Below are positions 1 through 64,000 of a DNA stretch of 64,000 nt, in pieces. The stretch's first letter is position 1. The number at the start of each line of letters is the position of its first letter. The notes under the pieces were generated by a model that saw nothing but the letters and a program-made list of their open reading frames with translations, made no database searches and was not told where the DNA came from. Origin of the DNA: Thalassospira lucentensis (GTDB lineage: Bacteria > Pseudomonadota > Alphaproteobacteria > Rhodospirillales > Thalassospiraceae); NCBI RefSeq assembly GCF_001613805.1, contig NZ_LPVY01000011.1, forward strand, positions 62,001 through 126,000. Reading direction: 5' to 3'. The translations under genes were made by a program, and so were the position numbers.

Positions 1-592
1 TCAACCTGAAACAGGTGAACAGTACGAAGCAGGTCTGAAGTATGAACCGCAAAGTTTGGACGGTTTGTTCACCTTGGCAGTCTTTGATCTTACCCGGCAG
101 AATGTTGTTACCGGAACCTTCAACAACGAGCGCCAATTGGGCGAAGTCAATTCCCGCGGTATCGAGTTTGAAGCCAAAGCAAACCTGACTGAAGAACTGA
201 GACTAACGGCTGCTGCCACCGCTTTTGATCTGGAAGTCACAGAAGATGAAGATCAAAGCGTTATCGGCAAACAACCGGTCACTGTTCCGACCGAAATGGC
301 CAGCCTTGGTCTTGACTACACGTTCCGTCAGGGAATGCTTGAAGGTGTCCGTCTGGGCGGCGGCGTAAGGTATCAGGGAGCTTCCTATGCCGATGAAAGC
401 AACGAACATGAAGTGCCATCGGCCACTGTGTTTGATGCAGGCATTGGCTATGGCGTTGCCGATCAGTGGGACCTAAGCCTGAATGTCTCCAATCTTCTCG
501 ATAAGGAATATGTCGCAGGTTGTAGCTCTATCACCGCCTGCGGCTACGCTGAAGGACGCAGCGCCCTGCTGAAGCTTACCGTGAACTGGTAA
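1..592 (+). CDS. TonB-dependent outer-membrane receptor, C-terminal part (5' end outside the window)
   Basis: The reading frame is open from the window edge and ends at a TAA at 590-592, so only about the last 196 residues of the beta-barrel are present. They show alternating amphipathic strands, the segment NVSNLLDKEYVAGC typical of siderophore receptors (FhuA/FoxA class), and a terminal strand ending LLKLTVNW with the aromatic last residue expected for barrel insertion. Such receptors import ferric siderophores across the outer membrane using TonB energy. The substrate cannot be read from this end. A good terminator follows directly, so it is the last gene of its unit. Confidence 0.85.
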   Translation, partial: QPETGEQYEAGLKYEPQSLDGLFTLAVFDLTRQNVVTGTFNNERQLGEVNSRGIEFEAKANLTEELRLTAAATAFDLEVTEDEDQSVIGKQPVTVPTEMASLGLDYTFRQGMLEGVRLGGGVRYQGASYADESNEHEVPSATVFDAGIGYGVADQWDLSLNVSNLLDKEYVAGCSSITACGYAEGRSALLKLTVNW

Positions 593-619
593 GTCACAGC
601 ACAAAACAACCATAACGGA

Positions 620-650
620 AACGCCGCTCAAACAAAGCGGCGTTTTCATT
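620..650 (+). terminator. Rho-independent terminator after the TonB-dependent receptor
   Basis: A perfect 9-bp stem, AACGCCGCT (620-628) with AGCGGCGTT (635-643), has a 7-base loop and is followed by TTCATTTT. It lies 28 bases after the receptor stop codon. Confidence 0.85.
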
Positions 651-654
651 TTGC

Positions 655-1498
655 TCAGACCTTTACCAAACTACAATAACGTTCACTGATTGTATTAACC
701 GCCATTCTAAGATCTGTGGCATGCCGTGCCGCGAACGTGTTTTCATCAATCATCCCTGCGGTCCAGACCAGATTGATGACACCAGCAATGCCCTGCCTTC
801 CGGGAATTGCCATCGCGATGGCACGCAGGCGATCATTGACAACACTATCCCCCCAATAATCCGGATCACGCAGTGCATATCCGCGTTTGCGGGTTTCTGC
901 CAACACACCATCAAACCGGCTGCCCCCCCCCCCGAAATGCGGAGGCCCGACAGGATCGCCTCACGTTCTTTGGCCGGACAATATGCCAGATAGGCTGGCC
1001 CAGCTGCGGACCGGATCATGTTCACGACGGCTTCCAGCTTTCCGGGTGCAACAAAAAGTGGACTAATGGATCGTGTACTTTCAATCACCTGCATATGATT
1101 GCCATTGCGGACCAAGACATCGGACGGCACTGCACACGGGCCGTAAGATCACGCATCACATCACAGGCAATGTCTAGAAACTCTGAAAGATCGGCCATGC
1201 CATTCTGCAATGGGTGTGATGTCCAACTGACATTTGCCCGATACCGGCCATCGCCCATGCTGCGCCGTACGAAACGCTGATCAAGCAAAACCGCCAACAA
1301 TCGCCGCAACGTGGTTTTGGGCAAACCTGTCAGGCGCATCAGATCGGCAATTCTGCATCCACCCGCCCGATCCAGAATACGGACAACCTCTAATCCGCGC
1401 GCAAGGGCACGGTTGGTCAACTCTTCACGTTTTTCACGCTTCGCAGGTTCGCTCATGTCGTCCGGTCCCAACATTGCATGCGTGTTTTCGCATATCAT
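655..1498 (-). pseudogene. IclR-family transcriptional regulator broken by two frameshifts
   Basis: Three minus-strand frames join into one IclR protein of about 280 residues, the normal family length. The first (from 1498) holds the N-terminal winged helix: ALARGLEVVRILDRAGGCRIADLMRLTGLPKTTLRRLLAVL (a helix-turn-helix shown here only in part as RIADLMRLTGLPKTTLRRLL). Near 1120-1131 the frame changes: one missing G turns the expected VQWPSDV into VQC. The effector domain continues (VESTR-like, then YLAYCPAKEREAIL) to an 11-base C run at 923-933 (G on the coding strand), where the frame changes again into FDGVLAETRKRGYALRD, which runs to the stop at 655. The start may be the ATG at 1498 or one slightly inside. 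It is divergent from the hydrolase at 1677. It could be a true pseudogene, carry sequencing errors, or be partly phase-variable at the run. Confidence 0.8.
923..933. repeat. 11-base C homopolymer (G on the coding strand) inside the IclR gene
   Basis: Eleven consecutive C lie at the second frame break of the IclR gene. Nine or twelve bases would restore the frame here (SGG... into SRFDGVLAETR); eleven does not. This is the longest C/G run I noticed in the window. Confidence 0.9.
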
Positions 1499-1676
1499 TA
1501 TTGTATCCTTACGATAATGGTTTCGTCATATGGGCCGCCATGCGGCCCATGATATCAAAATAGAACAGCCCCCAATGTCAATTTCTAGGGTTTGCTGCCT
1601 ATCACCCGTAGCCTTTGGGATGCGCATAAAAACAACAACACGCAGATATTGATCCATTCGCATCGGGAGGAAACCT

Positions 1677-2600
1677 ATGCACAAATCCGTAAAAACTTCG
1701 GGCATTGTTAGTGCCGTTCTTTTTGCCTGCATCGCCATGTTTGACGCACAGACAGCGCAAGCCGAAACCAAAATCGTCATGCTGGGTACGGGTACCCCCG
1801 TGCCAGATGCCGACCGCGCAGGTGCCGGGATCGCTGTTGTCTATAATGACGAGGCATATGTCTTCGATATTGGTGGTGGTGTAGTTCAGAATGCCATCGC
1901 AGCAGCACAGAAGAAGAATATCTCCGGCCTGTATCCAACCAAGATCGATCATCTGTTTTTAACCCACCTGCACAGCGATCATGTCCTTGATTATCCAGAG
2001 CTGATTACGACTTACTGGTGGCGGCGAGACAATCAGATAAAGGTCTTCGGCCCCTTCGGCACCAAAGCCATGAGCGAAGGTGTATATGAAATGCTTGCCG
2101 ACGATACGCAGACCCGTCTTGGAGGCAACCAGCCGGTTGTCAATCGTGACGCTGCCTATGCCGACGTTACCGAATTTTCGGATGATGGTGTCATTCTCAA
2201 AGACGGGGATGTAACGGTCGAGGCCTTCGCCGTCACACATGGCAACTGGGACAATGCCTTTGCCTATCGTGTCACCACGCCCGACCGCATTATCGTCATT
2301 TCCGGTGATACGACCTATAATGAAAAGCTGCGCGAAGTTGCACGTGGTGCCGATGTCCTGCTTCACGAGGCCATAAGCCATGAAGGCTGGTCAGGACTTC
2401 CCGAGAACTGGCAGGCTTATCACGCTTCGGCACATACTCTTTCAACCGATCTGGCAAAACTTGCTAACGAAACCAGACCGGGTTTGCTGGTGCTTTATCA
2501 TGTGCTGCACTATGCGGCTCCGATCGAAAGCACGTTGAATGAAATAACCGAACGTTATGATGGCAAGGTCGTTCTGGCCAACGATCTGGATGTATTCTGA
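1677..2600 (+). CDS. Exported metallo-beta-lactamase-fold hydrolase (RNase Z/arylsulfatase-like)
   Basis: A 307-residue protein. Residues 1-29 form a Sec signal peptide ending AQTAQA, so it acts in the periplasm or outside the cell. The mature part begins with the family strand KIVMLGTGTPVPD and carries the zinc motif HLHSDH at 97-102, a later metal ligand His in VTHGNW, the Asp of ISGDTT, and a C-terminal His in LYHVLHYA. This arrangement is that of the AtsA/RNase Z-like branch of the metallo-beta-lactamase superfamily. As it is secreted, a tRNA role is excluded; a sulfatase, lactonase or phosphodiesterase activity is possible. The ATG at 1677 has a GGGAGG ribosome site 7 bases upstream. The divergent neighbour is a broken IclR gene that may once have regulated it. 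Confidence 0.85.
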   Translation: MHKSVKTSGIVSAVLFACIAMFDAQTAQAETKIVMLGTGTPVPDADRAGAGIAVVYNDEAYVFDIGGGVVQNAIAAAQKKNISGLYPTKIDHLFLTHLHSDHVLDYPELITTYWWRRDNQIKVFGPFGTKAMSEGVYEMLADDTQTRLGGNQPVVNRDAAYADVTEFSDDGVILKDGDVTVEAFAVTHGNWDNAFAYRVTTPDRIIVISGDTTYNEKLREVARGADVLLHEAISHEGWSGLPENWQAYHASAHTLSTDLAKLANETRPGLLVLYHVLHYAAPIESTLNEITERYDGKVVLANDLDVF

Positions 2601-2610
2601 TCCACACCAA

Positions 2611-2642
2611 GCAAAAGCCGACGAAGATTCGTCGGCTTTTGC
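2611..2642. terminator. Bidirectional terminator between the convergent MBL and HNH genes
   Basis: A 12-bp perfect stem, AAAAGCCGACGA (2613-2624) with TCGTCGGCTTTT (2629-2640), has a 4-base loop. The A and T tracts at the stem ends allow it to act on both strands. It lies 10 bases after the hydrolase stop and 22 bases beyond the HNH stop. Confidence 0.85.
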
Positions 2643-2663
2643 CGCCCCGTCAGAATTGGAAAA

Positions 2664-3230
2664 TCAGAAATCGTATTCCAGTTCGGTATCCCAGTACAAA
2701 AAATCCCGCCAACTTTCGTGAAGATAGTTTGGCGGGAAGCGGCGTCCGATGGTCTGGAGTTCGTGCATGCTCGGCTGTTCGGGGGTCCTGCGCAGCCGAA
2801 GTCCGGCTTCCCGGATCGATCGACTGCCCTTAAACAGATTACAGTCCGAACAGGCCGTCACAATGTTGGACCAGTTCGTGCGACCGCCCCGCGACCGTGG
2901 AATAACGTGATCAAATGTCAGATCACTGGTGGGCAGACGATCCCCGCAATACTGGCAGGAGAACTGATCGCGGAGGAACACGTTGAACCGGGTGAAGGCC
3001 GGGCTGCTTTTGAGCGAAACATATTCCTTGAGCGATATTACGCTCGGCAGTTTCATTTTGAAGGACGGGGAATGGACTTCACGGTCATATTCTGAAAGGA
3101 CATCAACGCGTTCCAGAAACACTGCCTTTAGCGTATCCTGCCAGGACCACAAGGACAGCGGGAAATAGCTTAACGGCCGGAAATCGGCGTTAAGAACAAG
3201 TGCCGGACACGCATTGGGCGATAAATGCAT
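2664..3230 (-). CDS. HNH endonuclease family protein
   Basis: A 188-residue protein with a zinc-ribbon HNH nuclease core: CQYC, then TFDHVIPRSRGG, NIVTACSDCN. These two CxxC pairs hold the structural zinc and the DHV histidine plus the downstream Asn form the beta-beta-alpha metal nuclease site. The N-terminus (ALVLNADFRPLSYFPLSLWSW) is characteristic of a short HNH protein found throughout alphaproteobacteria. I chose the ATG at 3230 because GGTGGAG lies just upstream; a GTG at 3263 would add 11 residues. No restriction, phage or defence gene is nearby, so it is probably a core-genome nuclease of unknown target rather than a mobile one. Confidence 0.85.
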   Translation of the reverse strand: MHLSPNACPALVLNADFRPLSYFPLSLWSWQDTLKAVFLERVDVLSEYDREVHSPSFKMKLPSVISLKEYVSLKSSPAFTRFNVFLRDQFSCQYCGDRLPTSDLTFDHVIPRSRGGRTNWSNIVTACSDCNLFKGSRSIREAGLRLRRTPEQPSMHELQTIGRRFPPNYLHESWRDFLYWDTELEYDF

Positions 3231-3549
3231 ACCATCCGCTCCACCGTGTTTACCGAGTCGCACCCACTATTTAGCAGGTTCGCGAATCGCGGGTGATGAA
3301 CATATCGTGACGTTTCATCAAGCCATGCGACGCGGTCGCGTAAATCACTGATAGAGCAAAGTATAGACCAATTTTCGCAAAGCGCAAATGCCGCTTGAAG
3401 CCGAGTCGCAAACATTTGCATAAAACCGGCATGAACAAAGACGACTCGTATCTGCGTCCTGCCGCCCGAACAAACAAAAAGGCCGCACATCGGTGATGCA
3501 CGACCCTTTTATGGCCCCGGAACAGGGCGATCTGAATTCTTTGAAAAAC
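3231..3549. other. Intergenic region between rpmB and the HNH gene
   Basis: About 320 bases lie between the rpmB terminator and the HNH start. The region must contain the HNH promoter, but I could not find a convincing -35/-10 pair. Short open frames here on the minus strand have no recognisable protein features. Confidence 0.5.
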
Positions 3550-3573
3550 GAAAGGCCCGCAATCGCGAGCCTT
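3550..3573 (-). terminator. Terminator of rpmB
   Basis: On the minus strand AAGGCTCGC, loop GATT and GCGGGCCTT pair over 9 bp with one G-U, and are followed by TTCGTTTTTC. It lies 28 bases beyond the rpmB stop. Confidence 0.75.
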
Positions 3574-3600
3574 CGTAATTCTTAAAGCAGAAAGCGTGCC

Positions 3601-3894
3601 TTAGGCAGCTTTTGCTTCAACAGCCTTGGCGACCTGGCGTTTGATTTTCACCAGCTCTGCCGACAGCTTGGAAGCTGCAGTGCCGAGCACATATGCATCC
3701 AGACCACCACGTTTTTCAATGGTGCGGATCGCATTGGTGGTCAGACGCAGACGCACCGAACGACCGAGCGCCTCGCTCAGCAGCGAGGTCGGCTGCAGGT
3801 TCGGAAGGAAACGACGTTTGGTGCGGTTGTGGGCGTGGCTCACATTCATGCCGACCAAAACGCCTTTGCCGGATACCGGGCAGCGACGTGCCAT
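3601..3894 (-). CDS. rpmB: 50S ribosomal protein L28
   Basis: A 97-residue basic protein starting MARRCPVSGKGVLVGMNVSHAHN and continuing with TKRRFLPNLQP, both hallmarks of bL28. It binds 23S rRNA in the large subunit. The length and the C-terminal tail rich in Ala/Lys are normal for alphaproteobacteria. The ATG is preceded by CAGGAGATCAGGTC. It is a single-gene unit: its own promoter lies at 3967-3995 and its own terminator at 3550-3573. Confidence 0.97.
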   Translation of the reverse strand: MARRCPVSGKGVLVGMNVSHAHNRTKRRFLPNLQPTSLLSEALGRSVRLRLTTNAIRTIEKRGGLDAYVLGTAASKLSAELVKIKRQVAKAVEAKAA

Positions 3895-3966
3895 GACCTG
3901 ATCTCCTGGTCTATAATTCGCAAAAGGACGCTTGGCCTGACATGCAGGCCCGCGCTTGGAGCCGGG

Positions 3967-3995
3967 TTATTACCGCCTCTGGCAGATGCCGTCAA
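3967..3995 (-). promoter_or_regulatory. Sigma-70-type promoter of rpmB
   Basis: On the minus strand TTGACG (3995-3990), a 17-base spacer and TAATAA (3972-3967) make a near-consensus housekeeping promoter. Transcription would start near 3960, giving a leader of about 65 bases before the rpmB ATG at 3894. Confidence 0.75.
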
Positions 3996-4284
3996 GCCTT
4001 CATCCACGCTTTTACACGACAAAAACACCTGTTTTGCACATTCCGTTCATATTGCATCGCGCAAGAACGGCTTTTCCCATCTCAACCACACGGAATCAAG
4101 CGATTTTCCCCGACATGCCGCCATACCTCCGGTTCGGTTTGGCGCTCCGTATACCTGCGGGATACCCGATTCTGACAGATCGCGACCAAGCACATATAAT
4201 ATCAAGGTGAGGGCTTCCCTCTGTCGCCCTCCGGATGCTTCTCCAACAGGCCAGTCGATTTTTTTCACAAAAAATGCCGGGCCA
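3996..4284. other. Divergent intergenic region upstream of rpmB and the ECF41 operon
   Basis: Between the rpmB promoter and the ECF41-type promoter I see no further gene, repeat or RNA. Open frames here have no protein-like composition. Confidence 0.4.
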
Positions 4285-4311
4285 TGTCACTTCTGCAAAA
4301 TCCGTCTCGTC
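4285..4311 (+). promoter_or_regulatory. Predicted ECF41 sigma-factor promoter
   Basis: TGTCACT (4285-4291), exactly 16 bases, then CGTC (4308-4311). As I recall it, the published ECF41 target consensus is TGTCACA-N16-CGTC, so this matches at 10 of 11 fixed positions with the right spacing. It lies 70 bases upstream of the first gene of an operon that ends with an ECF41 sigma gene, which implies positive autoregulation. Confidence 0.8.
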
Positions 4312-4381
4312 TTGTTTACGAGCGTCGACGGAATGTCATTCCGATGTCCGAGCGCTCGAGACCAGCTTGAAGGGTTCAGAC

Positions 4382-5137
4382 ATGAAGATCGTCATTATCG
4401 GTGGTACGGGCCTTATCGGCACCAAAACCGTAGCGCGTCTTGCCGCGCAGGGCCATGACGTGATCGCGGCCTCCCCCAATACAGGTATCAATACAATCAC
4501 CGGCGACGGGCTTGCGGAGGCACTTGAGGGGGCTGAGGTCGTTATTGATCTTGCCAACTCTCCCTCGTTTGAAGACGCAGCAGTCATGGAATTTTTCCAG
4601 ACATCTGGGCGGAACCTTTTGACGGCCGCAAAAGCTGCCGGTATCCGCCATCACATCGCCCTTTCGGTTGTCGGTACAGATCAGTTGCAGGGCAGCGGAT
4701 ATTTTCGCGCCAAGAAGGCGCAGGAAGACCTGATCAGGGCATCAGGCATTCCCTTTACCATCGTCCATTCAACACAGTTCTTTGAGTTTGTCAGTGGCAT
4801 TGCCAATGCCGGCACCATCGGGAACGATGTGCACCTTTCAACAGCCTTTATTCAGCCAATTTCATCGGACGATGTTGCCGATGCAATGGCGGCCTTTGCG
4901 CTTGGCAAACCGATGAACGGCATTGCCGAAATCGCCGGACCGGATCGTTTCCGCATGCATGAGCTGGTCGCGAAATATCTGCGTGCCATGCAGGACCCTC
5001 GCACCGTCATTGCCGATCCCAAAGCGCCCTATTTCGGTGTTGAACTTTCCGAAAAGGCACTTGTCCCGGATATCGATGCGCGGCTTGGCATGAACCGGTT
5101 TGAAGACTGGCTCGGGCATTCAATTGCAGCCCAGTGA
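4382..5137 (+). CDS. NAD(P)-binding epimerase/dehydratase-like SDR protein (ECF41 target)
   Basis: A 251-residue atypical SDR/NmrA-like protein. The N-terminal KIVIIGGTGLIGTKTVARL is the dinucleotide-binding Rossmann turn (GGTGLIG). The middle part (HHIALSVVGTD, YFRAKKAQEDLIRASGIPFTIV in outline) matches NAD(P)H-binding proteins that use or merely sense a dinucleotide. I chose the ATG at 4382, which has GAAGGG upstream and begins exactly at the Rossmann strand. It is the first gene after the ECF41 promoter. ECF41 sigma genes are known to be linked to genes for carboxymuconolactone decarboxylases, oxidoreductases or epimerases; this one is the epimerase/oxidoreductase member. The substrate is unknown. 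Confidence 0.85.
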   Translation: MKIVIIGGTGLIGTKTVARLAAQGHDVIAASPNTGINTITGDGLAEALEGAEVVIDLANSPSFEDAAVMEFFQTSGRNLLTAAKAAGIRHHIALSVVGTDQLQGSGYFRAKKAQEDLIRASGIPFTIVHSTQFFEFVSGIANAGTIGNDVHLSTAFIQPISSDDVADAMAAFALGKPMNGIAEIAGPDRFRMHELVAKYLRAMQDPRTVIADPKAPYFGVELSEKALVPDIDARLGMNRFEDWLGHSIAAQ

Positions 5138-5203
5138 ATGCCCCATACATCCACAACCTACGACCACCTTTGCTTGTTTCCCCATCCCCGACAGGAGGCA
5201 AAA

Positions 5204-5626
5204 ATGATCAGGAAATTTCTCTTCGCGTCCGCCCTGCTTGCGACCATCACTTTTGCACACGCCGCCGCGGCCCATTCGGACGACAAAGACGCCAAAGTCA
5301 CTGTTGTCTATGAGCACGAACTGCCCAATGTACCGGGCAAAAGTATGAAGGCGGTATTGGTCGAATATGGCCCTGGCGGCTTTTCCTCGGCACATACCCA
5401 TCCGGAATCGGCATTCATCTACGCAACCATCCTTGAGGGTGCGATCAACAGTCAGGTGAATGATGGCCCGGTCATTACCTATCGCGCCGGTGAGAGCTTC
5501 TCCGAATATCCAGGCGACCGCCACGGTGTCAGCGCAAATGCCAGTGACACCGAACCTGCAAAACTGCTTGCCGTGTTTGTTGTCGATACCAACGAGACCG
5601 TCCTGACCACCCCGATTGAGAAATAA
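5204..5626 (+). CDS. Exported cupin-domain protein
   Basis: A 140-residue protein with a signal peptide (MIRKFLFASALLATITFAHAAAA), so periplasmic. The mature part is one cupin barrel. Motif 1 contains the metal-binding histidines and glutamate of SSAHTHPESAFIYATILEG, and motif 2 contains PGDRHGVSAN. The ATG at 5204 has a strong AGGAGG site 7 bases upstream. It is the second gene of the ECF41 operon, 66 bases after the epimerase. A secreted cupin in this setting may detoxify or modify a reactive small molecule, but that is inference; the metal and substrate cannot be read. Confidence 0.85.
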   Translation: MIRKFLFASALLATITFAHAAAAHSDDKDAKVTVVYEHELPNVPGKSMKAVLVEYGPGGFSSAHTHPESAFIYATILEGAINSQVNDGPVITYRAGESFSEYPGDRHGVSANASDTEPAKLLAVFVVDTNETVLTTPIEK

Positions 5627-5656
5627 CCCGTCGGCGGGGAACACCGCCGTCGGCAC

Positions 5657-5702
5657 GGATCGCCGCATCAGTTTCCCCCCGACCCGGGTGCGGCGATCCT
5701 TA
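5657..5702 (+). repeat. Intercistronic inverted repeat in the ECF41 operon
   Basis: GGATCGCCGCA (5657-5667) pairs perfectly with TGCGGCGATCC (5689-5699) over 11 bp with a 21-base loop. Only TTAT follows, so it is a weak terminator at best; it may protect the upstream mRNA end or reduce downstream expression. A second, smaller GC hairpin (CGGCGG / CCGCCG) precedes it. Confidence 0.55.
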
Positions 5703-5768
5703 TCCGACATGTTGGCTGCACCGAGAACCCGCCAACCGGTCCACCAAGCAAAACAAGGAAAACAAACC

Positions 5769-6233
5769 ATGACACTGCGTGTTGAAAACCATTTCAAACT
5801 TGCATCAAAATGCATAAAGCCGATGATGGCATTGGAAGATGCCATTCAGGAAAGCAGCCTTGAGCATCGCCTGCTTGAACTCGTTAAAATCCGTGCGTCT
5901 CAGATCAATGGATGTGCATTTTGTCTTCATATGCACACCACCGATGCCCGTGCTGCCGGAGAAAGCGAAATGCGTATCTATATGCTTGATGCATGGCGGG
6001 AATCATCGCTTTACAGCGAACGGGAACGGGCTGCACTTGCCTGGACCGAAACCTTGACCCTGATCGCCAACAACGCCACCTCTGACGAGGAATATACCGC
6101 CCTTGCCAGCGTATTTACCCCTGAAGAACAGGTTTATCTGACGATGGCTATCGGTGCGATCAATAGCTGGAACCGGTTCCAGATCGGCTTTGCTGCATCT
6201 CATCCGGTTAATGCGTCCGATGTACCCGCCTGA
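5769..6233 (+). CDS. Carboxymuconolactone decarboxylase/AhpD-family protein
   Basis: A 154-residue all-helical CMD-domain protein. The AhpD-type redox motif is present as CAFCLHMH (C-x2-C-x3-H), preceded by LLELVKIRASQING, the family core helix. Such proteins act as peroxidase-linked thiol reductases or as decarboxylases; the intact CxxC favours a redox role. The ATG at 5769 has AAGGA upstream. Its 3' end overlaps the sigma gene start by 14 bases, indicating translational coupling. A CMD gene beside the sigma gene is the classic ECF41 arrangement, and the protein is a likely regulon target. Confidence 0.9.
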   Translation: MTLRVENHFKLASKCIKPMMALEDAIQESSLEHRLLELVKIRASQINGCAFCLHMHTTDARAAGESEMRIYMLDAWRESSLYSERERAALAWTETLTLIANNATSDEEYTALASVFTPEEQVYLTMAIGAINSWNRFQIGFAASHPVNASDVPA

Positions 6234-7113
6234 TGATGCAATTGCGGTGTTCGAAGAACACCGCATTCAACTCAAACGGTTGGCTTACCGAATGCTTGGC
6301 TCTCTGGCCGAGGCTGATGACATTGTGCAGGACGCCTGGATTCGTTGGCAACGCACCGATCAAAGTGTTGTCCGGAATCCCGGTGTTTTTCTGAAACGCA
6401 TCGTCACCCATCTATGCCTTGATGTAATGAAGTCCGCTCGCGCCCAACGTGAAATTTATGTCGGAAACTGGCTTCCCGAACCTTTGGTCGAAGTCGAGGA
6501 AGAACCAAAAACCGATGAACTGACCCTTGGGTTAATGCTGGTGCTTGAACGGTTGTCACCGCTAGAGCGCGCGGCATTTCTACTTCATGACGTTTTTTCG
6601 GTCTCGCTTAATGATATCGCCGAAACACTGGATCGTGACCCGGCGGCCATCCGGCAACTTGCCGTGCGCGCCCGAAAACATGTCCGGGCAGCCAAACCTC
6701 GATATAGCGTCGAACGCGACGAAGGCGAAAAAATCACACTGGCCTTTTTCAAGGCCGCGACCCAAGGCGATATCAGCACATTAAGTACCATGCTGGCCGA
6801 TAATGTTGTAATGCACGCTGACGGGGGCGGCAAAGTTCACGCGTGGCTTAACCCGATCCGTGGTGCCGACCGGATCATGCGGCTGTTTGCCGGACTGTTC
6901 CGCAAACGGTATGGCGAAGCTGAAAAGCTGCTGTCTTTTCTTTGGATCGACGGGTTGCCAGGATTTGCCAGTCTGGAGCGCGGCAACGTCTTGCAAACCA
7001 CCGCCCTTGAAATTCGGGACGGCAAAATCACTCGCATCTTTATCACCCGCAATCCGGACAAGCTTCAGCATGTGGCCAGATTACTGAATATGTCTGATCA
7101 ACATGCTCAATGA
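6220..7113 (+). CDS. ECF41-type RNA polymerase sigma factor with fused SnoaL-like regulatory domain
   Basis: A 297-residue protein. Sigma region 2 covers about residues 8-75 (YRMLGSLAEADDIVQDAWIRW) and region 4 about 105-160 (LSPLERAAFLLHDVFSVSL, then the DNA-binding helix). The C-terminal 130 residues are SnoaL-like. Two motifs define group ECF41 and both are present: WLPEP at 84-88 in the linker and DGGGK at 201-205 in the tail. In this group the tail both activates and inhibits the sigma factor, so no separate anti-sigma gene is expected, and none is seen. The ATG at 6220 overlaps the CMD gene. The operon promoter at 4285-4311 matches the group's own consensus. Confidence 0.95.
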   Translation: MYPPDDAIAVFEEHRIQLKRLAYRMLGSLAEADDIVQDAWIRWQRTDQSVVRNPGVFLKRIVTHLCLDVMKSARAQREIYVGNWLPEPLVEVEEEPKTDELTLGLMLVLERLSPLERAAFLLHDVFSVSLNDIAETLDRDPAAIRQLAVRARKHVRAAKPRYSVERDEGEKITLAFFKAATQGDISTLSTMLADNVVMHADGGGKVHAWLNPIRGADRIMRLFAGLFRKRYGEAEKLLSFLWIDGLPGFASLERGNVLQTTALEIRDGKITRIFITRNPDKLQHVARLLNMSDQHAQ

Positions 7114-7252
7114 ACAGGTTACGTAGCGATCACTCTGTAATTTGCCCCATGTCGCCGAAGCACAGATTGATCCTTGTCAAAACATCATCGCGCATTCGGT
7201 GTTAGCGTGCTGTCATAGTTATTCCGCACACGCTTGGGGAGCATTGCGCAAG

Positions 7253-7441
7253 ATGAAAACCGATTCCAAGGTATCCCTGCCCCTTTTGGGCATTTTACTT
7301 GTCGCTGTAATTGGTCTGGTTCTGTATCTGGCCGGGTATGTGCTTGCGCATTTCGGTATTCCTGTCGCATCGATCTGGATTTATGTCGCCCTGGCGCTGG
7401 TTCCTGTCTGCTTTCTTGTCCTTCTGGATTTCAGCCGCTAA
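7253..7441 (+). CDS. Small membrane protein of unknown function (62 residues)
   Basis: The protein has a short charged N-terminus (MKTDSKVS) and two hydrophobic segments, about residues 9-31 and 38-58 (LPLLGILLVAVIGLVLYLAG; IWIYVALALVPVCFLVLL). It ends FSR. The topology is probably two helices in the inner membrane. A GGGGAG site lies 11 bases upstream of the ATG and a strong terminator follows, both supporting a real gene. I do not recognise the family. Confidence 0.6.
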   Translation: MKTDSKVSLPLLGILLVAVIGLVLYLAGYVLAHFGIPVASIWIYVALALVPVCFLVLLDFSR

Positions 7442-7466
7442 GCATTTGCACTGCACGCTGAAAACA

Positions 7467-7501
7467 AAACGGCCAGCCGCATTGCGGACGGGCCGTTTTT
7501 G
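7467..7501. terminator. Bidirectional terminator between the small membrane gene and the GGDEF/EAL gene
   Basis: AAACGGCC (7467-7474) pairs with GGCCGTTT (7491-7498), with a nested CCGC-ATT-GCGG stem. T tracts follow on both strands. It lies between two convergent stop codons (7441 and 7518). Confidence 0.8.
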
Positions 7502-7517
7502 TTTATCCGACGCAGGA

Positions 7518-9584
7518 TTAAACGTTTGATTCCGTTTTCTGCCAATGCGGATCATCACAAGGGCTGCTGGATGGCCGGGCAAAGAAATAGCCCTGATAGG
7601 CGTCCACACCCATCGCGGCAAGTTCACTGCGCTGTTGCTCGGTTTCAATACCTTCGGCAATCACATCAAGCCCAAACCGGTGCGCAATCAAAATCGCCCC
7701 TTCAATCACCGCACGTGCATTGATATCCATGTTCAGGATGAAAGATTTATCGATTTTTACGGCGTCGACACGGATCTGATGCAACCGTGAAAGGGATGAA
7801 TAGCCGGTGCCGAAATCATCAATATGGATTTCCACCCCCTGATCATGCAAATCAGACAGGACTTCCGAAATTAGTTGCGTGCGCCGGATATCAAAGATCG
7901 ATTCCGTTACCTCAATAATCAGACGGTTGGCTGGCAACCCGGTTTCAAGCAGAAGGTTCTCCACCATACGGGCAAAACGCGGAACCACGATCTGACGGAC
8001 CGAGACGTTAACCGCCACCTTAGGCCCGCCTGCAAAACCGGACCAGTCAAGAATGGTTTTGCAGGCCTCGCGCATAACCCATTCACCGATATCGACAATC
8101 AGCGCGGATTCCTCGGCAATCGGGATAAACTCGTCAGGCGGTATACGCCCAAGTTCGCCACTTTCCCACCGTAGCAAAACTTCGTAAGCCTCGATTTCCC
8201 CATTTTTTGCACTTACCACTGGCTGATATTCAAGATACAGCTCGTCGCTTGGCATCGCCTGACGCAGGGCCTGATTTATGGCAAGCCGACGTTCCTGTTC
8301 GACCAGTAATTTGCTGTCATAACTGTGCACGCTGCCACGTCCTGATCGTTTGACTTCCGCCGCGGCAAGATCGGCCCAGTGGATCATTTCGGCAATTTGC
8401 GGGTTTTCCGTCATCCCGAAAGCAACGCCGGTACTAAAACCGACATGCAATGTCTGTCCCGCAATATGGATGGGCCGGTTGACCGCCGCACGAACCTCAC
8501 CGATGGTCTGATCAACCAGTTGATGCAGGTTTTCGGGCTGGTCGGTCAGGATCATGATGAATTCATCACCACCCCAACGCCCCACCGCATGACGTTCATC
8601 AACATATTCCCGCAGGCGGGCCGAAACTTCCTTAAGCACCAGATCGCCGATCGCATGGCTCAACCCGTCATTGATCTGTTTGAAATGGTCAAGATCAATG
8701 AACAGAACTGCATAAGCACGATTACCGTGGCTTGCACGAGCTTCTTCAAACCAGGACACAATGCCGTCGCGGTTCAGCAATCCGGTCAAAGTGTCACGGA
8801 CCAGAAGATTGCGAAGTTCCCGCGTCCGTTTCGCCACGCGGGTTTCCAGTGTCACATTCCAGTCCCGGGTGATGCGGTTCTGTTCGCGCAGATCATCGAC
8901 CAGACCGTCATTTTCATGTTTAAGCGCAAGCGACCGATAGAGGATCACATGATTGTTGCGATGGGTAACCATCATGACAGTCAGAAATATGAAGCCCAGT
9001 CCAGCCAGCACATAGTTCGGTTCGGGCATGACGATCAATACAATGCAGGCTGGCAGCAGCAGCATCACAAGATAAAACCGCCCGACCCGAAAAACAGGGG
9101 CCAGAATACCGGTTGCCCCGCCGGCAAGCCCGGCAAGAATGATGAGCATGACAAACCGGCTTTCATTGCTTTGTCCCGGCAGATCAAATATGGCTGCCAA
9201 CGCCCAAAGCGTTGCCCCAGAACAAACACCCAAGGCATATCGGACAAGCCATTTGTGGAAATCCGTATCATCAAACGCCGAAACCAGTCGCCGTTCAGCA
9301 TGATAACGATACCCGCCAAACAACCGGATCGCGGTCGTTATAATGATAACGGCAACCCATATGCTCATGCCAAATGACAGTTCGCCCTGAAACCACAGGG
9401 TCCCTGCAAGGCCGCTTCCGGCCGCCAGATTGACAAGAACGTTCGCCCAGTTGTTACGATAGGCAAGGTCAAGAAGGTCCCCACGAACCTTCTTTTGCAG
9501 CGCCGGCCCTGCTTCGTTCCCGTGTCCGGGTTCCAAAAGCAGCCGCTTCAAGGTTTTGGCCATCCTGGCCGTTAACTGCCCCAT
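7518..9584 (-). CDS. Membrane GGDEF-EAL protein (cyclic-di-GMP turnover)
   Basis: A 688-residue inner-membrane protein. Residues about 45-205 hold five or six hydrophobic helices without a recognised ligand domain; a short coiled coil (225-258) leads to GGDEF (260-425) and EAL (435-680). The cyclase motif GRWGGDEF is intact at 336-342, with DTLTGLLNRDG upstream; no RxxD inhibitory site is seen five residues before it. The EAL signature reads EVL (468-470), an accepted variant, and the catalytic motifs NVSVRQ, EVTES, DDFGTGYSSL, KIDKSF and AEGIET are all present. Either or both activities are plausible. It is transcribed alone. Confidence 0.95.
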   Translation of the reverse strand: MGQLTARMAKTLKRLLLEPGHGNEAGPALQKKVRGDLLDLAYRNNWANVLVNLAAGSGLAGTLWFQGELSFGMSIWVAVIIITTAIRLFGGYRYHAERRLVSAFDDTDFHKWLVRYALGVCSGATLWALAAIFDLPGQSNESRFVMLIILAGLAGGATGILAPVFRVGRFYLVMLLLPACIVLIVMPEPNYVLAGLGFIFLTVMMVTHRNNHVILYRSLALKHENDGLVDDLREQNRITRDWNVTLETRVAKRTRELRNLLVRDTLTGLLNRDGIVSWFEEARASHGNRAYAVLFIDLDHFKQINDGLSHAIGDLVLKEVSARLREYVDERHAVGRWGGDEFIMILTDQPENLHQLVDQTIGEVRAAVNRPIHIAGQTLHVGFSTGVAFGMTENPQIAEMIHWADLAAAEVKRSGRGSVHSYDSKLLVEQERRLAINQALRQAMPSDELYLEYQPVVSAKNGEIEAYEVLLRWESGELGRIPPDEFIPIAEESALIVDIGEWVMREACKTILDWSGFAGGPKVAVNVSVRQIVVPRFARMVENLLLETGLPANRLIIEVTESIFDIRRTQLISEVLSDLHDQGVEIHIDDFGTGYSSLSRLHQIRVDAVKIDKSFILNMDINARAVIEGAILIAHRFGLDVIAEGIETEQQRSELAAMGVDAYQGYFFARPSSSPCDDPHWQKTESNV

Positions 9585-9721
9585 CCGGTATTTCCGTTAC
9601 AGCCGTTTACACGCTCAACCATCGGATGCGCAACATTAGCTGTTTGGATAGTAAGCAGTCGCCCTGCATAATTCCAGATAGAAAGTATGGTTTTTTCGGA
9701 GCAAGGCCCCTTGTAATGCCC

Positions 9722-9756
9722 GAAACCGGCCAAGACATGATGTCCCGACCGGTTTT
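9722..9756 (-). terminator. Possible terminator after the SDR gene
   Basis: A hairpin of AAACCGG with CCGGTTT and an inner GACAT / ATGTC stem, separated by an internal loop, lies 12 bases beyond the SDR stop. The T tract after it is weak (TTTCGGG). Confidence 0.4.
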
Positions 9757-9767
9757 CTCAACTGTCG

Positions 9768-10367
9768 TCAGAAAATCTCGAGAACCTGACCGGTTTGAAG
9801 ACCTTCGACCGACTTTGCATAACCAAGGGCTGCACGTGCTGCCGGAACGGGATCATGCCCGCGGAAATACGGCGCATATCCTTCCATTGCCTCAAGGATC
9901 ACACCGGGGCTGACTGCATTGATTCGCAGGCCCGGCTTCATTTCAATCGCTGCGGCACGCACGAATGACTCGATTGCGCCATTCACCATCGAGGCCGAGC
10001 TGCCATAACGGATCGGGTCTTTGGACAGGATACCGGTAGTCAGCGTGAATGATGCGCTATCCGCCACATGGTCACGCCCGACCAGCACCAGATTGACCTG
10101 CCCCATCAACTTGTCATTGATACCGATGCGGTATTTGTCATCGTCCATTTCGGAAAAGTCACCGAAATGAACCTTACCCGTCGCTGAAATAACCGCGTCG
10201 ACCTTGCCTACCTTGGCAAACATTGCCCTGATTGATGCAATATCGGTCAGGTCAACATTGACATCCCCGCTTGAACGGGACGCACGAACGATTTCGTGAC
10301 GTTGGGATAATTCGGCATCAATTCCACGTCCGATAATTCCCGATGCGCCCACCAACAGAACTTTCAT
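9768..10367 (-). CDS. Short-chain dehydrogenase/reductase-like protein lacking the YxxxK pair
   Basis: A 199-residue protein, short for the family. The N-terminus MKVLLVGASGIIGRGI is the Rossmann dinucleotide site (GASGIIG), followed by the acidic/Ser-Arg region RASRSSGDVNVDL (consistent with NADP). The usual active-site stretch reads SASMVNGAIESFVRAAAIE where Tyr-x-x-x-Lys would lie, so both catalytic residues are missing; the later INAVSPG is conserved. A known SDR subgroup shares this NGA-FVRAAA pattern. It may reduce by another mechanism or only bind cofactor. The ATG has a GGAGG site, and it is divergent from a LysR gene that probably controls it. Confidence 0.85.
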   Translation of the reverse strand: MKVLLVGASGIIGRGIDAELSQRHEIVRASRSSGDVNVDLTDIASIRAMFAKVGKVDAVISATGKVHFGDFSEMDDDKYRIGINDKLMGQVNLVLVGRDHVADSASFTLTTGILSKDPIRYGSSASMVNGAIESFVRAAAIEMKPGLRINAVSPGVILEAMEGYAPYFRGHDPVPAARAALGYAKSVEGLQTGQVLEIF

Positions 10368-10453
10368 TTAATCCTCCATCTTCGGAATATGTCGTAATGG
10401 AGAGATCGTCCCATAGGACAATGGTGATGTTAATCTGGTGATTTTCAAACATT

Positions 10454-10473
10454 TTGTTTAATATTTTAAACAA
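10454..10473. promoter_or_regulatory. Perfect inverted repeat over the LysR start codon (candidate operator)
   Basis: TTGTTTAA (10454-10461), spacer TATT and TTAAACAA (10466-10473) form an 8-bp-arm palindrome whose last base is the A of the LysR ATG. It fits the T-N11-A pattern of LysR boxes and sits in the divergent SDR/LysR intergenic region. It could mediate autorepression and control of the SDR gene. Confidence 0.55.
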
Positions 10474-11414
10474 TGAAAGATTATCTTAGCGAAATGCGCA
10501 GCTTTGCGGCCGTGATAGAAAATGGTGGCTTCACGCAGGCCGCCAAGGTGCTTGGTGTGTCCAAGGGCCTGATCAGCCAGCATGTCAAAAGACTGGAATC
10601 AGAACTGGGTGCGCAATTGCTGTTCCGGTCCACCCGCAAGGTCGAACCGACCGAGATCGGTACGACCTTTCTGGAGTATTGCCAAAACATCACCCAAAGT
10701 GCCACCGCCGCATTCGAGGCCGTCGAAGCCCTTCGTGGCGAGCCGGTGGGAACCGTACGCATCACGGTTCCTGTTTCCTTTGGGGAAATGTTTCTTGATG
10801 ACATCATCGTCGCGTTTCAAAGAACCCATCCGCGTATCCAGATCGAGATGGAGCTGGAAAACACATTTCGCGATCTGCAATCGGCCCATATCGATATCGC
10901 GATCCGTGCGGGACTGACGAACGATCCGGAACAGGTTGCCATTCCGCTGGGACAACTTTCCGAACTGGTATGCGCAAGCCCGGTCTATTGGGCAAAGCAC
11001 CCAAAACCTGAAACACCCGCCGATCTGGCAAACCACAATTGCCTGCTGAACTTTCAGTATTACAAGGATGGCAACTGGGTTTTCTTTTCCGATGACGGCG
11101 CACAATCCGTCCCGGCAATCGGTAATTTGCGTCTGAACCATTATCCGCTGCTGCGCAATGCCGCAATCCGCGGACTGGGTGTTGCCCGACTACCGCGTTA
11201 TGTTGCCCTTCCGGCAATCTCCGAAAGATTGCTTGAAACGGCACTTGATGGCTATTCATCACCCTTGCGGCCGATCTATCTGGTCTATCCGTATCAGGCG
11301 AACCTGCCGGTCAAGAACCGGCTGATGATCGATTTTATCCGCAACTGGTTTATTGAACGGCCGGACCTTCTGGAAACCAGAACCGGATCGCTCAGACAAA
11401 GCCGGTCATCGTAA
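10473..11414 (+). CDS. LysR-family transcriptional regulator
   Basis: A 313-residue LTTR. Residues 1-60 carry the winged helix-turn-helix (MRSFAAVIENGGFTQAAKVL, VSKGLISQHVKRLE), followed by a linker helix and the two-lobed inducer domain from about 90 (GTVRITVPVSFGEMFL). It belongs to the large CrgA/AaeR-like branch (VRITVPVSFG; LNHYPLLRNAAIRGLGVA). It is divergent from the SDR gene with about 105 bases between, the usual setting for a LysR and its target. No clear ribosome site precedes the ATG because the palindrome occupies that place. Its 3' end overlaps the convergent gluQ by 23 bases. Confidence 0.95.
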   Translation: MKDYLSEMRSFAAVIENGGFTQAAKVLGVSKGLISQHVKRLESELGAQLLFRSTRKVEPTEIGTTFLEYCQNITQSATAAFEAVEALRGEPVGTVRITVPVSFGEMFLDDIIVAFQRTHPRIQIEMELENTFRDLQSAHIDIAIRAGLTNDPEQVAIPLGQLSELVCASPVYWAKHPKPETPADLANHNCLLNFQYYKDGNWVFFSDDGAQSVPAIGNLRLNHYPLLRNAAIRGLGVARLPRYVALPAISERLLETALDGYSSPLRPIYLVYPYQANLPVKNRLMIDFIRNWFIERPDLLETRTGSLRQSRSS

Positions 11415-12231
11415 TGACCTCGTCCGCGGTCATGCCTTCGTCGCGCATGGATCGAAGCGTTTTGGATTTGTCGCGTTTGGCAAAACGTTTGCCATTCGGC
11501 CCGATCAGCAAGCCGTGATGGTGATATTCAGGAACGTCGTACCCCAGTAATTCCTGCAGCAACCGATGCAGGTGGCTTGCGAAAAACAGATCTTCGCCAC
11601 GGGTGACAAGGTTGATGCCCTGCAAATGATCATCATGAGTCACCGACAGATGATAGCTGGTCGGTGTATCCTTGCGGGCAAGCACAACATCGCCAAATAT
11701 TTCCGGCGTTGCCTCCTGCTTGCCGGCCTTGCGATCATACCATGACAATGGGCCACCAACCTGCCTGAGGGCCCGCCCCATATCCAGACGCAGGGCATAG
11801 CTCTCACCGGCGGCAATGCGGTCCGTACGTTCGGACACGCTGCAATCGCGACAGGTTCCCGGATAATGCGCCCCATCCGGGCCGTGAGGAGCATTTCCAA
11901 TCCGCGCAATTTCGGCCTGGATGTCTTTTCGCGTGCAAAAACAGGGATAAAGCAGACCGGCATCGGTCAAACGATGAAGCACCTGCTGATAATCGCTGAA
12001 ATGTTGCGACTGGATGCGAACAGGTTCTTCCCATTGAAGCCCCAGCCAGCCGAGATCTTCGTAGATCGCATCGATATATCCCGGACGACAGCGGGTCTGA
12101 TCGATGTCCTCAATCCGCAAAAGGAAACGGCCATCCGGCCCGGCCTGTTTTGTGGAAAACAGGGCCGAAGCCGCATGGCCAAGATGCAGAAAGCCGGTCG
12201 GACTGGGGGCAAATCGGGTAATGGCTGTCAT
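11392..12231 (-). CDS. gluQ: Glutamyl-Q tRNA(Asp) synthetase
   Basis: A 279-residue truncated glutamyl-tRNA synthetase homologue without an anticodon-binding domain, the defining feature of GluQ-RS. It activates glutamate and attaches it to queuosine in the anticodon wobble position of tRNA-Asp. The class I signature is TRFAPSPTGFLHLGH (HLGH at 16-19), and KRFAKRDKS replaces KMSKS. Cysteines in CFC and in HYPGTCRDC give the zinc site typical of the family. It starts 20 bases after the cobT stop on the same strand, so it may be read through from the cobS-cobT unit. Confidence 0.96.
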   Translation of the reverse strand: MTAITRFAPSPTGFLHLGHAASALFSTKQAGPDGRFLLRIEDIDQTRCRPGYIDAIYEDLGWLGLQWEEPVRIQSQHFSDYQQVLHRLTDAGLLYPCFCTRKDIQAEIARIGNAPHGPDGAHYPGTCRDCSVSERTDRIAAGESYALRLDMGRALRQVGGPLSWYDRKAGKQEATPEIFGDVVLARKDTPTSYHLSVTHDDHLQGINLVTRGEDLFFASHLHRLLQELLGYDVPEYHHHGLLIGPNGKRFAKRDKSKTLRSMRDEGMTADEVITMTGFV

Positions 12232-12251
12232 GACGGCCCTATCCCCTTTAC

Positions 12252-14168
12252 CTACCAGCGGTCACGATCACCGGTCGCCTTGTCCTTTGCGTTATCCGCA
12301 GGCACATGACGCATCGGGCGTTTGGGTTGGCGCGCGCCCTGTTCATCGAACAGATCGGACAATTCGCGCAACATGGTACCGCCCAATTCTTCCGGATCAT
12401 TGATCGTCACGGCACGCTGGTAATAGCGTGTGACGTCATGCCCAATGCCGATTGCAAGCAATTCAACCGGCGAACGGGTCTGAATCCAGTCGATCACCTC
12501 GCGCAGGTGGCGTTCCAGATAGTTTCCGGAATTTACCGACAGGGTCGAATCATCGACCGGTGCCCCATCGGAAATCACCATCAATATCCGGCGTTGTTCC
12601 GAACGGCCCAGAAGTCGTTCATGCGCCCAGAGCAGCGCTTCGCCGTCGATATTTTCCTTAAGCAGTCCTTCGCGCAACATCAGGCCAAGATTCTTGCGTG
12701 CACGCCGCCAAGGTGTATCGGCGGCCTTGTAGATGATATGACGCAGATCGTTTAAACGACCGGGTTTCGGCGGCTTGCCATTTTCAACCCATCTTTCACG
12801 CGATTGCCCGCCTTTCCACTGCCGGGTGGTAAAACCAAGAATTTCGACCTTCACCCCGCAACGTTCAAGGGTACGCGCCAGAATATCGGCCGAAAGGGCG
12901 GCAATCGTAATCGGTCGGCCCCGCATGGAACCGGAATTATCGATCAGCAGCGTCACGACCGTATCGCGGAAATCCGTATCCTGTTCCTGCTTGAAAGACA
13001 GCGAGGTTGACGGCGTTGCAACAATGCGGGCGAGCTTTGCTGCGTCAAGAATGCCTTCTTCAAGATCGAAATCCCAACCGCGGTTCTGCTGCGCCATCAG
13101 GCGGCGTTGCAAGCGGTTGGCAAGACGCGAAACAACGTTCTGCAAATTCGCCAGCTGTTTGTCGAGCATCGCGCGCAGACGCGACAGTTCCAGACCTTCG
13201 CAAAGCTCGTCGGCGGTGACGATTTCATCGAATTCACGGGTAAATGGCTCATAGCCGCGTTCAATCGGTTCGTTCCGGCCATCAAATTCTGGCTGTTCGC
13301 CCGGTCCGGCAGGCTGTTCTTCCTGCGACATGGCTTCAAGCTGCTGGTCATCGATATCGCCTTCGCCTGCTTCGGCTTCTTCGGTACCGGCATCCTGTTG
13401 CTGGTCGTCGCCATCCGGTTCAGACTCGTCGGCCTGCCCCTGCTGACCGCCCTGACCGTCGAGTTCTTCGTCCGGGTCGGTCTCGCCGTCTTTTTCGTCT
13501 TCGTCCTCGCCTTCGTTTTCAGGCGGAGCATCGTCGATATCATCTTCCAGCGAAAGATGATCAAGAAGACGACGCAACCCACGGGCAAATGCGTCCTGAT
13601 CGTCAAGCACGTCACGCAGGTAGGTCAGATCCGCACCGGCATTTTTTTCGATATGGGCACGCCACAAATCGATCAGCGGGCGGGCTGACTGCGGGGCCGG
13701 TTCACCGGTAAAAATCTCGCGCGCGAGCATGCCGATAGCATCGGCAAAAGGCGCATCTTCGCGCGCGGTCAGTCGATGGAAGTTCTTTGCTCGGCAATCC
13801 TGTTCGGCATGTTCCCGAAGGTTCTTGCGCACACCGGGGAAATAACGCGAACCGACCGCCTCGCAACGCGCCGTTTCCAGCGCATCGTAGACGGCCTGTG
13901 CCTCGGCCGTTTCGGGCATGCGCCGGGCATGAAGGGCCACGTCATGGTGACGCAGTTTCAGGGCCCAGCCATCGGCAACACCACGCAGATCAGCAACCTC
14001 GTCCTTCGGCAGCGCCTGTTTGGGCATCGGCAGGCGCACATGTTCGCCATAGCCACCTGCCCGGCCGCCTTTGACAAAGCCGACTTCAAGATCATTGCGT
14101 CCGGCAAGCGCGCGAAACGTCGCCGCTGTGCCGCGCAAAAATCCGGAAAGCGCTTCATCATTCTTCAT
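12252..14168 (-). CDS. cobT: Aerobic cobaltochelatase subunit CobT
   Basis: A 638-residue CobT. With CobS and CobN it inserts cobalt into hydrogenobyrinic acid a,c-diamide in aerobic cobalamin synthesis. The order is an N-terminal helical region, a long very acidic linker (Glu/Asp/Gln-rich, about residues 205-300) typical of CobT, and a C-terminal von Willebrand A domain with the MIDAS motif [10 protein letters not shown] chose the ATG at 14168; an in-frame TTG at 14213 would add 15 residues and lies 10 bases from the cobS stop. No CobN or other cob gene is in the window. The cobS-cobT order is conserved in alphaproteobacteria. Confidence 0.95.
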
Positions 14169-14223
14169 CGCACTACTCGCTTCTGGGATCAGGTCGCCGA
14201 TTTGCTTTAACAACGGATGGTTC

Positions 14224-15231
14224 TTAACGGACCATCACATTAATGGCTTCTTCGGGCAGTTCCTCGCCAAAGCAACGCTGATAATATTCAGCCAGGATCG
14301 GGCGTTCCACCTCGTCGCAGCGGTTAAGGAACGTCACGCGGAAGGCATAAGATATATCCCCGAAAATCTCGACATTTTCGGCCAGCGTAATAACGGTACG
14401 CGGGCTCATGACGGTCGAAATGTCGCCTGCGACGAACCCCTGACGGGTCAGGTTGGCAAGGGCCACCATGGCTTCGATCTTCTTACGGCCTTCGGCAGTA
14501 TCGAACGACGGCACCTTGGCCGTGACGATGTTGGTTTCATCCGCGACCGAAAGATAGTTAAGCGTTGCCACAATCGACCAACGGTCCATCTGGGCCTGGT
14601 TGATCTGCTGGGTCCCGTGATAAAGACCGGTGGTGTCGCCAAGACCGACCGTGTTCGACGTCGCAAACAGGCGGAAATTCGGATGCGGGTGAATGACCTT
14701 GTTCTGGTCAAGCAGGGTCAGCTTGCCATCGACTTCCAGGACACGCTGGATCACGAACATCACGTCCGGACGACCGGCATCATATTCATCAAACACCATC
14801 GCGACCGGGCGTTTAAGCGCCCAGGGCAGAATGCCTTCGCGGAATTCGGTAATCTGTTTGCCATCGCGCAACACAATGGCGTCCTTGCCGATCAGGTCGA
14901 TACGCGAGATGTGGCTATCAAGGTTCACACGGACACATGGCCAATTCAGGCGTGCAGCGACCTGTTCGATATGGGTCGATTTACCCGTCCCATGATACCC
15001 CTGGATCATCACACGGCGGTTATGGGCGAAGCCCGCCAGAATGGCCAATGTGGTATCGCGATCAAACCGGTAGGTTGGATCGATCATGGGGACATGTTCG
15101 CTGCCCTGGCTGAATGCCGGGACTTTCATGTCGCTATCAATTCCGAACGCTTCGCGGACGGATATTTTGATGTCGGGTGCATCCAGCGGATGTTCGGCGG
15201 CTGCACCTGTCGCTTCGTAACCTTGGCTCAT
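14224..15231 (-). CDS. cobS: Aerobic cobaltochelatase subunit CobS (AAA+ ATPase)
   Basis: A 335-residue MoxR-like AAA+ ATPase that powers cobalt insertion with CobT and CobN. Walker A is [18 protein letters not shown], Walker B is [14 protein letters not shown], and sensor 1 lies at [20 protein letters not shown], the CobS-specific insert. The N-terminus ([20 protein letters not shown]) is also diagnostic. It lies just upstream of cobT; the two act as a ring complex. A 197-base gap with a hairpin separates it from the J-domain gene upstream, so cobS probably has its own promoter there. Confidence 0.97.
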
Positions 15232-15389
15232 AAGTACTCGCGCATTTTATCGGACCGGTGACGCGGTCTCGTTTGAAACTAGCTCATTAATAGCGGCTAA
15301 GATGCGCGTGACAAAGGGAAGATGCGCAAAAAACGTCTATCGCCGCAAATGGATCGAACAATGAAAAGGTCCAGGGCGTGAATTGCAAG

Positions 15390-15410
15390 ACAGATTTTAT
15401 CAAAATCTGT
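15390..15410. repeat. Inverted repeat upstream of cobS
   Basis: ACAGATTTT (15390-15398) and AAAATCTGT (15402-15410) pair perfectly over 9 bp with a 3-base loop. It lies 18 bases beyond the J-domain gene stop and 160 bases before cobS. It has no GC-rich stem; it may be a weak terminator or a protein-binding site. Confidence 0.45.
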
Positions 15411-15428
15411 TCCGGCATCGTATTCAGA

Positions 15429-16073
15429 TCAAAGGGGAACCCGTGCTTCCAGATCGCGGATATAGCTCATCAATGATGAATAGGCGGCACTGATTTTCTT
15501 GAACCGTTCCTCGGCTCCCTTGTCCCCGCCATTAGCATCAGGGTGGTATTTCTTCGACAACGTTTTGTATTTGGACTTCAACTCATCCTTTGAAAACGGC
15601 CAGCCAAGATCGAGTGTCGCCATCGCCTGCTGCTGTTCGGATGGCATGCCCATTGCGCCTGCCCGGCGCTGGGCGTCTTCACTTCTGCGTTTCCGGTCAC
15701 CGGCCGGATCGCCGCCCGGGCCATGGTGTGTCGGGTCCCCATCTTCGTTAAAGAAACCGAAACCGTCGCTGAATTTGAAGTTGAACGGCTTTTTGGCACC
15801 GCGAATATGACCAAACCGCCAGGTCGGACGCTGCCAATGGGTATCGCGCCGGACATCATTTTCAATGTCTTCGGCCTTCATGCCCTCGTAGTAGTTCCAG
15901 GACTTGTTGTATTCCCGGACATGGTCGAGGCAGAATTTGTAATAGTCGCGCAGCTTGCGATCTTTGGGTGCGCGAAATTCGCCATGACCTTCGCATCCCG
16001 GCCACTCGCATTCGGGCAGGTCTGGTTCTTCGTGGTAAAGGGTTTTGCGCTTGTTGCGTTGGCCTCGGTTCAT
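15429..16073 (-). CDS. J-domain (DnaJ-like) protein with C-terminal J domain
   Basis: A 214-residue protein. The J domain lies at the C-terminus (about 155-212), with the essential HPD tripeptide at 177-179 inside LSKKYHPDANGGDKGAEERF, so it should stimulate an Hsp70 such as DnaK. The N-terminal half carries a likely zinc site: Cys22, Cys27, His30, then Cys48 and His51 (CEWPGCEGHGEF; YKFCLDHV), and is rich in aromatic and charged residues. This architecture, unlike that of canonical DnaJ, recurs beside cobS/cobT in alphaproteobacteria. It is divergent from bolA. A role in folding the chelatase complex is possible but unproven. Confidence 0.9.
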   Translation of the reverse strand: MNRGQRNKRKTLYHEEPDLPECEWPGCEGHGEFRAPKDRKLRDYYKFCLDHVREYNKSWNYYEGMKAEDIENDVRRDTHWQRPTWRFGHIRGAKKPFNFKFSDGFGFFNEDGDPTHHGPGGDPAGDRKRRSEDAQRRAGAMGMPSEQQQAMATLDLGWPFSKDELKSKYKTLSKKYHPDANGGDKGAEERFKKISAAYSSLMSYIRDLEARVPL

Positions 16074-16233
16074 CTGCGTCTATATGTTCTGATCATCCGG
16101 CTTCGCAATATCATACGGGCCGATTTAATGCGATAAAAGGCTTGAAAAACTGCCATCGCGTGCCAGAACGTTGCCAACAGTTAGATTTTCGCATTCATCA
16201 ATGTGAAACACACCGAAACAAGAGGCCATTGTC

Positions 16234-16524
16234 ATGCAGGTAGCCCAGCAGATTCGAGACATCCTGACCACGGAATTTTCCCCCGAGAAACTCGAAATCA
16301 TCGACGATTCGTCAAAACATGCCGGTCATTCCGGGGCCGACCCGCGTGGCGAATCCCATTTTTCGGTGCTGGTGGTTTCAAAAAAATTCGAAGGTGAGAA
16401 TCGCGTCAATCGCCAGCGGCTAGTTTATATCGCCCTTGACCAGCTTCTCAAGGACCGGGTTCATGCACTGGCGCTCAAGACCATGACGCCTGCCGAGTAC
16501 GCCGCTGCCCTCGCCCCAAAATAA
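16234..16524 (+). CDS. bolA: BolA-family protein
   Basis: A 96-residue BolA protein. The class II KH-like fold is recognisable from LEIIDDSSKHAGHSGADPRGESHF followed by LVYIALDQLL and VHALALKTMTPAEY (quoted in short pieces). BolA proteins pair with monothiol glutaredoxins to bind or pass on 2Fe-2S clusters, and in some bacteria bind DNA; the His in KHAGH and the later His of VHAL are the usual cluster or partner ligands. It is divergent from the J-domain gene, as in many alphaproteobacteria. Confidence 0.95.
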   Translation: MQVAQQIRDILTTEFSPEKLEIIDDSSKHAGHSGADPRGESHFSVLVVSKKFEGENRVNRQRLVYIALDQLLKDRVHALALKTMTPAEYAAALAPK

Positions 16525-16674
16525 CCATTGCGTTTATTCCACATAGTGAAATCAACTTAGACGACCGTTATCTTTCGGCGCAATATCTGCCCAGAAGTTG
16601 CACGTGCAGTTCGCTGCACATGCAACACGGGCGCTGGTCAAATCTGCGTCCGATACAAACGGGAGGACTATGTG

Positions 16675-17928
16675 ATGAAAACACGCCTTGTCGGGGCGAG
16701 CGTCGCCCTGTTTATGTCCGGAACGGCCTACGCGCAGGCCCCTGCCCCGGACAATCTCGAAAAGCTTTCCAACTTCCAGTCGACCGGAACCACTGAATTC
16801 ACCAGGATTGAACAAACCGGAGACTATGCCGACGGCATCAAAAAGACTCTTGAACGCATTACCCTACCTGTCGGTTTCAAGATCGCCCTTTATGCTGTCG
16901 TGCCCGATGCCCGCCATATCGCGGTTGGCCCGCAGGGGGTCGTGACATTTGTAGGCACGCGCAAGGATAAAGTCTGGTCGGTGACAGACCGCAACAAGGA
17001 TCGCGTTGCCGATGAAGTAAAGGATTTCGCCCCGTCTTTACGGTTTTCCATTCCAAACGGCCCATGCTTCTCACCCGATGGTATGCTCTATATCGCAGAA
17101 CAGAATCGGGTTCTGACATTCCCCGCAGCCGAGTTTTTTTATGAAAGCCCGGATGTTGCGGCGTTCAATGTCGTTAAGGAGGGTGAACTGGTGCCGCCAT
17201 CTGAAGAAAGTTACAATCACACCGCACGTGTTTGCAAAATCGGCCCGGATGGCAAACTTTATATCTCGCTTGGACAACCGTTCAACTTTGCTCCCAAAGA
17301 CAAGCTGGAACTGTATCGGGAACACGGGATCGGTGGCATCATCCGGATCAATATCGATGGAAGCGGTCGCGAAGTTTACACCTATGGTGTTCGCAACTCG
17401 GTCGGACATGATTTTCACCCTGAAACAGGTGAACTTTGGTGGACCGATAATCAGGTTGACGGCATGGGCGATGATATTCCCCCGGGTGAGATCAACCGAC
17501 AAACCGCAGCCGGTCAACATTTCGGCCATCCTTGGTATGGTGGTGGCGACGTTCGAACCAACGAATATGCCGGTGAAGAAGTCCCCTATGACGTCGTGAT
17601 GCCGGCTGTGGAAACCGTGGCACACGCCGCTGACCTTGGCATGAGCTTCTATACCGGCAAGATGTTTCCCGCCAAATACAGCAATGCCATTTTCTCGGCC
17701 CAGCACGGCTCATGGAACCGAACAACACCGGTCGGGGCGCGGGTAATGGTGACCTTTATCGACAGCGACGGCAATGCGAGTACAGAACCCTTTGCCGAAG
17801 GCTGGATTGATGAAAATGGCGAATATCTTGGCCGCCCGGTCGATGTCGCACAACTTCGGGATGGATCGCTGATCGTGTCCGATGACCTTGCCGGTGCACT
17901 TTACCGCATCTGGTACGAGGGCTCCTGA
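16675..17928 (+). CDS. PQQ-dependent sugar (sorbosone-type) dehydrogenase
   Basis: A 417-residue exported protein. The signal peptide is MKTRLVGASVALFMSGTAYAQA; the mature part is a six-bladed beta-propeller of the soluble glucose/sorbosone dehydrogenase family (ALYAVVPDARHIAVGPQG; YGVRNSVGHDFHPETGELWWTDN; GQHFGHPWYGGG). It would oxidise a sugar or aldehyde in the periplasm with PQQ as cofactor. The ATG at 16675 has GGGAGG 8 bases upstream; a GTG directly before it would add one residue. Its stop overlaps the start of a dihaem cytochrome gene, the likely electron acceptor. No PQQ synthesis gene is in the window, and some family members lack PQQ. Confidence 0.88.
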   Translation: MKTRLVGASVALFMSGTAYAQAPAPDNLEKLSNFQSTGTTEFTRIEQTGDYADGIKKTLERITLPVGFKIALYAVVPDARHIAVGPQGVVTFVGTRKDKVWSVTDRNKDRVADEVKDFAPSLRFSIPNGPCFSPDGMLYIAEQNRVLTFPAAEFFYESPDVAAFNVVKEGELVPPSEESYNHTARVCKIGPDGKLYISLGQPFNFAPKDKLELYREHGIGGIIRINIDGSGREVYTYGVRNSVGHDFHPETGELWWTDNQVDGMGDDIPPGEINRQTAAGQHFGHPWYGGGDVRTNEYAGEEVPYDVVMPAVETVAHAADLGMSFYTGKMFPAKYSNAIFSAQHGSWNRTTPVGARVMVTFIDSDGNASTEPFAEGWIDENGEYLGRPVDVAQLRDGSLIVSDDLAGALYRIWYEGS

Positions 17929-18509
17929 TGCGGATAGTGCTTTTCATGATCCTCGGCGGGCTTCTGCCCGCCGGGGTCTCCTTGGCGCAGGATATTGATA
18001 CTGGTCGAAAAGTTGCGGGAATGTGCCGCACCTGTCACGGGCTGGACGGTTTTGCCCGCGTCCCTATTGCGCCCCACATCGGTGGCGAACCTTCGGAATA
18101 TATCAAAGCCCAGTTACGCGCCTTTCGCGATGGCAGCCGGGAACACGAAATGATGACCGTCGTCGCCAAAGGCCTGTCAGATCAGCAGATTTCAGACGTG
18201 GCCGACTGGTACAGCCATTTTGAAATTACCACCACATTCCCCACCGGAAAACCCGGCGACAATGCGCCAGAACTTTGCGTGGCGTGCCATGGCGCGAACG
18301 GTATCTCGGAAATGCCGGATGCCCCGAACCTTGCGGGCGAAACCAATATCTATATCGAAACCCAGTTGAAAGCGTTTCGGAACGGCAAACGAAATAATGA
18401 AATCATGTCGCCGATTGCGGCTGACCTGACGGATGCAGATATCCAGGCAGCGGCCGACTGGTACAGTTCCATTGAAATAAAAATCACCGTCCCGGCAAAA
18501 CCGAACTGA
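17928..18509 (+). CDS. Dihaem c-type cytochrome (c4-like)
   Basis: A 193-residue periplasmic protein with a signal peptide (about 1-20) and two haem c motifs: CRTCH at 33-37 and CVACH at 117-121. Each half has a distal Met region and the repeated signature (EYIKAQLRAFRDGSRE; IYIETQLKAFRNGKRN), so it arose by duplication, as in cytochrome c4. The start codon shares bases with the stop of the dehydrogenase gene (TGATG), giving tight coupling. It most likely carries electrons from the PQQ enzyme to a terminal oxidase. Confidence 0.93.
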   Translation: MRIVLFMILGGLLPAGVSLAQDIDTGRKVAGMCRTCHGLDGFARVPIAPHIGGEPSEYIKAQLRAFRDGSREHEMMTVVAKGLSDQQISDVADWYSHFEITTTFPTGKPGDNAPELCVACHGANGISEMPDAPNLAGETNIYIETQLKAFRNGKRNNEIMSPIAADLTDADIQAAADWYSSIEIKITVPAKPN

Positions 18510-18517
18510 ACCGACGA

Positions 18518-19870
18518 TCAGCTATCGGGACGCAAAGCGCCCGAGACATCAAGGCCAACCGTCATTGCCGCAATGATATTTCCGGTATCGGGATCGATAA
18601 CCGGCACTGTCACCTGCGACAGGAAGGTACGGGTCGATCCGTCAAAATAGATATCGGCGATCTGGCTCAGATCAGGGTCCTGCCGGATTATGACTTTGAA
18701 TTTCGGTTCGTCGGACTGATCGAAATCAGATGTCAGGCGGTTCATGCCGATCACCGCGCCCTTGGTGTTGAAGACAAATATTTCCGCGATATTGTCGGCA
18801 TCGTCTTCCTGGAATGAACGCAACATACCGGAAAGAGGATTTTCAAGGATCTCGGTCGCCTTGGCACTGGCGACACCGCGCTCGCTGTCCCGCCGCCATT
18901 CACGATCCAGATCGGCAAGTGCCCCTGCGCGCGCATCAGCCCCGCCCAATGCAGACCGTACCGCTGCAATCAGCTTTGGATCACCTGCCATCGAACGGAT
19001 CATCGGCAATTGTTGACGGGTGATAAGGTCGCGTTCCCAATCCTCAAGCCGCATGGGCAAAGTTTCACAGGTACGAAGTGCCGTGTTCAAGGCCGCAATC
19101 AGATCCGGATTGCGGCGGGTATATTCGCGCCCAAAATAGACAACAAGCGGTGCATATCGTTCGAACTGAATATTGAACTGGGTTTCATGATGCCCCATGT
19201 CGTCGCGTGCGGCTTCAAATGTCTGCTTGTCCACCAACGCATATTCCACCCGCCCGGCCAGAACCTGCGAGATCAGCGAGTTAATCGACGGCACCTTGGC
19301 GATTTCATGGTATCCCTGCTCGACTAGCCACTCGGCCTCGTTCGAACCAAGGATGGCGCCGACAGACAGCAGGCTTTCAGGTGCCGGGATTGCCGCGAAA
19401 CTGCCCTGTTGCCCGGCTGCTGAAATCCAGACCCATTTTTCAAGGGCTAGCGGCAAGGTAGGATCGGCGTATTCGTCCATAATCGGGCTTATCCGCGCTA
19501 GGAAAAAGCCATCCGCCTGCCCGTTTCTAACCATTTCCCGATTACGCTGGCGAGGTGCAATTGCAATTCCGTAGCCCACACCGATCCGGTCAAACGCACA
19601 ATTCAATACGGTTATGGAATAGCCTTGAAGAATGCCATCCTGCAATTGCTGATAGGGGGGTTGCAGATTGGTTTGCAGGATCAGAAACGCATCCTCTCCG
19701 GGTGAACCGGGGAAATCCTGTGCCCCTGCGGACGAACTATTCAGGATTAAGGCAAAACCGAATGCGGCCAGACAAAGTCGCGAAATGCTGATACAGGCAA
19801 ATGCCGATTGCCTGAAAATATTTCGTCCCCATGACTGCGTGTGGCGTCCCATGCAACACCTGATCTTCAC
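18518..19870 (-). CDS. Exported fusion of a family 3 solute-binding domain and a single-Cache sensor domain
   Basis: A protein of up to 450 residues; the GTG at 19870 or the ATG at 19852 may be the start. A signal peptide ends near SSAGA-QDF. Residues about 60-290 are an extracellular solute-binding protein family 3 domain (LQTNLQPPYQQLQDGILQGY, then LGSNEAEWLVEQGY and AGRVEYALVDKQTFE). After a helical linker, residues about 335-450 form a single Cache/PDC-type sensor (IFVFNTKGAVIGMNRLTSDF, and TVPVIDPDTGNIIAAMTVG). No membrane segment or output domain follows, so it is probably a soluble periplasmic protein binding one or two ligands. No transporter or kinase is adjacent. Confidence 0.8.
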   Translation of the reverse strand: MKIRCCMGRHTQSWGRNIFRQSAFACISISRLCLAAFGFALILNSSSAGAQDFPGSPGEDAFLILQTNLQPPYQQLQDGILQGYSITVLNCAFDRIGVGYGIAIAPRQRNREMVRNGQADGFFLARISPIMDEYADPTLPLALEKWVWISAAGQQGSFAAIPAPESLLSVGAILGSNEAEWLVEQGYHEIAKVPSINSLISQVLAGRVEYALVDKQTFEAARDDMGHHETQFNIQFERYAPLVVYFGREYTRRNPDLIAALNTALRTCETLPMRLEDWERDLITRQQLPMIRSMAGDPKLIAAVRSALGGADARAGALADLDREWRRDSERGVASAKATEILENPLSGMLRSFQEDDADNIAEIFVFNTKGAVIGMNRLTSDFDQSDEPKFKVIIRQDPDLSQIADIYFDGSTRTFLSQVTVPVIDPDTGNIIAAMTVGLDVSGALRPDS

Positions 19871-19926
19871 CGAAAACCCATCACAGATGATATTGTAGCT
19901 GGTAATTGTCGTTACAAGATCGCGGT

Positions 19927-20517
19927 TCAGTCGCCGGTATACATATCCGGGGCGATGCGCTTAACCGCAGCACCGTCGCTGCGCCATCCATGGCAGCTAT
20001 TGACCAAGGGGGACCTGCGTTTTTTAGGCAGGTTCGATGCGGTGCCGTCCTTTTCCTGCTGTTTACGCCATTCTTCGGCTTCTCGGGCACGGATAGGAAA
20101 GATTGTCTGAAAGGCAGTTGTTGCAACCGGTCCCATCAATTCCGTCAGATGGGTGCATCCGTGAATGCCGCCGACCCTCTCGCGGATTTGCTGTTTCAGC
20201 CCTGGCCCGATCCGAAGTCCGACCAATGCCTCGTAATTCGGGGCGATTTCATCGCAGGCATTGAATGGTGCGTGGTCTGTAACGGCTTCAACCGCGTTAA
20301 TCACCATGTCATCTCCAACAGTGATGCGCAGCCACATTTCATGGATTGGTACACCCGCCGGTATTTCCCCACGGTCGTTATTTTCAAACCCGTATGTCTT
20401 GGTATCGGTAATATGGCCTTCGATATCCCAAAGACCGTCCTTCCGGCGATATCCGGTGCAGGTGACATTGCGGGTGTGGATATGTTCACGCTCAGCAGCG
20501 GGGCTGGACAAGGGCAT
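19927..20517 (-). CDS. DUF2889 family protein
   Basis: A 196-residue protein of the DUF2889 family, recognised by LWDIEGHITDTKTYGFEN, HEMWLRITVGDD and the conserved GGIHGCTHLTELMGPVATTA. The function is unknown. Several His/Cys/Asp residues in HGCTHLTEL could form an active site. DUF2889 genes often occur near acyl-CoA or aromatic/branched-chain degradation genes. Here the immediate neighbours do not show a pathway, but a perfect palindrome lies at its promoter (20530-20547). It has an AAAGGAGAG ribosome site before the ATG. Confidence 0.85.
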   Translation of the reverse strand: MPLSSPAAEREHIHTRNVTCTGYRRKDGLWDIEGHITDTKTYGFENNDRGEIPAGVPIHEMWLRITVGDDMVINAVEAVTDHAPFNACDEIAPNYEALVGLRIGPGLKQQIRERVGGIHGCTHLTELMGPVATTAFQTIFPIRAREAEEWRKQQEKDGTASNLPKKRRSPLVNSCHGWRSDGAAVKRIAPDMYTGD

Positions 20518-20529
20518 GGCGCATCTCTC

Positions 20530-20569
20530 CTTTACGTAAACGTAAAGACATTAACCGCTACGTTGTCAA
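20530..20569 (-). promoter_or_regulatory. Promoter and palindromic operator of the DUF2889 gene
   Basis: CTTTACG (20530-20536), 4 bases, CGTAAAG (20541-20547) form a perfect inverted repeat 13 bases upstream of the start codon. On the minus strand TTGACA (20569-20564) is separated from TACGTT (20544-20539) by 19 bases, the long spacer typical of MerR-controlled promoters. The palindrome resembles, from memory, operators of LiuR, the MerR-family regulator of branched-chain amino-acid degradation. Confidence 0.55.
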
Positions 20570-20574
20570 CCTTC

Positions 20575-20614
20575 AAAAATGCAAAACGGCTGACGCGCAA
20601 GCCCGCATCAGCCG
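20575..20614 (-). terminator. Terminator of the CBS-domain gene
   Basis: CGGCTGA (20587-20593) pairs with TCAGCCG (20608-20614). On the minus strand it is followed by TTTTGCATTTTT. It lies 33 bases beyond the CBS gene stop. Confidence 0.7.
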
Positions 20615-20646
20615 CGATAAAGCATAATACATCGACAGACTCTGAT

Positions 20647-21096
20647 TTACGCAACGCCGTAATCGGAACCGAAAATAAACTTCTCGCGTTCCCGCAAATC
20701 TTCTTCGAGCTGTGCCTTGACGACATTGAAAAGGTCACGAATGGAGACCATGCCGACAACAGTTTCTCCGTCAATTACCGGAAGATGGCGATAACGCCGG
20801 GCACTCATCAATTCCAGAGCATTCATTGCTGTGTCATCGGGACCAAGCGTATCAGGATTGGCCGTCATGACCTGTTTAAGAGGTGTGGATGCCGCATCCA
20901 GTCCCTTCGCCACAACCCGGTTCACAAGGTCGCGTTCGGTAAAGATACCGGCAAGTCTGGCACTGTTATCAACAATGATTACGGCACCGATCTTGCGTTC
21001 GGTCATCATATTGACGGCATCCATAACCGAGTCTGCGGGATTCAAGGTTGCGATCGACTGCTCTTTGACCACACCAGGTACGATTTTCGTATCCAT
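20647..21096 (-). CDS. CBS-domain pair protein
   Basis: A 149-residue stand-alone protein made of two CBS domains (Bateman module), about residues 10-70 and 78-138. Typical pieces are ATLNPADSVMDAVNMMTERK, GIFTERDLVNRVVAKG and RRYRHLPVIDGETVVGMVSI. Such modules bind adenine nucleotides, NAD(H) or SAM and regulate other proteins. I chose the ATG at 21096, with AGAGAGA upstream; a GTG at 21126 would add 10 residues. It has its own terminator, and the partner it regulates is not evident. Confidence 0.9.
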   Translation of the reverse strand: MDTKIVPGVVKEQSIATLNPADSVMDAVNMMTERKIGAVIIVDNSARLAGIFTERDLVNRVVAKGLDAASTPLKQVMTANPDTLGPDDTAMNALELMSARRYRHLPVIDGETVVGMVSIRDLFNVVKAQLEEDLREREKFIFGSDYGVA

Positions 21097-21262
21097 ATTT
21101 TTCTCTCTGCGGGTTGCTGTTGCCACGTGCCCTGCCCCGATCAGATTGCCTGAAACAGCGCTTCAAACGCGCATTGGGGCCCTTATTTGCAAGTGGCCCT
21201 GCAATCACATCGATCAAGACCTTTGATGATCATTTTAACCGATAAGTAGATTTAACAGAACA

Positions 21263-21320
21263 GTTTTGCGCCGAATAACGCAAAACAGGCAGCACGGGAA
21301 GCCGTGCTGCCTGTCTATTT
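21263..21320 (-). terminator. Tandem hairpins ending the CorC/HlyC-type gene
   Basis: CAGGCAGCACGG (21286-21297) pairs with CCGTGCTGCCTG (21302-21313) over 12 bp; on the minus strand TTTT follows. A second stem, GTTTTGCG / CGCAAAAC (21263-21270, 21279-21286), abuts it. They lie 14 bases beyond the stop. Confidence 0.8.
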
Positions 21321-21334
21321 TGGCGGGTTTGGTG

Positions 21335-22609
21335 CTAGTTCAGTTCGTCGGTGGCGACTTCGCGAACTTCGCGCAATTTGATCCGGGTGATCTGGTTGCG
21401 AATACGGCGCAATACTTCGAATTCCAGCCCGTGGAAACGAAACTGCTGTCCGACATCGGGAATACGACGGGTCTCGTAAAGCAGCAAACCGGCAACGGTG
21501 GCGGCTTCTTCATCCGGCAGGCGCCAGCCAAATCGACGGTTCAGATCGCGAATGGTTACATCACCGCGTACAATGACCGAGCCATCCGTTTGTGGTTGGA
21601 CTCCGACAACCTCGACATCGGTCTCATCAGCGATATCGCCAACGATTTCCTCAAGGATATCCTCCAGCGACACAACGCCTTCGAAGGCACCATATTCATC
21701 CACGACGATGGCAAAATGTTCGTGACGTTCCTTGAACGCTTTAAGTTGATCGGCAAGTGTGGTGCTGTCAGGGATGAACCATGGTTCGGAACTCAGTGCG
21801 CGAACATCTTCAGCAGTTTCCGGTTTGGCCCCGCGAACAATCGCCTTTAACGCCTCCCGCGCATGCAGGACGCCGACGATATTGTCAGGGTCCTTGTCAT
21901 AGATCGGAATACGCGTGTGCGGGCTTGCCAGAACAGTATCAAGAATCTCTTCCATCGGACGGGTGATGTCGATCATCTGCACCTTGCGCCGGTGCACCAT
22001 AATTTCCCAAACCCCGACATCTTCAAGGTCAAGCACCCCGTGCAACATTGTGCGTTCTGCATGGTGATCACCAACAACCACATCATCAGCATGCAGTTCG
22101 ATCGCACCGCGCAATTCACGCTCGCGATCCGTTCCCGGGCCTTCGCCGCTGCCGAACAATCGCAAGGTAGCACGAACAATCACCTGAATAGTCTGGGTGA
22201 CGGGTGCAAAGACAACGACCAGAATACTCATCGGTCGCGCAACACGAAGCGCCATGCTGTCGGCATGTTGCAACGCATAGGTTTTCGGCAGGATTTCAGA
22301 AAATATAAGCACAAGTGCTGTCATGGCTGCAGTTGCATAAACCACACCGCGCTCGCCAAACAGTTCGATCATGACCGACGTCGCCAGGGCCGAGGCCAGA
22401 ATATTGACAAGGTTATTACCCAGCAAAATCGCCCCGATCAGACGTTCCTGATACTGACGCAACCGGTTGACGATACCTGCCCGTGGATCCCCGTCCTGTT
22501 CTTTGTGATGCATGACAGGCTTTGATGCCGCCGTTAGCGCAGTCTCCGAGCCAGAAAAGAAAGCCGAAAGCATCAGCAGGATAAAAATCACGACAATCGT
22601 GATTGTCAT
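21335..22609 (-). CDS. CNNM/CorC/HlyC-type membrane protein (DUF21, CBS pair, CorC_HlyC)
   Basis: A 424-residue inner-membrane protein. Residues 1-190 are a DUF21 (CNNM transmembrane) domain with three to four helices and the motifs FFSGSETALTAA and SEILPKTYA. A CBS pair follows (about 200-325; HTRIPIYDKDPDNIVGVLHA and FAIVVDEYGAFEGVVSLEDI), then a C-terminal CorC_HlyC domain (340-420). These proteins are Mg2+/Co2+ transport or resistance factors; the CBS pair binds Mg-ATP. It lies downstream of aroK-aroB with a 123-base gap, a neighbourhood common in alphaproteobacteria. Confidence 0.93.
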   Translation of the reverse strand: MTITIVVIFILLMLSAFFSGSETALTAASKPVMHHKEQDGDPRAGIVNRLRQYQERLIGAILLGNNLVNILASALATSVMIELFGERGVVYATAAMTALVLIFSEILPKTYALQHADSMALRVARPMSILVVVFAPVTQTIQVIVRATLRLFGSGEGPGTDRERELRGAIELHADDVVVGDHHAERTMLHGVLDLEDVGVWEIMVHRRKVQMIDITRPMEEILDTVLASPHTRIPIYDKDPDNIVGVLHAREALKAIVRGAKPETAEDVRALSSEPWFIPDSTTLADQLKAFKERHEHFAIVVDEYGAFEGVVSLEDILEEIVGDIADETDVEVVGVQPQTDGSVIVRGDVTIRDLNRRFGWRLPDEEAATVAGLLLYETRRIPDVGQQFRFHGLEFEVLRRIRNQITRIKLREVREVATDELN

Positions 22610-22732
22610 TCAGGTCCGTCTCCAATGGGTACACACAACAGATCATCACATTGTGCTGTTGCGAGGTATCAGGTCAATCATCGATCCGGCAAGTCATCGA
22701 CTTCACAGCGATTTATTTAGCCCTACCCGATA

Positions 22733-23872
22733 TCAGGCGTGGCAGGACCGGGTAATGGCTGCACGCATTTTCTGGATATCCATCGCCTTGGATGTAAAGG
22801 CCTTGCCGATTCCACGCGTCATCACAAACGTAATCTCGCCATCGCTTACCTTTTTGTCACGCGACATATGACTGATCAAACGGTCGATGTCCCAGTGCAT
22901 ACCGGGCACTTCAGACGCACATACCGGCAATCCGACAGATTTAAGATGGCTGACAATCCGGTCTTTTTCACCAGCCGGAGCCATCCCCATGGCACCGCAG
23001 ACATCATGCGCGATGACCATGCCCATCGCCACCGCTTCGCCATGCAAAAGCTTTGCACCGTATCCGGTTTCGGCCTCCAGCGCATGGCCGAAAGTGTGCC
23101 CAAGGTTAAGCAGGGCACGTTTTCCGGACTCGCGCTCGTCCTGCGAAACGATCCTTGCCTTTGCCGCACAGCTTCGCATTACGGCAACACGGCGTTCCGG
23201 GCCATCATTATTCAGAACGGCTTCGGCATTGCTTTCAAGCCAGTCGAAGAATTCCGGATCATCAATCAGGCCATATTTAACGACTTCGGCATAACCGGCC
23301 AGCATTTCGCGACGCGGCAACGTATCGAGTACCGCCGTATCAGCCAGAACCAGCCGCGGTTGATGAAACGCCCCGACAAGGTTTTTGCCCGATTTCGAAT
23401 TAATACCGGTCTTGCCTCCAACGGAACTGTCGACCTGCGACAGCAGGGTTGTCGGGATTTGAACAAAATCAAGACCGCGCAAAAGCGATGCGGCAACATA
23501 ACCGGCAAGATCGCCAACAACACCACCGCCCAGTGCAATGATCAGGGTTGAACGCTCAATCCCCATCGCAAGAATCTGTTCAACGACATCCTCGAACACG
23601 GCAAAGCTTTTGGATTTTTCACCCGCGGGAACGATAACTTCACGATGTGCAATCCCGGCAGCATTCAACGATGTCAGAACCGTTGGCAAATGACGGTCGG
23701 CGACCGTCGCATCGCTTATAATGACGACACCGGCCTTTTTAACGAGCGGTGCAATATGACCGGCTGTATCTGCCAGAAGGTTACTGCCGACCAGAATGTC
23801 ATAACTGCGTGCGCCAAGTTCAACGCGAAGGACGTCATGACTTTTTGCAGCGGAGGGCGTCTGATTGCTCAC
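22733..23872 (-). CDS. aroB: 3-dehydroquinate synthase
   Basis: A 379-residue AroB, catalysing DAHP to 3-dehydroquinate, the second step of the shikimate pathway, with NAD and a divalent metal. Clear motifs are [20 protein letters not shown], the [19 protein letters not shown] region, and the metal-site helix of [17 protein letters not shown]. The length is normal. Its ATG overlaps the last 4 bases of aroK, so both are translated from one message. Confidence 0.97.
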
Positions 23873-24471
23873 CGGATTATATTCCCGTCTTTATCAAATG
23901 AACGTGCAAGCAGGGCCAGAACCCCGTCGCGCGTTTCTTCCTTGGAAGATTCGTCACAATCAAAAATGATGTCAGCCCCGGCATAGACCGGATAGCGCGC
24001 CTCGATCAGATCAGCGAGAATCTGACGCGGATCACCATTGTTCAGCAGCGGGCGATGCGTCCGCCCGCTGGTACGTTGCAGCAGTAGATCAAGGTCGGCA
24101 CGCAGCCAGACAGAGATCGACTTTTCTAGAATAAGCGCACGGGTTTTTTCGCGAATAAACGCACCGCCACCCGTCGCAAGTACAAGCGGCTCGCCATCAA
24201 GCAATCGGGCGATCACACGTTCCTCGCCGTCGCGAAAGGCTTCTTCGCCATACAGTTTGAATATGTCGGCGATCGAACAGCCTGCGGCTTCCTCGATCTC
24301 ACGATCGGCATCGACAAAATCCAGATCAAGCGCCTTGGCGACCATCCGTCCGATGCAGCTCTTTCCGGCCCCCATAAGACCGATAAACACCAGCGGTCTG
24401 CCTTTCAGGCTTGTCCGGATATTTGCAAGCACGTCATCGCGCAAACCCGACTCGGCAATATTGCTCTCCAT
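23869..24471 (-). CDS. aroK: Shikimate kinase
   Basis: A 200-residue AroK that phosphorylates shikimate at the 3-hydroxyl. Walker A is GLMGAGKS at 31-38, the shikimate-binding Asp/Arg region is [24 protein letters not shown] is the third motif, and RTHRPLL is the lid. An N-terminal extension of about 22 residues before the P-loop strand is common in alphaproteobacteria. First gene of the aroK-aroB unit, divergent from the tiny membrane gene at 24867. Confidence 0.96.
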
Positions 24472-24866
24472 GATCGGTTTGCAGTCCTGTCTTTAATCCG
24501 GTTATCACACAATTTACCCATTTCTTTAGGCCAGCTAAGGTCTAAACGCAAGCAAACCGCGCTATTGACCGACAAATTCCTTCGTCACACAGGGGATCTG
24601 CGCACTATCGGGTAGCCGGGTCATTTGCATACCGACCGAAAACTTTTGCCAATCGCGTTAACCCTCTGTGAGGACCCGGACCCTAAACTGCCTTTATATC
24701 GCCGAATTGGAATGTCAGGGAAAAGGTTCGGGGAACGGGGTTGGAGAAATCACAGGCTGAATTCATGGCTAGGGCCAAATCGGTTCGGCTCTGTCTTGCA
24801 TCCTGTACCGGGCTCCGCATACTTATCTTTGCGCATATCGAACCAACGCACTGAAGTCTGGAAACC
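24472..24866. other. Divergent intergenic region between aroK and the small membrane gene
   Basis: This 395-base region must contain two divergent promoters. I could not settle on a convincing -35/-10 pair. An 81-residue open frame at 24625-24870 has no protein-like features and no ribosome site, so I do not call it. Confidence 0.4.
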
Positions 24867-25004
24867 ATGAAGATAATTTCGCGTCTCATTTTATTGCTGA
24901 TCATTGCCGTCATCGTTGGTGGCGCAACATTTCTGGTCACCTGGGATATACCGTCACCGACAACCCAGATGGAAGAAACCATTCCGAATTCGAGGTTTAA
25001 CTGA
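24867..25004 (+). CDS. Tiny conserved-looking membrane-anchored protein (45 residues)
   Basis: ATG at 24867 to TGA at 25004, too short for routine calling. It has one hydrophobic helix (MKIISRLILLLIIAVIVGGA) and then a short periplasmic tail, TWDIPSPTTQMEETIPNSRF. The pattern TWDIP-PT--E--IP--RF recurs, as I recall, in small Rhodospirillales proteins encoded at this place. Its stop is one base from the ATG of the 661-residue exported protein, so the two are coupled and may work together at the inner membrane. Function unknown. Confidence 0.7.
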   Translation: MKIISRLILLLIIAVIVGGATFLVTWDIPSPTTQMEETIPNSRFN

Positions 25005-25005
25005 C

Positions 25006-26991
25006 ATGCGCTTGCGTTCTCGACTGCTGATGCAATCCTGTTTCATCACCATGATGACAGGCGCCGGAATCACCTTGCCCGCGGCTTTTGCCAATGCACA
25101 GGCACCGGTGCCACTGTTTTTGAAACAGGAAGCAGAACAGAACGCAAATTCACAATCTGCGCCGTCCTCTCCCACCACAAACAACAATTTCGGTCAGGGT
25201 GACGGGACCCAACCCGAAACATTCCCCAGCGACCCCGATGCCGTACAGACAGTAACCCTCCAAGCGGTCGATGCCGAAGCTGTCGGCACACTGGGACGTG
25301 AACGTGGCGGACTTGGCGTTGACATGTGGAATGGCACAAGCCGTGAAACTGCTGCGCGCCTGCTTACGGATCTTCCGGCAACACCCGCCACACACACAGC
25401 CCGCGATCTTGCGCGTCGCCTGCTACTGAGCATCGCGGCAGTTCCCGATGATCACAAGGAAATCAGCATGCTCGAAACGCGTGCGGCCAAACTGATCAAT
25501 ATGGGGGAACTCGATGGTGCAATTGCTCTTGTTCGTGCCACTCCGCAAGGCGCACGCGGTTCGCTTCTGGCCCAGACAGAAGTCAATGCCCTGATGATTT
25601 CCGGCAAACTTGACGATGCCTGTGCCGCGATTGATGGTTACGGCAACAGTTTCGATGATCTTTTCTGGCTCAAGGCCAATGTCATGTGCGCCCTTCATGC
25701 CAATGACCGTGCATCGGCCTCGTTCTCGACCGATCTGGTCCGCGAAATGGAAGGTGAAACCGACAAGACGTTCTTTGGTCTGGTTGCCGCTATCAGGAAC
25801 GGAGCCGCCGCATCTTCGGACATTCTGGTCAATCTGCGACCGATTGACATCGCCCTGCTTGAAATCGCCAAACAAAACATCCCGACCAGTCAACTTGAGA
25901 CCGGCAATCCCTCTGCCATTCTTGGATTGGTCAATGCGTCGGCAACATCGACCGATATCCGGCTTGAAGCCGCACGGAAAGCTGAAAGTCTGGGCCTGAT
26001 TGATACTACCCGGTTGCGCAACATATATGGCGCAGTGTCATTTGATGCCGATACACTTATCAACGCCCTTGATGCTGCCCCAGAAGCCGTCCCGGCCCGT
26101 CAGTATGCCAAACTTTATCAGGCGGCGGGCAAAAGTGACGTTCCGGCGGTACGTGCGGAAATCCTCGCAGCTCTTTACGACAATGCAATCATAAATGGTG
26201 ATTTTGCACAGGCATCGCGTCTGACATCTGATCTTCTGGCCGATATCCCCGTGAATGGCGATTTTTCCTGGTTCGCAATTGATGCGCTCAAAGCCTCGGT
26301 CGCCGCAGACAATATGGAACGTGCGTCTGGCTGGCTGCAAACCGCCAAGAATAACGCCAATCCGGGGAACGATATCGAATCCCGTCTGATCCTTCTATAT
26401 CCGGTTCTTGCACTTGCCGGACTGGAGGATACAGGTGCCTCGATGATGACCGAGGCCGATGACGATGCGTCCAACGGCAGCGTTACGGTTAATCTGCCCG
26501 ATGATACGGCCACGACACCGGTGCGATATGGACTTGGCGGTGCTGTGACACTTACCCCGCCAGCGACGACATCCGCCCCGATGAGCGACGCGCAAGCCAA
26601 ACATCGTGCCCGCATGACCGAATGGCAGGAAATGGACGCGGCGCGTGGCGATCAGATACAGGCAAAGCGTGATGCAGAACTGATCTTCAGCCTTTTTGAC
26701 GGGTTCGGGATCGAAGTACCGGTCGCACTTTGGAATGTGCTTCTGACCGCCCCCTATCTTGACACGCGCCAGACCATCAGCACGGCTGTCAGCCATCATC
26801 TTGAAACCGCAGCAATGAATATGCAACGTGGCAAGACGGTTGCCCTGGCCATTCAGGCACAGCAGGTTGCCGGCGCCCCGGATGGGGACCCAAAGGACCT
26901 ATCGGATGCGGTTGCCGCACTCAACCATATCGGACTGACACAAGAAGCACGTCGCCTTGCCGTCGAAATACTGATGGCACGCAGCCAGTAA
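25006..26991 (+). CDS. Large exported alpha-helical repeat protein of unknown function
   Basis: A 661-residue protein starting at an ATG one base after the small membrane gene. Residues 1-31 look like a signal peptide ending FANAQA. A disordered Gln/Asn/Ser/Pro-rich stretch (about 38-75) is followed by about 550 residues of Ala/Leu-rich helices in the manner of TPR/Sel1-type repeats (NMGELDGAIALVRATPQGAR; DNAIINGDFAQASRLTSDLL). No enzyme motif is visible. It is probably a periplasmic scaffold. The xerD gene follows after 12 bases, and the order small gene, this gene, xerD, divergent aroK looks conserved. Confidence 0.75.
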   Translation: MRLRSRLLMQSCFITMMTGAGITLPAAFANAQAPVPLFLKQEAEQNANSQSAPSSPTTNNNFGQGDGTQPETFPSDPDAVQTVTLQAVDAEAVGTLGRERGGLGVDMWNGTSRETAARLLTDLPATPATHTARDLARRLLLSIAAVPDDHKEISMLETRAAKLINMGELDGAIALVRATPQGARGSLLAQTEVNALMISGKLDDACAAIDGYGNSFDDLFWLKANVMCALHANDRASASFSTDLVREMEGETDKTFFGLVAAIRNGAAASSDILVNLRPIDIALLEIAKQNIPTSQLETGNPSAILGLVNASATSTDIRLEAARKAESLGLIDTTRLRNIYGAVSFDADTLINALDAAPEAVPARQYAKLYQAAGKSDVPAVRAEILAALYDNAIINGDFAQASRLTSDLLADIPVNGDFSWFAIDALKASVAADNMERASGWLQTAKNNANPGNDIESRLILLYPVLALAGLEDTGASMMTEADDDASNGSVTVNLPDDTATTPVRYGLGGAVTLTPPATTSAPMSDAQAKHRARMTEWQEMDAARGDQIQAKRDAELIFSLFDGFGIEVPVALWNVLLTAPYLDTRQTISTAVSHHLETAAMNMQRGKTVALAIQAQQVAGAPDGDPKDLSDAVAALNHIGLTQEARRLAVEILMARSQ

Positions 26992-27003
26992 CGGATATGA
27001 ATT

Positions 27004-27942
27004 GTGGCCCAGCCGCTTCACAGTAATCTTGTCGCTGCCTTTCTGGAAATGATGGCGGCAGAACGCGGTGCGAGTATTCATACGCTCGATGCGTATCGCC
27101 GCGATCTCGAAGATTATGTTGCCAGTCTGACCGGGCAGAAATCAGACCTTGTCGGGGCACAGGACATACATGTTCGAAAATACATGGCATCACTTGGCGA
27201 TGCCGGTCTGGCGCCGCGTACCCAGGCCCGGCGTCTTTCAGCCGTAAGGCAGTTTCACAAATTCCTTTATGCCGACGGATATCGCAATGACGATCCATCC
27301 GCCCATATAGACAGCCCCAGACAAGGCAATACACTGCCCAAGTTTCTGACAATTGATGAAATTGATCGGCTGATTATCACCGCAACCCGCCATGACGGCA
27401 TCAAAGGCAAGCGGCTTCTTGCAATGGTGGAACTGATGTATGCCACCGGCATGCGCGTTTCGGAACTGGTTGAACTGCCTTTTTCCGCCGCAGCGCGCGA
27501 TCCGCAAATGTTGATCGTGCGCGGCAAGGGAAGCAAGGAGCGCCTCGTGCCGTTGTCCGATCCGGCACGTGATGCTTTACGAAACTACCTTGAAATCCGG
27601 GACTCTTTCATTCCGATGACAAAGGCAAAACAACCCGGCCACTCACCCTATCTGTTTCCGTCGCGCGGGAAGTCCGGTCATCTGACGCGGCAAATGTTTC
27701 TGAATATGGTCAAAGACCTTGCCGCCGAAGCCGGAATCGCCCCGTCACGGGTATCACCGCACGTCTTGCGTCACTCGTTTGCCAGTCACCTTCTGGCAAA
27801 CGGTGCTGATCTGCGCAGTCTGCAACAGATGCTAGGTCATTCCGATATTTCGACGACACAAATCTATACGCATGTTCTCGAATCGCGATTGCGCGGCCTT
27901 GTGCAAGAACATCATCCACTGGCGCAATTGCTGCGCGGTTGA
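27004..27942 (+). CDS. xerD: Site-specific tyrosine recombinase XerD
   Basis: A 312-residue tyrosine recombinase that with XerC resolves chromosome dimers at dif. Residues 1-100 are the SAM-like core-binding domain; the catalytic domain carries Arg in MYATGMRVSELVEL, Lys in GKGSKERLVPL, HxxR in HVLRHSFASHLLANGADL, His in LGHSDIS, and the Tyr nucleophile in TQIYTHV. The length and motifs are those of housekeeping XerD rather than of a phage integrase, and no att site or cargo is nearby. The start is a GTG at 27004. A short palindrome (27937-27954) overlaps its stop codon. Confidence 0.93.
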   Translation: MAQPLHSNLVAAFLEMMAAERGASIHTLDAYRRDLEDYVASLTGQKSDLVGAQDIHVRKYMASLGDAGLAPRTQARRLSAVRQFHKFLYADGYRNDDPSAHIDSPRQGNTLPKFLTIDEIDRLIITATRHDGIKGKRLLAMVELMYATGMRVSELVELPFSAAARDPQMLIVRGKGSKERLVPLSDPARDALRNYLEIRDSFIPMTKAKQPGHSPYLFPSRGKSGHLTRQMFLNMVKDLAAEAGIAPSRVSPHVLRHSFASHLLANGADLRSLQQMLGHSDISTTQIYTHVLESRLRGLVQEHHPLAQLLRG

Positions 27943-28156
27943 TCACGATCAACCGGAGATCGCCAAATTTGTCTAGCTTTCCGTATAAGAATACTCGACC
28001 AAATCCCGCAAAAAATGTCGGTTTTCTGCGGATGTCATATATTCGTAACTGTACTGTCATCAGGTTGTTGCCGATCCTGCGATAGGAGCGGTACATCATT
28101 CATGATGCTTTGCTAACCAAAGGGTCGGTAAAATTTTTCAAGATCGGGGAACAGCC

Positions 28157-30001
28157 TTGGCATTTGATGCGGAGGACGAACTGACAGCTGACAGATCGGA
28201 GGGGCCAGCTATTCGCCTTCGAAACTGGAAGCAAATCGTCGAGAAAGTCGACTTTGCCTTTCAGCCCATCGTCAATCCACATACCGGTCATGTTTTCGGA
28301 TATGAAGCCTTGCTACGTCGCTGGGAAGACAGCGGCTTTAGCTCTATCCAGTCTCTTTTCGATACCGCCTGGGAAACCGGAAACCTGCACGGTGTGGATA
28401 TGATGCTGCGCGAGAAGGCGATTGCAAAATTCGCGCGTCTGCCCGAAGCCCGCCGTTTAAAACTTTTCTATAATTTTGACAGTCGCGTTGTCCGCACCCG
28501 GGATTATCAGCCCGGTCGCACCGCGGAACTTCTGCGCAATGCCGGACTTGAACGCGACACCATCTTTCTTGAAATTTCCGAACGGCACGACATCAGCAAC
28601 GCTCAGTACCTTCAGGATATCCTGCTGCGATATCGCAGTCAGGGTTTCAAGGTAGCAATTGATGATTACGGCAGTGGCTTTGCCCAGTTGCGCGCCCTGT
28701 ATGAATGCGAACCCGACATTATCAAGATTGACAGGTTTTTCATCGACGGCATTGATCGCGACCGGCGCAAGGAACTGTTTGTATCGCAGATCACCGCTTT
28801 CGCGCACATGATTGCCGCACAGGTTGTCGCCGAAGGCGTTGAAACCCGAGAGGAATTTCTGTGCTGTCGCCGGATCGGGTGCGATCTGGTTCAGGGTTTT
28901 TTCATCGCGCGGCCATCTGTCGATTTACCAGAACGTACAGATATTGTGCCTGCCATTTCCGGTGTTTCACTGGAAAACCGGCGCGGTGTTGAACGTGATG
29001 GTGATGTGCTGCGGTCATATCTTCTTGAAACACCACCAATCGAAAACAATATCAACCCGGTCGAGATTCTATCCTATTTCCAGAAAAATACCGACATTGC
29101 CATCGCTCCGGTCATCAACCGGCAAGGCGAACCGCTTGGCGTTATCCGGGACTCTGATTTCAAGGCATTCATCTATACCCCGTTCGGACGCGAGCTTTTG
29201 CAAAATCCGGCGAACCGAACCAATATAAGCCGGTTTTTACGCCGTTGTCCCATTGCTGACATCAATACCAGTCTCTCAGAACTGCTTGAAACTTTTGTGG
29301 CAGCAGACTCGCTTGACGGTGTGATCCTGACCGAGAACGGACTTTATCTTGGGGTTCTGGATCAAAGTGCACTGTTACGCGCTGTCAATGAACGCAACAC
29401 GCTTAATGCCCGCGATGAAAATCCGCTGACGCGCCTCCCGGGGAACAGTGCCATTTATCGATATGCCGCAAATGCACTCGCCAAACCTCGTCGCCGTCGA
29501 TTTGCTGTCTATTTTGATTTCGACAATTTCAAACCCTTCAACGATCTATACGGATTCCGGCAGGGGGATCGCGCCATTCTGCTTTTCAAGGACATACTTG
29601 GCAAAGCACTTAGCCAGAATGACTGGTTTGTTGGCCATATCGGTGGCGATGATTTCTTTGCCTATGTTCAGTCGATTGATTTCGAGGATGCCGTGAGCGC
29701 GGTGCAACGTGCCCAATACATGTTCGATGAACAGATCAAAAGCTTCTATGATGCCAAAACCCGCGATCAGGGTTATCTGATTGGCAAGGGACGCAACGGT
29801 GAAACAAGCGAATTTCCACTTATGACCGTAAGTGCCGCATTGGTTCGTATCCCGCCGGAGCGTACGGACATCACCCTTGATCACATATCAATCGAGGCAG
29901 CCAAGCTGAAGGCAGTCGCCAAAAACAGCCCGACCCGGTTTGCCAGCGGTCATTATGATGCCACCGATACCGCCACATCGACGCAACCAGAAGCCGGATA
30001 A
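28157..30001 (+). CDS. Cytoplasmic EAL-CBS-GGDEF protein
   Basis: A 614-residue protein with no membrane segment. Order: EAL domain (about 28-265), a CBS-like region (290-420; DIAIAPVINRQGEPLGVIRD, then DGVILTENGLYLGVLDQSAL), and GGDEF (430-600). EAL is intact (YEALLRR at 49-55), with DDYGSGF and AEGVET; the Asn of the usual N-x-S-x-Q region reads FYNFDSRV, so phosphodiesterase activity needs testing. The cyclase motif is GGDDF at 496-500, a conservative change, with DFDNFKPFNDLYGF upstream. It starts at a TTG with GGGGA upstream. The reversed domain order and CBS module suggest nucleotide control of cyclic-di-GMP turnover. Confidence 0.9.
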   Translation: MAFDAEDELTADRSEGPAIRLRNWKQIVEKVDFAFQPIVNPHTGHVFGYEALLRRWEDSGFSSIQSLFDTAWETGNLHGVDMMLREKAIAKFARLPEARRLKLFYNFDSRVVRTRDYQPGRTAELLRNAGLERDTIFLEISERHDISNAQYLQDILLRYRSQGFKVAIDDYGSGFAQLRALYECEPDIIKIDRFFIDGIDRDRRKELFVSQITAFAHMIAAQVVAEGVETREEFLCCRRIGCDLVQGFFIARPSVDLPERTDIVPAISGVSLENRRGVERDGDVLRSYLLETPPIENNINPVEILSYFQKNTDIAIAPVINRQGEPLGVIRDSDFKAFIYTPFGRELLQNPANRTNISRFLRRCPIADINTSLSELLETFVAADSLDGVILTENGLYLGVLDQSALLRAVNERNTLNARDENPLTRLPGNSAIYRYAANALAKPRRRRFAVYFDFDNFKPFNDLYGFRQGDRAILLFKDILGKALSQNDWFVGHIGGDDFFAYVQSIDFEDAVSAVQRAQYMFDEQIKSFYDAKTRDQGYLIGKGRNGETSEFPLMTVSAALVRIPPERTDITLDHISIEAAKLKAVAKNSPTRFASGHYDATDTATSTQPEAG

Positions 30002-30078
30002 CCTGCGTGGTGCGCCTTATCGTTGCAAATAAGACTTTTCTTTAAAATCGCTGACGCTAAAATCCGGATTATCGCAGC

Positions 30079-30474
30079 ATGCCTGTCATGCTGCCCGTAA
30101 CAACAAACGTATCGAGCCATCCCGCCATTATGGTCAGCGTTACCAGCACGTCTGAAATTCTGCCGCCGATCCCGGTTCGCCCTGCGAGCCCGGTTTCTCC
30201 GCGTACGTCCCAAGCCCAACAGGAACAGCAGAAACAATCCGTAGAGCAGGTCGCAAATTCGATCCAGCTTTCGGACGACGAAATCGAACGTGTTCAGCGT
30301 GCAGCGGAAACAGCTCGCAATGAACAGCGGTTTCAGGACGGTCAGAATACCTTGACGCTGGAAAACAACCAGTCAGAAGATGCCGCGAATGGTTATGGCG
30401 CCAAAGGACAGTCTAACGGCAGTTTCATCAACGCATCCAGCAATCGCGGCAGTCTGGTTGATTTCTATGTCTAG
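30079..30474 (+). CDS. Small disordered Gln/Ser-rich protein ending GSLVDFYV
   Basis: 131 residues from the first ATG at 30079, or 114 from an ATG at 30130. Low complexity: Pro/Ser-rich start, then a Gln/Glu stretch (QAQQEQQKQSVEQVANSIQL) with a likely short coiled coil, then Asn/Ser-rich to the C-terminus RGSLVDFYV. No signal peptide or membrane segment. I recognise no family. The C-terminal pattern is similar to that of the small protein at 53771-53992 (GQVIDIYA). The ribosome site is not obvious. Confidence 0.55.
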   Translation: MPVMLPVTTNVSSHPAIMVSVTSTSEILPPIPVRPASPVSPRTSQAQQEQQKQSVEQVANSIQLSDDEIERVQRAAETARNEQRFQDGQNTLTLENNQSEDAANGYGAKGQSNGSFINASSNRGSLVDFYV

Positions 30475-30495
30475 CAAGACGGCAATATCGCGTCC

Positions 30496-31140
30496 TTAAA
30501 GCCCGATTGCGCGTTTCCAGCCATCCCAGTTCCAGATCAATTCTGCAACCCGGTCATAACCAGCGCGGTCAGGGTGATATCCATCCCCGCGACGAAGCGC
30601 ACGCTGCCAATCCTGATCGGCAAGGGTTGTGGCATGCAAATCAAGATAAGGCACATCAAACCCATGTGCCGTTTCGGCATATATCTGATTAAGCCCCTCA
30701 AGACGTTCGTTGATTTCCCTGCTCGACTTGCTGCCATCAATCACCGCCTGCGGCCCGATCCACAATGTCGGTGCCAGTTTTGATGCCTCGCCAATGATAT
30801 CGGCAGCATTGGCTGCCGATTTGCCAGGGGAAACCCGCATCGTGGTTTCTTCGCCGCGATCTTCGGCATGATTGGCATCATTTACGCCAAAGCTGAACAT
30901 CAGGATGGTGGGGAATTCCGGCACCATGCGAAGCTCCGCCTCGAATTTCCAGCGGGCTTTAAGCCCGTCACTGGTTTCAGCACGAATACCCAGATTATAG
31001 ATCGTCGTTTCGCGCTTCGCCTCGTCCAGCAAACGGCGGCCCAACCGCATTGGCCAGCCCCCCTTTTCGCTGTCGCGCACGCCATTAACCAGACTGTCAC
31101 CAAAACAGCAAATGCGATGACCTATAACACCTTCGGCCAT
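30496..31140 (-). CDS. SGNH/GDSL-family hydrolase
   Basis: A 214-residue serine esterase of the SGNH fold. Block I is ICCFGDSLVNGV (catalytic Ser), block II has Gly in NLGIRAETSDGL, block III is FGVNDANH (Asn), and block V is GDGYHPDRAGY with the catalytic Asp and His. No signal peptide, so it is intracellular. I chose the ATG at 31140, which has GCAGGAG upstream and lies 2 bases after the CCA-enzyme stop; the longer frame has no good start. It is the last gene of a five-gene minus-strand run. The substrate (acyl ester, thioester or sugar ester) is unknown. Confidence 0.88.
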   Translation of the reverse strand: MAEGVIGHRICCFGDSLVNGVRDSEKGGWPMRLGRRLLDEAKRETTIYNLGIRAETSDGLKARWKFEAELRMVPEFPTILMFSFGVNDANHAEDRGEETTMRVSPGKSAANAADIIGEASKLAPTLWIGPQAVIDGSKSSREINERLEGLNQIYAETAHGFDVPYLDLHATTLADQDWQRALRRGDGYHPDRAGYDRVAELIWNWDGWKRAIGL

Positions 31141-31142
31141 AA

Positions 31143-32453
31143 TTACTCCTGCAACTTTACGGCACTTTGCGACGCCAGATAGACCATCAATTCGTCGCGC
31201 TCCGGCACAAAGGCATTGGCAAGCCAATATTCCTCGGCAAGCTTTAACAACCGCCCCATTTGCGGTCCGGCAGGTGCAAGACCAGCCGCCAGAATATCAC
31301 GCCCCTGTATTGGCAGTGTCGCGGGTGTCCAATCGGTTGCCGCCTGCAACAAACCCTGCCATTGCTTATTTTCAACACTTCCGGGACGAGGCGGGACCGA
31401 AGCCCGGGCGGCCCAGGCAATCAGAACCGCATCACGAAATGCGTCGGCCCCCAAACGATAAAGATCACGGCGGGTTGTTTCCTCAGACATATCTGCGCTG
31501 ATCAGGCTGGCATTGGAAATCATCGCAGCGAAACGTTCGGTTTCATCGTTTGATAATCGCAATGCCTTACCAAAATCGGTTGCTGCCAGAAAATCATCAT
31601 CGGTGTTTTCCGGCGCACGATAAAGGGCTGCCAGGCGACGCAACGGATCAGGCATAATCGCTGGGTCGGCAAGGGCGGAACTGTCAAGCCATTCCATCAT
31701 GCGAAGCCGCGACGTATCTGCCAGATCCGGCAATATAACGGGCATGACTTTAAAGCCGATCATGTCCTTGATCGTGGCGGCAGGACTGCGGGAACGCAGC
31801 AGTTTCAGCATTTCATCACGAAGACGTTCCGGGGAAATACTTCGAAGCCCATGGGCCCCTTTGCGGCATGCTTCGGCACCGATCGGATCAAGCGGCGGTC
31901 GCCCGAACCACGCATGGAAACGGAAGAACCGTAAAATACGCAGGTAATCCTCTGCGATGCGATCCTCGGCAATGCCAATGAAGCGCACCCGCCCTTCGCG
32001 CAAATCGGTTTCACCATCAAACGGGTCGTAAATCGTCCCGTCTGGATCGCAATAAATTGCATTGAAGGTGAAATCGCGACGTTTGGCATCGCCAAACCAG
32101 CTATCGGTGAAGGCAACCTCGGCATGGCGGCCATCGGTTGTCACATCAATGCGCAGCGTCGTGATTTCATAGGCAGCCGTATCGGTGACCGCTGTCACCG
32201 TGCCATGTTTAAGCCCGGTCGGGACAACTTTCAGTCCTGCCTTTTCAAGGGCGATAACCGTTTCTTCCGGCTTCAGATCGCAAGCAATATCCACATCGAC
32301 CAGATCGCGCTTCAAAAGCGCATCCCTCACAAGGCCACCAACAAAACGTGCCTTGCCGCCGTGTGCTGCAATTGCGTCAAACACGCGTGCCGTATCGGGA
32401 TGGGTCATGACCCCGTAAGGCTGCAAATGGCCTGTTGCTGTCAGTGCGGTCAT
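31143..32453 (-). CDS. cca: CCA tRNA nucleotidyltransferase
   Basis: A 436-residue class II nucleotidyltransferase of the poly(A) polymerase/CCA family. The active site is GG at 39-40 in RFVGGLVRDALLKRD and DVD at 53-55 (the two metal-binding aspartates). The pieces RRDFTFNAIYCDPDG and EDYLRILRFFRFHAWFG are the RNA-binding and NTP-selecting motifs. It adds or repairs the 3' CCA of tRNAs. The alphaproteobacterial form lacks an HD phosphohydrolase domain. It is fourth in the DUF1285-to-SGNH run. Confidence 0.93.
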   Translation of the reverse strand: MTALTATGHLQPYGVMTHPDTARVFDAIAAHGGKARFVGGLVRDALLKRDLVDVDIACDLKPEETVIALEKAGLKVVPTGLKHGTVTAVTDTAAYEITTLRIDVTTDGRHAEVAFTDSWFGDAKRRDFTFNAIYCDPDGTIYDPFDGETDLREGRVRFIGIAEDRIAEDYLRILRFFRFHAWFGRPPLDPIGAEACRKGAHGLRSISPERLRDEMLKLLRSRSPAATIKDMIGFKVMPVILPDLADTSRLRMMEWLDSSALADPAIMPDPLRRLAALYRAPENTDDDFLAATDFGKALRLSNDETERFAAMISNASLISADMSEETTRRDLYRLGADAFRDAVLIAWAARASVPPRPGSVENKQWQGLLQAATDWTPATLPIQGRDILAAGLAPAGPQMGRLLKLAEEYWLANAFVPERDELMVYLASQSAVKLQE

Positions 32454-32504
32454 CGGTAAATCTTTGCTGGCCTAAAACCTTGCAAGCAGATGGCTTGTTC
32501 CGGA

Positions 32505-32792
32505 TTATTCCTTGGGTTCGAAATATCCAGGTTGAACGACGCCATCCTTCAATGTCGGCGCATGATAGATGGAATCAGGTGATGCGCCAGTCCCAAGTGC
32601 CGTCACAATCAGGATTGCCGCCGCCAAAGCCACACCGATACCAAGCAGCAAAAGCCATGGCCCTTTGTCCCAAGGCGGGATCACATCATGGCCTTCCCGA
32701 ATGGCCTTTGCCCGTGCCCATTTAAGCCACAGACCATAAACCAGAAACGGCAGGATAACGGGCAGGACAATCTGGATAATCTGTCGCAACAT
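32505..32792 (-). CDS. DUF6111 family small membrane protein
   Basis: A 95-residue protein with two hydrophobic helices (about 3-24, MLRQIIQIVLPVILPFLVYG, and 46-68, LLLLGIGVALAAAILIV), separated by a charged loop with the WAKAKAIREG-like segment and PPWDKGPW. This pattern and its place between NUDIX and CCA genes match DUF6111 of alphaproteobacteria. I chose the ATG at 32792; a TTG two codons earlier is possible. Function unknown. Confidence 0.8.
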   Translation of the reverse strand: MLRQIIQIVLPVILPFLVYGLWLKWARAKAIREGHDVIPPWDKGPWLLLLGIGVALAAAILIVTALGTGASPDSIYHAPTLKDGVVQPGYFEPKE

Positions 32793-32811
32793 TACCAATG
32801 GTCTCCAATCA

Positions 32812-33447
32812 TTATCGCTCTGCGCTGGCTTTCAGGACTTCGCTGAAATTCACCAGCATCCCCGCCGTTGCCCCCCAAATGTAATATTCCCGGTACGGAA
32901 TGGCGAAATAACGGCGTTTCGCCCCTTCAAAGGTCACGGTCTGCAGTTTCTGGTTTCGAGGCTCAAGGATGAATTCCAACGGTACTTCAAATACTTCTGC
33001 CACTTCATGTGCATCTGGCGCAAGGTCGAAAGGCGGCGTGATCAATCCGACAACCGGCGTAACCTGATAACCGGTTACGGTATAATAATCATCAAGACGG
33101 CCGACCAGTTCGATATGCACACGCGCCAGTCCTATTTCTTCCTCGGTCTCGCGCAGTGCCGTTTCTTCCAGCGTGTTGTCATGGTCCTCCTGACGGCCAC
33201 CAGGGAAACTGATCTGGCCGGCATGATCGCTAAGATGGTCGGTGCGGCGTGTCAGAATGACATGCAAACCTTCGTCGCGCTGCACCAGTGGCACCAGAAC
33301 CGCAGCCGGGCGGGCGATCAGTTCTCCTTCGGCGAAAGCACGTGCCCGTGATTTCGAACCGGGATAATCGACCGCATGATCTCCGCGTCGCTGCAGGATA
33401 TCGCCGCGCGGTGCGTTCAGTGCCGCAATGATCTGGGCCGGTGTCAT
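32812..33447 (-). CDS. NUDIX hydrolase, CoA pyrophosphatase type
   Basis: A 211-residue NUDIX protein. The box is FPGGRQEDHDNTLEETALRE followed by TEEEIGL, with the REUxEExGU core intact. The spacing LEETALRE and the upstream LTRRTDHLSDHAGQISFPGG are typical of the CoA diphosphatase (NudL/UPF0035) group, which cleaves CoA to 4'-phosphopantetheine and 3',5'-ADP. Its ATG overlaps the DUF1285 stop by 4 bases. Followed by DUF6111. Confidence 0.92.
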   Translation of the reverse strand: MTPAQIIAALNAPRGDILQRRGDHAVDYPGSKSRARAFAEGELIARPAAVLVPLVQRDEGLHVILTRRTDHLSDHAGQISFPGGRQEDHDNTLEETALRETEEEIGLARVHIELVGRLDDYYTVTGYQVTPVVGLITPPFDLAPDAHEVAEVFEVPLEFILEPRNQKLQTVTFEGAKRRYFAIPYREYYIWGATAGMLVNFSEVLKASAER

Positions 33448-34028
33448 TGGTCGGCCTCCTCCAAGGTCCCGATCTCGAAGAACTTATTATGACTGTAAAC
33501 ACCGATACGCACTTTGCCGGTCTCCGGTTCCATAATCTCATCGGCCATGTCCACAAGCTGATAGAATACCGCCCGGTTCAGCCGTGCTTCAAGCCCGCGA
33601 TCAAGCTGCACATAAGGCGATGGTTCACCAGTTTCGGGATCGTGCTCCACCCGCAAACCGTGGCTTTCATCAAGCTCAACCCACTGATCGATATTGGTTC
33701 TGAACCGAATGACCGATGCCTCGCCCTTGCCGCTTTTTTCCATCTCGACTGCGATAAACGCAACGTCTTCGACCTCGATCCGCGCCATTTCCGCGGGAGT
33801 CACAAGCCAATGACCACCCTCTTCGTCACGTTGCAATACGGATGAGAAAAGTTTGACAAGTTCGATCCTGCCAATCGGACCACCTTGATAGAACCATGTT
33901 CCATCCCGACTTATAGACATGGGTATGTCGCCACAAATCTGCGGATGGCGTCCGCCTGCCGGTTTTCCGGCACGCAGACGGGTCCAAAGCTTTTCAGCGA
34001 GATCGACGGTTTTTTCGTTTTTGCTCAT
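33444..34028 (-). CDS. DUF1285 domain protein
   Basis: A 194-residue cytoplasmic protein of the DUF1285 family, recognised by CGDIPMSISRDGTWFYQGGP and IGRIELVKLFSSVL at the start and the segment YVQLDRGLEARLNRAVFYQL near the end. The function is unknown. It is the first gene of the five-gene minus-strand run and overlaps the NUDIX gene, an arrangement widespread in alphaproteobacteria. ATG at 34028 chosen; a GTG three codons upstream is possible. It is divergent from the MoxR gene. Confidence 0.88.
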   Translation of the reverse strand: MSKNEKTVDLAEKLWTRLRAGKPAGGRHPQICGDIPMSISRDGTWFYQGGPIGRIELVKLFSSVLQRDEEGGHWLVTPAEMARIEVEDVAFIAVEMEKSGKGEASVIRFRTNIDQWVELDESHGLRVEHDPETGEPSPYVQLDRGLEARLNRAVFYQLVDMADEIMEPETGKVRIGVYSHNKFFEIGTLEEADQ

Positions 34029-34143
34029 GCTATACACTTGAGTCCGGAACCAAAAGATTGCGCACCTGTTCTACGCTGATACCATCCTTCTTGGGTAACC
34101 GGCATCCATTACCGGCACAACAGAGGAAGCAAAGTTTCCTGTC

Positions 34144-35181
34144 ATGACAAACGCGCCACGTTTTCCCGAAGAAATGGGACTCTCACAAGACAGCAGCCTT
34201 GAACGCGACGCAGCGCGACTTGACGCCTGTGTTGGCCGTTTGGACGAAGCCCGCAAGATGGTTTCATCTGTTATATTTGGGCAGAATGAGGCCGTAGAGC
34301 AAACACTTATCGGCATTTTATCTGGTGGTCACGTCCTGATGGTCGGTGCACCCGGCCTTGGAAAGTCATTACTTGCACACACATTGGGCAAGGTCCTTGG
34401 CCTTCTCGATAAACGCGTTCAGTTCACCCCCGACCTGATGCCAGCAGATATCCTTGGCTCCGAAGTTCTGGAAGAAGGCGCGGATGGCAAACGCGCATTT
34501 CGGTTCATCAAGGGGCCGGTATTCTGCCAGTTGCTACTGGCCGACGAGATCAACCGCGCCAGCCCGCGCACCCAGTCCGCCCTGTTGCAGGCCATGCAGG
34601 AACGCGAGGTATCCGTCGCCGGTTACAGCCACAAGCTTCCTGAACCGTTCCACGTTCTGGCCACCCAGAACCCGCTGGAACAGGAAGGCACCTATCCCCT
34701 GCCCGAAGCACAGCTTGACCGCTTTCTTCTGGAAGTCCGGCTAGGCTATCCCGATCAGGATGAAGAACGCCGCATCGTGACCGAAACCACCGGACGCTAT
34801 CCGGTGCGCCCAAGGCAGGTTCTTCAGGCGGACGATCTGGCCGAGGCGCAGGATTTTGTCCGTCGCCTGCCGATGCCTGACCGGGTGCTTGATACCATCA
34901 TCGCCCTTTGCCGCGAATGTCGCCCCGAAAGCACGCATATGGCCGATATACGCGATAATGTTGCCTGGGGTCCCGGCACACGCGCGGCACAGGCGCTGTC
35001 ACTTGCCTGTCGTGCGCGAGCAATGCTGTTTGGGCGTTTCGCACCCTCAATCGAGGATATAGAAGCCCTTGCCGTTCCGGTTCTGCGCCATCGCTTCGGA
35101 TTGACTTACGGGGCCCGGGCCGAGGGCTTTACCGCACGGGGCCTGATTACCAACGCGCTGGATTATCTGCAGGAGAAATAG
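34144..35181 (+). CDS. MoxR-type AAA+ ATPase
   Basis: A 345-residue MoxR ATPase. Walker A is GAPGLGKSLLAHTLG (about 77-84), Walker B is LLADEINRASPRTQSALLQA, sensor 1 is VLATQNPLEQEGTYPLPEAQ and the arginine finger lies in LDRFLLEV. MoxR proteins act as chaperones that load metals or assemble complexes containing VWA proteins. It is the first gene of a four-gene run (MoxR, DUF58, DUF4159, VWA-like) with gaps or overlaps of at most 4 bases. Confidence 0.95.
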   Translation: MTNAPRFPEEMGLSQDSSLERDAARLDACVGRLDEARKMVSSVIFGQNEAVEQTLIGILSGGHVLMVGAPGLGKSLLAHTLGKVLGLLDKRVQFTPDLMPADILGSEVLEEGADGKRAFRFIKGPVFCQLLLADEINRASPRTQSALLQAMQEREVSVAGYSHKLPEPFHVLATQNPLEQEGTYPLPEAQLDRFLLEVRLGYPDQDEERRIVTETTGRYPVRPRQVLQADDLAEAQDFVRRLPMPDRVLDTIIALCRECRPESTHMADIRDNVAWGPGTRAAQALSLACRARAMLFGRFAPSIEDIEALAVPVLRHRFGLTYGARAEGFTARGLITNALDYLQEK

Positions 35182-35184
35182 GAA

Positions 35185-36138
35185 TTGGCATTGGCCGCGG
35201 TCCACGATCATGTTGCAGCCGCGCGGGCACTGGCGGCCCGATTGCCGCAACTGATCGATGAAAGCCGACGCATGGCGATCAGCCTGCGAAGTGGCCTTCA
35301 TGGCAACCGCAAGGTTGGTCCCGGCAGCGATTTCTGGCAATTCCGCCCCTATATCACCGGTGACCCCACCAACCAGATCGACTGGCGCCGTTCCGCGCGC
35401 AGTGATCATACCTTCATCCGCCAGACCGAGTGGCAGGCAAGCCACAATTACTGGATCTGGCCGGTTCTATCCCCGTCCATGTACTGGTCATCGGCACGGG
35501 ACATCCCGTTCAAGGCCGAACGTACCCTGATCATTTCCATCGCACTCGCTGATTTGCTGCTGCGCAACGGGGAAACGGTCGGAACGTTCGATGCCGAACG
35601 AACCCGCATCACATCTGCCGAACATCTTGAAAAACTGGCTCATGCCATGCTGGCAAGTCCGGGCAACATCACCGATCATGCCGGTGCGATGCATGCCGGT
35701 CGCAAACATTCGGTTCTGGTACTTGGTGATTTTCTGGAGTTCGTGGACAGTAACCAGTCACCGGTTCGCGCGATCAAAACCCTCGGCCAGTATCAGAATG
35801 ACGGCGCGCTGGTACATGTCCTTGATCCCGCTGAGATCGAGCCCCCCTTTACCGGACGGGTCAATTTCATGGATACCGACGATCAGATGATATACCGAAG
35901 CGAACGGTTCGAAGACCTTCGGGAAGGTTTCCGGCAACGTGCCAAAACATGGCGTGCCGACATTCGAGATGCTGCACGCGAAAATGACTGGCTTTGCGAT
36001 CGGCATGTGACATCGGAAAGTGCAAGCCCTACCCTGCTTGCACTTTATCAGCATCTGAGCGAACGCCAGAGCCAAAGTGGATCGAACGGGCGCGGGCGTC
36101 CGGCGATGAACCGCAATAGCACGACGAGGCCGCGATGA
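35185..36138 (+). CDS. DUF58 domain protein
   Basis: A 317-residue DUF58 protein, starting at a TTG three bases after the MoxR stop. The family signature is GSDFWQFRPYITGDPTNQID followed by WRRSARSD, and a VWA-like fold follows (ERTLIISIALADLLLRNGET; HSVLVLGDFLE). DUF58 proteins are the standard partner of MoxR ATPases. No membrane segment, so it is cytoplasmic or peripheral. Its last 4 bases overlap the DUF4159 gene. Confidence 0.93.
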   Translation: MALAAVHDHVAAARALAARLPQLIDESRRMAISLRSGLHGNRKVGPGSDFWQFRPYITGDPTNQIDWRRSARSDHTFIRQTEWQASHNYWIWPVLSPSMYWSSARDIPFKAERTLIISIALADLLLRNGETVGTFDAERTRITSAEHLEKLAHAMLASPGNITDHAGAMHAGRKHSVLVLGDFLEFVDSNQSPVRAIKTLGQYQNDGALVHVLDPAEIEPPFTGRVNFMDTDDQMIYRSERFEDLREGFRQRAKTWRADIRDAARENDWLCDRHVTSESASPTLLALYQHLSERQSQSGSNGRGRPAMNRNSTTRPR

Positions 36139-38852
36139 ACCTTGCGGCGATAACGTTTTTATATCCTGCAATGCTTGCCGGTTTGCTGGTTTTGCCGATT
36201 GTCTGGCTTATTATCCGCTCAGCACCCAGGGCTCCGAAACAAATCGTGTTTCCGGCGGCCCGGCTATTGCGGGGGCTGCGTGCCAACCGGCGCGACATGC
36301 AACGCGCACCTATCTGGCAGACGATATTGCGTTGCCTGATCCTCACCATGCTGATTTTGGCGGCCTCCCGACCGGTTCTGAACCGGACAGAGTTTTCGCA
36401 AAACGAAGGTGCCCTTCTTGTCATCGCCGACAATAGCTGGTCATCCGCAGCAAACTGGACGGAATATCGGACGGGTCTGCGTCAGATTATAAATCAGGCG
36501 CGACTTGACTTGCGTAGCATCTATATCGCGCAAACCGCGCCGGAAGCTTCGGGCGCAACCACAACCCGCCTCCCCGACATCATCGGCCCGGTATCCCCGC
36601 ATGAGGCCGAACACTTCATTGATCGTCTGCATCCTCGACCCTGGGCACCGGATTATGCGGCTTTGTCCAATCAGATTGCCGATCATCAGTATATGGCCAA
36701 TTCCATAGGCAGCATTTTGTGGCTGACCGACAATATGGAACAATCCGGCAAAGCCGATCTTGCCAATGATCTGGCAACAATCGCCCCGATTACCGTACTT
36801 GGACCTGATCGGGATAACGGGATTGCTGTGCAGTCGCTGATCCGTAACCGGACCGGACTTGGCATAACGCTGACCCATCAAAATATTGATGCTCCGCGCG
36901 AAATTGTTCTTCTGGCCCGAAATGAACGTGGCCGGGTTCTATTGCGGCACAAGGTAAAAATTGCCCCGGCCACAAATCGGACCGAAGCCGAAATCCCCCT
37001 GCCCAGTGATATCACCAATTCGATCCAGTCGGTCGGAATTGAAGGCATTGAATCCGCGGCCACCGTCTTTCAGACCGGTGCCCGCTGGCAGCAGCGCAAG
37101 GTTGGTGTGATTGTAAGCTCCGGCGACAGTCCGGTCCTCCTGTCAGATCGATATTTCTTCCTTGATCGCGCAATTTCGCCCTATGCGGATGTGACCTATG
37201 CACCGCTTGGAAAACTGCTTGAAGGCGGGATGGATATTCTGGTTGTGGCCGGTCCGATTTCGGGCCTCGGGAGCCAGTATAACGCCCTTGAACGTTGGCT
37301 CAGGGATGGTGGCATGTTGGTGAGGTTTGCTGGTGACAGCACAACCGAAGTCGAACCGGAATTCCTGCCTGTAACCCTTCGCTTGGGTAATCGTGATTTC
37401 GGTGGATCGATGTCATGGGAGAAACCGAAACGTCTTCTGGCATTTCCTGAAACCAGCCCGTTTTCCGGGATCTCCATTCCCGAGGAAATTACTGTAAACC
37501 GACAACTTCTTGCCGAACCTGATCCGGATATTGTTGCCAAGACCTGGGCGCGTCTGACCGATGGTACCCCACTTGTTACCAGCGCACCACGCAATGCTGG
37601 GCGAATTGTTCTGTTCCATGTAACCCCGTGGGCCGACTGGTCGAACCTGCCGATGTCGGGTTTATTCGTCGAAATCTGGCAGCGCCTTTTGCCTCTTGCC
37701 AGCCCAAGTGATCGCTCGGACACGGAACTGCAAACAAGCCTGCCCCCCCAGTCTGTCCTTGACGGCTTCGGGCGCGCCCATCAACCCGATGCGACGATCC
37801 TGCCATTGCGGATGCCGCTACCGGTTCCCGGCCCACGGCACCCACCTGGCATATATGGGGAAAACGGCCAGGCTGTTGCCTTTAACCTTGGTTCATCCCT
37901 TCAAAATCTGGATCATCAGATTCGCTGGCCCTCTGACGTAACAATGAGGCAGATCACCAATCAGGACCAGATTGATCTCGCTGCGATGTGCCTGATGGTA
38001 GCGATGCTGCTTCTGATCTTTGACGGGGTTGCATTGATACTGGTTCACCATGTCAGTTTAAGACGCTCCCGGCGCAGTGATGCTCTTACCTCTGTGCTTA
38101 TGATTGCATTTATTGGCACTGCGGCAACAGCAATGACTGTTGGCACCAGTAACAGCGCCCAAGCTGTCGAAACGCAGGCCGCCGCATTACAGCCGCGTCT
38201 GGCCTATCTCAAGACCGACGTTGCCCCGATTGATCGCCTCAGCCAATCGGGACTTGCAGGCCTGACCGAAATTCTGCGCCGGCGCAGTGCCGCCGATCTG
38301 GCACCGGCAGATGCGATTGACCCTGAAGCAGATGATCTTAGTTTTTATCCGCTGATCTACTGGCCGCTGGTTGACGGGCAACAGCCGTTTTCGGAATTTG
38401 CCCAGACGCGTATCAACCGGTATCTCGACAGCGGAGGAATGATACTGATCGACAGTCGTGATCAGGAAGTTGAGCCAGCCCGACTGCGTCGCCTGCTTGC
38501 CGGGCTTGAAATTCCGATACTGGACAAGGCACCCGGCGATCACATCCTTTTTCGCAGCTTCTATCTGCTTGATCATGCCTATGGGCGTTTCGCGACACCG
38601 CTTTGGCTTGATGCCCGTCCGGATCAACGGCTGGATGGTGTTGCATCTGTTTTATTTGGCGGTAATGACTGGGCATCCGCCTGGATGCTGGAAGAAGGCC
38701 GCACACCTGAGAACCGCACGGATGATATTTCCCCGCGGCAGCGCGAAATGGCATGGCGCTTCGGTGTCAATCTGGTGATGTACGCGCTGACTGGCAGCTA
38801 CAAGGGGGATCAGGTTCATTTGCCTGCGATCCTTGAAAGGCTTGGCCGATGA
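36135..38852 (+). CDS. Large membrane protein: BatA-type N-terminus, VWA-like, GATase-like and DUF4159 domains
   Basis: A 905-residue inner-membrane protein. Order: BatA-type N-terminus (1-75) with two hydrophobic helices and FLYPAMLAGLLVLPIVWLI; a VWA-like domain (about 90-250) with a DxSxS MIDAS start in ADNSWSS; beta-rich and type-1 glutamine-amidotransferase-like region (320-470; DILVVAGPISGLG); two helices near 620-665; and C-terminal DUF4159 (690-905; LAYLKTDVAPIDRLSQSGL, YPLIYWPLVDG, LDSGGMILIDSRD). Overlaps its neighbours at both ends by ATGA. The family is known from MoxR loci; its biochemical role is not established. Confidence 0.9.
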   Translation: MNLAAITFLYPAMLAGLLVLPIVWLIIRSAPRAPKQIVFPAARLLRGLRANRRDMQRAPIWQTILRCLILTMLILAASRPVLNRTEFSQNEGALLVIADNSWSSAANWTEYRTGLRQIINQARLDLRSIYIAQTAPEASGATTTRLPDIIGPVSPHEAEHFIDRLHPRPWAPDYAALSNQIADHQYMANSIGSILWLTDNMEQSGKADLANDLATIAPITVLGPDRDNGIAVQSLIRNRTGLGITLTHQNIDAPREIVLLARNERGRVLLRHKVKIAPATNRTEAEIPLPSDITNSIQSVGIEGIESAATVFQTGARWQQRKVGVIVSSGDSPVLLSDRYFFLDRAISPYADVTYAPLGKLLEGGMDILVVAGPISGLGSQYNALERWLRDGGMLVRFAGDSTTEVEPEFLPVTLRLGNRDFGGSMSWEKPKRLLAFPETSPFSGISIPEEITVNRQLLAEPDPDIVAKTWARLTDGTPLVTSAPRNAGRIVLFHVTPWADWSNLPMSGLFVEIWQRLLPLASPSDRSDTELQTSLPPQSVLDGFGRAHQPDATILPLRMPLPVPGPRHPPGIYGENGQAVAFNLGSSLQNLDHQIRWPSDVTMRQITNQDQIDLAAMCLMVAMLLLIFDGVALILVHHVSLRRSRRSDALTSVLMIAFIGTAATAMTVGTSNSAQAVETQAAALQPRLAYLKTDVAPIDRLSQSGLAGLTEILRRRSAADLAPADAIDPEADDLSFYPLIYWPLVDGQQPFSEFAQTRINRYLDSGGMILIDSRDQEVEPARLRRLLAGLEIPILDKAPGDHILFRSFYLLDHAYGRFATPLWLDARPDQRLDGVASVLFGGNDWASAWMLEEGRTPENRTDDISPRQREMAWRFGVNLVMYALTGSYKGDQVHLPAILERLGR

Positions 38853-40924
38853 ACCGAAACTGGCAGGACTTTCAGATCGCACCGTTACTTGATATCGGAC
38901 TACTTCAGATCCTTGCGGTAATCTGCGTCGCAGCAATCCTGCTGTTTGCCGTGTTTCGTCTGCGTGGCACGATCTGGCGGGCAATCGTAATGGCGATCAT
39001 GTTGCTTGCCCTGATTGCCCCGCAATTTACCGATCAGAACCGCGAAAAACTGAGCGACATCGTCCTGGTGCTGGTTGACCGTTCTAGCAGCCAGAATATC
39101 GGCGGTCGTATGGACCAAACCGATGCCGCTATTTCGCAGATACGTAACCGTTTTGCCGACGATCCCAGTATCGAGCTACGTATTGAGGACGTTCCGGGCG
39201 AAACGGACACCCGTATATTTTCCGCCCTTGACCGACTTCTTGGCGGTATCCCGCGCGAAAGACTGGGCGGTGTCGTGATGATCACCGACGGCCAGATTCA
39301 CGACATTCCGGCGAATCTGGATTTGGGCGCACCGCTTCATGCCCTCATCACCGGACGCGAAGACGAACGCGACCGGCGTTTGCAAATCCGCCAGACAGCC
39401 GATTACGGCATCGTTGGCAAAAATGCGGATTTTATGGTCGAAGCCATTGATCACAGCCTTGCCACCGGAAGCCCCGTATCGGTTCGAATGTTACATGAAG
39501 ACGGAAGCGAACGTAATCTCACACTACCCGCAAATGAACCGCATCGCGTAACCATTCCCGTTCCGCATGCCGGACCTGTCATCGCCGAACTGCGAATGGA
39601 AGAAAGTCCGAACGAAACAGATCAGACAAACAACCGGCTGATCCTTGAAACGACCGGTGTACGCGACCGGCTGCGCGTTCTGCTGCTTTCGGGGGAACCA
39701 CACCCCGGCGAACGGGCCTGGCGTAACCTTCTGCGTGCCGACCCGGGTGTTGATCTGGTGCATTTCACCATCCTGCGCCCGCCGGAAAAAGGCGACGATA
39801 CACCGATCAACGAATTGGCCCTCATCCCGTTTCCGATCCGGGATCTGTTTGAGGTTCGTCTTCGCCAGTTCGATCTGATCATTTTTGATCGCTATCAGAT
39901 GCGTGGCGTCCTTCCGCCGCATTATCTTGAAAAGGTCGTGGATTATGTAAAATGGGGCGGTGCCGCACTTGTCGTCGCCGGGCCGGAATATTTGGGTCCT
40001 GACGGACTTTCGAACACGGTCCTGGGTGATTTAATGCCGGTTCGTGTCACCGGCCGCGTCATTGAACAACCCTTTGTCCCGCAGGTAAACACCGCCGGGC
40101 GCATTCACCCGGTTACGGCCCCGATTGCAGGATCGGTCAATACACCGCCCAAATGGGGGCACTGGTACCGTCAGATTGAAACCCGGGAAGCCGACAACAA
40201 TGTCATGACCCTTCTGACCGGCGCGGATCAATTGCCATTGCTGTCCTTGCGCCGGATCGAAGAAGGTCGGGCGGCGATGCTGAGCTCGGATCAGATGTGG
40301 CTGTGGCAGCGCGGCCATGATGGTGGTGGACCGATTGCTGAAATGCTGCGCCGATTGTCGCACTGGCTGATGAAGGAACCGGCGCTTGATGAAAACACCA
40401 TCACCACGGAACGCAGTGCCGATGGCAAAAGCCTGAACCTGACCTGGCGAAAGATCGGGGCGGAACCAACAACCGCAACCGGCGCCAATCCGGAAACCGG
40501 TGAGGTTGTCCGCACCACCTTTGAACGGCAATCCGACCAGACCTGGCAGGCTACTTTACCGATTGCGGAACGGGGCCTGATCCGCGTTCAGACACTTGAT
40601 CGCGAAGGTGGCACCCAATCAGCCCTGCATGTTGACCGTGATGTTTTGACCAGTGAGCGCCGCAACACCAATTCCACGCCCGATCTTCTACGGGATCTGG
40701 TTCTAGCCAATGGCGGATATATCGACCGTATCGAAAAAGGACTTCCCGATTTCCGCCGGGTAGAGGATGACCGTATCTGGAACGGTACCAACTGGGCTGG
40801 TCTGATGGAAACGGAAAGCTATCGTACCGTGATCGGCGGCATTACCAATCTTTTGCCGCTGCCGGTCGTTGCTGTTCTGCTCGGGCTTATATGCCTGATT
40901 GGCTGGCGGATCGAAAGCAAGTAG
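38849..40924 (+). CDS. Membrane VWA-like protein with GATase-like region, last gene of the MoxR operon
   Basis: A 691-residue protein. Two N-terminal helices (about 15-65), then a periplasmic VWA-like domain with DxSxS in VLVDRSSSQNIGGR, the metal-ion-dependent adhesion site start. A GATase-like fold follows (about 270-430; RLRVLLLSGEPHPGERAWR, WGGAALVVAGPEYLGPDG), and the C-terminus has one helix (LLPLPVVAVLLGLICLIGWR). The same layout appears in the 905-residue partner, so the two probably form a membrane heteromer served by MoxR. It ends 2 bases before the convergent LysR stop. Confidence 0.88.
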   Translation: MNRNWQDFQIAPLLDIGLLQILAVICVAAILLFAVFRLRGTIWRAIVMAIMLLALIAPQFTDQNREKLSDIVLVLVDRSSSQNIGGRMDQTDAAISQIRNRFADDPSIELRIEDVPGETDTRIFSALDRLLGGIPRERLGGVVMITDGQIHDIPANLDLGAPLHALITGREDERDRRLQIRQTADYGIVGKNADFMVEAIDHSLATGSPVSVRMLHEDGSERNLTLPANEPHRVTIPVPHAGPVIAELRMEESPNETDQTNNRLILETTGVRDRLRVLLLSGEPHPGERAWRNLLRADPGVDLVHFTILRPPEKGDDTPINELALIPFPIRDLFEVRLRQFDLIIFDRYQMRGVLPPHYLEKVVDYVKWGGAALVVAGPEYLGPDGLSNTVLGDLMPVRVTGRVIEQPFVPQVNTAGRIHPVTAPIAGSVNTPPKWGHWYRQIETREADNNVMTLLTGADQLPLLSLRRIEEGRAAMLSSDQMWLWQRGHDGGGPIAEMLRRLSHWLMKEPALDENTITTERSADGKSLNLTWRKIGAEPTTATGANPETGEVVRTTFERQSDQTWQATLPIAERGLIRVQTLDREGGTQSALHVDRDVLTSERRNTNSTPDLLRDLVLANGGYIDRIEKGLPDFRRVEDDRIWNGTNWAGLMETESYRTVIGGITNLLPLPVVAVLLGLICLIGWRIESK

Positions 40925-40926
40925 TC

Positions 40927-41877
40927 CTAATCGGACGGAAACATTGTTTTGTGGAAATTGCACAATCCGCCACGAAACTTTTCAACCAGAAAATCGATAA
41001 AGATACGTACCTTGGTCGGCAGATGACGCCGTTCCGGATACACTGCGTAAATCCCGCCGCTGGCCAGTGAATTATATTCATTCAGGATTGAGACCAGTGA
41101 TCCTTTTTGAAGTGCCTCGGCAACGATAAATTCCGGTTCACGTGCAATACCAAGCCCCCGGATGGCCGCGAACGAAGTGAAATCGCCATTGTTGCACGAC
41201 ATGACCGGATTGACGCGGACATTGATCTGGCCTTCCGGACCTTCAAACTCCCATACATTCGGGTTCGCCAGATTGGTATAGGCAAGCGTCCTGTGGTTCG
41301 CCAGTTCGGTCGGGTGTCGGGGTTCCCCATGTTCGGCGATATAGCCCGGCGATGCCACAACATAACCGTTAAAATCGGCAAGCTTGCGGGCAATCAGGCT
41401 GGAATCTTTCAACCGCGTGATGCGGATTGCCATATCGAACCCTTCGGCAACAAGATCAACCATATGATCGGCCAGATGAATGTCGACATGCAATCCCGGA
41501 TGCAGCCCCATAAATTCCGACACCAGATCGGGCATGTAACGCTGCCCGAATGTCAGAGGTGCTGAAATCCGAAGTGTGCCGCGCGGTGTACCGCGCAAAT
41601 CGGTCAGGGCATGTTCGGCTGTTTCGATTTCCTCAACCACCCGCGCGCAATGCTGATAAAAAGTTGCTCCTGCGTCGGTCAGACTCAACCGGCGTGTCGT
41701 GCGATTAAGCAGTCGGATGCCAAGACTGTCTTCAAGCTTGGTGACATGCTTGCTGACTGCAGATTTGGACATGGCAAGCTTGCGCGCGGCGCCGGAGAAG
41801 CTTTGCTCCTCCACAACACGGGCAAAAACCGTCATTCCGTCCAGATTGCCGATCAGCATCACCCTGCTCCCCGCCAT
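40927..41877 (-). CDS. LysR-family transcriptional regulator
   Basis: A 316-residue LTTR (or 310 from an ATG at 41859). The HTH is in VEEQSFSGAARKLAMSKSAV, then SKHVTKLEDSLGIRLLNRTT; the effector domain starts near 95 (GTLRISAPLTFGQRYMPDLV). It is of the CrgA/DsdC-like branch common in this window. It is divergent from a glutathionyl-hydroquinone reductase-like gene, with a LysR-type box in the shared intergenic region, so the two are probably linked. Confidence 0.95.
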   Translation of the reverse strand: MAGSRVMLIGNLDGMTVFARVVEEQSFSGAARKLAMSKSAVSKHVTKLEDSLGIRLLNRTTRRLSLTDAGATFYQHCARVVEEIETAEHALTDLRGTPRGTLRISAPLTFGQRYMPDLVSEFMGLHPGLHVDIHLADHMVDLVAEGFDMAIRITRLKDSSLIARKLADFNGYVVASPGYIAEHGEPRHPTELANHRTLAYTNLANPNVWEFEGPEGQINVRVNPVMSCNNGDFTSFAAIRGLGIAREPEFIVAEALQKGSLVSILNEYNSLASGGIYAVYPERRHLPTKVRIFIDFLVEKFRGGLCNFHKTMFPSD

Positions 41878-41908
41878 GCTGCGTCACTGCTATATCACTG
41901 CCGCGCAA

Positions 41909-41929
41909 TTGTTGCCTATTTGGAAACAA
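41909..41929. promoter_or_regulatory. LysR-type box between the LysR and glutathione-transferase genes
   Basis: TTGTT (41909-41913), 11 bases, AACAA (41925-41929): a dyad of the T-N11-A class with 5-bp arms, placed 32 bases from the LysR start and 118 bases from the transferase start. Confidence 0.5.
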
Positions 41930-42046
41930 ATTAATGTCATATCCCCTGATTGCGTTCAACGGGGAAATGACGATGATGGGAACAACCACCCCGGCCGCAC
42001 GTAATCGGCATATCACGGGACCAACAAAAAGCCGGAGGATACGATT

Positions 42047-43012
42047 ATGGGCCTTTTGGTCGATGGAGAATGGAAAGACCATTGGTACGACACGAAATCG
42101 ACCGGCGGCAAGTTCAAGCGTCAGGATTCCGCATTCCGAAACTGGCTGTCGAAAGACAGTGGCGCAGAATTTCCAGCCGAAGCCGGTCGCTATCATCTAT
42201 ATGTTTCGTATGCCTGCCCGTGGGCGCATCGCACACTGATCTTTCGCGCCCTCAAAGGACTGGAAGATTTGATTTCGGTGTCGGTTGTACATTGGCGCAT
42301 GCTTGAAAACGGTTGGGAATTTTCCCCCGATGAAGGATTGCCCGATCATCTTGGTAATCACCGTTTCATGCATCAGATTTATACAGCAGCAAAACCCGAG
42401 TACACCGGGCGCGTTACGGTGCCGGTACTGTGGGACAAGAAAACCAACCGGATTGTCAGCAATGAGTCTGCTGACATCATCCGGATGCTCAACACCGCCT
42501 TTGATGATCTGGGTGCCAAACCAGGTGATTATTATCCCGAAGATTTGCGCACCGAAATCGATGCGATCAATGACCGCGTTTATAACGATGTGAATAACGG
42601 TGTTTACAAATCCGGCTTTGCTACCGCACAGGATGCCTATGAAGATGCGGTAACGACGCTTTTTGGCACGCTGGATTGGCTCGAAGACCGTCTGACATCC
42701 AATCGCTATCTGGCTGGTGATCGATTGACCGAGGCCGACTGGCGGCTATTCACCACCCTGATCCGTTTCGATCCGGTCTATCACGGGCATTTCAAATGCA
42801 ATCTGAAAATGCTGAAGGATTACCCGAATCTTTGGGCCTATACGCGCGAGCTTTATCAGGTCCCCGGCATCCAACAGACCGTATTCTTTGATCACATCAA
42901 GGGGCACTATTACGAAAGCCACCTGATGATCAACCCAACGGGTATCGTGCCCAAGGGACCAGTTCTTGATCTTGATCAGCCACATGGCCGGGATAAACAG
43001 TTCGCCATTTAG
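42047..43012 (+). CDS. Glutathionyl-hydroquinone reductase-type glutathione transferase (YqjG/ECM4 family)
   Basis: A 321-residue protein of the Xi-class glutathione transferase group. Catalytic Cys57 lies in SYACPWAHR, the family motif; the Tyr/Trp-rich C-terminal helices (SNRYLAGDRLTEADWRLFTT; PNLWAYTRELYQVPGIQQT) bind the second substrate. These enzymes reduce glutathionyl-hydroquinones back to free hydroquinones. The ATG at 42047 has GGAGG 10 bases upstream. It is divergent from a LysR gene; response to quinones or aromatics is likely but not shown. Confidence 0.93.
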   Translation: MGLLVDGEWKDHWYDTKSTGGKFKRQDSAFRNWLSKDSGAEFPAEAGRYHLYVSYACPWAHRTLIFRALKGLEDLISVSVVHWRMLENGWEFSPDEGLPDHLGNHRFMHQIYTAAKPEYTGRVTVPVLWDKKTNRIVSNESADIIRMLNTAFDDLGAKPGDYYPEDLRTEIDAINDRVYNDVNNGVYKSGFATAQDAYEDAVTTLFGTLDWLEDRLTSNRYLAGDRLTEADWRLFTTLIRFDPVYHGHFKCNLKMLKDYPNLWAYTRELYQVPGIQQTVFFDHIKGHYYESHLMINPTGIVPKGPVLDLDQPHGRDKQFAI

Positions 43013-43061
43013 GTATCCCTTGCCGGGTTTGAGCACTGGCGTGACGAACAGATCGCCAAAC

Positions 43062-43093
43062 AAAAACCCCCGCAGAAGTTCTGCGGGGGTTTT
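43062..43093. terminator. Strong bidirectional terminator between the transferase gene and the atp operon
   Basis: AAAACCCCCGCAGAA (43063-43077) and TTCTGCGGGGGTTTT (43079-43093) pair over up to 15 bp. The A and T ends serve both strands. The convergent stop codons lie at 43012 and 43117. Confidence 0.92.
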
Positions 43094-43116
43094 GCGTTCC
43101 GGAAAACCGGAGATTC

Positions 43117-43623
43117 TTAGTTCAGCCGACCTTTGATTTCCGCGATCGCATTATCGACAAGCTCGTCTGCCTTTGCAGCGGTAACCTTTTCGGAAACCAA
43201 TGCAAGCGTTGCCTGTGCCGCGATTTCGGCCACACGGGCACGAACTTCGGCAATGGCCTGGGTTTCGAGATTGGCAATACGGTCCATGGCCTGCTGTTCA
43301 CGACGCTTGAGCGACGCTTTCAGTTCGGCCTGGGCGTTCTCCAGCATGCGGTCGGCTTCCGCCTTGGCATGGGCACGGATTTCATCCGCTTCCTTCAATG
43401 CTTCGCGCTGTTTGGCCTGGTATTTGGCCAGAAGCTCCTGAGCTTCTTCACGCAGGCGCTGTGCTTCATCAAGCTCCTCGGAAATTTTCTGCGCACGCTT
43501 GTCGAGTGCGCCGGAAATACCCTTAACAGCCTTGAAGCCGCCGAAACCGGCAACCAGCAAGAAGGAAAGCGTGGTCCAGGTATAGGGATCGGTAAGGAAC
43601 GTAACCTCGTGCGGGGTTGCCAT
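43117..43623 (-). CDS. atpF: F0F1 ATP synthase subunit b
   Basis: A 168-residue peripheral-stalk subunit. One N-terminal membrane helix (about 12-32, YTWTTLSFLLVAGFGGFKAV) is followed by a long highly charged helix (LDEAQRLREEAQELLAKYQA; AKAEADRMLENAQAELKASL) that forms the stator coiled coil. It is last in the F0 operon, 4 bases after b'. Having both b and b' is normal for photosynthetic and many other alphaproteobacteria. F1 genes are elsewhere. Confidence 0.95.
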   Translation of the reverse strand: MATPHEVTFLTDPYTWTTLSFLLVAGFGGFKAVKGISGALDKRAQKISEELDEAQRLREEAQELLAKYQAKQREALKEADEIRAHAKAEADRMLENAQAELKASLKRREQQAMDRIANLETQAIAEVRARVAEIAAQATLALVSEKVTAAKADELVDNAIAEIKGRLN

Positions 43624-43627
43624 CTTC

Positions 43628-44113
43628 TTACTCTCCTACGATCGCCGAAACAGCCTTGTCGGCAGTTTTGGCCTGAACCTTGACACCGATAAGCTTGTCG
43701 GTTGCTTCACGGGCGATTTCGGATGCGGCTTCTGCCACACCTTTCATCGCGTCGTCTTTTGCACCGGCAATGGCTTTTTCGGCATCAGCGGTCTTTTTCG
43801 ACAATTTCTTGACCAGCGCTTCGGTTTTCGCAGCATGCTCCGCAGCTGCTTTTTCCGTTGCTTCACGAATATCTGCCTGTGCGGCATCACGAGCTTCTGC
43901 CAAGGCAGCTTCGTACTTCGCGATGGCGGCATCGGTTTCGTCTTTCAACGCCCGGGCCTTGCCAAGGTTGTCTTCAATGGTTTTGTGACGGCGTTCCAGA
44001 ACTTCCCCAACCTTCGGCAGCGCGATCTTCGACATCAGGAAATACAGGATGCCAAAAATAACGAACAGCCAGAAAATCTGTTCCGAGAACGTCGCAATAT
44101 CAAACTGCGGCAT
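43628..44113 (-). CDS. atpG: F0F1 ATP synthase subunit b'
   Basis: A 161-residue subunit b'. It starts MPQFDIATFSEQIFWLFVIF, the usual b' membrane anchor (FDxxTFxxQIFWL), followed by KIALPKVGEVLERRHKTIED and an Ala/Lys/Glu-rich coiled-coil helix. It pairs with subunit b to form a heterodimeric stator. The symbols atpG and atpF' are both used for it. It is third in the transcribed order after the c subunit, 74 bases downstream of atpE. Confidence 0.94.
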   Translation of the reverse strand: MPQFDIATFSEQIFWLFVIFGILYFLMSKIALPKVGEVLERRHKTIEDNLGKARALKDETDAAIAKYEAALAEARDAAQADIREATEKAAAEHAAKTEALVKKLSKKTADAEKAIAGAKDDAMKGVAEAASEIAREATDKLIGVKVQAKTADKAVSAIVGE

Positions 44114-44187
44114 AGCCTACTCCCGAATTCAACGACACCGGCGAGGGGTATCCTCGCCGGGCCGAGTATTCGCGCAAAAGGCGCCGA

Positions 44188-44412
44188 TTAGCCGAACAGA
44201 ACGATCAGCGCAACGACGAGTGCGAACAGTGCAATAGCTTCGGTAACGGCAAAGCCGATCCAGCCATACAGTTCAACGTCGCCTTTTGCAGCCGGGTTAC
44301 GGCCAACAGTCGCAATCAGGCTCGACCAGATGTTACCAACCCCGATACCGGCACCAATCATGCCAATAGCAGCCAGGCCAGCACCGATCATCTTAGCAGC
44401 ATCGAGTTCCAT
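44188..44412 (-). CDS. atpE: F0F1 ATP synthase subunit c
   Basis: A 74-residue proteolipid of two membrane helices joined by a polar loop (TVGRNPAAKGD, with the RNP loop that contacts the F1 foot). The proton-carrying carboxylate is Glu58 in the second helix (IGFAVTEAIALFALVVAL). The first helix has the Gly/Ala-rich packing GAGLAAIGMIGAGIGVG. It forms the rotary ring with subunit a. No sodium-type ligand set is obvious, so proton use is expected. Confidence 0.97.
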   Translation of the reverse strand: MELDAAKMIGAGLAAIGMIGAGIGVGNIWSSLIATVGRNPAAKGDVELYGWIGFAVTEAIALFALVVALIVLFG

Positions 44413-44472
44413 AACTTCACCCTTTCGAATTTCTTAAAGGCAATCAGAAGAGATCACACCGGTCCACTAGCA

Positions 44473-45195
44473 TTAGTGCATGTGGATTGCATCATGGAGA
44501 TAGATGCAGGTGAGAATGGTGTAGACATAAGCCTGAAGCGCAGCAATGCCGAACTCCAGAACCGTAATCCCCGTCAGAAGAGCGAACGGAAGGACGCCGA
44601 AGATGCCGATCAGGCCGACGAACCCGCCAATCACTTTCAGCATGATGTGTCCGACGGTCATGTTCGCAAACAGTCGGATCGCCAAGCTGAACGGACGAGA
44701 GAAATAGGAGATGACTTCAATCGGGATCAGAATGAAGGCCGTTGCGATCGGCGCACCTTCCGGGAAGAACATCCGGAAATAATGCGTACCGTGGCGAACG
44801 AAGCCAATAATGGTCACACCGATAAAGATCACCAGAGCCATCGCAAAGGTAACAGCGATATGGCTTGTAAACGTAAAGCTGTGCGGGATCATGCCAAGCA
44901 GGTTCCCGAACAGAACAAACATAAACAGGGTAAAAACGAACGGGAAGTACTTGCGACCCGCAGTTCCAACGTTATCTTTCAACATATTGGCGACGAATTC
45001 ATACATCACCTCGGCGGCACCCTGCCAACGGCCAGGTACCAATGCCCCGCGACGCATGCTGAGCGTCATGAAGCCCGTTACGAGAACGGCTGCGATCACC
45101 ATCCAAAGTGCGGAGTTGGTGAAGGAAACATCAACGCCAGCAACCGAAAGCTCGGCCAAGGGCTTGATTTCAAACTGCTCTAGCGGTCCAGCCAC
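44473..45195 (-). CDS. atpB: F0F1 ATP synthase subunit a
   Basis: A 240-residue polytopic protein with five or six helices. The essential arginine that faces the c-ring is in FSLAIRLFANMTVGHIMLK, and the preceding MFFPEGAPIATAFILIPIEV is also conserved. The C-terminus (AALQAYVYTILTCIYLHDAI) carries the exit-channel residues. It lies 33 bases downstream of atpI and 60 bases before atpE. Confidence 0.97.
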   Translation of the reverse strand: MAGPLEQFEIKPLAELSVAGVDVSFTNSALWMVIAAVLVTGFMTLSMRRGALVPGRWQGAAEVMYEFVANMLKDNVGTAGRKYFPFVFTLFMFVLFGNLLGMIPHSFTFTSHIAVTFAMALVIFIGVTIIGFVRHGTHYFRMFFPEGAPIATAFILIPIEVISYFSRPFSLAIRLFANMTVGHIMLKVIGGFVGLIGIFGVLPFALLTGITVLEFGIAALQAYVYTILTCIYLHDAIHMH

Positions 45196-45228
45196 CGTAA
45201 TCCTCGCTCAATCTTTTGAGGGCCAAGG

Positions 45229-45582
45229 CTAATCCTTGTCCCCCTGCTTGCGCTCCCCCATCGCGCGCCCAAGTCCGACTGCACTGTCGAATCCTTTGGC
45301 CACCCGATAAGCGTTAAGACCACCGGCACCTGCTCCGAGAAATACAAACAGAACAAGCAACCAGGGCGTCGTATCAAGCACCCGATCCAGCGCCCAGCCA
45401 ATCAATAGTCCAACAAGAACCGCAGCTATCATTTCCGCCGAAATTCTCATTCCTAATGCCATCCCTTGGGATGGTTTGCCGGTCGCCCGGTTCGGGCCGT
45501 GCGTTTCTTCACGCTTGCTTGCTACAGCCGCCAACTTGCTTTCAAGCTCTGCTAATGAAGCGCGATCTTTATCATCGCTCAT
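45229..45582 (-). CDS. atpI: ATP synthase accessory protein AtpI
   Basis: A 117-residue AtpI/UncI-like protein, first in the F0 operon. A charged N-terminus (MSDDKDRASLAELESKLAAV) precedes two membrane helices (about 50-70, MIAAVLVGLLIGWALDRVL; 75-95, LLVLFVFLGAGAGGLNAYR). AtpI helps assemble the c-ring and may affect magnesium supply. I chose the ATG at 45582 because the longer frame extends through the promoter at 45637-45665; the start follows the beginning of the conserved region. Confidence 0.92.
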   Translation of the reverse strand: MSDDKDRASLAELESKLAAVASKREETHGPNRATGKPSQGMALGMRISAEMIAAVLVGLLIGWALDRVLDTTPWLLVLFVFLGAGAGGLNAYRVAKGFDSAVGLGRAMGERKQGDKD

Positions 45583-45636
45583 TGTCGTGAACCCCGCTGT
45601 GGCAGCCTTGCAAACGTCGCAAGGAAATGCGCGGGC

Positions 45637-45665
45637 AACATACTTAGCGCCCCATAGGCTGTCAA
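45637..45665 (-). promoter_or_regulatory. Sigma-70 promoter of the atp F0 operon
   Basis: On the minus strand TTGACA (45665-45660), 17 bases and TATGTT (45642-45637). The -35 is perfect, and the start would be near 45630, about 48 bases before the atpI ATG. A 12-bp perfect palindrome ATGCAATTGCAT (45693-45704) lies 28 bases further upstream and could bind a regulator. Confidence 0.78.
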
Positions 45666-45670
45666 GCCGT

Positions 45671-45689
45671 AAAACCCGGCCCTGCCGGG
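45671..45689 (-). terminator. Possible terminator just upstream of the atp promoter
   Basis: CCCGGC (45675-45680), loop CCT, GCCGGG (45684-45689); on the minus strand TTTTA follows. It would stop transcription coming from the methyltransferase gene or from an RNA in the 350-base gap. Confidence 0.5.
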
Positions 45690-46041
45690 GGGATGCAATT
45701 GCATTTAACCATTTGTTTTGTAACAATTTTATTGTCGAAATGTGCGATCATTCACATTTGACGTTAGGCGATAGTCGCACCCGCATTTACCGGAGATTTA
45801 CCCAAAAGCCGTCGCGCAACCGGCGGTTTCCCTTGGTTCCTGCCCCTTTGAACCGCAGAATTGGCCTTCTGTGTAACGAGTGTGAATTCAATCGCTTTTT
45901 ATCGATTTCAACCTTTTACCGCGCGGTTTGGGCCCAATATCGCAATGATGTCCCGACACCGGTCACAAAGGGGCACCACCTACCTGGCCGATTCATCGCA
46001 AATCCGCTCGCATCGTTACCAACAGAAACACCGATCCGCGA
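45690..46041. other. Unexplained 350-base gap between the methyltransferase gene and the atp promoter
   Basis: I see no convincing gene. Both flanking genes are on the minus strand. The part next to the promoter is AT-rich and holds small dyads: ACAAT-N3-ATTGT (45723-45735) and TGTG-N8-CACA (45741-45756). A 3' untranslated region or small RNA ending at the 45671-45689 hairpin is possible. Confidence 0.4.
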
Positions 46042-47385
46042 TTACTTCGGCAAATCGACCGATAGGCATCGCTGTCCGTCCTGCTGCTGCCAGCCGCTTT
46101 CGGATGACGATGCCAGCATCCAGTCAAACTTATGAAATAGCCCCCAGACCGCTGCCAATGTATTGTCTGCTATCTGGTTCATGTCGATTGGCTGTTTATG
46201 CAGGATTTCGTCGCGCAACCGGGCCGATATATCCTCAAAGGACGTCTTGCCATCAAACAGCGCCAAAAGCCGTGCCAGATCTGGCCCAGCTGTGAGGTCG
46301 ACCGCATTGCCGGTACCATCTGCAAGGACAATCGGTTTGCCCGCATTGCTGAGCAGATCGTCAAAGAAGCTTTCAGAAGGGGCAGCAAAGAACCACGGAC
46401 ATAAATCGCGGTCCGGCATTGCGGTTGCGGACACTGCACGTTTGGAGTCAGGACGCGTAAGATAAAACGCGTGCAACGGCATTGCACCACTGTAACGTTC
46501 ACAAAATGCCTGCTGATCACGAAGCGGCAAAGACATCAGATCGCGCAGGATTTTCGGATCGGCAATTTGGTTATCAATGCTGTAATGCGCCTTGCCGGTG
46601 CCGCCAAAGCCGAAAAAGCCGGTAAAGGCTGCAACTTCAAGCCCGGCTGACGCCGCAAAGTCATAAACACCGTGCACGTCATAGGCACATTCAACCGGAT
46701 GCAGCAGCAGATCGACAATCTCGGGATCATTTTCAAGCAATCCTTTGATAAAGCCCGGACCACCACCCATTTTAAGCAGCATGTTGCCTTCGGGTAGGGT
46801 CGAAAGCAGGCTCCGCGTCATGGCGAGCTGTTCGTCAAGTGTCTTGCCCGGCAGAAGCGGCGCAACCATCCTGCGCCACTCGGTCACGGCAAAGCGGCCA
46901 TGTTCACCGTACAGCATCGCACCGATGCACCCGTCATCGGCAAGGACTGCAACCAGATCACCAAGCCCCTCTTCCGGCATTTCAAGGTGGTGCAGCACAC
47001 CTGCACAATTGATGTAATCGAACTTTTTCGGTGCAGTCGCGGCGAACTCGCCAATCGTCGCATTTACATAGGTGACATTGGTTAAACCGCGTGCCTCGAC
47101 GCGCGCACGCGCCACCCTCGTACTGGCACTTGATGGTTCAAGATAGGTGACCTGCCCGCCGCAATCGCGCAGTTGTTCCGCCAGCCAGACAAGACTGTCT
47201 CCGGTTCCCCCGCCGGCAACAAGTGCGTGAAAACCGGCATCAATCTTTTTGCGGCCACCAAAACCATAATGATTGACCCGGGAAAGAGTATCCATCGGCG
47301 GCATCAGCAACCGGTCCTTTTCCTCCTGCGGGTCGCGCATCGGATAAGGAAACTGTTCGTATAACGCGCGGACTTCTTTGGACAT
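46042..47385 (-). CDS. Class I SAM-dependent methyltransferase with regulatory-type C-terminal region
   Basis: A 447-residue protein. The SAM-binding motif I is HALVAGGGTGDSLVWLAEQL (about 53-66), motif II has the acidic end in VTYLEPSSAS, and motif IV is FDYINCAGVLHH. The preceding N-terminus RALYEQFPYPMRDP is found in methyltransferases of the PrmA/UbiE-like group with a Pro-rich entry. The C-terminal 200 residues are less recognisable and may bind substrate. I chose the ATG at 47385. It starts 92 bases after the smc stop and may belong to that unit. The substrate is unknown. Confidence 0.85.
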   Translation of the reverse strand: MSKEVRALYEQFPYPMRDPQEEKDRLLMPPMDTLSRVNHYGFGGRKKIDAGFHALVAGGGTGDSLVWLAEQLRDCGGQVTYLEPSSASTRVARARVEARGLTNVTYVNATIGEFAATAPKKFDYINCAGVLHHLEMPEEGLGDLVAVLADDGCIGAMLYGEHGRFAVTEWRRMVAPLLPGKTLDEQLAMTRSLLSTLPEGNMLLKMGGGPGFIKGLLENDPEIVDLLLHPVECAYDVHGVYDFAASAGLEVAAFTGFFGFGGTGKAHYSIDNQIADPKILRDLMSLPLRDQQAFCERYSGAMPLHAFYLTRPDSKRAVSATAMPDRDLCPWFFAAPSESFFDDLLSNAGKPIVLADGTGNAVDLTAGPDLARLLALFDGKTSFEDISARLRDEILHKQPIDMNQIADNTLAAVWGLFHKFDWMLASSSESGWQQQDGQRCLSVDLPK

Positions 47386-47476
47386 TCTGCACACTTTTCC
47401 CGGTTGGAGTGTCTCGTCAAGACTCCCTCTTAACCTAAAGACAGATCCTAACGAAACCCCAATACGGGAAAAATGA

Positions 47477-50400
47477 TCAGTTGGTGAAATCGAGCTCTTT
47501 TTGCTCTTTCTGGGAATAAACCTCTGCCTGACGCAGATCCACCGACACCAGCGAGGAAACGCCGCGTTCCGCCATGGTCACACCAAACAGGCGATTCATT
47601 CGGGCCATGGTCATGCGATGGTGGGTAATCACAAGGAAGCGCGTATTGGCGTGGCGACCAATCGCTTCAAGCAGCTTGCAGAACCGGTCCACGTTGGCGT
47701 CGTCAAGCGGTGCATCAACTTCGTCAAGCACGCAGATCGGGGCCGGGTTGGTCAGGAACACCGCAAACAAAAGCGCAACAGCGGTCAATGCCTGCTCGCC
47801 CCCCGAGAGCAATGAAAGGTGCTGCAATTTCTTGCCCGGCGGAGATGCCATGATCTCAAGACCGGCTTCAAGCGGGTCATCCGCGTCGGTCAGCATCAGA
47901 TGCGCGCCACCACCGCCAAACAGCCTAACAAACAGCTGTTGGAAATGCTTGTCGACTTCGTCAAATGCGGCCTTCAGACGGTTTCGCGCTTCCCGGTTCA
48001 GCTGGTTGATGCCGTTGCGCAATTTATCAATCGCTGCAATCAGGTCATCGCGTTCGGAAACCAGCGTGTCTTTCTGTTCTTCCATCTCGGCCAGTTCGAC
48101 CTCGGCGCGCAGGTTGACCGCACCAAGGTTTTCGCGTTCGCGCGACTGACGTTGCAAACGGGCTTCGATATCGTCTTCGGAAGGCAATTCCTTGGTCTGG
48201 TCGATTTCGGCCAGTTCAACAAGCTGATCGGGGGTGGCATTAACCCGTTCGCGAATGCGTTCAATCAAATCTCGGCGGTGCTGTTCTGCCTGTTCCAGAA
48301 GTGCTTCACACCTAACCCGGCCTTCGCGGGCCTCGGCAAGTTTCTGTTCCGCTTCTTTCAGGTTGTGATCTGCTTCGCGCTGCGCATTTTCGGCACGTGC
48401 CAATTCATCAGCCGCATCCTTGCGCGCCTGGTCGGCTATTTCGATCCGGTCCGAAAGGATCGCACGGCGTTCCTCGATCTCGTCGGGCTTAAGCTCAAGC
48501 TCCTCGATCTCCATCCGCGCTTCTTCCTGACGCTCGCGAAGCTGGGCCACACGTTCACCCGCCCCCGATGCGCGATCATTCCAGGATGCGATTTCGCTTT
48601 CGACAAATTCAAGGCGCTTGCGACGGCCTGATGCGTCACGCTGCATCCGTTCAAGCTGGCTTCGCGCTTCCATCTGATCGGCACGCGCATCCGAAAGCTC
48701 GGCACGCTTTTCAATCAACTCTGCCTTGATTTCCATCAGGCCTTCGCTCGATTCCTCGGGCGTTGCGGCAAGCTCTTCCTGCTCGGCGATCAGTTCGTCC
48801 AGATCCTGCTTGGCGCGCTTTTCGGCTTCTTCAGCATGTTGCAGACGACCTTCAATGGCGCTGGCGTCACGTTTGATATTGGCAATTTCCTCACGCGCGC
48901 GGGCCAAAGATCCCTCCGCCTCGCGAAGGGCGCGGTGGGCTTCCTGTTCGCCATTGCGCGCGGCTTCGATATCTTCTTCAAGACGTTCGACATTTTCACG
49001 TGCCGTATCGGCCTTTTCGACCGCAAGTTCGACCGCTTCGTCGACCTCCTCAAGCTCATGACGCAATTCTTCAAGTCTATTACGCTGCCGCAACCGTGCT
49101 GCCGCTGGAAGTTCCGCACCAACCTTAATACGATAACCATCCCACCGCCAAAGCGCACCGTCGCGCGACACCAGCCGTTGCCCGGTTTTCAGCGTTTTGG
49201 CCAGCCAGTTCCCGGTTGCCTCGTCATCGACAACCCCGATCTGCCAAAGACGGCGGTTCAGCAATGCCGGACCTTCAACAAATTTCGCCAGCGCCTGAAC
49301 CCCCTCGGGCAGGGCCGGGTCATCCGCACCGGGGTCAACCACCGACCAGTGCATCGGCGCATCTTCGGCATCGGGCGCGTCAAGGTCTTCTCCAAGTGCC
49401 GCGGCCATCGCCATTTCAAGACCGCTGGTCACCGAAAGCTTTTCGATCACCGCCGGGAATTGCTGATCAGCATTTCCCTTGACCAGACTTTCAAGCGCTT
49501 CGATTTCGGCCACAAGCCGTGCCTTGCGGCTTTCAACATCACGAAGCGCATCGCGCGATGCGGTTTCGGCTGTTTTCAGGCTATCTTCACGATCCCGCAA
49601 TTCGGCAAGGCGCATCTCGGCTTCTTCGATGGCAAGCTTGCGCTGCTCGCAAAGTTCCTCGCATTCCTCAAGCGCCAGACCGGCTTCTTCAAGGGCATCG
49701 GTAAAATCGGCTTCAATCCGGATATCATCAAGGCGTGCAACCGCCTCGTCATAGCGTTCGGTCAGACGCGACCGGCGGGCGGAAAGTTCGCTTAGCCGCT
49801 GCTGAACGCTTTTAAGTCGGGCTTCCTCGGCCGCGGCCCGGCTGGTCAGTTCGTCAACCTGCCCTTCCAACGTCTCGACCCTTGCGGCCTGCTCGACGGC
49901 GCGTTCCTTTGCCTCGTCAAGCTCGTCATCCTCGCCGCCCTGCGCTTCGCGCAGTTCTTCGCGTTCATTTTTAAGCTTGTTCAGGGCACCTTCGGCGTCG
50001 CTTGCCAGTTCGGCTTCACGTGCAAGATCGGCATCAATCTGCTGGATGCGCGCGCGAAGCTGCGACATCTGTGTTTCGATCTGGGCCTTGTCCTTGTCCA
50101 GCCCTTCGCGCTCGATCAGCATACGCTGCAGGGCCGCTGCCGCATCGCTTTCCTTTTTGCGAAGTTCGGGAAGGCTTGCAGCAATATGGGCCTGAATGGT
50201 GGTGGCCTCGGTCACCTGACCGGTCAGGTCACGCACGGCACTTTCACCGAGCACAAGCAATTCACGGGCATCTGCCTGCCGTTTGTCGGCATCTGTCCAG
50301 CGGATGAGGAACAGCAATGCTTCGGTCTGGCGAATACTTTCGGAAAGTTTGCGATACCGTTCGGCCTGTCGGGCCTGCTTTTGCAGGGATGCGATCTGGC

Positions 50401-51010
50401 TATCAAGTGTCACCAGAACGTCTTCAAGACGTTCCATATTCTGTTCGGCATTTTTAAGCCGAAGCTCGGCCTCATGGCGGCGTGAATGCAGGCCGGTGAT
50501 CCCGGCGGCTTCTTCCAGAACAAGCCTGCGCTGGCTTGGCTTCGCCCCGATCAGGGCCCCGATCTTGCCCTGCGACACCATGGCGTTTGACCGCGCCCCG
50601 GTTGCCGCATCAGCAAACAGCAGTTGGACGTCACGCGCGCGGACATCCTTGCCATTCACCTTGTAATTCGAGCCACCACTGCGTTCGATGCGTCGAACGA
50701 CTTCAAGTGTCTCGTGATCGTTGAACATTGCCGGGGCTTTACGTTCCGCATTATCCAGAACGACAGTAACCTCGGCAACATTTCGTGCAGGACGGGACGA
50801 TGTTCCGCCAAAAATAACGTCAGACATGTCCGAGCCGCGCATCTGCTTGGCCGAGGTTTCCCCCATGACCCAGCGCAGCGCTTCGACAAGATTGGATTTG
50901 CCACAACCATTCGGGCCGACAACCCCTGTCAGCCCGTCTTCCACCAATAATTCGGTTGAATCGACGAAGGATTTGAACCCCGTCAGCCGTAGCGATTTAA
51001 ACTGGACCAA
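47477..51010 (-). CDS. smc: Chromosome segregation ATPase SMC
   Basis: A 1177-residue SMC. Walker A is GPNGCGKSN (32-40) in the N-terminal head; two long coiled coils (about 165-500 and 660-1000) flank the hinge (about 515-640, EKLSVTSGLEMAMAAALGED). The C-terminal head has the signature LLSGGEQALTAVALLFAVFL and Walker B CVLDEVDAPLDDANVDRF. It folds chromosomes with ScpA/ScpB, which are not in the window. The start is a TTG at 51010, immediately before VQFKSLRLTGFKSF; the out-of-frame ATG nearby does not serve. Length is normal. Confidence 0.97.
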   Translation of the reverse strand: MVQFKSLRLTGFKSFVDSTELLVEDGLTGVVGPNGCGKSNLVEALRWVMGETSAKQMRGSDMSDVIFGGTSSRPARNVAEVTVVLDNAERKAPAMFNDHETLEVVRRIERSGGSNYKVNGKDVRARDVQLLFADAATGARSNAMVSQGKIGALIGAKPSQRRLVLEEAAGITGLHSRRHEAELRLKNAEQNMERLEDVLVTLDSQIASLQKQARQAERYRKLSESIRQTEALLFLIRWTDADKRQADARELLVLGESAVRDLTGQVTEATTIQAHIAASLPELRKKESDAAAALQRMLIEREGLDKDKAQIETQMSQLRARIQQIDADLAREAELASDAEGALNKLKNEREELREAQGGEDDELDEAKERAVEQAARVETLEGQVDELTSRAAAEEARLKSVQQRLSELSARRSRLTERYDEAVARLDDIRIEADFTDALEEAGLALEECEELCEQRKLAIEEAEMRLAELRDREDSLKTAETASRDALRDVESRKARLVAEIEALESLVKGNADQQFPAVIEKLSVTSGLEMAMAAALGEDLDAPDAEDAPMHWSVVDPGADDPALPEGVQALAKFVEGPALLNRRLWQIGVVDDEATGNWLAKTLKTGQRLVSRDGALWRWDGYRIKVGAELPAAARLRQRNRLEELRHELEEVDEAVELAVEKADTARENVERLEEDIEAARNGEQEAHRALREAEGSLARAREEIANIKRDASAIEGRLQHAEEAEKRAKQDLDELIAEQEELAATPEESSEGLMEIKAELIEKRAELSDARADQMEARSQLERMQRDASGRRKRLEFVESEIASWNDRASGAGERVAQLRERQEEARMEIEELELKPDEIEERRAILSDRIEIADQARKDAADELARAENAQREADHNLKEAEQKLAEAREGRVRCEALLEQAEQHRRDLIERIRERVNATPDQLVELAEIDQTKELPSEDDIEARLQRQSRERENLGAVNLRAEVELAEMEEQKDTLVSERDDLIAAIDKLRNGINQLNREARNRLKAAFDEVDKHFQQLFVRLFGGGGAHLMLTDADDPLEAGLEIMASPPGKKLQHLSLLSGGEQALTAVALLFAVFLTNPAPICVLDEVDAPLDDANVDRFCKLLEAIGRHANTRFLVITHHRMTMARMNRLFGVTMAERGVSSLVSVDLRQAEVYSQKEQKELDFTN

Positions 51011-51082
51011 TCATGCCCCCGGTCCGTCCCTTCCCCTGATTGCCAGATGCCGCATTTGCGGCATCTAGCAAGATCACATTTA

Positions 51083-51679
51083 TCAGTTGGTCAGTTCTTC
51101 GACCTTATCTTCGAAGAACTTCAGATCGCGCGAACCGGCAAAGGTTTCGCCATCGATAACGAAGCTCGGCGTTGAATTGACCTTGAATTCCTGTTCACCG
51201 CGCATGCGCGATGCAACGATCCCGTCAATCAGGGCCTCGTCCGACATGCAGGCATCAACCGCATCGCTATCCATACCGGCAAAACGGACCACCTGTTTGA
51301 TCCCTTCGATCGGGTCAGATGCACGTGCCCAGGTCATCTGCGATTTGAACAGCATCCCCAGAACACCGAAATAACGATCATCACCGGCACACTGTGCAAC
51401 AGCAGCGGCGCGCACGGCAACACCATCCAGCGGATAATCGCGGAAGATCAGTTTCGCCTTACCGGTATCGATCAGCGATTTCTTGATTTCCGGCAGGGTT
51501 TCATTGTGGAACGCGGCGCAATGCGGGCAGGTCAGCGACGCATATTCAATGATCGTCACCGGCGCATCCGGATTACCAAGCACATGTTCCTTATATTCCA
51601 CAGCCTTGGCCTGCTGCGCCCCGACAACACCAATCGCAAACGCGAATACGACCGCAAAAAACTTAACTGCCTTCAGCAA
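51083..51679 (-). CDS. Periplasmic DsbA-like thioredoxin-fold protein
   Basis: A 198-residue thiol oxidoreductase. Residues 1-26 are a signal peptide (ending AQQAKA). The active site is CPHC at 51-54, the DsbA-type dipeptide PH, and the cis-proline is in NSTPSFVIDG. DUF-type helices between form the usual insertion. It may introduce disulfides or act as a protein disulfide reductase. It starts at a TTG with a strong CGGAGG site 7 bases upstream. The order DUF721, DsbA-like, smc is conserved in alphaproteobacteria. Confidence 0.93.
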   Translation of the reverse strand: MLKAVKFFAVVFAFAIGVVGAQQAKAVEYKEHVLGNPDAPVTIIEYASLTCPHCAAFHNETLPEIKKSLIDTGKAKLIFRDYPLDGVAVRAAAVAQCAGDDRYFGVLGMLFKSQMTWARASDPIEGIKQVVRFAGMDSDAVDACMSDEALIDGIVASRMRGEQEFKVNSTPSFVIDGETFAGSRDLKFFEDKVEELTN

Positions 51680-51912
51680 GGAAACCTCCGTTAAAACAAT
51701 ATTTTGTGATTACAAGCCTGTTGCAGCGCGGGAGTCAACACGCCCCCCAAAAGCGCTAATGAGCCAACGAGTCGCCAACATCGTTTGGAAATACGGCAAC
51801 TCCGTGATCACACATTATGGGAAAATGATTCGATCCGGCCCGCACCGGAATAAGGCTTTGGGCCCCTGATTGGCAAATGACTTACACGTGATTTAAAATA
51901 CAATTTCACCGG

Positions 51913-52536
51913 CTATTTCTTCTGTCCCGGTTGCCCGCGTGAATGGATATCCCCCGAAATGCGACGTCCAAGTCGGGTCAGCACTTCGCGCAGATGCGGG
52001 TCTTCGATTTTGGCGATATCGACTTCGCTGGTTTCGCGGATTGGGCCTTCGGGCACGTTTTCCGGTCGTTTGACCTTGCGTTCGGGGCGGGAAATATCAC
52101 CCTGCATCATCTTGATGCGTTCCACCGCACGATACCCAAAATAGGTATTCACCCGGTCGATGATCTGCGGCATGCGGTGCTGCAATTCAATCGCCACCGG
52201 CCCGGTCACCCGGATCACAAGCGTCCCACCCCCGGCATTTTCACCCCGCGGCGGGTTGTATTTGACCGGCATGGTGAATTGTTCAAGGTCACGACCGACA
52301 ATTTCCGCCCAGTGCAAAATAATTTCGGCCTGAAAGAAACCTCGTTTGCGCACCAGTGGGCGCGTCAGATTGCCAACCATGGCAGCGATATTACGCAGGC
52401 CCATCCGGCGTTCTGAGCTGCCCATCGGAGTAATTTTCTGTTTCTTTTTGACCGCATTTTTTGCCGCGACCATATCGGCACGCTGATCGGGCGTGCTATG
52501 TGTCGGCGTATCGGTCATATCTTTTTGCTTGCTCAC
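51913..52536 (-). CDS. dciA: DUF721/DciA-family protein
   Basis: A 207-residue DUF721 protein. The conserved core is about residues 50-140 (FQAEIILHWAEIVGRDLEQF; TLVIRVTGPVAIELQHRMPQ; VERIKMMQGD). DciA loads the replicative helicase DnaB in bacteria lacking DnaC. The charged C-terminal tail is variable. The start may be the GTG at 52536 or the ATG at 52518. It is divergent from mutY. A role in helicase loading here is inferred from the family. Confidence 0.88.
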   Translation of the reverse strand: MSKQKDMTDTPTHSTPDQRADMVAAKNAVKKKQKITPMGSSERRMGLRNIAAMVGNLTRPLVRKRGFFQAEIILHWAEIVGRDLEQFTMPVKYNPPRGENAGGGTLVIRVTGPVAIELQHRMPQIIDRVNTYFGYRAVERIKMMQGDISRPERKVKRPENVPEGPIRETSEVDIAKIEDPHLREVLTRLGRRISGDIHSRGQPGQKK

Positions 52537-52616
52537 GCCCGCTTCTTTCGTAGGGTCTGCTAAGAACCTAAACGTAATTACCCGTTTTCATCCCCGCAAC
52601 ATAACACGGGAACGCC

Positions 52617-53687
52617 GTGCATTTCACCAACGACGAAATCCATCACCTCGGCCGGACCATGCTGGACTGGTACGACGGTCATCATCGCACCCTTCCATGG
52701 CGCGCCGAACCGGGCGACGCACAGGACCCTTATCGCGTCTGGCTGAGCGAAATCATGCTCCAACAGACCACCGTGACTACGGTCGGTCCCTATTTCGCAG
52801 CATTCCTGCAACGCTGGCCGACCATAACCGATCTTGCCAATGCCGATCTCGACGAAGTTCTGCATTCCTGGCAGGGGCTGGGATATTACGCACGTGCGCG
52901 TAACCTGCATAAATGTGCCAAGGTTATTGCCGATGAGTATGGCGGCCGGTTCCCTGATACCGAGGAAGACCTTCTGAAGCTGCCCGGCATCGGTCCCTAT
53001 ACCGCCGCCGCAGTTGCAGCCATCGCCTTTAACCGCCATTCAAGCCCGGTCGATGGCAATATCGAGCGAGTCATTTCCCGTCTTTTTGCCCTTGAAACCC
53101 CGTTGCCCGACGTCAAACCTGAAATCAAGGAAAAGTCGGCAACCCTGACCCCGGCCGACCGGCCGGGCGACTACGCACAGGCACTCATGGATTTGGGGGC
53201 AACCATCTGCACGCCGCGTAATCCCGCATGCGGCATTTGTCCGTGGCAGGCCTCCTGCGAGGGCCGCAAATCGGGCATCGCCCCGGAACTGCCGAGAAAA
53301 CGCAAAAAGCCTGCCAAACCGACCCGGGTCGGATATGCCTTCTGGATACGGCGCGATGACGGGAAGATCCTTGTCCGCCGACGCCCCGAAAAAGGATTGC
53401 TGGGCGGACTTTACGAAGTTCCCGGTAGTGACTGGCGTGCGATTGATGCCCCGGACGACGTGATGCTGTCCGAAGCCCCGATCAAGGTCAGCTGGACGGC
53501 ACTGGATGGCACTGTCGGGCACACTTTCACCCATTTCCATCTCGATGTGACGGTTCTTGCCGCCAACATATCTGAAAGCGATGCCGCGAAGCTTGATGGC
53601 AGCTGGACAACAATTGATGGGTTATCGGAATTTGCCCTGCCGACGGTGATGAAAAAAATCGTCAGACATGCGCTAAAGTACCGCTGA
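52617..53687 (+). CDS. mutY: A/G-specific adenine glycosylase
   Basis: A 356-residue MutY that removes adenine from 8-oxoG:A mispairs. Catalytic Glu45 lies in LSEIMLQQTTVTTV, the helix-hairpin-helix is LPGIGPYTAAA, and Asp146 is in PVDGNIERVISR. The 4Fe-4S cluster ligands are Cys198, 205, 208 and 214 (C-x6-C-x2-C-x5-C). The C-terminal NUDIX-like domain (about 235-350) recognises 8-oxoG. The start is a GTG at 52617. It is divergent from dciA. Confidence 0.97.
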   Translation: MHFTNDEIHHLGRTMLDWYDGHHRTLPWRAEPGDAQDPYRVWLSEIMLQQTTVTTVGPYFAAFLQRWPTITDLANADLDEVLHSWQGLGYYARARNLHKCAKVIADEYGGRFPDTEEDLLKLPGIGPYTAAAVAAIAFNRHSSPVDGNIERVISRLFALETPLPDVKPEIKEKSATLTPADRPGDYAQALMDLGATICTPRNPACGICPWQASCEGRKSGIAPELPRKRKKPAKPTRVGYAFWIRRDDGKILVRRRPEKGLLGGLYEVPGSDWRAIDAPDDVMLSEAPIKVSWTALDGTVGHTFTHFHLDVTVLAANISESDAAKLDGSWTTIDGLSEFALPTVMKKIVRHALKYR

Positions 53688-53719
53688 ACCGGGTTCAATC
53701 GATTCACCTGAACAAAAAG

Positions 53720-53751
53720 AAAGGCCCGCTGCCATCCCGGCGCGGGCCTTT
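53720..53751. terminator. Bidirectional terminator after mutY
   Basis: AAAGGCCCGC (53720-53729) pairs with GCGGGCCTTT (53742-53751) over 10 bp with a 12-base loop. A and T ends fit both strands; the small minus-strand gene ends 20 bases away. Confidence 0.85.
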
Positions 53752-53770
53752 TAAACTCGTATGCAATCGG

Positions 53771-53992
53771 TCAGGCGTAGATATCAATGACCTGTCCACG
53801 ACCCGTACTACTGGGCGGGGCCGATTGTTGCGATGTGTCGGTTTCCGCCACCTGATCGACCCGTTGGGTCGGCGGTGACTGAAGATCGTTACCACCAGTT
53901 TCGGCGATCGGCGCTGTTGCCTGCTGAATCTGGACCGGGTTCGGTGCGTAAGCGGCACTACCTGTTGCGCCAACCTGCATGGGGCTCTCCAT
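53771..53992 (-). CDS. Small disordered Gln/Thr/Pro-rich protein ending GQVIDIYA
   Basis: 73 residues, MESPMQVGATGSAAYAPNPV at the start and a disordered Gln/Ala/Thr/Ser/Pro-rich body. No signal peptide, helix or known domain. The ATG has a purine-rich GGATAGATGG upstream. It lies between the mutY terminator and the ccrM terminator, so it has its own promoter. The C-terminus G-x-V-I-D-I-Y-A is like that of the 131-residue protein at 30079-30474 (GSLVDFYV). Function unknown; such small proteins occur in other Rhodospirillales. Confidence 0.55.
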   Translation of the reverse strand: MESPMQVGATGSAAYAPNPVQIQQATAPIAETGGNDLQSPPTQRVDQVAETDTSQQSAPPSSTGRGQVIDIYA

Positions 53993-54050
53993 CTATCCTT
54001 ACGGATGATTCCAATATTCAAGATATAACAAGAATTGTCCCCAAATGCAA

Positions 54051-54082
54051 AAGGCCGGACGGTTTCACAACCGTCCGGCCTT
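54051..54082 (-). terminator. Terminator of ccrM
   Basis: AAGGCCGGACGGTT (54051-54064), loop TCAC, AACCGTCCGGCCTT (54069-54082): a 14-bp perfect stem. On the minus strand TTTTGCATTTG follows. It lies 40 bases beyond the ccrM stop. Confidence 0.92.
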
Positions 54083-54121
54083 CCAGATCAGATCATTTTA
54101 CGCGTGCTGCTCCGCAAAAAA

Positions 54122-55577
<1,456 letters not shown>

Positions 55578-55610
55578 TTGGACAACTCTGTATTTGCCCT
55601 TCTTCTGATC

Positions 55611-55620
55611 ATGTATACAA
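55611..55620 (+). promoter_or_regulatory. Palindrome upstream of the BMP importer operon
   Basis: TGTATACA (55612-55619) is a perfect palindrome of the type bound by GntR-family regulators, and its TATACA could also be a -10 element. It lies about 66 bases before the SBP gene ATG. No regulator gene is adjacent. Confidence 0.3.
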
Positions 55621-55685
55621 TCTGCATATCAAATACGCAGAAAAGTAGAATTTCCAAGATTGGCAATAACCTGCAGGGGGACATC

Positions 55686-56693
55686 ATGAAGTCTGGTACT
55701 TTCCATCTTTCCCGTCGTGCAATGCTGTCGGCCATGGCCGCAGTAGCCGCGGTGGTATCTTTTGGCCTTGGCGCACCGGCAATGGCCGCCGACCCGATCA
55801 AGGTTTCGGCGATCTACACCGTTCCGGTCGAACAGCAATGGGTTTCACGTATCCACAAGGCGCTGAATGCGGCCCAGGAACGTGGCGACATCACCTATGA
55901 ATTTTCCGAAAACGTCGCCAATACCGACTATGAACGCGTGATGCGTGAATATGCCGAAAATGGCTCGGCCCTTATTCTGGGCGAAGTTTTCGGTGTTGAA
56001 CGCGCGGCTCGGAAGGTTGCCGCCGATTATCCCGAAACCGCGTTTCTGATGGGTTCGAGCTTCGGCCCCGAAGGCGACAATTTCTCGGTCTTTGACAACT
56101 ACATCCATGAACCAAGCTATCTCGTCGGCATGGCGGCTGGCAAGGCGACCAAATCGAACAAGATCGGCATGGTCGGGGGCTTTGCCATTCCGGAAGTCAA
56201 CCGCCTGATGAATGCCTTTATGGAAGGTGCCAAATCGGTCAATCCGGATGTCGAATTCACCGTGACCTTCATCAATAGCTGGTATGACCCGCCCAAGGCA
56301 AAAGAAGCCGCGTTTGCGATGATCGATAAGGGTGCCGACGTCATGTATGCCGAACGCTTTGGCGTTTCGGATGCTGCCAAGGAACGCGGTGTTCTTGCGG
56401 TTGGCAACGTGATTGATACCGCAGCCGATTATCCGGGCACCATTCTGGGTTCGGCACTCTGGCATATGGAACCGACCGTTGATCACGCTATTGCCGCCGT
56501 CAAGGCGGGAGAATTCAAGGCCGAAGATTACGGCAAGTTCAGCTATATGGCACCGGGTGGCGGCACCGTCGTTCTGGATGGCGCCCTTCTGCCCAATGGA
56601 ACCGTTGCCGAAGTTGAAGCCAAGCAGGCTGAAATTCTTGATGGCAGCTTTACCGTCAACGTAAATGACGAAGAACCGAAATCTTCCATGTAA
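55686..56693 (+). CDS. BMP-family ABC transporter substrate-binding protein
   Basis: A 335-residue exported protein of the basic membrane protein (PnrA/Med) family, which bind nucleosides or similar bases. The signal segment is MKSGTFHLSRRAMLSAMAAV, with SRRAML resembling a twin-arginine motif. The mature part has the family features KVSAIYTVPVEQQWVSRIHK and NEEEP-like end NVNDEEPKSSM. The ATG at 55686 was chosen over an upstream one because it begins at the signal peptide and has AGGGGGAC upstream. A strong hairpin separates it from the ATPase gene. Genes for ATPase, two permeases, deaminase and flavin reductase follow. Confidence 0.92.
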   Translation: MKSGTFHLSRRAMLSAMAAVAAVVSFGLGAPAMAADPIKVSAIYTVPVEQQWVSRIHKALNAAQERGDITYEFSENVANTDYERVMREYAENGSALILGEVFGVERAARKVAADYPETAFLMGSSFGPEGDNFSVFDNYIHEPSYLVGMAAGKATKSNKIGMVGGFAIPEVNRLMNAFMEGAKSVNPDVEFTVTFINSWYDPPKAKEAAFAMIDKGADVMYAERFGVSDAAKERGVLAVGNVIDTAADYPGTILGSALWHMEPTVDHAIAAVKAGEFKAEDYGKFSYMAPGGGTVVLDGALLPNGTVAEVEAKQAEILDGSFTVNVNDEEPKSSM

Positions 56694-56711
56694 GATTTCT
56701 TCCACTTTGCG

Positions 56712-56748
56712 GGCAGTCCGGTTTAAACATCGGACTGCCTTTCGTTTT
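56712..56748 (+). terminator. Intra-operon terminator or attenuator after the substrate-binding protein
   Basis: GGCAGTCCG (56712-56720) pairs perfectly with CGGACTGCC (56731-56739), with a 10-base loop, followed by TTTCGTTTT. It sits 18 bases after the binding-protein stop and 69 bases before the ATPase ATG. It would give more binding protein than transporter. Confidence 0.75.
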
Positions 56749-56817
56749 CGGGGAACACCCCCGCCGCTATCGCAATACGGCCAAGGCGTGACACATAAAA
56801 ATTAACGGATCAGCCGG

Positions 56818-58467
56818 ATGTCATCTGCTGCCAACCCATCTTTGGAAACGTCCCCGCAATTGCTGCTGCAACTGGCTGCAATCACCAAGAAATTCGGCCC
56901 CCTGATCGCCAATGACGCCATCGACCTTGATGTGCACAAGGGTGAAATCGTTGCCCTGCTTGGCGAAAACGGTGCGGGCAAAACCACCCTGATGAACATC
57001 CTGTTTGGCCATTATGTCGCCGACGGGGGAACCGTGATGGTCGCGGGTGCGGATGGCATCCTTGCCCCGCTTGAACCCGGCACACCGCAGGCGGCCCTTG
57101 ATGCCGGCATCGGCATGGTTCATCAGCATTTCACGCTGGCCGAAAATCTAAGCGGCCTTGATAATATTGTCCTTGGTACGGAACCGATTTTCCGCCTGCG
57201 CCGCGACCGCACCGGTGCACGGGCCAAACTGACGAAGCTGATGGCGGGATCGGGTCTTAACGTCGATCTTGATCAGCCGGTTCACAAACTGACCGTCGGC
57301 GAAAAGCAGCGCGTTGAAATCCTTAAAGCCCTTTATCGCGATGCCCGTTTGCTGGTGCTTGACGAACCGACCGCGGTTCTGACGCCGCAGGAGGCAGACA
57401 GCCTTTTTGCAACCCTTCGCCAACTTGCCGCGACCGGGCTTTCGGTCATTATCATTGCCCATAAACTGGCCGAGGTTCTGGCGGTTTCCCATCGCATCGC
57501 GGTTCTGCGCGGCGGCAAAAAGGTTGGCGAAATGGCAACCGATCAGGCCGACCGGCGATCAATTGCCGAATTGATGGTTGGCCGCGATGTTCCGGTCAGC
57601 CGACGCAGCGAACGCGTACCGGGCAAACCGGTCATAGGACTTCGGGATGTTACGATTGATCGTGGCGATGCCAGACGTTCCCTTCATGGGGTGAACCTTA
57701 TGGCGCGTGAAGGCGAAATTCTTGGCATTGCCGGGGTATCGGGTAACGGGCAGGCGGCGTTGGCACAATTGATTGCAGGGCTGGATCGTCCTGATATTGG
57801 TTCAGTCGAGATTTTTGGTGAAAAAGTCACGAAATTCGATGCCCATCAGTTCGCCCAGAATGGCATCGCTCGCATTCCCGAAGACCGCCATCATGACGGC
57901 ATGGTCGGATCGATGACGGTGGCGGAAAACATCGCCATTGAAGATGTCCGGTCCCCCGATTACCAGAAATTTGGCTTTCTTGATTTCGAGGCAATCCGCA
58001 AACGGGCCGAACATGCAATTGTAGATTATGATGTGCGCTGCCCGGGCCAGGATGCCCCTGCACGCCTATTATCTGGCGGGAATATTCAAAAACTTATCCT
58101 TGCTCGCGTACTGGAAAAATCACCAAAACTGATCCTCGCCAACCAGCCATCACGCGGACTTGACGTTGGTGCGCAATCCGAAGTCCACAGGCGGCTTCTT
58201 GAGGCACGCGAAGGCGGGGCAGCGGTGGTTCTGATATCCGAGGATCTCGATGAACTTCTGACCCTGTCCGATCAGATTGCGGTGATTCATGCCGGTCATG
58301 TATCGGCAGCAATTGCGGCACATGATATCGACAGGTCCGAGCTTGGCCTGATGATGGCTGGACAGAAAAAAGGCGATATCGATTTCGGGGCTGATAATTT
58401 TGAGTCCAGCACAAAGCCCCGCGAAAAAGCCGATGAAAATGCCCCAAGATCAGGAGACCCGGCGTGA
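56818..58467 (+). CDS. BMP-type ABC transporter ATP-binding protein (two nucleotide-binding domains)
   Basis: A 549-residue tandem ATPase. The first domain has Walker A GENGAGKTT at 49-57, signature TVGEKQRVEI and Walker B LLVLDEPTAVL. The second has a degenerate Walker A (GVSGNGQAALAQLIAG), signature LLSGGNIQKL and ILANQPSRGLDVGA, where the usual catalytic DE pair reads NQ. This pattern is typical of nucleoside/monosaccharide-type ABC proteins such as NupA. The C-terminal tail is Asp/Glu/Lys-rich. Its last bases overlap the GTG of the first permease. Confidence 0.95.
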   Translation: MSSAANPSLETSPQLLLQLAAITKKFGPLIANDAIDLDVHKGEIVALLGENGAGKTTLMNILFGHYVADGGTVMVAGADGILAPLEPGTPQAALDAGIGMVHQHFTLAENLSGLDNIVLGTEPIFRLRRDRTGARAKLTKLMAGSGLNVDLDQPVHKLTVGEKQRVEILKALYRDARLLVLDEPTAVLTPQEADSLFATLRQLAATGLSVIIIAHKLAEVLAVSHRIAVLRGGKKVGEMATDQADRRSIAELMVGRDVPVSRRSERVPGKPVIGLRDVTIDRGDARRSLHGVNLMAREGEILGIAGVSGNGQAALAQLIAGLDRPDIGSVEIFGEKVTKFDAHQFAQNGIARIPEDRHHDGMVGSMTVAENIAIEDVRSPDYQKFGFLDFEAIRKRAEHAIVDYDVRCPGQDAPARLLSGGNIQKLILARVLEKSPKLILANQPSRGLDVGAQSEVHRRLLEAREGGAAVVLISEDLDELLTLSDQIAVIHAGHVSAAIAAHDIDRSELGLMMAGQKKGDIDFGADNFESSTKPREKADENAPRSGDPA

Positions 58468-59534
58468 TTCGGTTTGAACCCCGCACCAATCCACCCGCAA
58501 TCATGGTCTATGGCGTGCCTGTCATGGCGGCAATTATCGCCATTCTTCTGGCGGCGATCCCACTTGCCTTGGCCGGGGCACCGATCATCAAGGCCTATGG
58601 CCTGATGATTAGTGGCGCTTTCGGATCGATGTTTTCAATTTCGGAAATGCTGACACGTGCGACACCGTTGATCCTGACCGGGTTGGCAGCCGCCATCGCA
58701 TTTCGGGCCAAGCTTTGGAATATCGGGGCCGAGGGGCAGCTTTACATGGGGGCCATGGCCGCCGTTGCCATCGGATCAGGTGTCATTGACGGGCCAAGCT
58801 ATATCATGATCCCGGTGGTGCTGATTGCCGGGGCTCTCGCCGGGGCAGTGATGCTGATCGGGCCGACGCTTTTGAAAACGCGGCTGGGGGTGGACGAGGT
58901 CGTGACCACCTTGCTTCTGAACTTCATCGTCATTCTGTTTGTGCAGATGATGCTCGAAGGTGCGCTGAAAGACCCGATGTCGATGGGGTGGCCCCAGTCC
59001 GAACCGGTGATTGATAGCGCCGTCCTACCGCCGCTGATCGATCGGATGCGGGTGCATATGGGGCTTCTGGTCGCGCTGATATGTGCCGTGGCTTTGGCGA
59101 TTTTCGTCAAGCGCACCGTCTGGGGATTTGAAATCCGCGCTGTTGGTGAAAATGCCGCCGCAGCCAGGTTTTCCGGCATTTCGGTGACCAAAACCATGGT
59201 GCTGGTCGCGATGCTGTCTGGTGGTTTGGCCGGACTTGCCGGTGTATCGGAAGTGGCGGGAACCCGTGGCTACCTCGCGACCGATCTGTCGCCGGGTTAT
59301 GGCTATGCCGGGATCGTCGTTGCCATGCTGGCCCGGCTGTCACCGATTGGCGTGATCATTTCCGCACTGTTTGTGGCGTCGGTTTTTGTCGGTGCAGATT
59401 CCATGAGCCGCGCGATTGGCGTTTCAAGTTATCTGGCCGATCTGATTGTCGCAATGGCGTTGCTGTGCGTTTTGATCGGCGGGTTTCTGACCCGGTTCAT
59501 GGTCCATTTCGAACGCCAGAAATCGGCGGGTTAA
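58464..59534 (+). CDS. ABC transporter permease (NupB-like)
   Basis: A 356-residue BPD_transp_2-type permease with about eight to nine membrane helices. Features include LTRATPLILTGLAAAIAFRA, KLWNIGAEGQLYMGAMAAV and FEIRAVGENAAAARFSGISV. It starts at a GTG that shares bases with the ATPase stop (GTGA). It pairs with the next permease. Confidence 0.94.
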   Translation: MIRFEPRTNPPAIMVYGVPVMAAIIAILLAAIPLALAGAPIIKAYGLMISGAFGSMFSISEMLTRATPLILTGLAAAIAFRAKLWNIGAEGQLYMGAMAAVAIGSGVIDGPSYIMIPVVLIAGALAGAVMLIGPTLLKTRLGVDEVVTTLLLNFIVILFVQMMLEGALKDPMSMGWPQSEPVIDSAVLPPLIDRMRVHMGLLVALICAVALAIFVKRTVWGFEIRAVGENAAAARFSGISVTKTMVLVAMLSGGLAGLAGVSEVAGTRGYLATDLSPGYGYAGIVVAMLARLSPIGVIISALFVASVFVGADSMSRAIGVSSYLADLIVAMALLCVLIGGFLTRFMVHFERQKSAG

Positions 59535-59546
59535 AGGGTAAAGACC

Positions 59547-60488
59547 ATGGAAATCATCGATATCCTTTTGACCGCAAATTTCTGGGCCGCAGCCCTTCGT
59601 ATTGCAACACCGCTGATTTTCGGGGTGCTGGGCGCGCTGATTTGTGAACGCGCCGGAGTTCTTAACCTTGGCATCGAAGGCATTTTCACCGCCGGGGCGA
59701 TGGCAGGATGGATGGCTGTCTGGCTGGGTGCCGGATTATGGGGTGGCGTTCTGGTCGCCGCCCTGGCCGGGGGATTTTTCGGCCTGATCCACGCGATCCT
59801 GACCGTGCCGCTTGGCCTTTCACAGCATGTGTCTGGGATCGGGGTGACGTTGCTGGCGACCAGTCTGTCGTATTTCACCTATCGCACGGCATTACCCGAT
59901 GTGTCGTCCCCGCCGCGGATCATCCCGTTCCAGCCGCTTGATATCCCAATCCTGTCGGATTTGCCGTTTATCGGCCCAGCACTCTTTTCGCAAACAGCCC
60001 TTACGATGCTGGCGCTTGTCATGGTGTTTGTCACCGGCTGGGTTTTGTATCGCACCCCGCTTGGCCTTGCGATCCGGGCGGTTGGCGATAATCCGCCCTC
60101 GGTCGAGGCGCAAGGGTTATCGGTTTATGCGCTGCGCATCGGGGCCGTGGTTGCCGGATCAAGCCTGATGGCATTGGGCGGTGCGTTTCTGACCATGTCG
60201 GCGTTTGATGCATTTTTCTTTGGCATGATCAATGGTCGTGGCTGGGTTTGTATTGCACTGACGGTGTTTGCAAGCTGGCGACCGGGCAAGGCGTTGCTGG
60301 GTGCGTTGCTGTTTGGCGCGTTTGATGCGTTTCAGGTCCGCCTGCAAACCGAGGTCGGCGCGTTCCTGCCATCGCAGGTTTTCCTGATGATGCCTTATCT
60401 GTTATCGATTGCCGCCCTGATCATTGTCGCGCGCAAGGCCGATTATCCCAAGGCGTTGCTGGTGCCATGGTTCAAGGGGCAGCGTTGA
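59547..60488 (+). CDS. ABC transporter permease (NupC-like)
   Basis: A 313-residue BPD_transp_2 permease with about eight helices; motifs are RIATPLIFGVLGALICERAG, VLNLGIEGIFTAGAMAGW and LAIRAVGDNPPSVEAQGLSV. The ATG at 59547 follows the first permease after 12 bases with AAGGGTAAAGACC upstream. With the preceding permease, ATPase and BMP protein it completes the importer. Confidence 0.94.
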   Translation: MEIIDILLTANFWAAALRIATPLIFGVLGALICERAGVLNLGIEGIFTAGAMAGWMAVWLGAGLWGGVLVAALAGGFFGLIHAILTVPLGLSQHVSGIGVTLLATSLSYFTYRTALPDVSSPPRIIPFQPLDIPILSDLPFIGPALFSQTALTMLALVMVFVTGWVLYRTPLGLAIRAVGDNPPSVEAQGLSVYALRIGAVVAGSSLMALGGAFLTMSAFDAFFFGMINGRGWVCIALTVFASWRPGKALLGALLFGAFDAFQVRLQTEVGAFLPSQVFLMMPYLLSIAALIIVARKADYPKALLVPWFKGQR

Positions 60489-60557
60489 TTTGCATCACCG
60501 CCCCAGCCAACCCAAGACTCTGATGATTTAAAAGCTCCACTTTCGAAGGACGCCACC

Positions 60558-61862
60558 ATGCAAGCCGATCTGATCCTGAAAAATGCCAATCTGCCCGATG
60601 GCCGTACCGGCGTTGATATCGCATGCAAGGATGGCAAGATCATCGAAATCGGGCCGCAATTGCCGATCCTGGCGGCCGAGGAAATCGATTGCGACGGGAT
60701 GCTGGTCAGCCCGCCCTTCGTCGACAGCCATTTCCATATGGATGCGACCCTGTCCCTGGGCCTGCCACGGATGAATGAGTCAGGTACGCTGCTGGAAGGC
60801 ATCGCACTTTGGGGCGAGCTTAAGCCGCTTTTAACGATAGAGGCAGTGATCGAACGTGCGCTTCGTTATTGCGATCTGGCAGTGTCCAAGGGCCTGCTTG
60901 CCATTCGAAGCCATGTCGATGTCTGTGATGACCGTCTGCTTGCGGTCGATGCGTTGCTGGATGTCAAAAAACAGGTCGCCCCCTATATTGATCTGCAACT
61001 GGTCGCCTTTCCGCAGGACGGTTATCTGCGCAGCCCGACGGCAAAGCAGAATGTCATTCGCGCACTTGATAAAGGTGTCGATGTTGTTGGCGGTATTCCG
61101 CATTTCGAGCGCACCATGGCGGACGGCGCGCAAAGCATCACCGAACTTTGCGAAATGGCGGCCAACCGGGGCCTTCGGGTTGATATGCATTGCGATGAAA
61201 CCGACGACCCGCTGTCACGTCATATCGAAATGCTGGCCTATGAAACGCAGCGCCTTGGCCTTCAGGGACGGGTCGCCGGTTCGCATCTGACATCGATGCA
61301 TTCGATGGATAATTATTATGTATCGAAACTGATCGCCCTGATGACCGAGGCTGAGGTCAGCGCGATTGCCAATCCGCTGATCAACATCACCCTTCAGGGA
61401 CGCCACGATACATATCCCAAACGCCGCGGCATGACGCGTGTGTCCGAATTGCGCAAGGCGGGTCTTACTGTGGCATTCGGCCATGATTGCGTGATGGACC
61501 CTTGGTATTCTATGGGATCGGGCGATATGCTTGAAGTCGCATCGATGGGGCTTCATGTGGCGCAGATGACATCACGTGATGATATCCGGGCGTGTTTTGA
61601 CGCGGTAACAACCGAACCGGCAAAAATCATGGGCCTTGAAGGCTACGGGATTGCGGTTGGCAACAATGCCGATTTCGTCGTGTTGCAGGCCCGCGATACA
61701 ATAGAAGCCATCCGGCTGCGCGCCAACCGGCTTTATGTCATCCGGCGTGGCAACATCATCGCCGAGACCCCGTTGCAGCAAACCCGCCTGCATCTTTCGG
61801 AACGGCCAGAAACACTGCGCGGCGATGATTATGCTCCCCGTTCGGGCGATCAACAGGAATAG
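60558..61862 (+). CDS. codA: CodA-family amidohydrolase, predicted 5-methylcytosine deaminase
   Basis: A 434-residue metal-dependent deaminase aligning without obvious gap through the key sites of E. coli cytosine deaminase at a constant offset of three: His58 and His60 (DSHFHMD), His211 and Glu214 (HCDE), His243 (GSHLTSMH), Asp310 (FGHDC). They correspond to CodA His61, His63, His214, Glu217, His246 and Asp313. CodA Asp314, which excludes 5-substituted pyrimidines, is Cys311 here. Homologues lacking that Asp (as in Rhodobacter and Klebsiella) were shown to deaminate 5-methylcytosine to thymine. The PKRRGMTRV and DPWYSMGSGDML stretches are also conserved. Expected substrate: 5-methylcytosine, perhaps cytosine. 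Preceded by the importer genes. Confidence 0.9.
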   Translation: MQADLILKNANLPDGRTGVDIACKDGKIIEIGPQLPILAAEEIDCDGMLVSPPFVDSHFHMDATLSLGLPRMNESGTLLEGIALWGELKPLLTIEAVIERALRYCDLAVSKGLLAIRSHVDVCDDRLLAVDALLDVKKQVAPYIDLQLVAFPQDGYLRSPTAKQNVIRALDKGVDVVGGIPHFERTMADGAQSITELCEMAANRGLRVDMHCDETDDPLSRHIEMLAYETQRLGLQGRVAGSHLTSMHSMDNYYVSKLIALMTEAEVSAIANPLINITLQGRHDTYPKRRGMTRVSELRKAGLTVAFGHDCVMDPWYSMGSGDMLEVASMGLHVAQMTSRDDIRACFDAVTTEPAKIMGLEGYGIAVGNNADFVVLQARDTIEAIRLRANRLYVIRRGNIIAETPLQQTRLHLSERPETLRGDDYAPRSGDQQE

Positions 61863-61872
61863 CGGAAACATC

Positions 61873-62475
61873 ATGTTTTACGAACCCGGAAAAACACCCC
61901 ATAACCTACCGCATGATCCGTTCAAGGCCTGCGTCGCGCCGCGTCCGATTGGCTGGATTTCGACGGTCGATAAACACGGGCACGCCAATCTGGCCCCCTA
62001 TTCATTTTTCAATGCGGTTTGTGGTAATCCGCCAATGGTCATGTTTGCATCCGGTGGATCGATTGACAGCCTGAACAATGCCCGTGAAACCGGCGAGTTT
62101 ATTGCCGCAGTCGCCCCGCGTGCCATGCTGCGCGAAATCAATTTCTGTTCGGCTCCGTTACCGCCGGAACAGGACGAATTTGATTATGCCGGTCTTGAAA
62201 AGGAACCCGGCAAACTGGTCCGCGCACACCGGATCAAAGGGGTGCCGATCCATATGGAATGCAAGGTGTTCCAGATTGTCGATCTGCCTGGCCCCACCCC
62301 GCAAAGCGAAAACGCGATGGTAATCGGTACAGTGGTCGGCTTGCATATCGATGATGCAATCATTCGTGACGGCATGGTCGATGTCACCCTGTTCGAGCCA
62401 CTGGCAAGGCTGGGCTATCACGAATATGCCAGTGTTGCGGAAACCTTTACCGTCCGGCGCGAGGATTTCTGGTAA
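61873..62475 (+). CDS. Flavin reductase-like FMN-binding split-barrel protein
   Basis: A 200-residue DIM6/NTAB-family protein with the motif CVAPRPIGWISTVDKHG near the start, then LAPYSFFNAVCGNPPMVMFA and the middle NARETGEFIAAVAPR. It binds FMN and probably supplies reduced flavin to an oxygenase or acts as an oxidoreductase. I chose the ATG at 61873, 10 bases after the deaminase stop with AGCGGAAAC upstream. It is not clearly RutF by sequence, but a flavin reductase beside a pyrimidine deaminase suggests a role in pyrimidine catabolism. Last gene of the operon. Confidence 0.9.
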   Translation: MFYEPGKTPHNLPHDPFKACVAPRPIGWISTVDKHGHANLAPYSFFNAVCGNPPMVMFASGGSIDSLNNARETGEFIAAVAPRAMLREINFCSAPLPPEQDEFDYAGLEKEPGKLVRAHRIKGVPIHMECKVFQIVDLPGPTPQSENAMVIGTVVGLHIDDAIIRDGMVDVTLFEPLARLGYHEYASVAETFTVRREDFW

Positions 62476-62658
62476 CTGTCCCGCCGGTTTTCGACGATAA
62501 ATCACGACTTTCTGTTGTTTCACGGAAACGACCCGCAATCGCAAACAAACTGTCACAGTAAAATTCTAATGTGAACTCCATCACTTGCGCCTGAACCGAT
62601 GCTTAAACTGGGTTCGGGCGTTTCTTCGTATGCATTACACGATGTGGGGGATCACACC

Positions 62659-63960
62659 ATGAAACGGACGATTGCAGCCGGTTTTGCCGGTATTGCTGCA
62701 ATGCTTCTTGCGACAACGGCAATGGCGGGCGAGGCCAAGGTTTTCGAAACCAAAAGTGCGATTAACAATCTGTCGACTGTCATGGTGGATGGCGGCAAGG
62801 CACGTGACCTGACGGTTGGTTTCGGTTCGGGTGCCTATCGCCGTCCGGGTGATCCGACCAATATGTTTTATGCGGTATCGGATCGCGGTCCGAACTTTGT
62901 TTGCGATGACGTGCAGGACGTGCTTGGCGTTTCCGAAGATGTCGTTTGCCAGGGCCGCAAGGTTCGCGTCTATCCGACCCCGGATTATTCGCCGTCGATC
63001 TACACCATCTTCCTGAATGATGACGGCAGCTTTGACGTCAAGGATGTCATTGCGCTGAAAGACCAAAATGGTGTGCCACTGACCGGTTTGACCAACAAAC
63101 TGTCAGTTGCCAAAACCGAAAAGCCGGTCGATGCCAATGGCAAGGAACTGGCACAGTCGGTTTCGTCGATCGATGCCGAAGGTATCATTCGCCTGTCGGA
63201 TGGTTCGTACTGGATCGGTGAAGAAAATGGCCCGTCGATCCTGCATGTCGCTGCTGATGGCACGGTTAATGAACGTATTGTTCCGGCCGGCTCGGAAAAG
63301 GACTTCGAAGGTGCTGCCTATAAGGTTAGCGGCGGCCTTCCGGCGATCCTTGTCACCCGCCAGACCAACCGCGGCATTGAATCGATGGCCGTGTCGCCCG
63401 ATGAAAGCAAACTGTATTTCATGGTGCAGAACCCGCTGGCGAACCCGAATGCCGATGCGTACAAAACCGCCAAGAATACCCGTCTGTTTGTCTATGACCG
63501 CGTAAAGGGCGAGCTTGCAGGCGAATATATCTATCAACTTGATGATCCGCAGACCTTCCGCAACGATCCGTCCGACAAACAGAATGCTCCACGCATTTCC
63601 GAGGTCCTTGGCCTTGGCGATGACCGCCTGCTGGTTCTGGAACGGACCGATGGCACCACCAAACTGCATGAAGTCAAACTTGATGGTGCATCGAACATTC
63701 TGGCATCGCGCTGGGACGACATGTCGACCAGCCCGTCGCTTGAACAGGAAAACGACCTGTCAAAGCTTGACCTGAAGGCAGTTGTTAAAACCCTTCGTTT
63801 TGACAGTGCCGATTATCCGATGGCCCCGACCAAGATCGAAGGTCTTGCGGTTATGGGTGACGGTGCGCTCGCCCTGATCAATGACAACGATTTCGGCATC
63901 AAGGGTGATGCCACCAAGGTACTTCTGATCGACGGTCTGGTTCAGGCCGACAAGTTCTGA
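62659..63960 (+). CDS. Exported phytase-like esterase/beta-propeller protein
   Basis: A 433-residue protein with a signal peptide (MKRTIAAGFAGIAAMLLATTAMAG, cleavage near A-G). The rest matches the family described as esterase-like activity of phytase: VSDRGPNFVCDD, DAEGIIRLSDGSYWIGEENG, PSILHVAADG and NRGIESMAVSPDESKLYFMV. The acidic and Asn-rich loops would bind calcium in a beta-propeller. It may act on phosphate esters or a similar outside substrate. The ATG at 62659 is chosen because it begins the signal peptide. It lies 183 bases after the operon and probably has its own promoter. The window ends 40 bases after its stop. Confidence 0.85.
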   Translation: MKRTIAAGFAGIAAMLLATTAMAGEAKVFETKSAINNLSTVMVDGGKARDLTVGFGSGAYRRPGDPTNMFYAVSDRGPNFVCDDVQDVLGVSEDVVCQGRKVRVYPTPDYSPSIYTIFLNDDGSFDVKDVIALKDQNGVPLTGLTNKLSVAKTEKPVDANGKELAQSVSSIDAEGIIRLSDGSYWIGEENGPSILHVAADGTVNERIVPAGSEKDFEGAAYKVSGGLPAILVTRQTNRGIESMAVSPDESKLYFMVQNPLANPNADAYKTAKNTRLFVYDRVKGELAGEYIYQLDDPQTFRNDPSDKQNAPRISEVLGLGDDRLLVLERTDGTTKLHEVKLDGASNILASRWDDMSTSPSLEQENDLSKLDLKAVVKTLRFDSADYPMAPTKIEGLAVMGDGALALINDNDFGIKGDATKVLLIDGLVQADKF

Positions 63961-64000
63961 TCGGTAATCCCGGCACCTGACGAAGCGGGAAAGCTGTTAT

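Follow-up and report, generated by a model that had tools for sequence, protein, structure and literature searches.

A CodA-type amidohydrolase with cysteine at the Asp314 position, predicted to deaminate 5-methylcytosine, and its linked importer genes in Thalassospira lucentensis

A deaminase gene of Thalassospira lucentensis raises the question of whether its product acts on cytosine, on 5-methylcytosine (5mC) or on both, and of how the base would be obtained. The window analyzed here is a 64,000-nucleotide stretch of contig NZ_LPVY01000011.1 (C11 below). A sequence-only reading had proposed that the gene encodes a homologue of E. coli CodA in which Cys replaces Asp314, with 5mC as substrate. 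The gene and its diagnostic codon were recorded as follows:

60558..61862, + strand: predicted deaminase of 5-methylcytosine/cytosine, an amidohydrolase of the CodA type bearing Cys at 314 (434 aa; ATG start, intact frame; NF005748 at 795 bits, alignments, tree)
61488..61490, + strand: Cys311 codon (TGC); the residue pairs with Asp314 of CodA, which discriminates between substrates (sequence and phmmer alignments)

With good confidence, the enzyme is predicted to convert 5mC to thymine; cytosine, giving uracil, is a probable second substrate. Both activities are read from sequence.

Active-site residues of the deaminase

The translated frame carried His58, His60, His211, Glu214, His243 and Asp310, corresponding at an offset of -3 to the whole metal and catalytic set of CodA (His61, His63, His214, Glu217, His246 and Asp313). 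The complete protein was searched against the PDB with phmmer and matched the E. coli CodA chain 1k6w at E = 2.9e-107; chains 4r7w, 4r85 and 4r88, which we take to be Klebsiella Kpn00632, were matched at E = 2.1e-100. The offset of three was constant along the 1k6w alignment (e.g., window Glu214 vs chain position 217) and all of the named residues were aligned, as had been claimed. The predicted CodA fold is fixed by the match at 1e-107, and an AtzC-type isopropylammelide hydrolase was not the closest solved relative (E 1e-40 vs 1e-107 for CodA; phmmer).

Cys311 was placed opposite Asp at 1k6w position 314 without gaps (phmmer; 293 + 21 in the chain, residue 22 of the query stretch). Its surroundings, GHDCVMDPWY, were likewise free of gaps in phmmer, blastp and MAFFT alignments. 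This bears out the proposed pairing of Cys311 with CodA Asp314 and refutes the notion of a classical CodA misread through an alignment shift, with Asp really at 314, to which we assign next to no probability. At the same place, chains 1r9y, 1r9z and 1r9x, presumably engineered D314 mutants of CodA, carried Ala, Ser and Gly, respectively (phmmer alignment).

Family profiles were compared for the window deaminase and CodA. The NCBIfam CodA-type subfamily model NF005748, named cytosine deaminase, was matched by the window deaminase at 795 bits (cut-off 438) and by E. coli CodA at 491 bits; the label is therefore uninformative on substrate, and NF005748 was rejected as a marker separating 5mC deaminases from CodA. 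The window deaminase, in which Asp at 314 is also absent (Cys311), scored 427.6 bits against the classical CodA model NF006685, under its cut-off of 483.

E. coli CodA shares 43.5% identity and every metal and catalytic residue with the window deaminase; it differs in having Asp314 where the window has Cys, and codA adjoins the permease gene codB. Kpn00632 is of the same family, has the same metal site and has also lost Asp314 (to Ser). Its near relative in Enterobacter (L073, Ser type; best PDB match 4r7w, E 4e-251) is, however, 42% identical to the window deaminase and lies in the CodA branch, with its gene near codB and not beside a BMP importer. Kpn00632 was rejected as the nearest model for the window deaminase because L073 clusters with CodA.

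Passages of PMC6186785 describe CodA as essentially unable to use 5mC and its Asp-to-Ala mutant as able to do so, and place Ser at the Asp314 position of the Klebsiella enzyme. By analogy with these two, the exchange of Asp314 for Cys, close to where C5 of the pyrimidine lies, would make room for the 5-methyl group. The window protein would then work as a metal-dependent amidohydrolase that deaminates 5mC to thymine, and probably cytosine to uracil, keeping CodA's metal site and its general acid/base residues.

Position 314 among relatives and the Cereibacter orthologue

Relatives were gathered from 177 fetched loci, giving 178 ORF hits and 132 distinct sequences, none of which was dropped for length. 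Close relatives were defined as those with >55% identity to the window deaminase (n = 98) and had Cys (94) or Ser (4) at position 314, and Asp in no case; among the 75 lying outside the genus (taken here as identity <=80% to the window deaminase), Cys was found in 71 and Ser in 4. The remaining 34 distant relatives carried Asp (14), Ser (14), Asn (4) or Cys (2). The catalytic set H,H,Q,H,E,H,D was retained in 98/98 close relatives. As judged from these alignments, Cys at 314 is no chance substitution and is kept among close relatives; it is more general than the sequence-only reading stated.

A quick maximum-likelihood tree was built from 79 of the 132 sequences after thinning at 82% identity, a step that took out most Cereibacter rows; the window gene was drawn as copy L023. 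In this tree, which has long outgroup branches and SH-aLRT support without bootstrap, the window-gene branch included the C. johrii orthologue and held 52/79 rows (SH-aLRT 99): 49 with Cys, out of 51 such rows in the tree, and three with Ser. The Asp-bearing CodA and the Ser-bearing Kpn00632 type fell together in a separate branch of 19 rows (SH-aLRT 96). Besides the outgroup, seven rows stood outside both branches, and two of these had Cys (L203b and L205), so that Cys is not unique to the window-gene branch. Named members of the branch came from Rhizobium, Sinorhizobium, Azospirillum, Tritonibacter, Paracoccus and Shinella. The gene was present in 24/29 genomes of the genus (E<=1e-60), with five lacking it, and in 43/385 sampled genomes of the class (E<=1e-80). 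The Cys type is the usual form of the deaminase in the sampled branch, and members annotated simply as cytosine deaminases may accept more substrates than that name suggests.

One Ser-type relative (L120, genome G121) had no importer and adjoined a phage-type integrase gene, which suggests a mobile copy.

Five Cereibacter genomes (C. johrii and four others) were searched for CodA homologues (E<=1e-20), and exactly one was found in each. All had Cys at 314 and 63-67% identity to the window deaminase; in the G413 homologue a TGA lay inside the matched stretch, yet an open frame spanned query residues 4-421. With one homologue in each of the five genomes, C. sphaeroides, whichever of them it is, has one such gene. 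Genome G416, taken as C. sphaeroides, matched the C. sphaeroides KD131 plasmid at 97-99% and C. johrii matched the same plasmid at 96-97%; a stretch of the ATCC 17029 plasmid was present in C. johrii at 96% and was not found in G416. A PUCC-family gene was located 27 kb from the deaminase gene in G416, which presumably fits strain 2.4.1 and the tag RSP_0341. The Cereibacter homologue is accordingly identified as Rsp0341 by elimination rather than by locus tag.

Hitchcock and colleagues reportedly showed in 2014 that Rsp0341 deaminates 5-methylcytosine, at a kcat/Km of about 3x10^4 M-1 s-1. Loss of Asp314 in CodA homologues is said to have been that study's criterion for bacterial 5-methylcytosine deaminases; the defining functional marks of the group would be conversion of 5mC to thymine in vitro and growth support of an E. 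coli thymine auxotroph on 5mC. Of the two sequence characters of the group, the window deaminase shows both: Asp314 is lost (Cys311), and the protein shares a branch with the C. johrii orthologue. In addition to the 63-67% identity and Cys at 314, the order BMP-ATPase-permease-permease-deaminase was identical to that of the window and complete in the four Cereibacter loci that span the operon; in C. johrii the contig breaks off inside the ATPase gene, and both permeases and the partial ATPase follow the same order. The Cereibacter proteins differ in reading GQDC where the window deaminase has GHDC. It is this orthology, with Rsp0341 assigned by elimination, that makes activity of the window deaminase on 5mC a well-supported prediction.

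The importer operon

The deaminase gene is preceded by a BMP-type ABC importer operon, which had been overlooked in the sequence-only reading. The importer genes and the two genes 3' of the deaminase are:

55686..56693, + strand: substrate-binding component of the ABC importer, BMP/PnrA-like (335 aa; N terminus resembling a signal peptide, read by eye)
56818..58467, + strand: ABC importer ATPase (549 aa, containing two ABC domains; profile matches)
58464..59534, + strand: ABC importer permease A (BPD_transp_2; 356 aa; profile matches)
59547..60488, + strand: ABC importer permease B (BPD_transp_2; 313 aa; end to deaminase start, 69 bases)
61873-62475, + strand: flavin-reductase-like gene, 3' of the deaminase
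62659-63960, + strand: phytase-like (PF13449) gene, 3' of the deaminase

Linkage was scored at 45 loci outside the genus, hand-picked rather than random (nine on named plasmids, four from Cereibacter and 32 class-level hits); the C. johrii locus, on a 4 kb contig (L108), was excluded from this count. Importer genes were counted when on the same strand and within 8 kb, and ATPase matches of <45% identity were not counted. Neighbours were counted by homology; calling of longest non-overlapping ORFs was confounded by antisense ORFs in GC-rich loci. The importer was linked to the deaminase in 33/45 loci, with four genes in 30 and three genes in 3, and lay downstream rather than upstream in three of the 33 (L071, L074 and L079). 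No importer gene was found on the same strand within 8 kb at the other 12 loci. Neighbour scans of eight of these 12 returned various other genes and no BMP-type importer; formamidase-family genes occurred at two of the eight (L148 and L149), and L139 had an arginase-family gene.

The flavin-reductase-like and phytase-like genes were considered as further operon members and rejected; they were present at 7/7 loci of the genus and 0/45 outside it, with a variable gap.

A terminator-like hairpin of 12 pairs lies at 56711-56740 (+ strand), between the binding-protein and ATPase genes, and possibly sets the binding protein in excess. Terminator-like sites in the region numbered 13, vs 9.0 +/- 3.0 in shuffles.

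The nearest solved relative of the window binding protein was AtzT (PDB 6pi5; phmmer E 9e-33), a periplasmic protein binding guanine and 2-hydroxyatrazine, which, according to passages of PMC6834077, retained guanine. AtzT pocket residues were mapped by hand on the phmmer output, with an offset of 5 worked out by the analyst. The places of Phe98, Glu165 and Trp194 were retained in the window protein, whereas those of Tyr45 (with Trp next to it), Ser97, Asn169, Asn218 and Asn220 were all changed. In every one of the 40 operon-linked binding proteins, 7 from the genus and 33 from beyond it, Trp stood at the place of residue 52 of the window protein and Glu at those of 170 and 223; the Trp194 place was Phe in 7/40. 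These sequence patterns point to one common type of ligand, other than guanine, for the operon-linked proteins; we infer a base of the cytosine type. The upstream importer would then bring in the base or its nucleoside. In the literature searched, no bacterial ABC importer for 5mC was found; in yeast, the permease Fcy2 is needed for uptake of cytosine and 5mC, as stated in passages of PMC12299217.

Substrate in the cell and source of the base

Homologues of the window deaminase were sought in its own genome (E<=0.001), and no Asp314-type CodA was found. The second match (L002, C11:20332-21528) had 30% identity, with Phe where the catalytic Glu would be and Asn where the metal-ligand Asp would be; this paralogue probably catalyses another reaction or none. 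The third was a 66-residue fragment. Given the lack of an Asp314-type CodA, the window deaminase may equally be the cytosine deaminase of the cell. Two proteins encoded on contig C7 passed the cut-offs of their models: PreA, at 668 bits against 335, and a dihydropyrimidinase, at 610 bits against 393. The same contig encodes a PreT-like protein, for which no model exceeded its cut-off, a hydantoinase/carbamoylase-family hydrolase, an omega-aminotransferase, and a RutR-like regulator and a nitrilase-like protein (both below cut-off). The reductive pyrimidine pathway accepts both uracil and thymine, and with these genes on C7 the genome can probably degrade both. PreA, the PreT-like protein, the dihydropyrimidinase and the carbamoylase-like hydrolase could break down either product of the deaminase.

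These findings bear on how the enzyme is used in vivo. It may serve as an ordinary cytosine deaminase, supplied by an importer for cytosine or cytidine, with Cys only broadening the pocket and 5mC turnover incidental. This is compatible with activity on 5mC and is given somewhat under an even chance. It draws on the genome search just described, on the NCBIfam subfamily name, and on URC4 (PF07958, DUF1688) and upp genes near the linked operon at two of the 45 loci outside the genus (L076, at 1016-2889, and L137). The URC route degrades uracil, and the presence of these genes favours use of cytosine via uracil at those two loci. Against it, Asp314 was kept in 0/98 close relatives, which would be odd were 5mC never used, and the reductive pathway at hand takes thymine as well as uracil. 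The original 5mC assignment therefore stands as a predicted activity, carried by kinship to the sole Cereibacter homologue and the common operon layout; as a claim that 5mC is the specific physiological substrate it is not supported, given the lack of an Asp314-type CodA and the uracil-pathway genes at two loci.

It is improbable that the linked transporter brings in some different small heterocycle (isocytosine, isoguanine, a hydroxymethylpyrimidine or creatinine) as the main substrate of the enzyme. Other deaminases of the superfamily do act on such compounds, isocytosine being among those named in passages of PMC6186785. The differences from AtzT in the binding-protein pocket and an amidase gene inserted between the binding-protein and ATPase genes at three loci (L070, L075 and L079) would also fit, but the close kinship to the only CodA homologue of Cereibacter and the retention of all CodA metal and catalytic residues, together with Gln153, argue against this reading.

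Deamination of 5mC (and probably cytosine) remains the preferred reading for the enzyme. For the operon as a whole, we tentatively propose a widespread import-and-deaminate system, a reading that we regard as possible though rather doubtful: an ABC importer of the BMP type, whose binding pocket has a conserved signature of its own, would take up free 5mC (or cytosine) from decaying DNA and RNA, coupled to a Cys-type deaminase, so that methylated bases would yield nitrogen and thymine. The deamination step and the kind of enzyme are already known, the conserved pairing with an importer is less explored, and the conserved operon is a testable candidate for bacterial uptake of a modified base.

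The sequence-only reading had also noted that the region encodes no cytosine methyltransferase and had taken outside DNA as the likely source of the base. The former holds for the window contig, where PF00145 had no match on C11, but a profile search of the genome returned two open PF00145 genes for C5-cytosine methyltransferases, one on contig C20 and one on C18 and so beyond the window, both with PCQ and EN motifs (read by eye). With two such genes in the organism's own genome, an outside origin of the base is not required.

A CcrM-like adenine methyltransferase with a RAMA domain is encoded at 54122-55222 (- strand), divergent from the importer operon; it scored 631 bits against the CcrM model, below the cut-off of 830. 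The C18 cytosine methyltransferase gene (L019, 270-2886) adjoins a gene for an MvaI/BcnI-family endonuclease, and the two are likely a restriction-modification pair.
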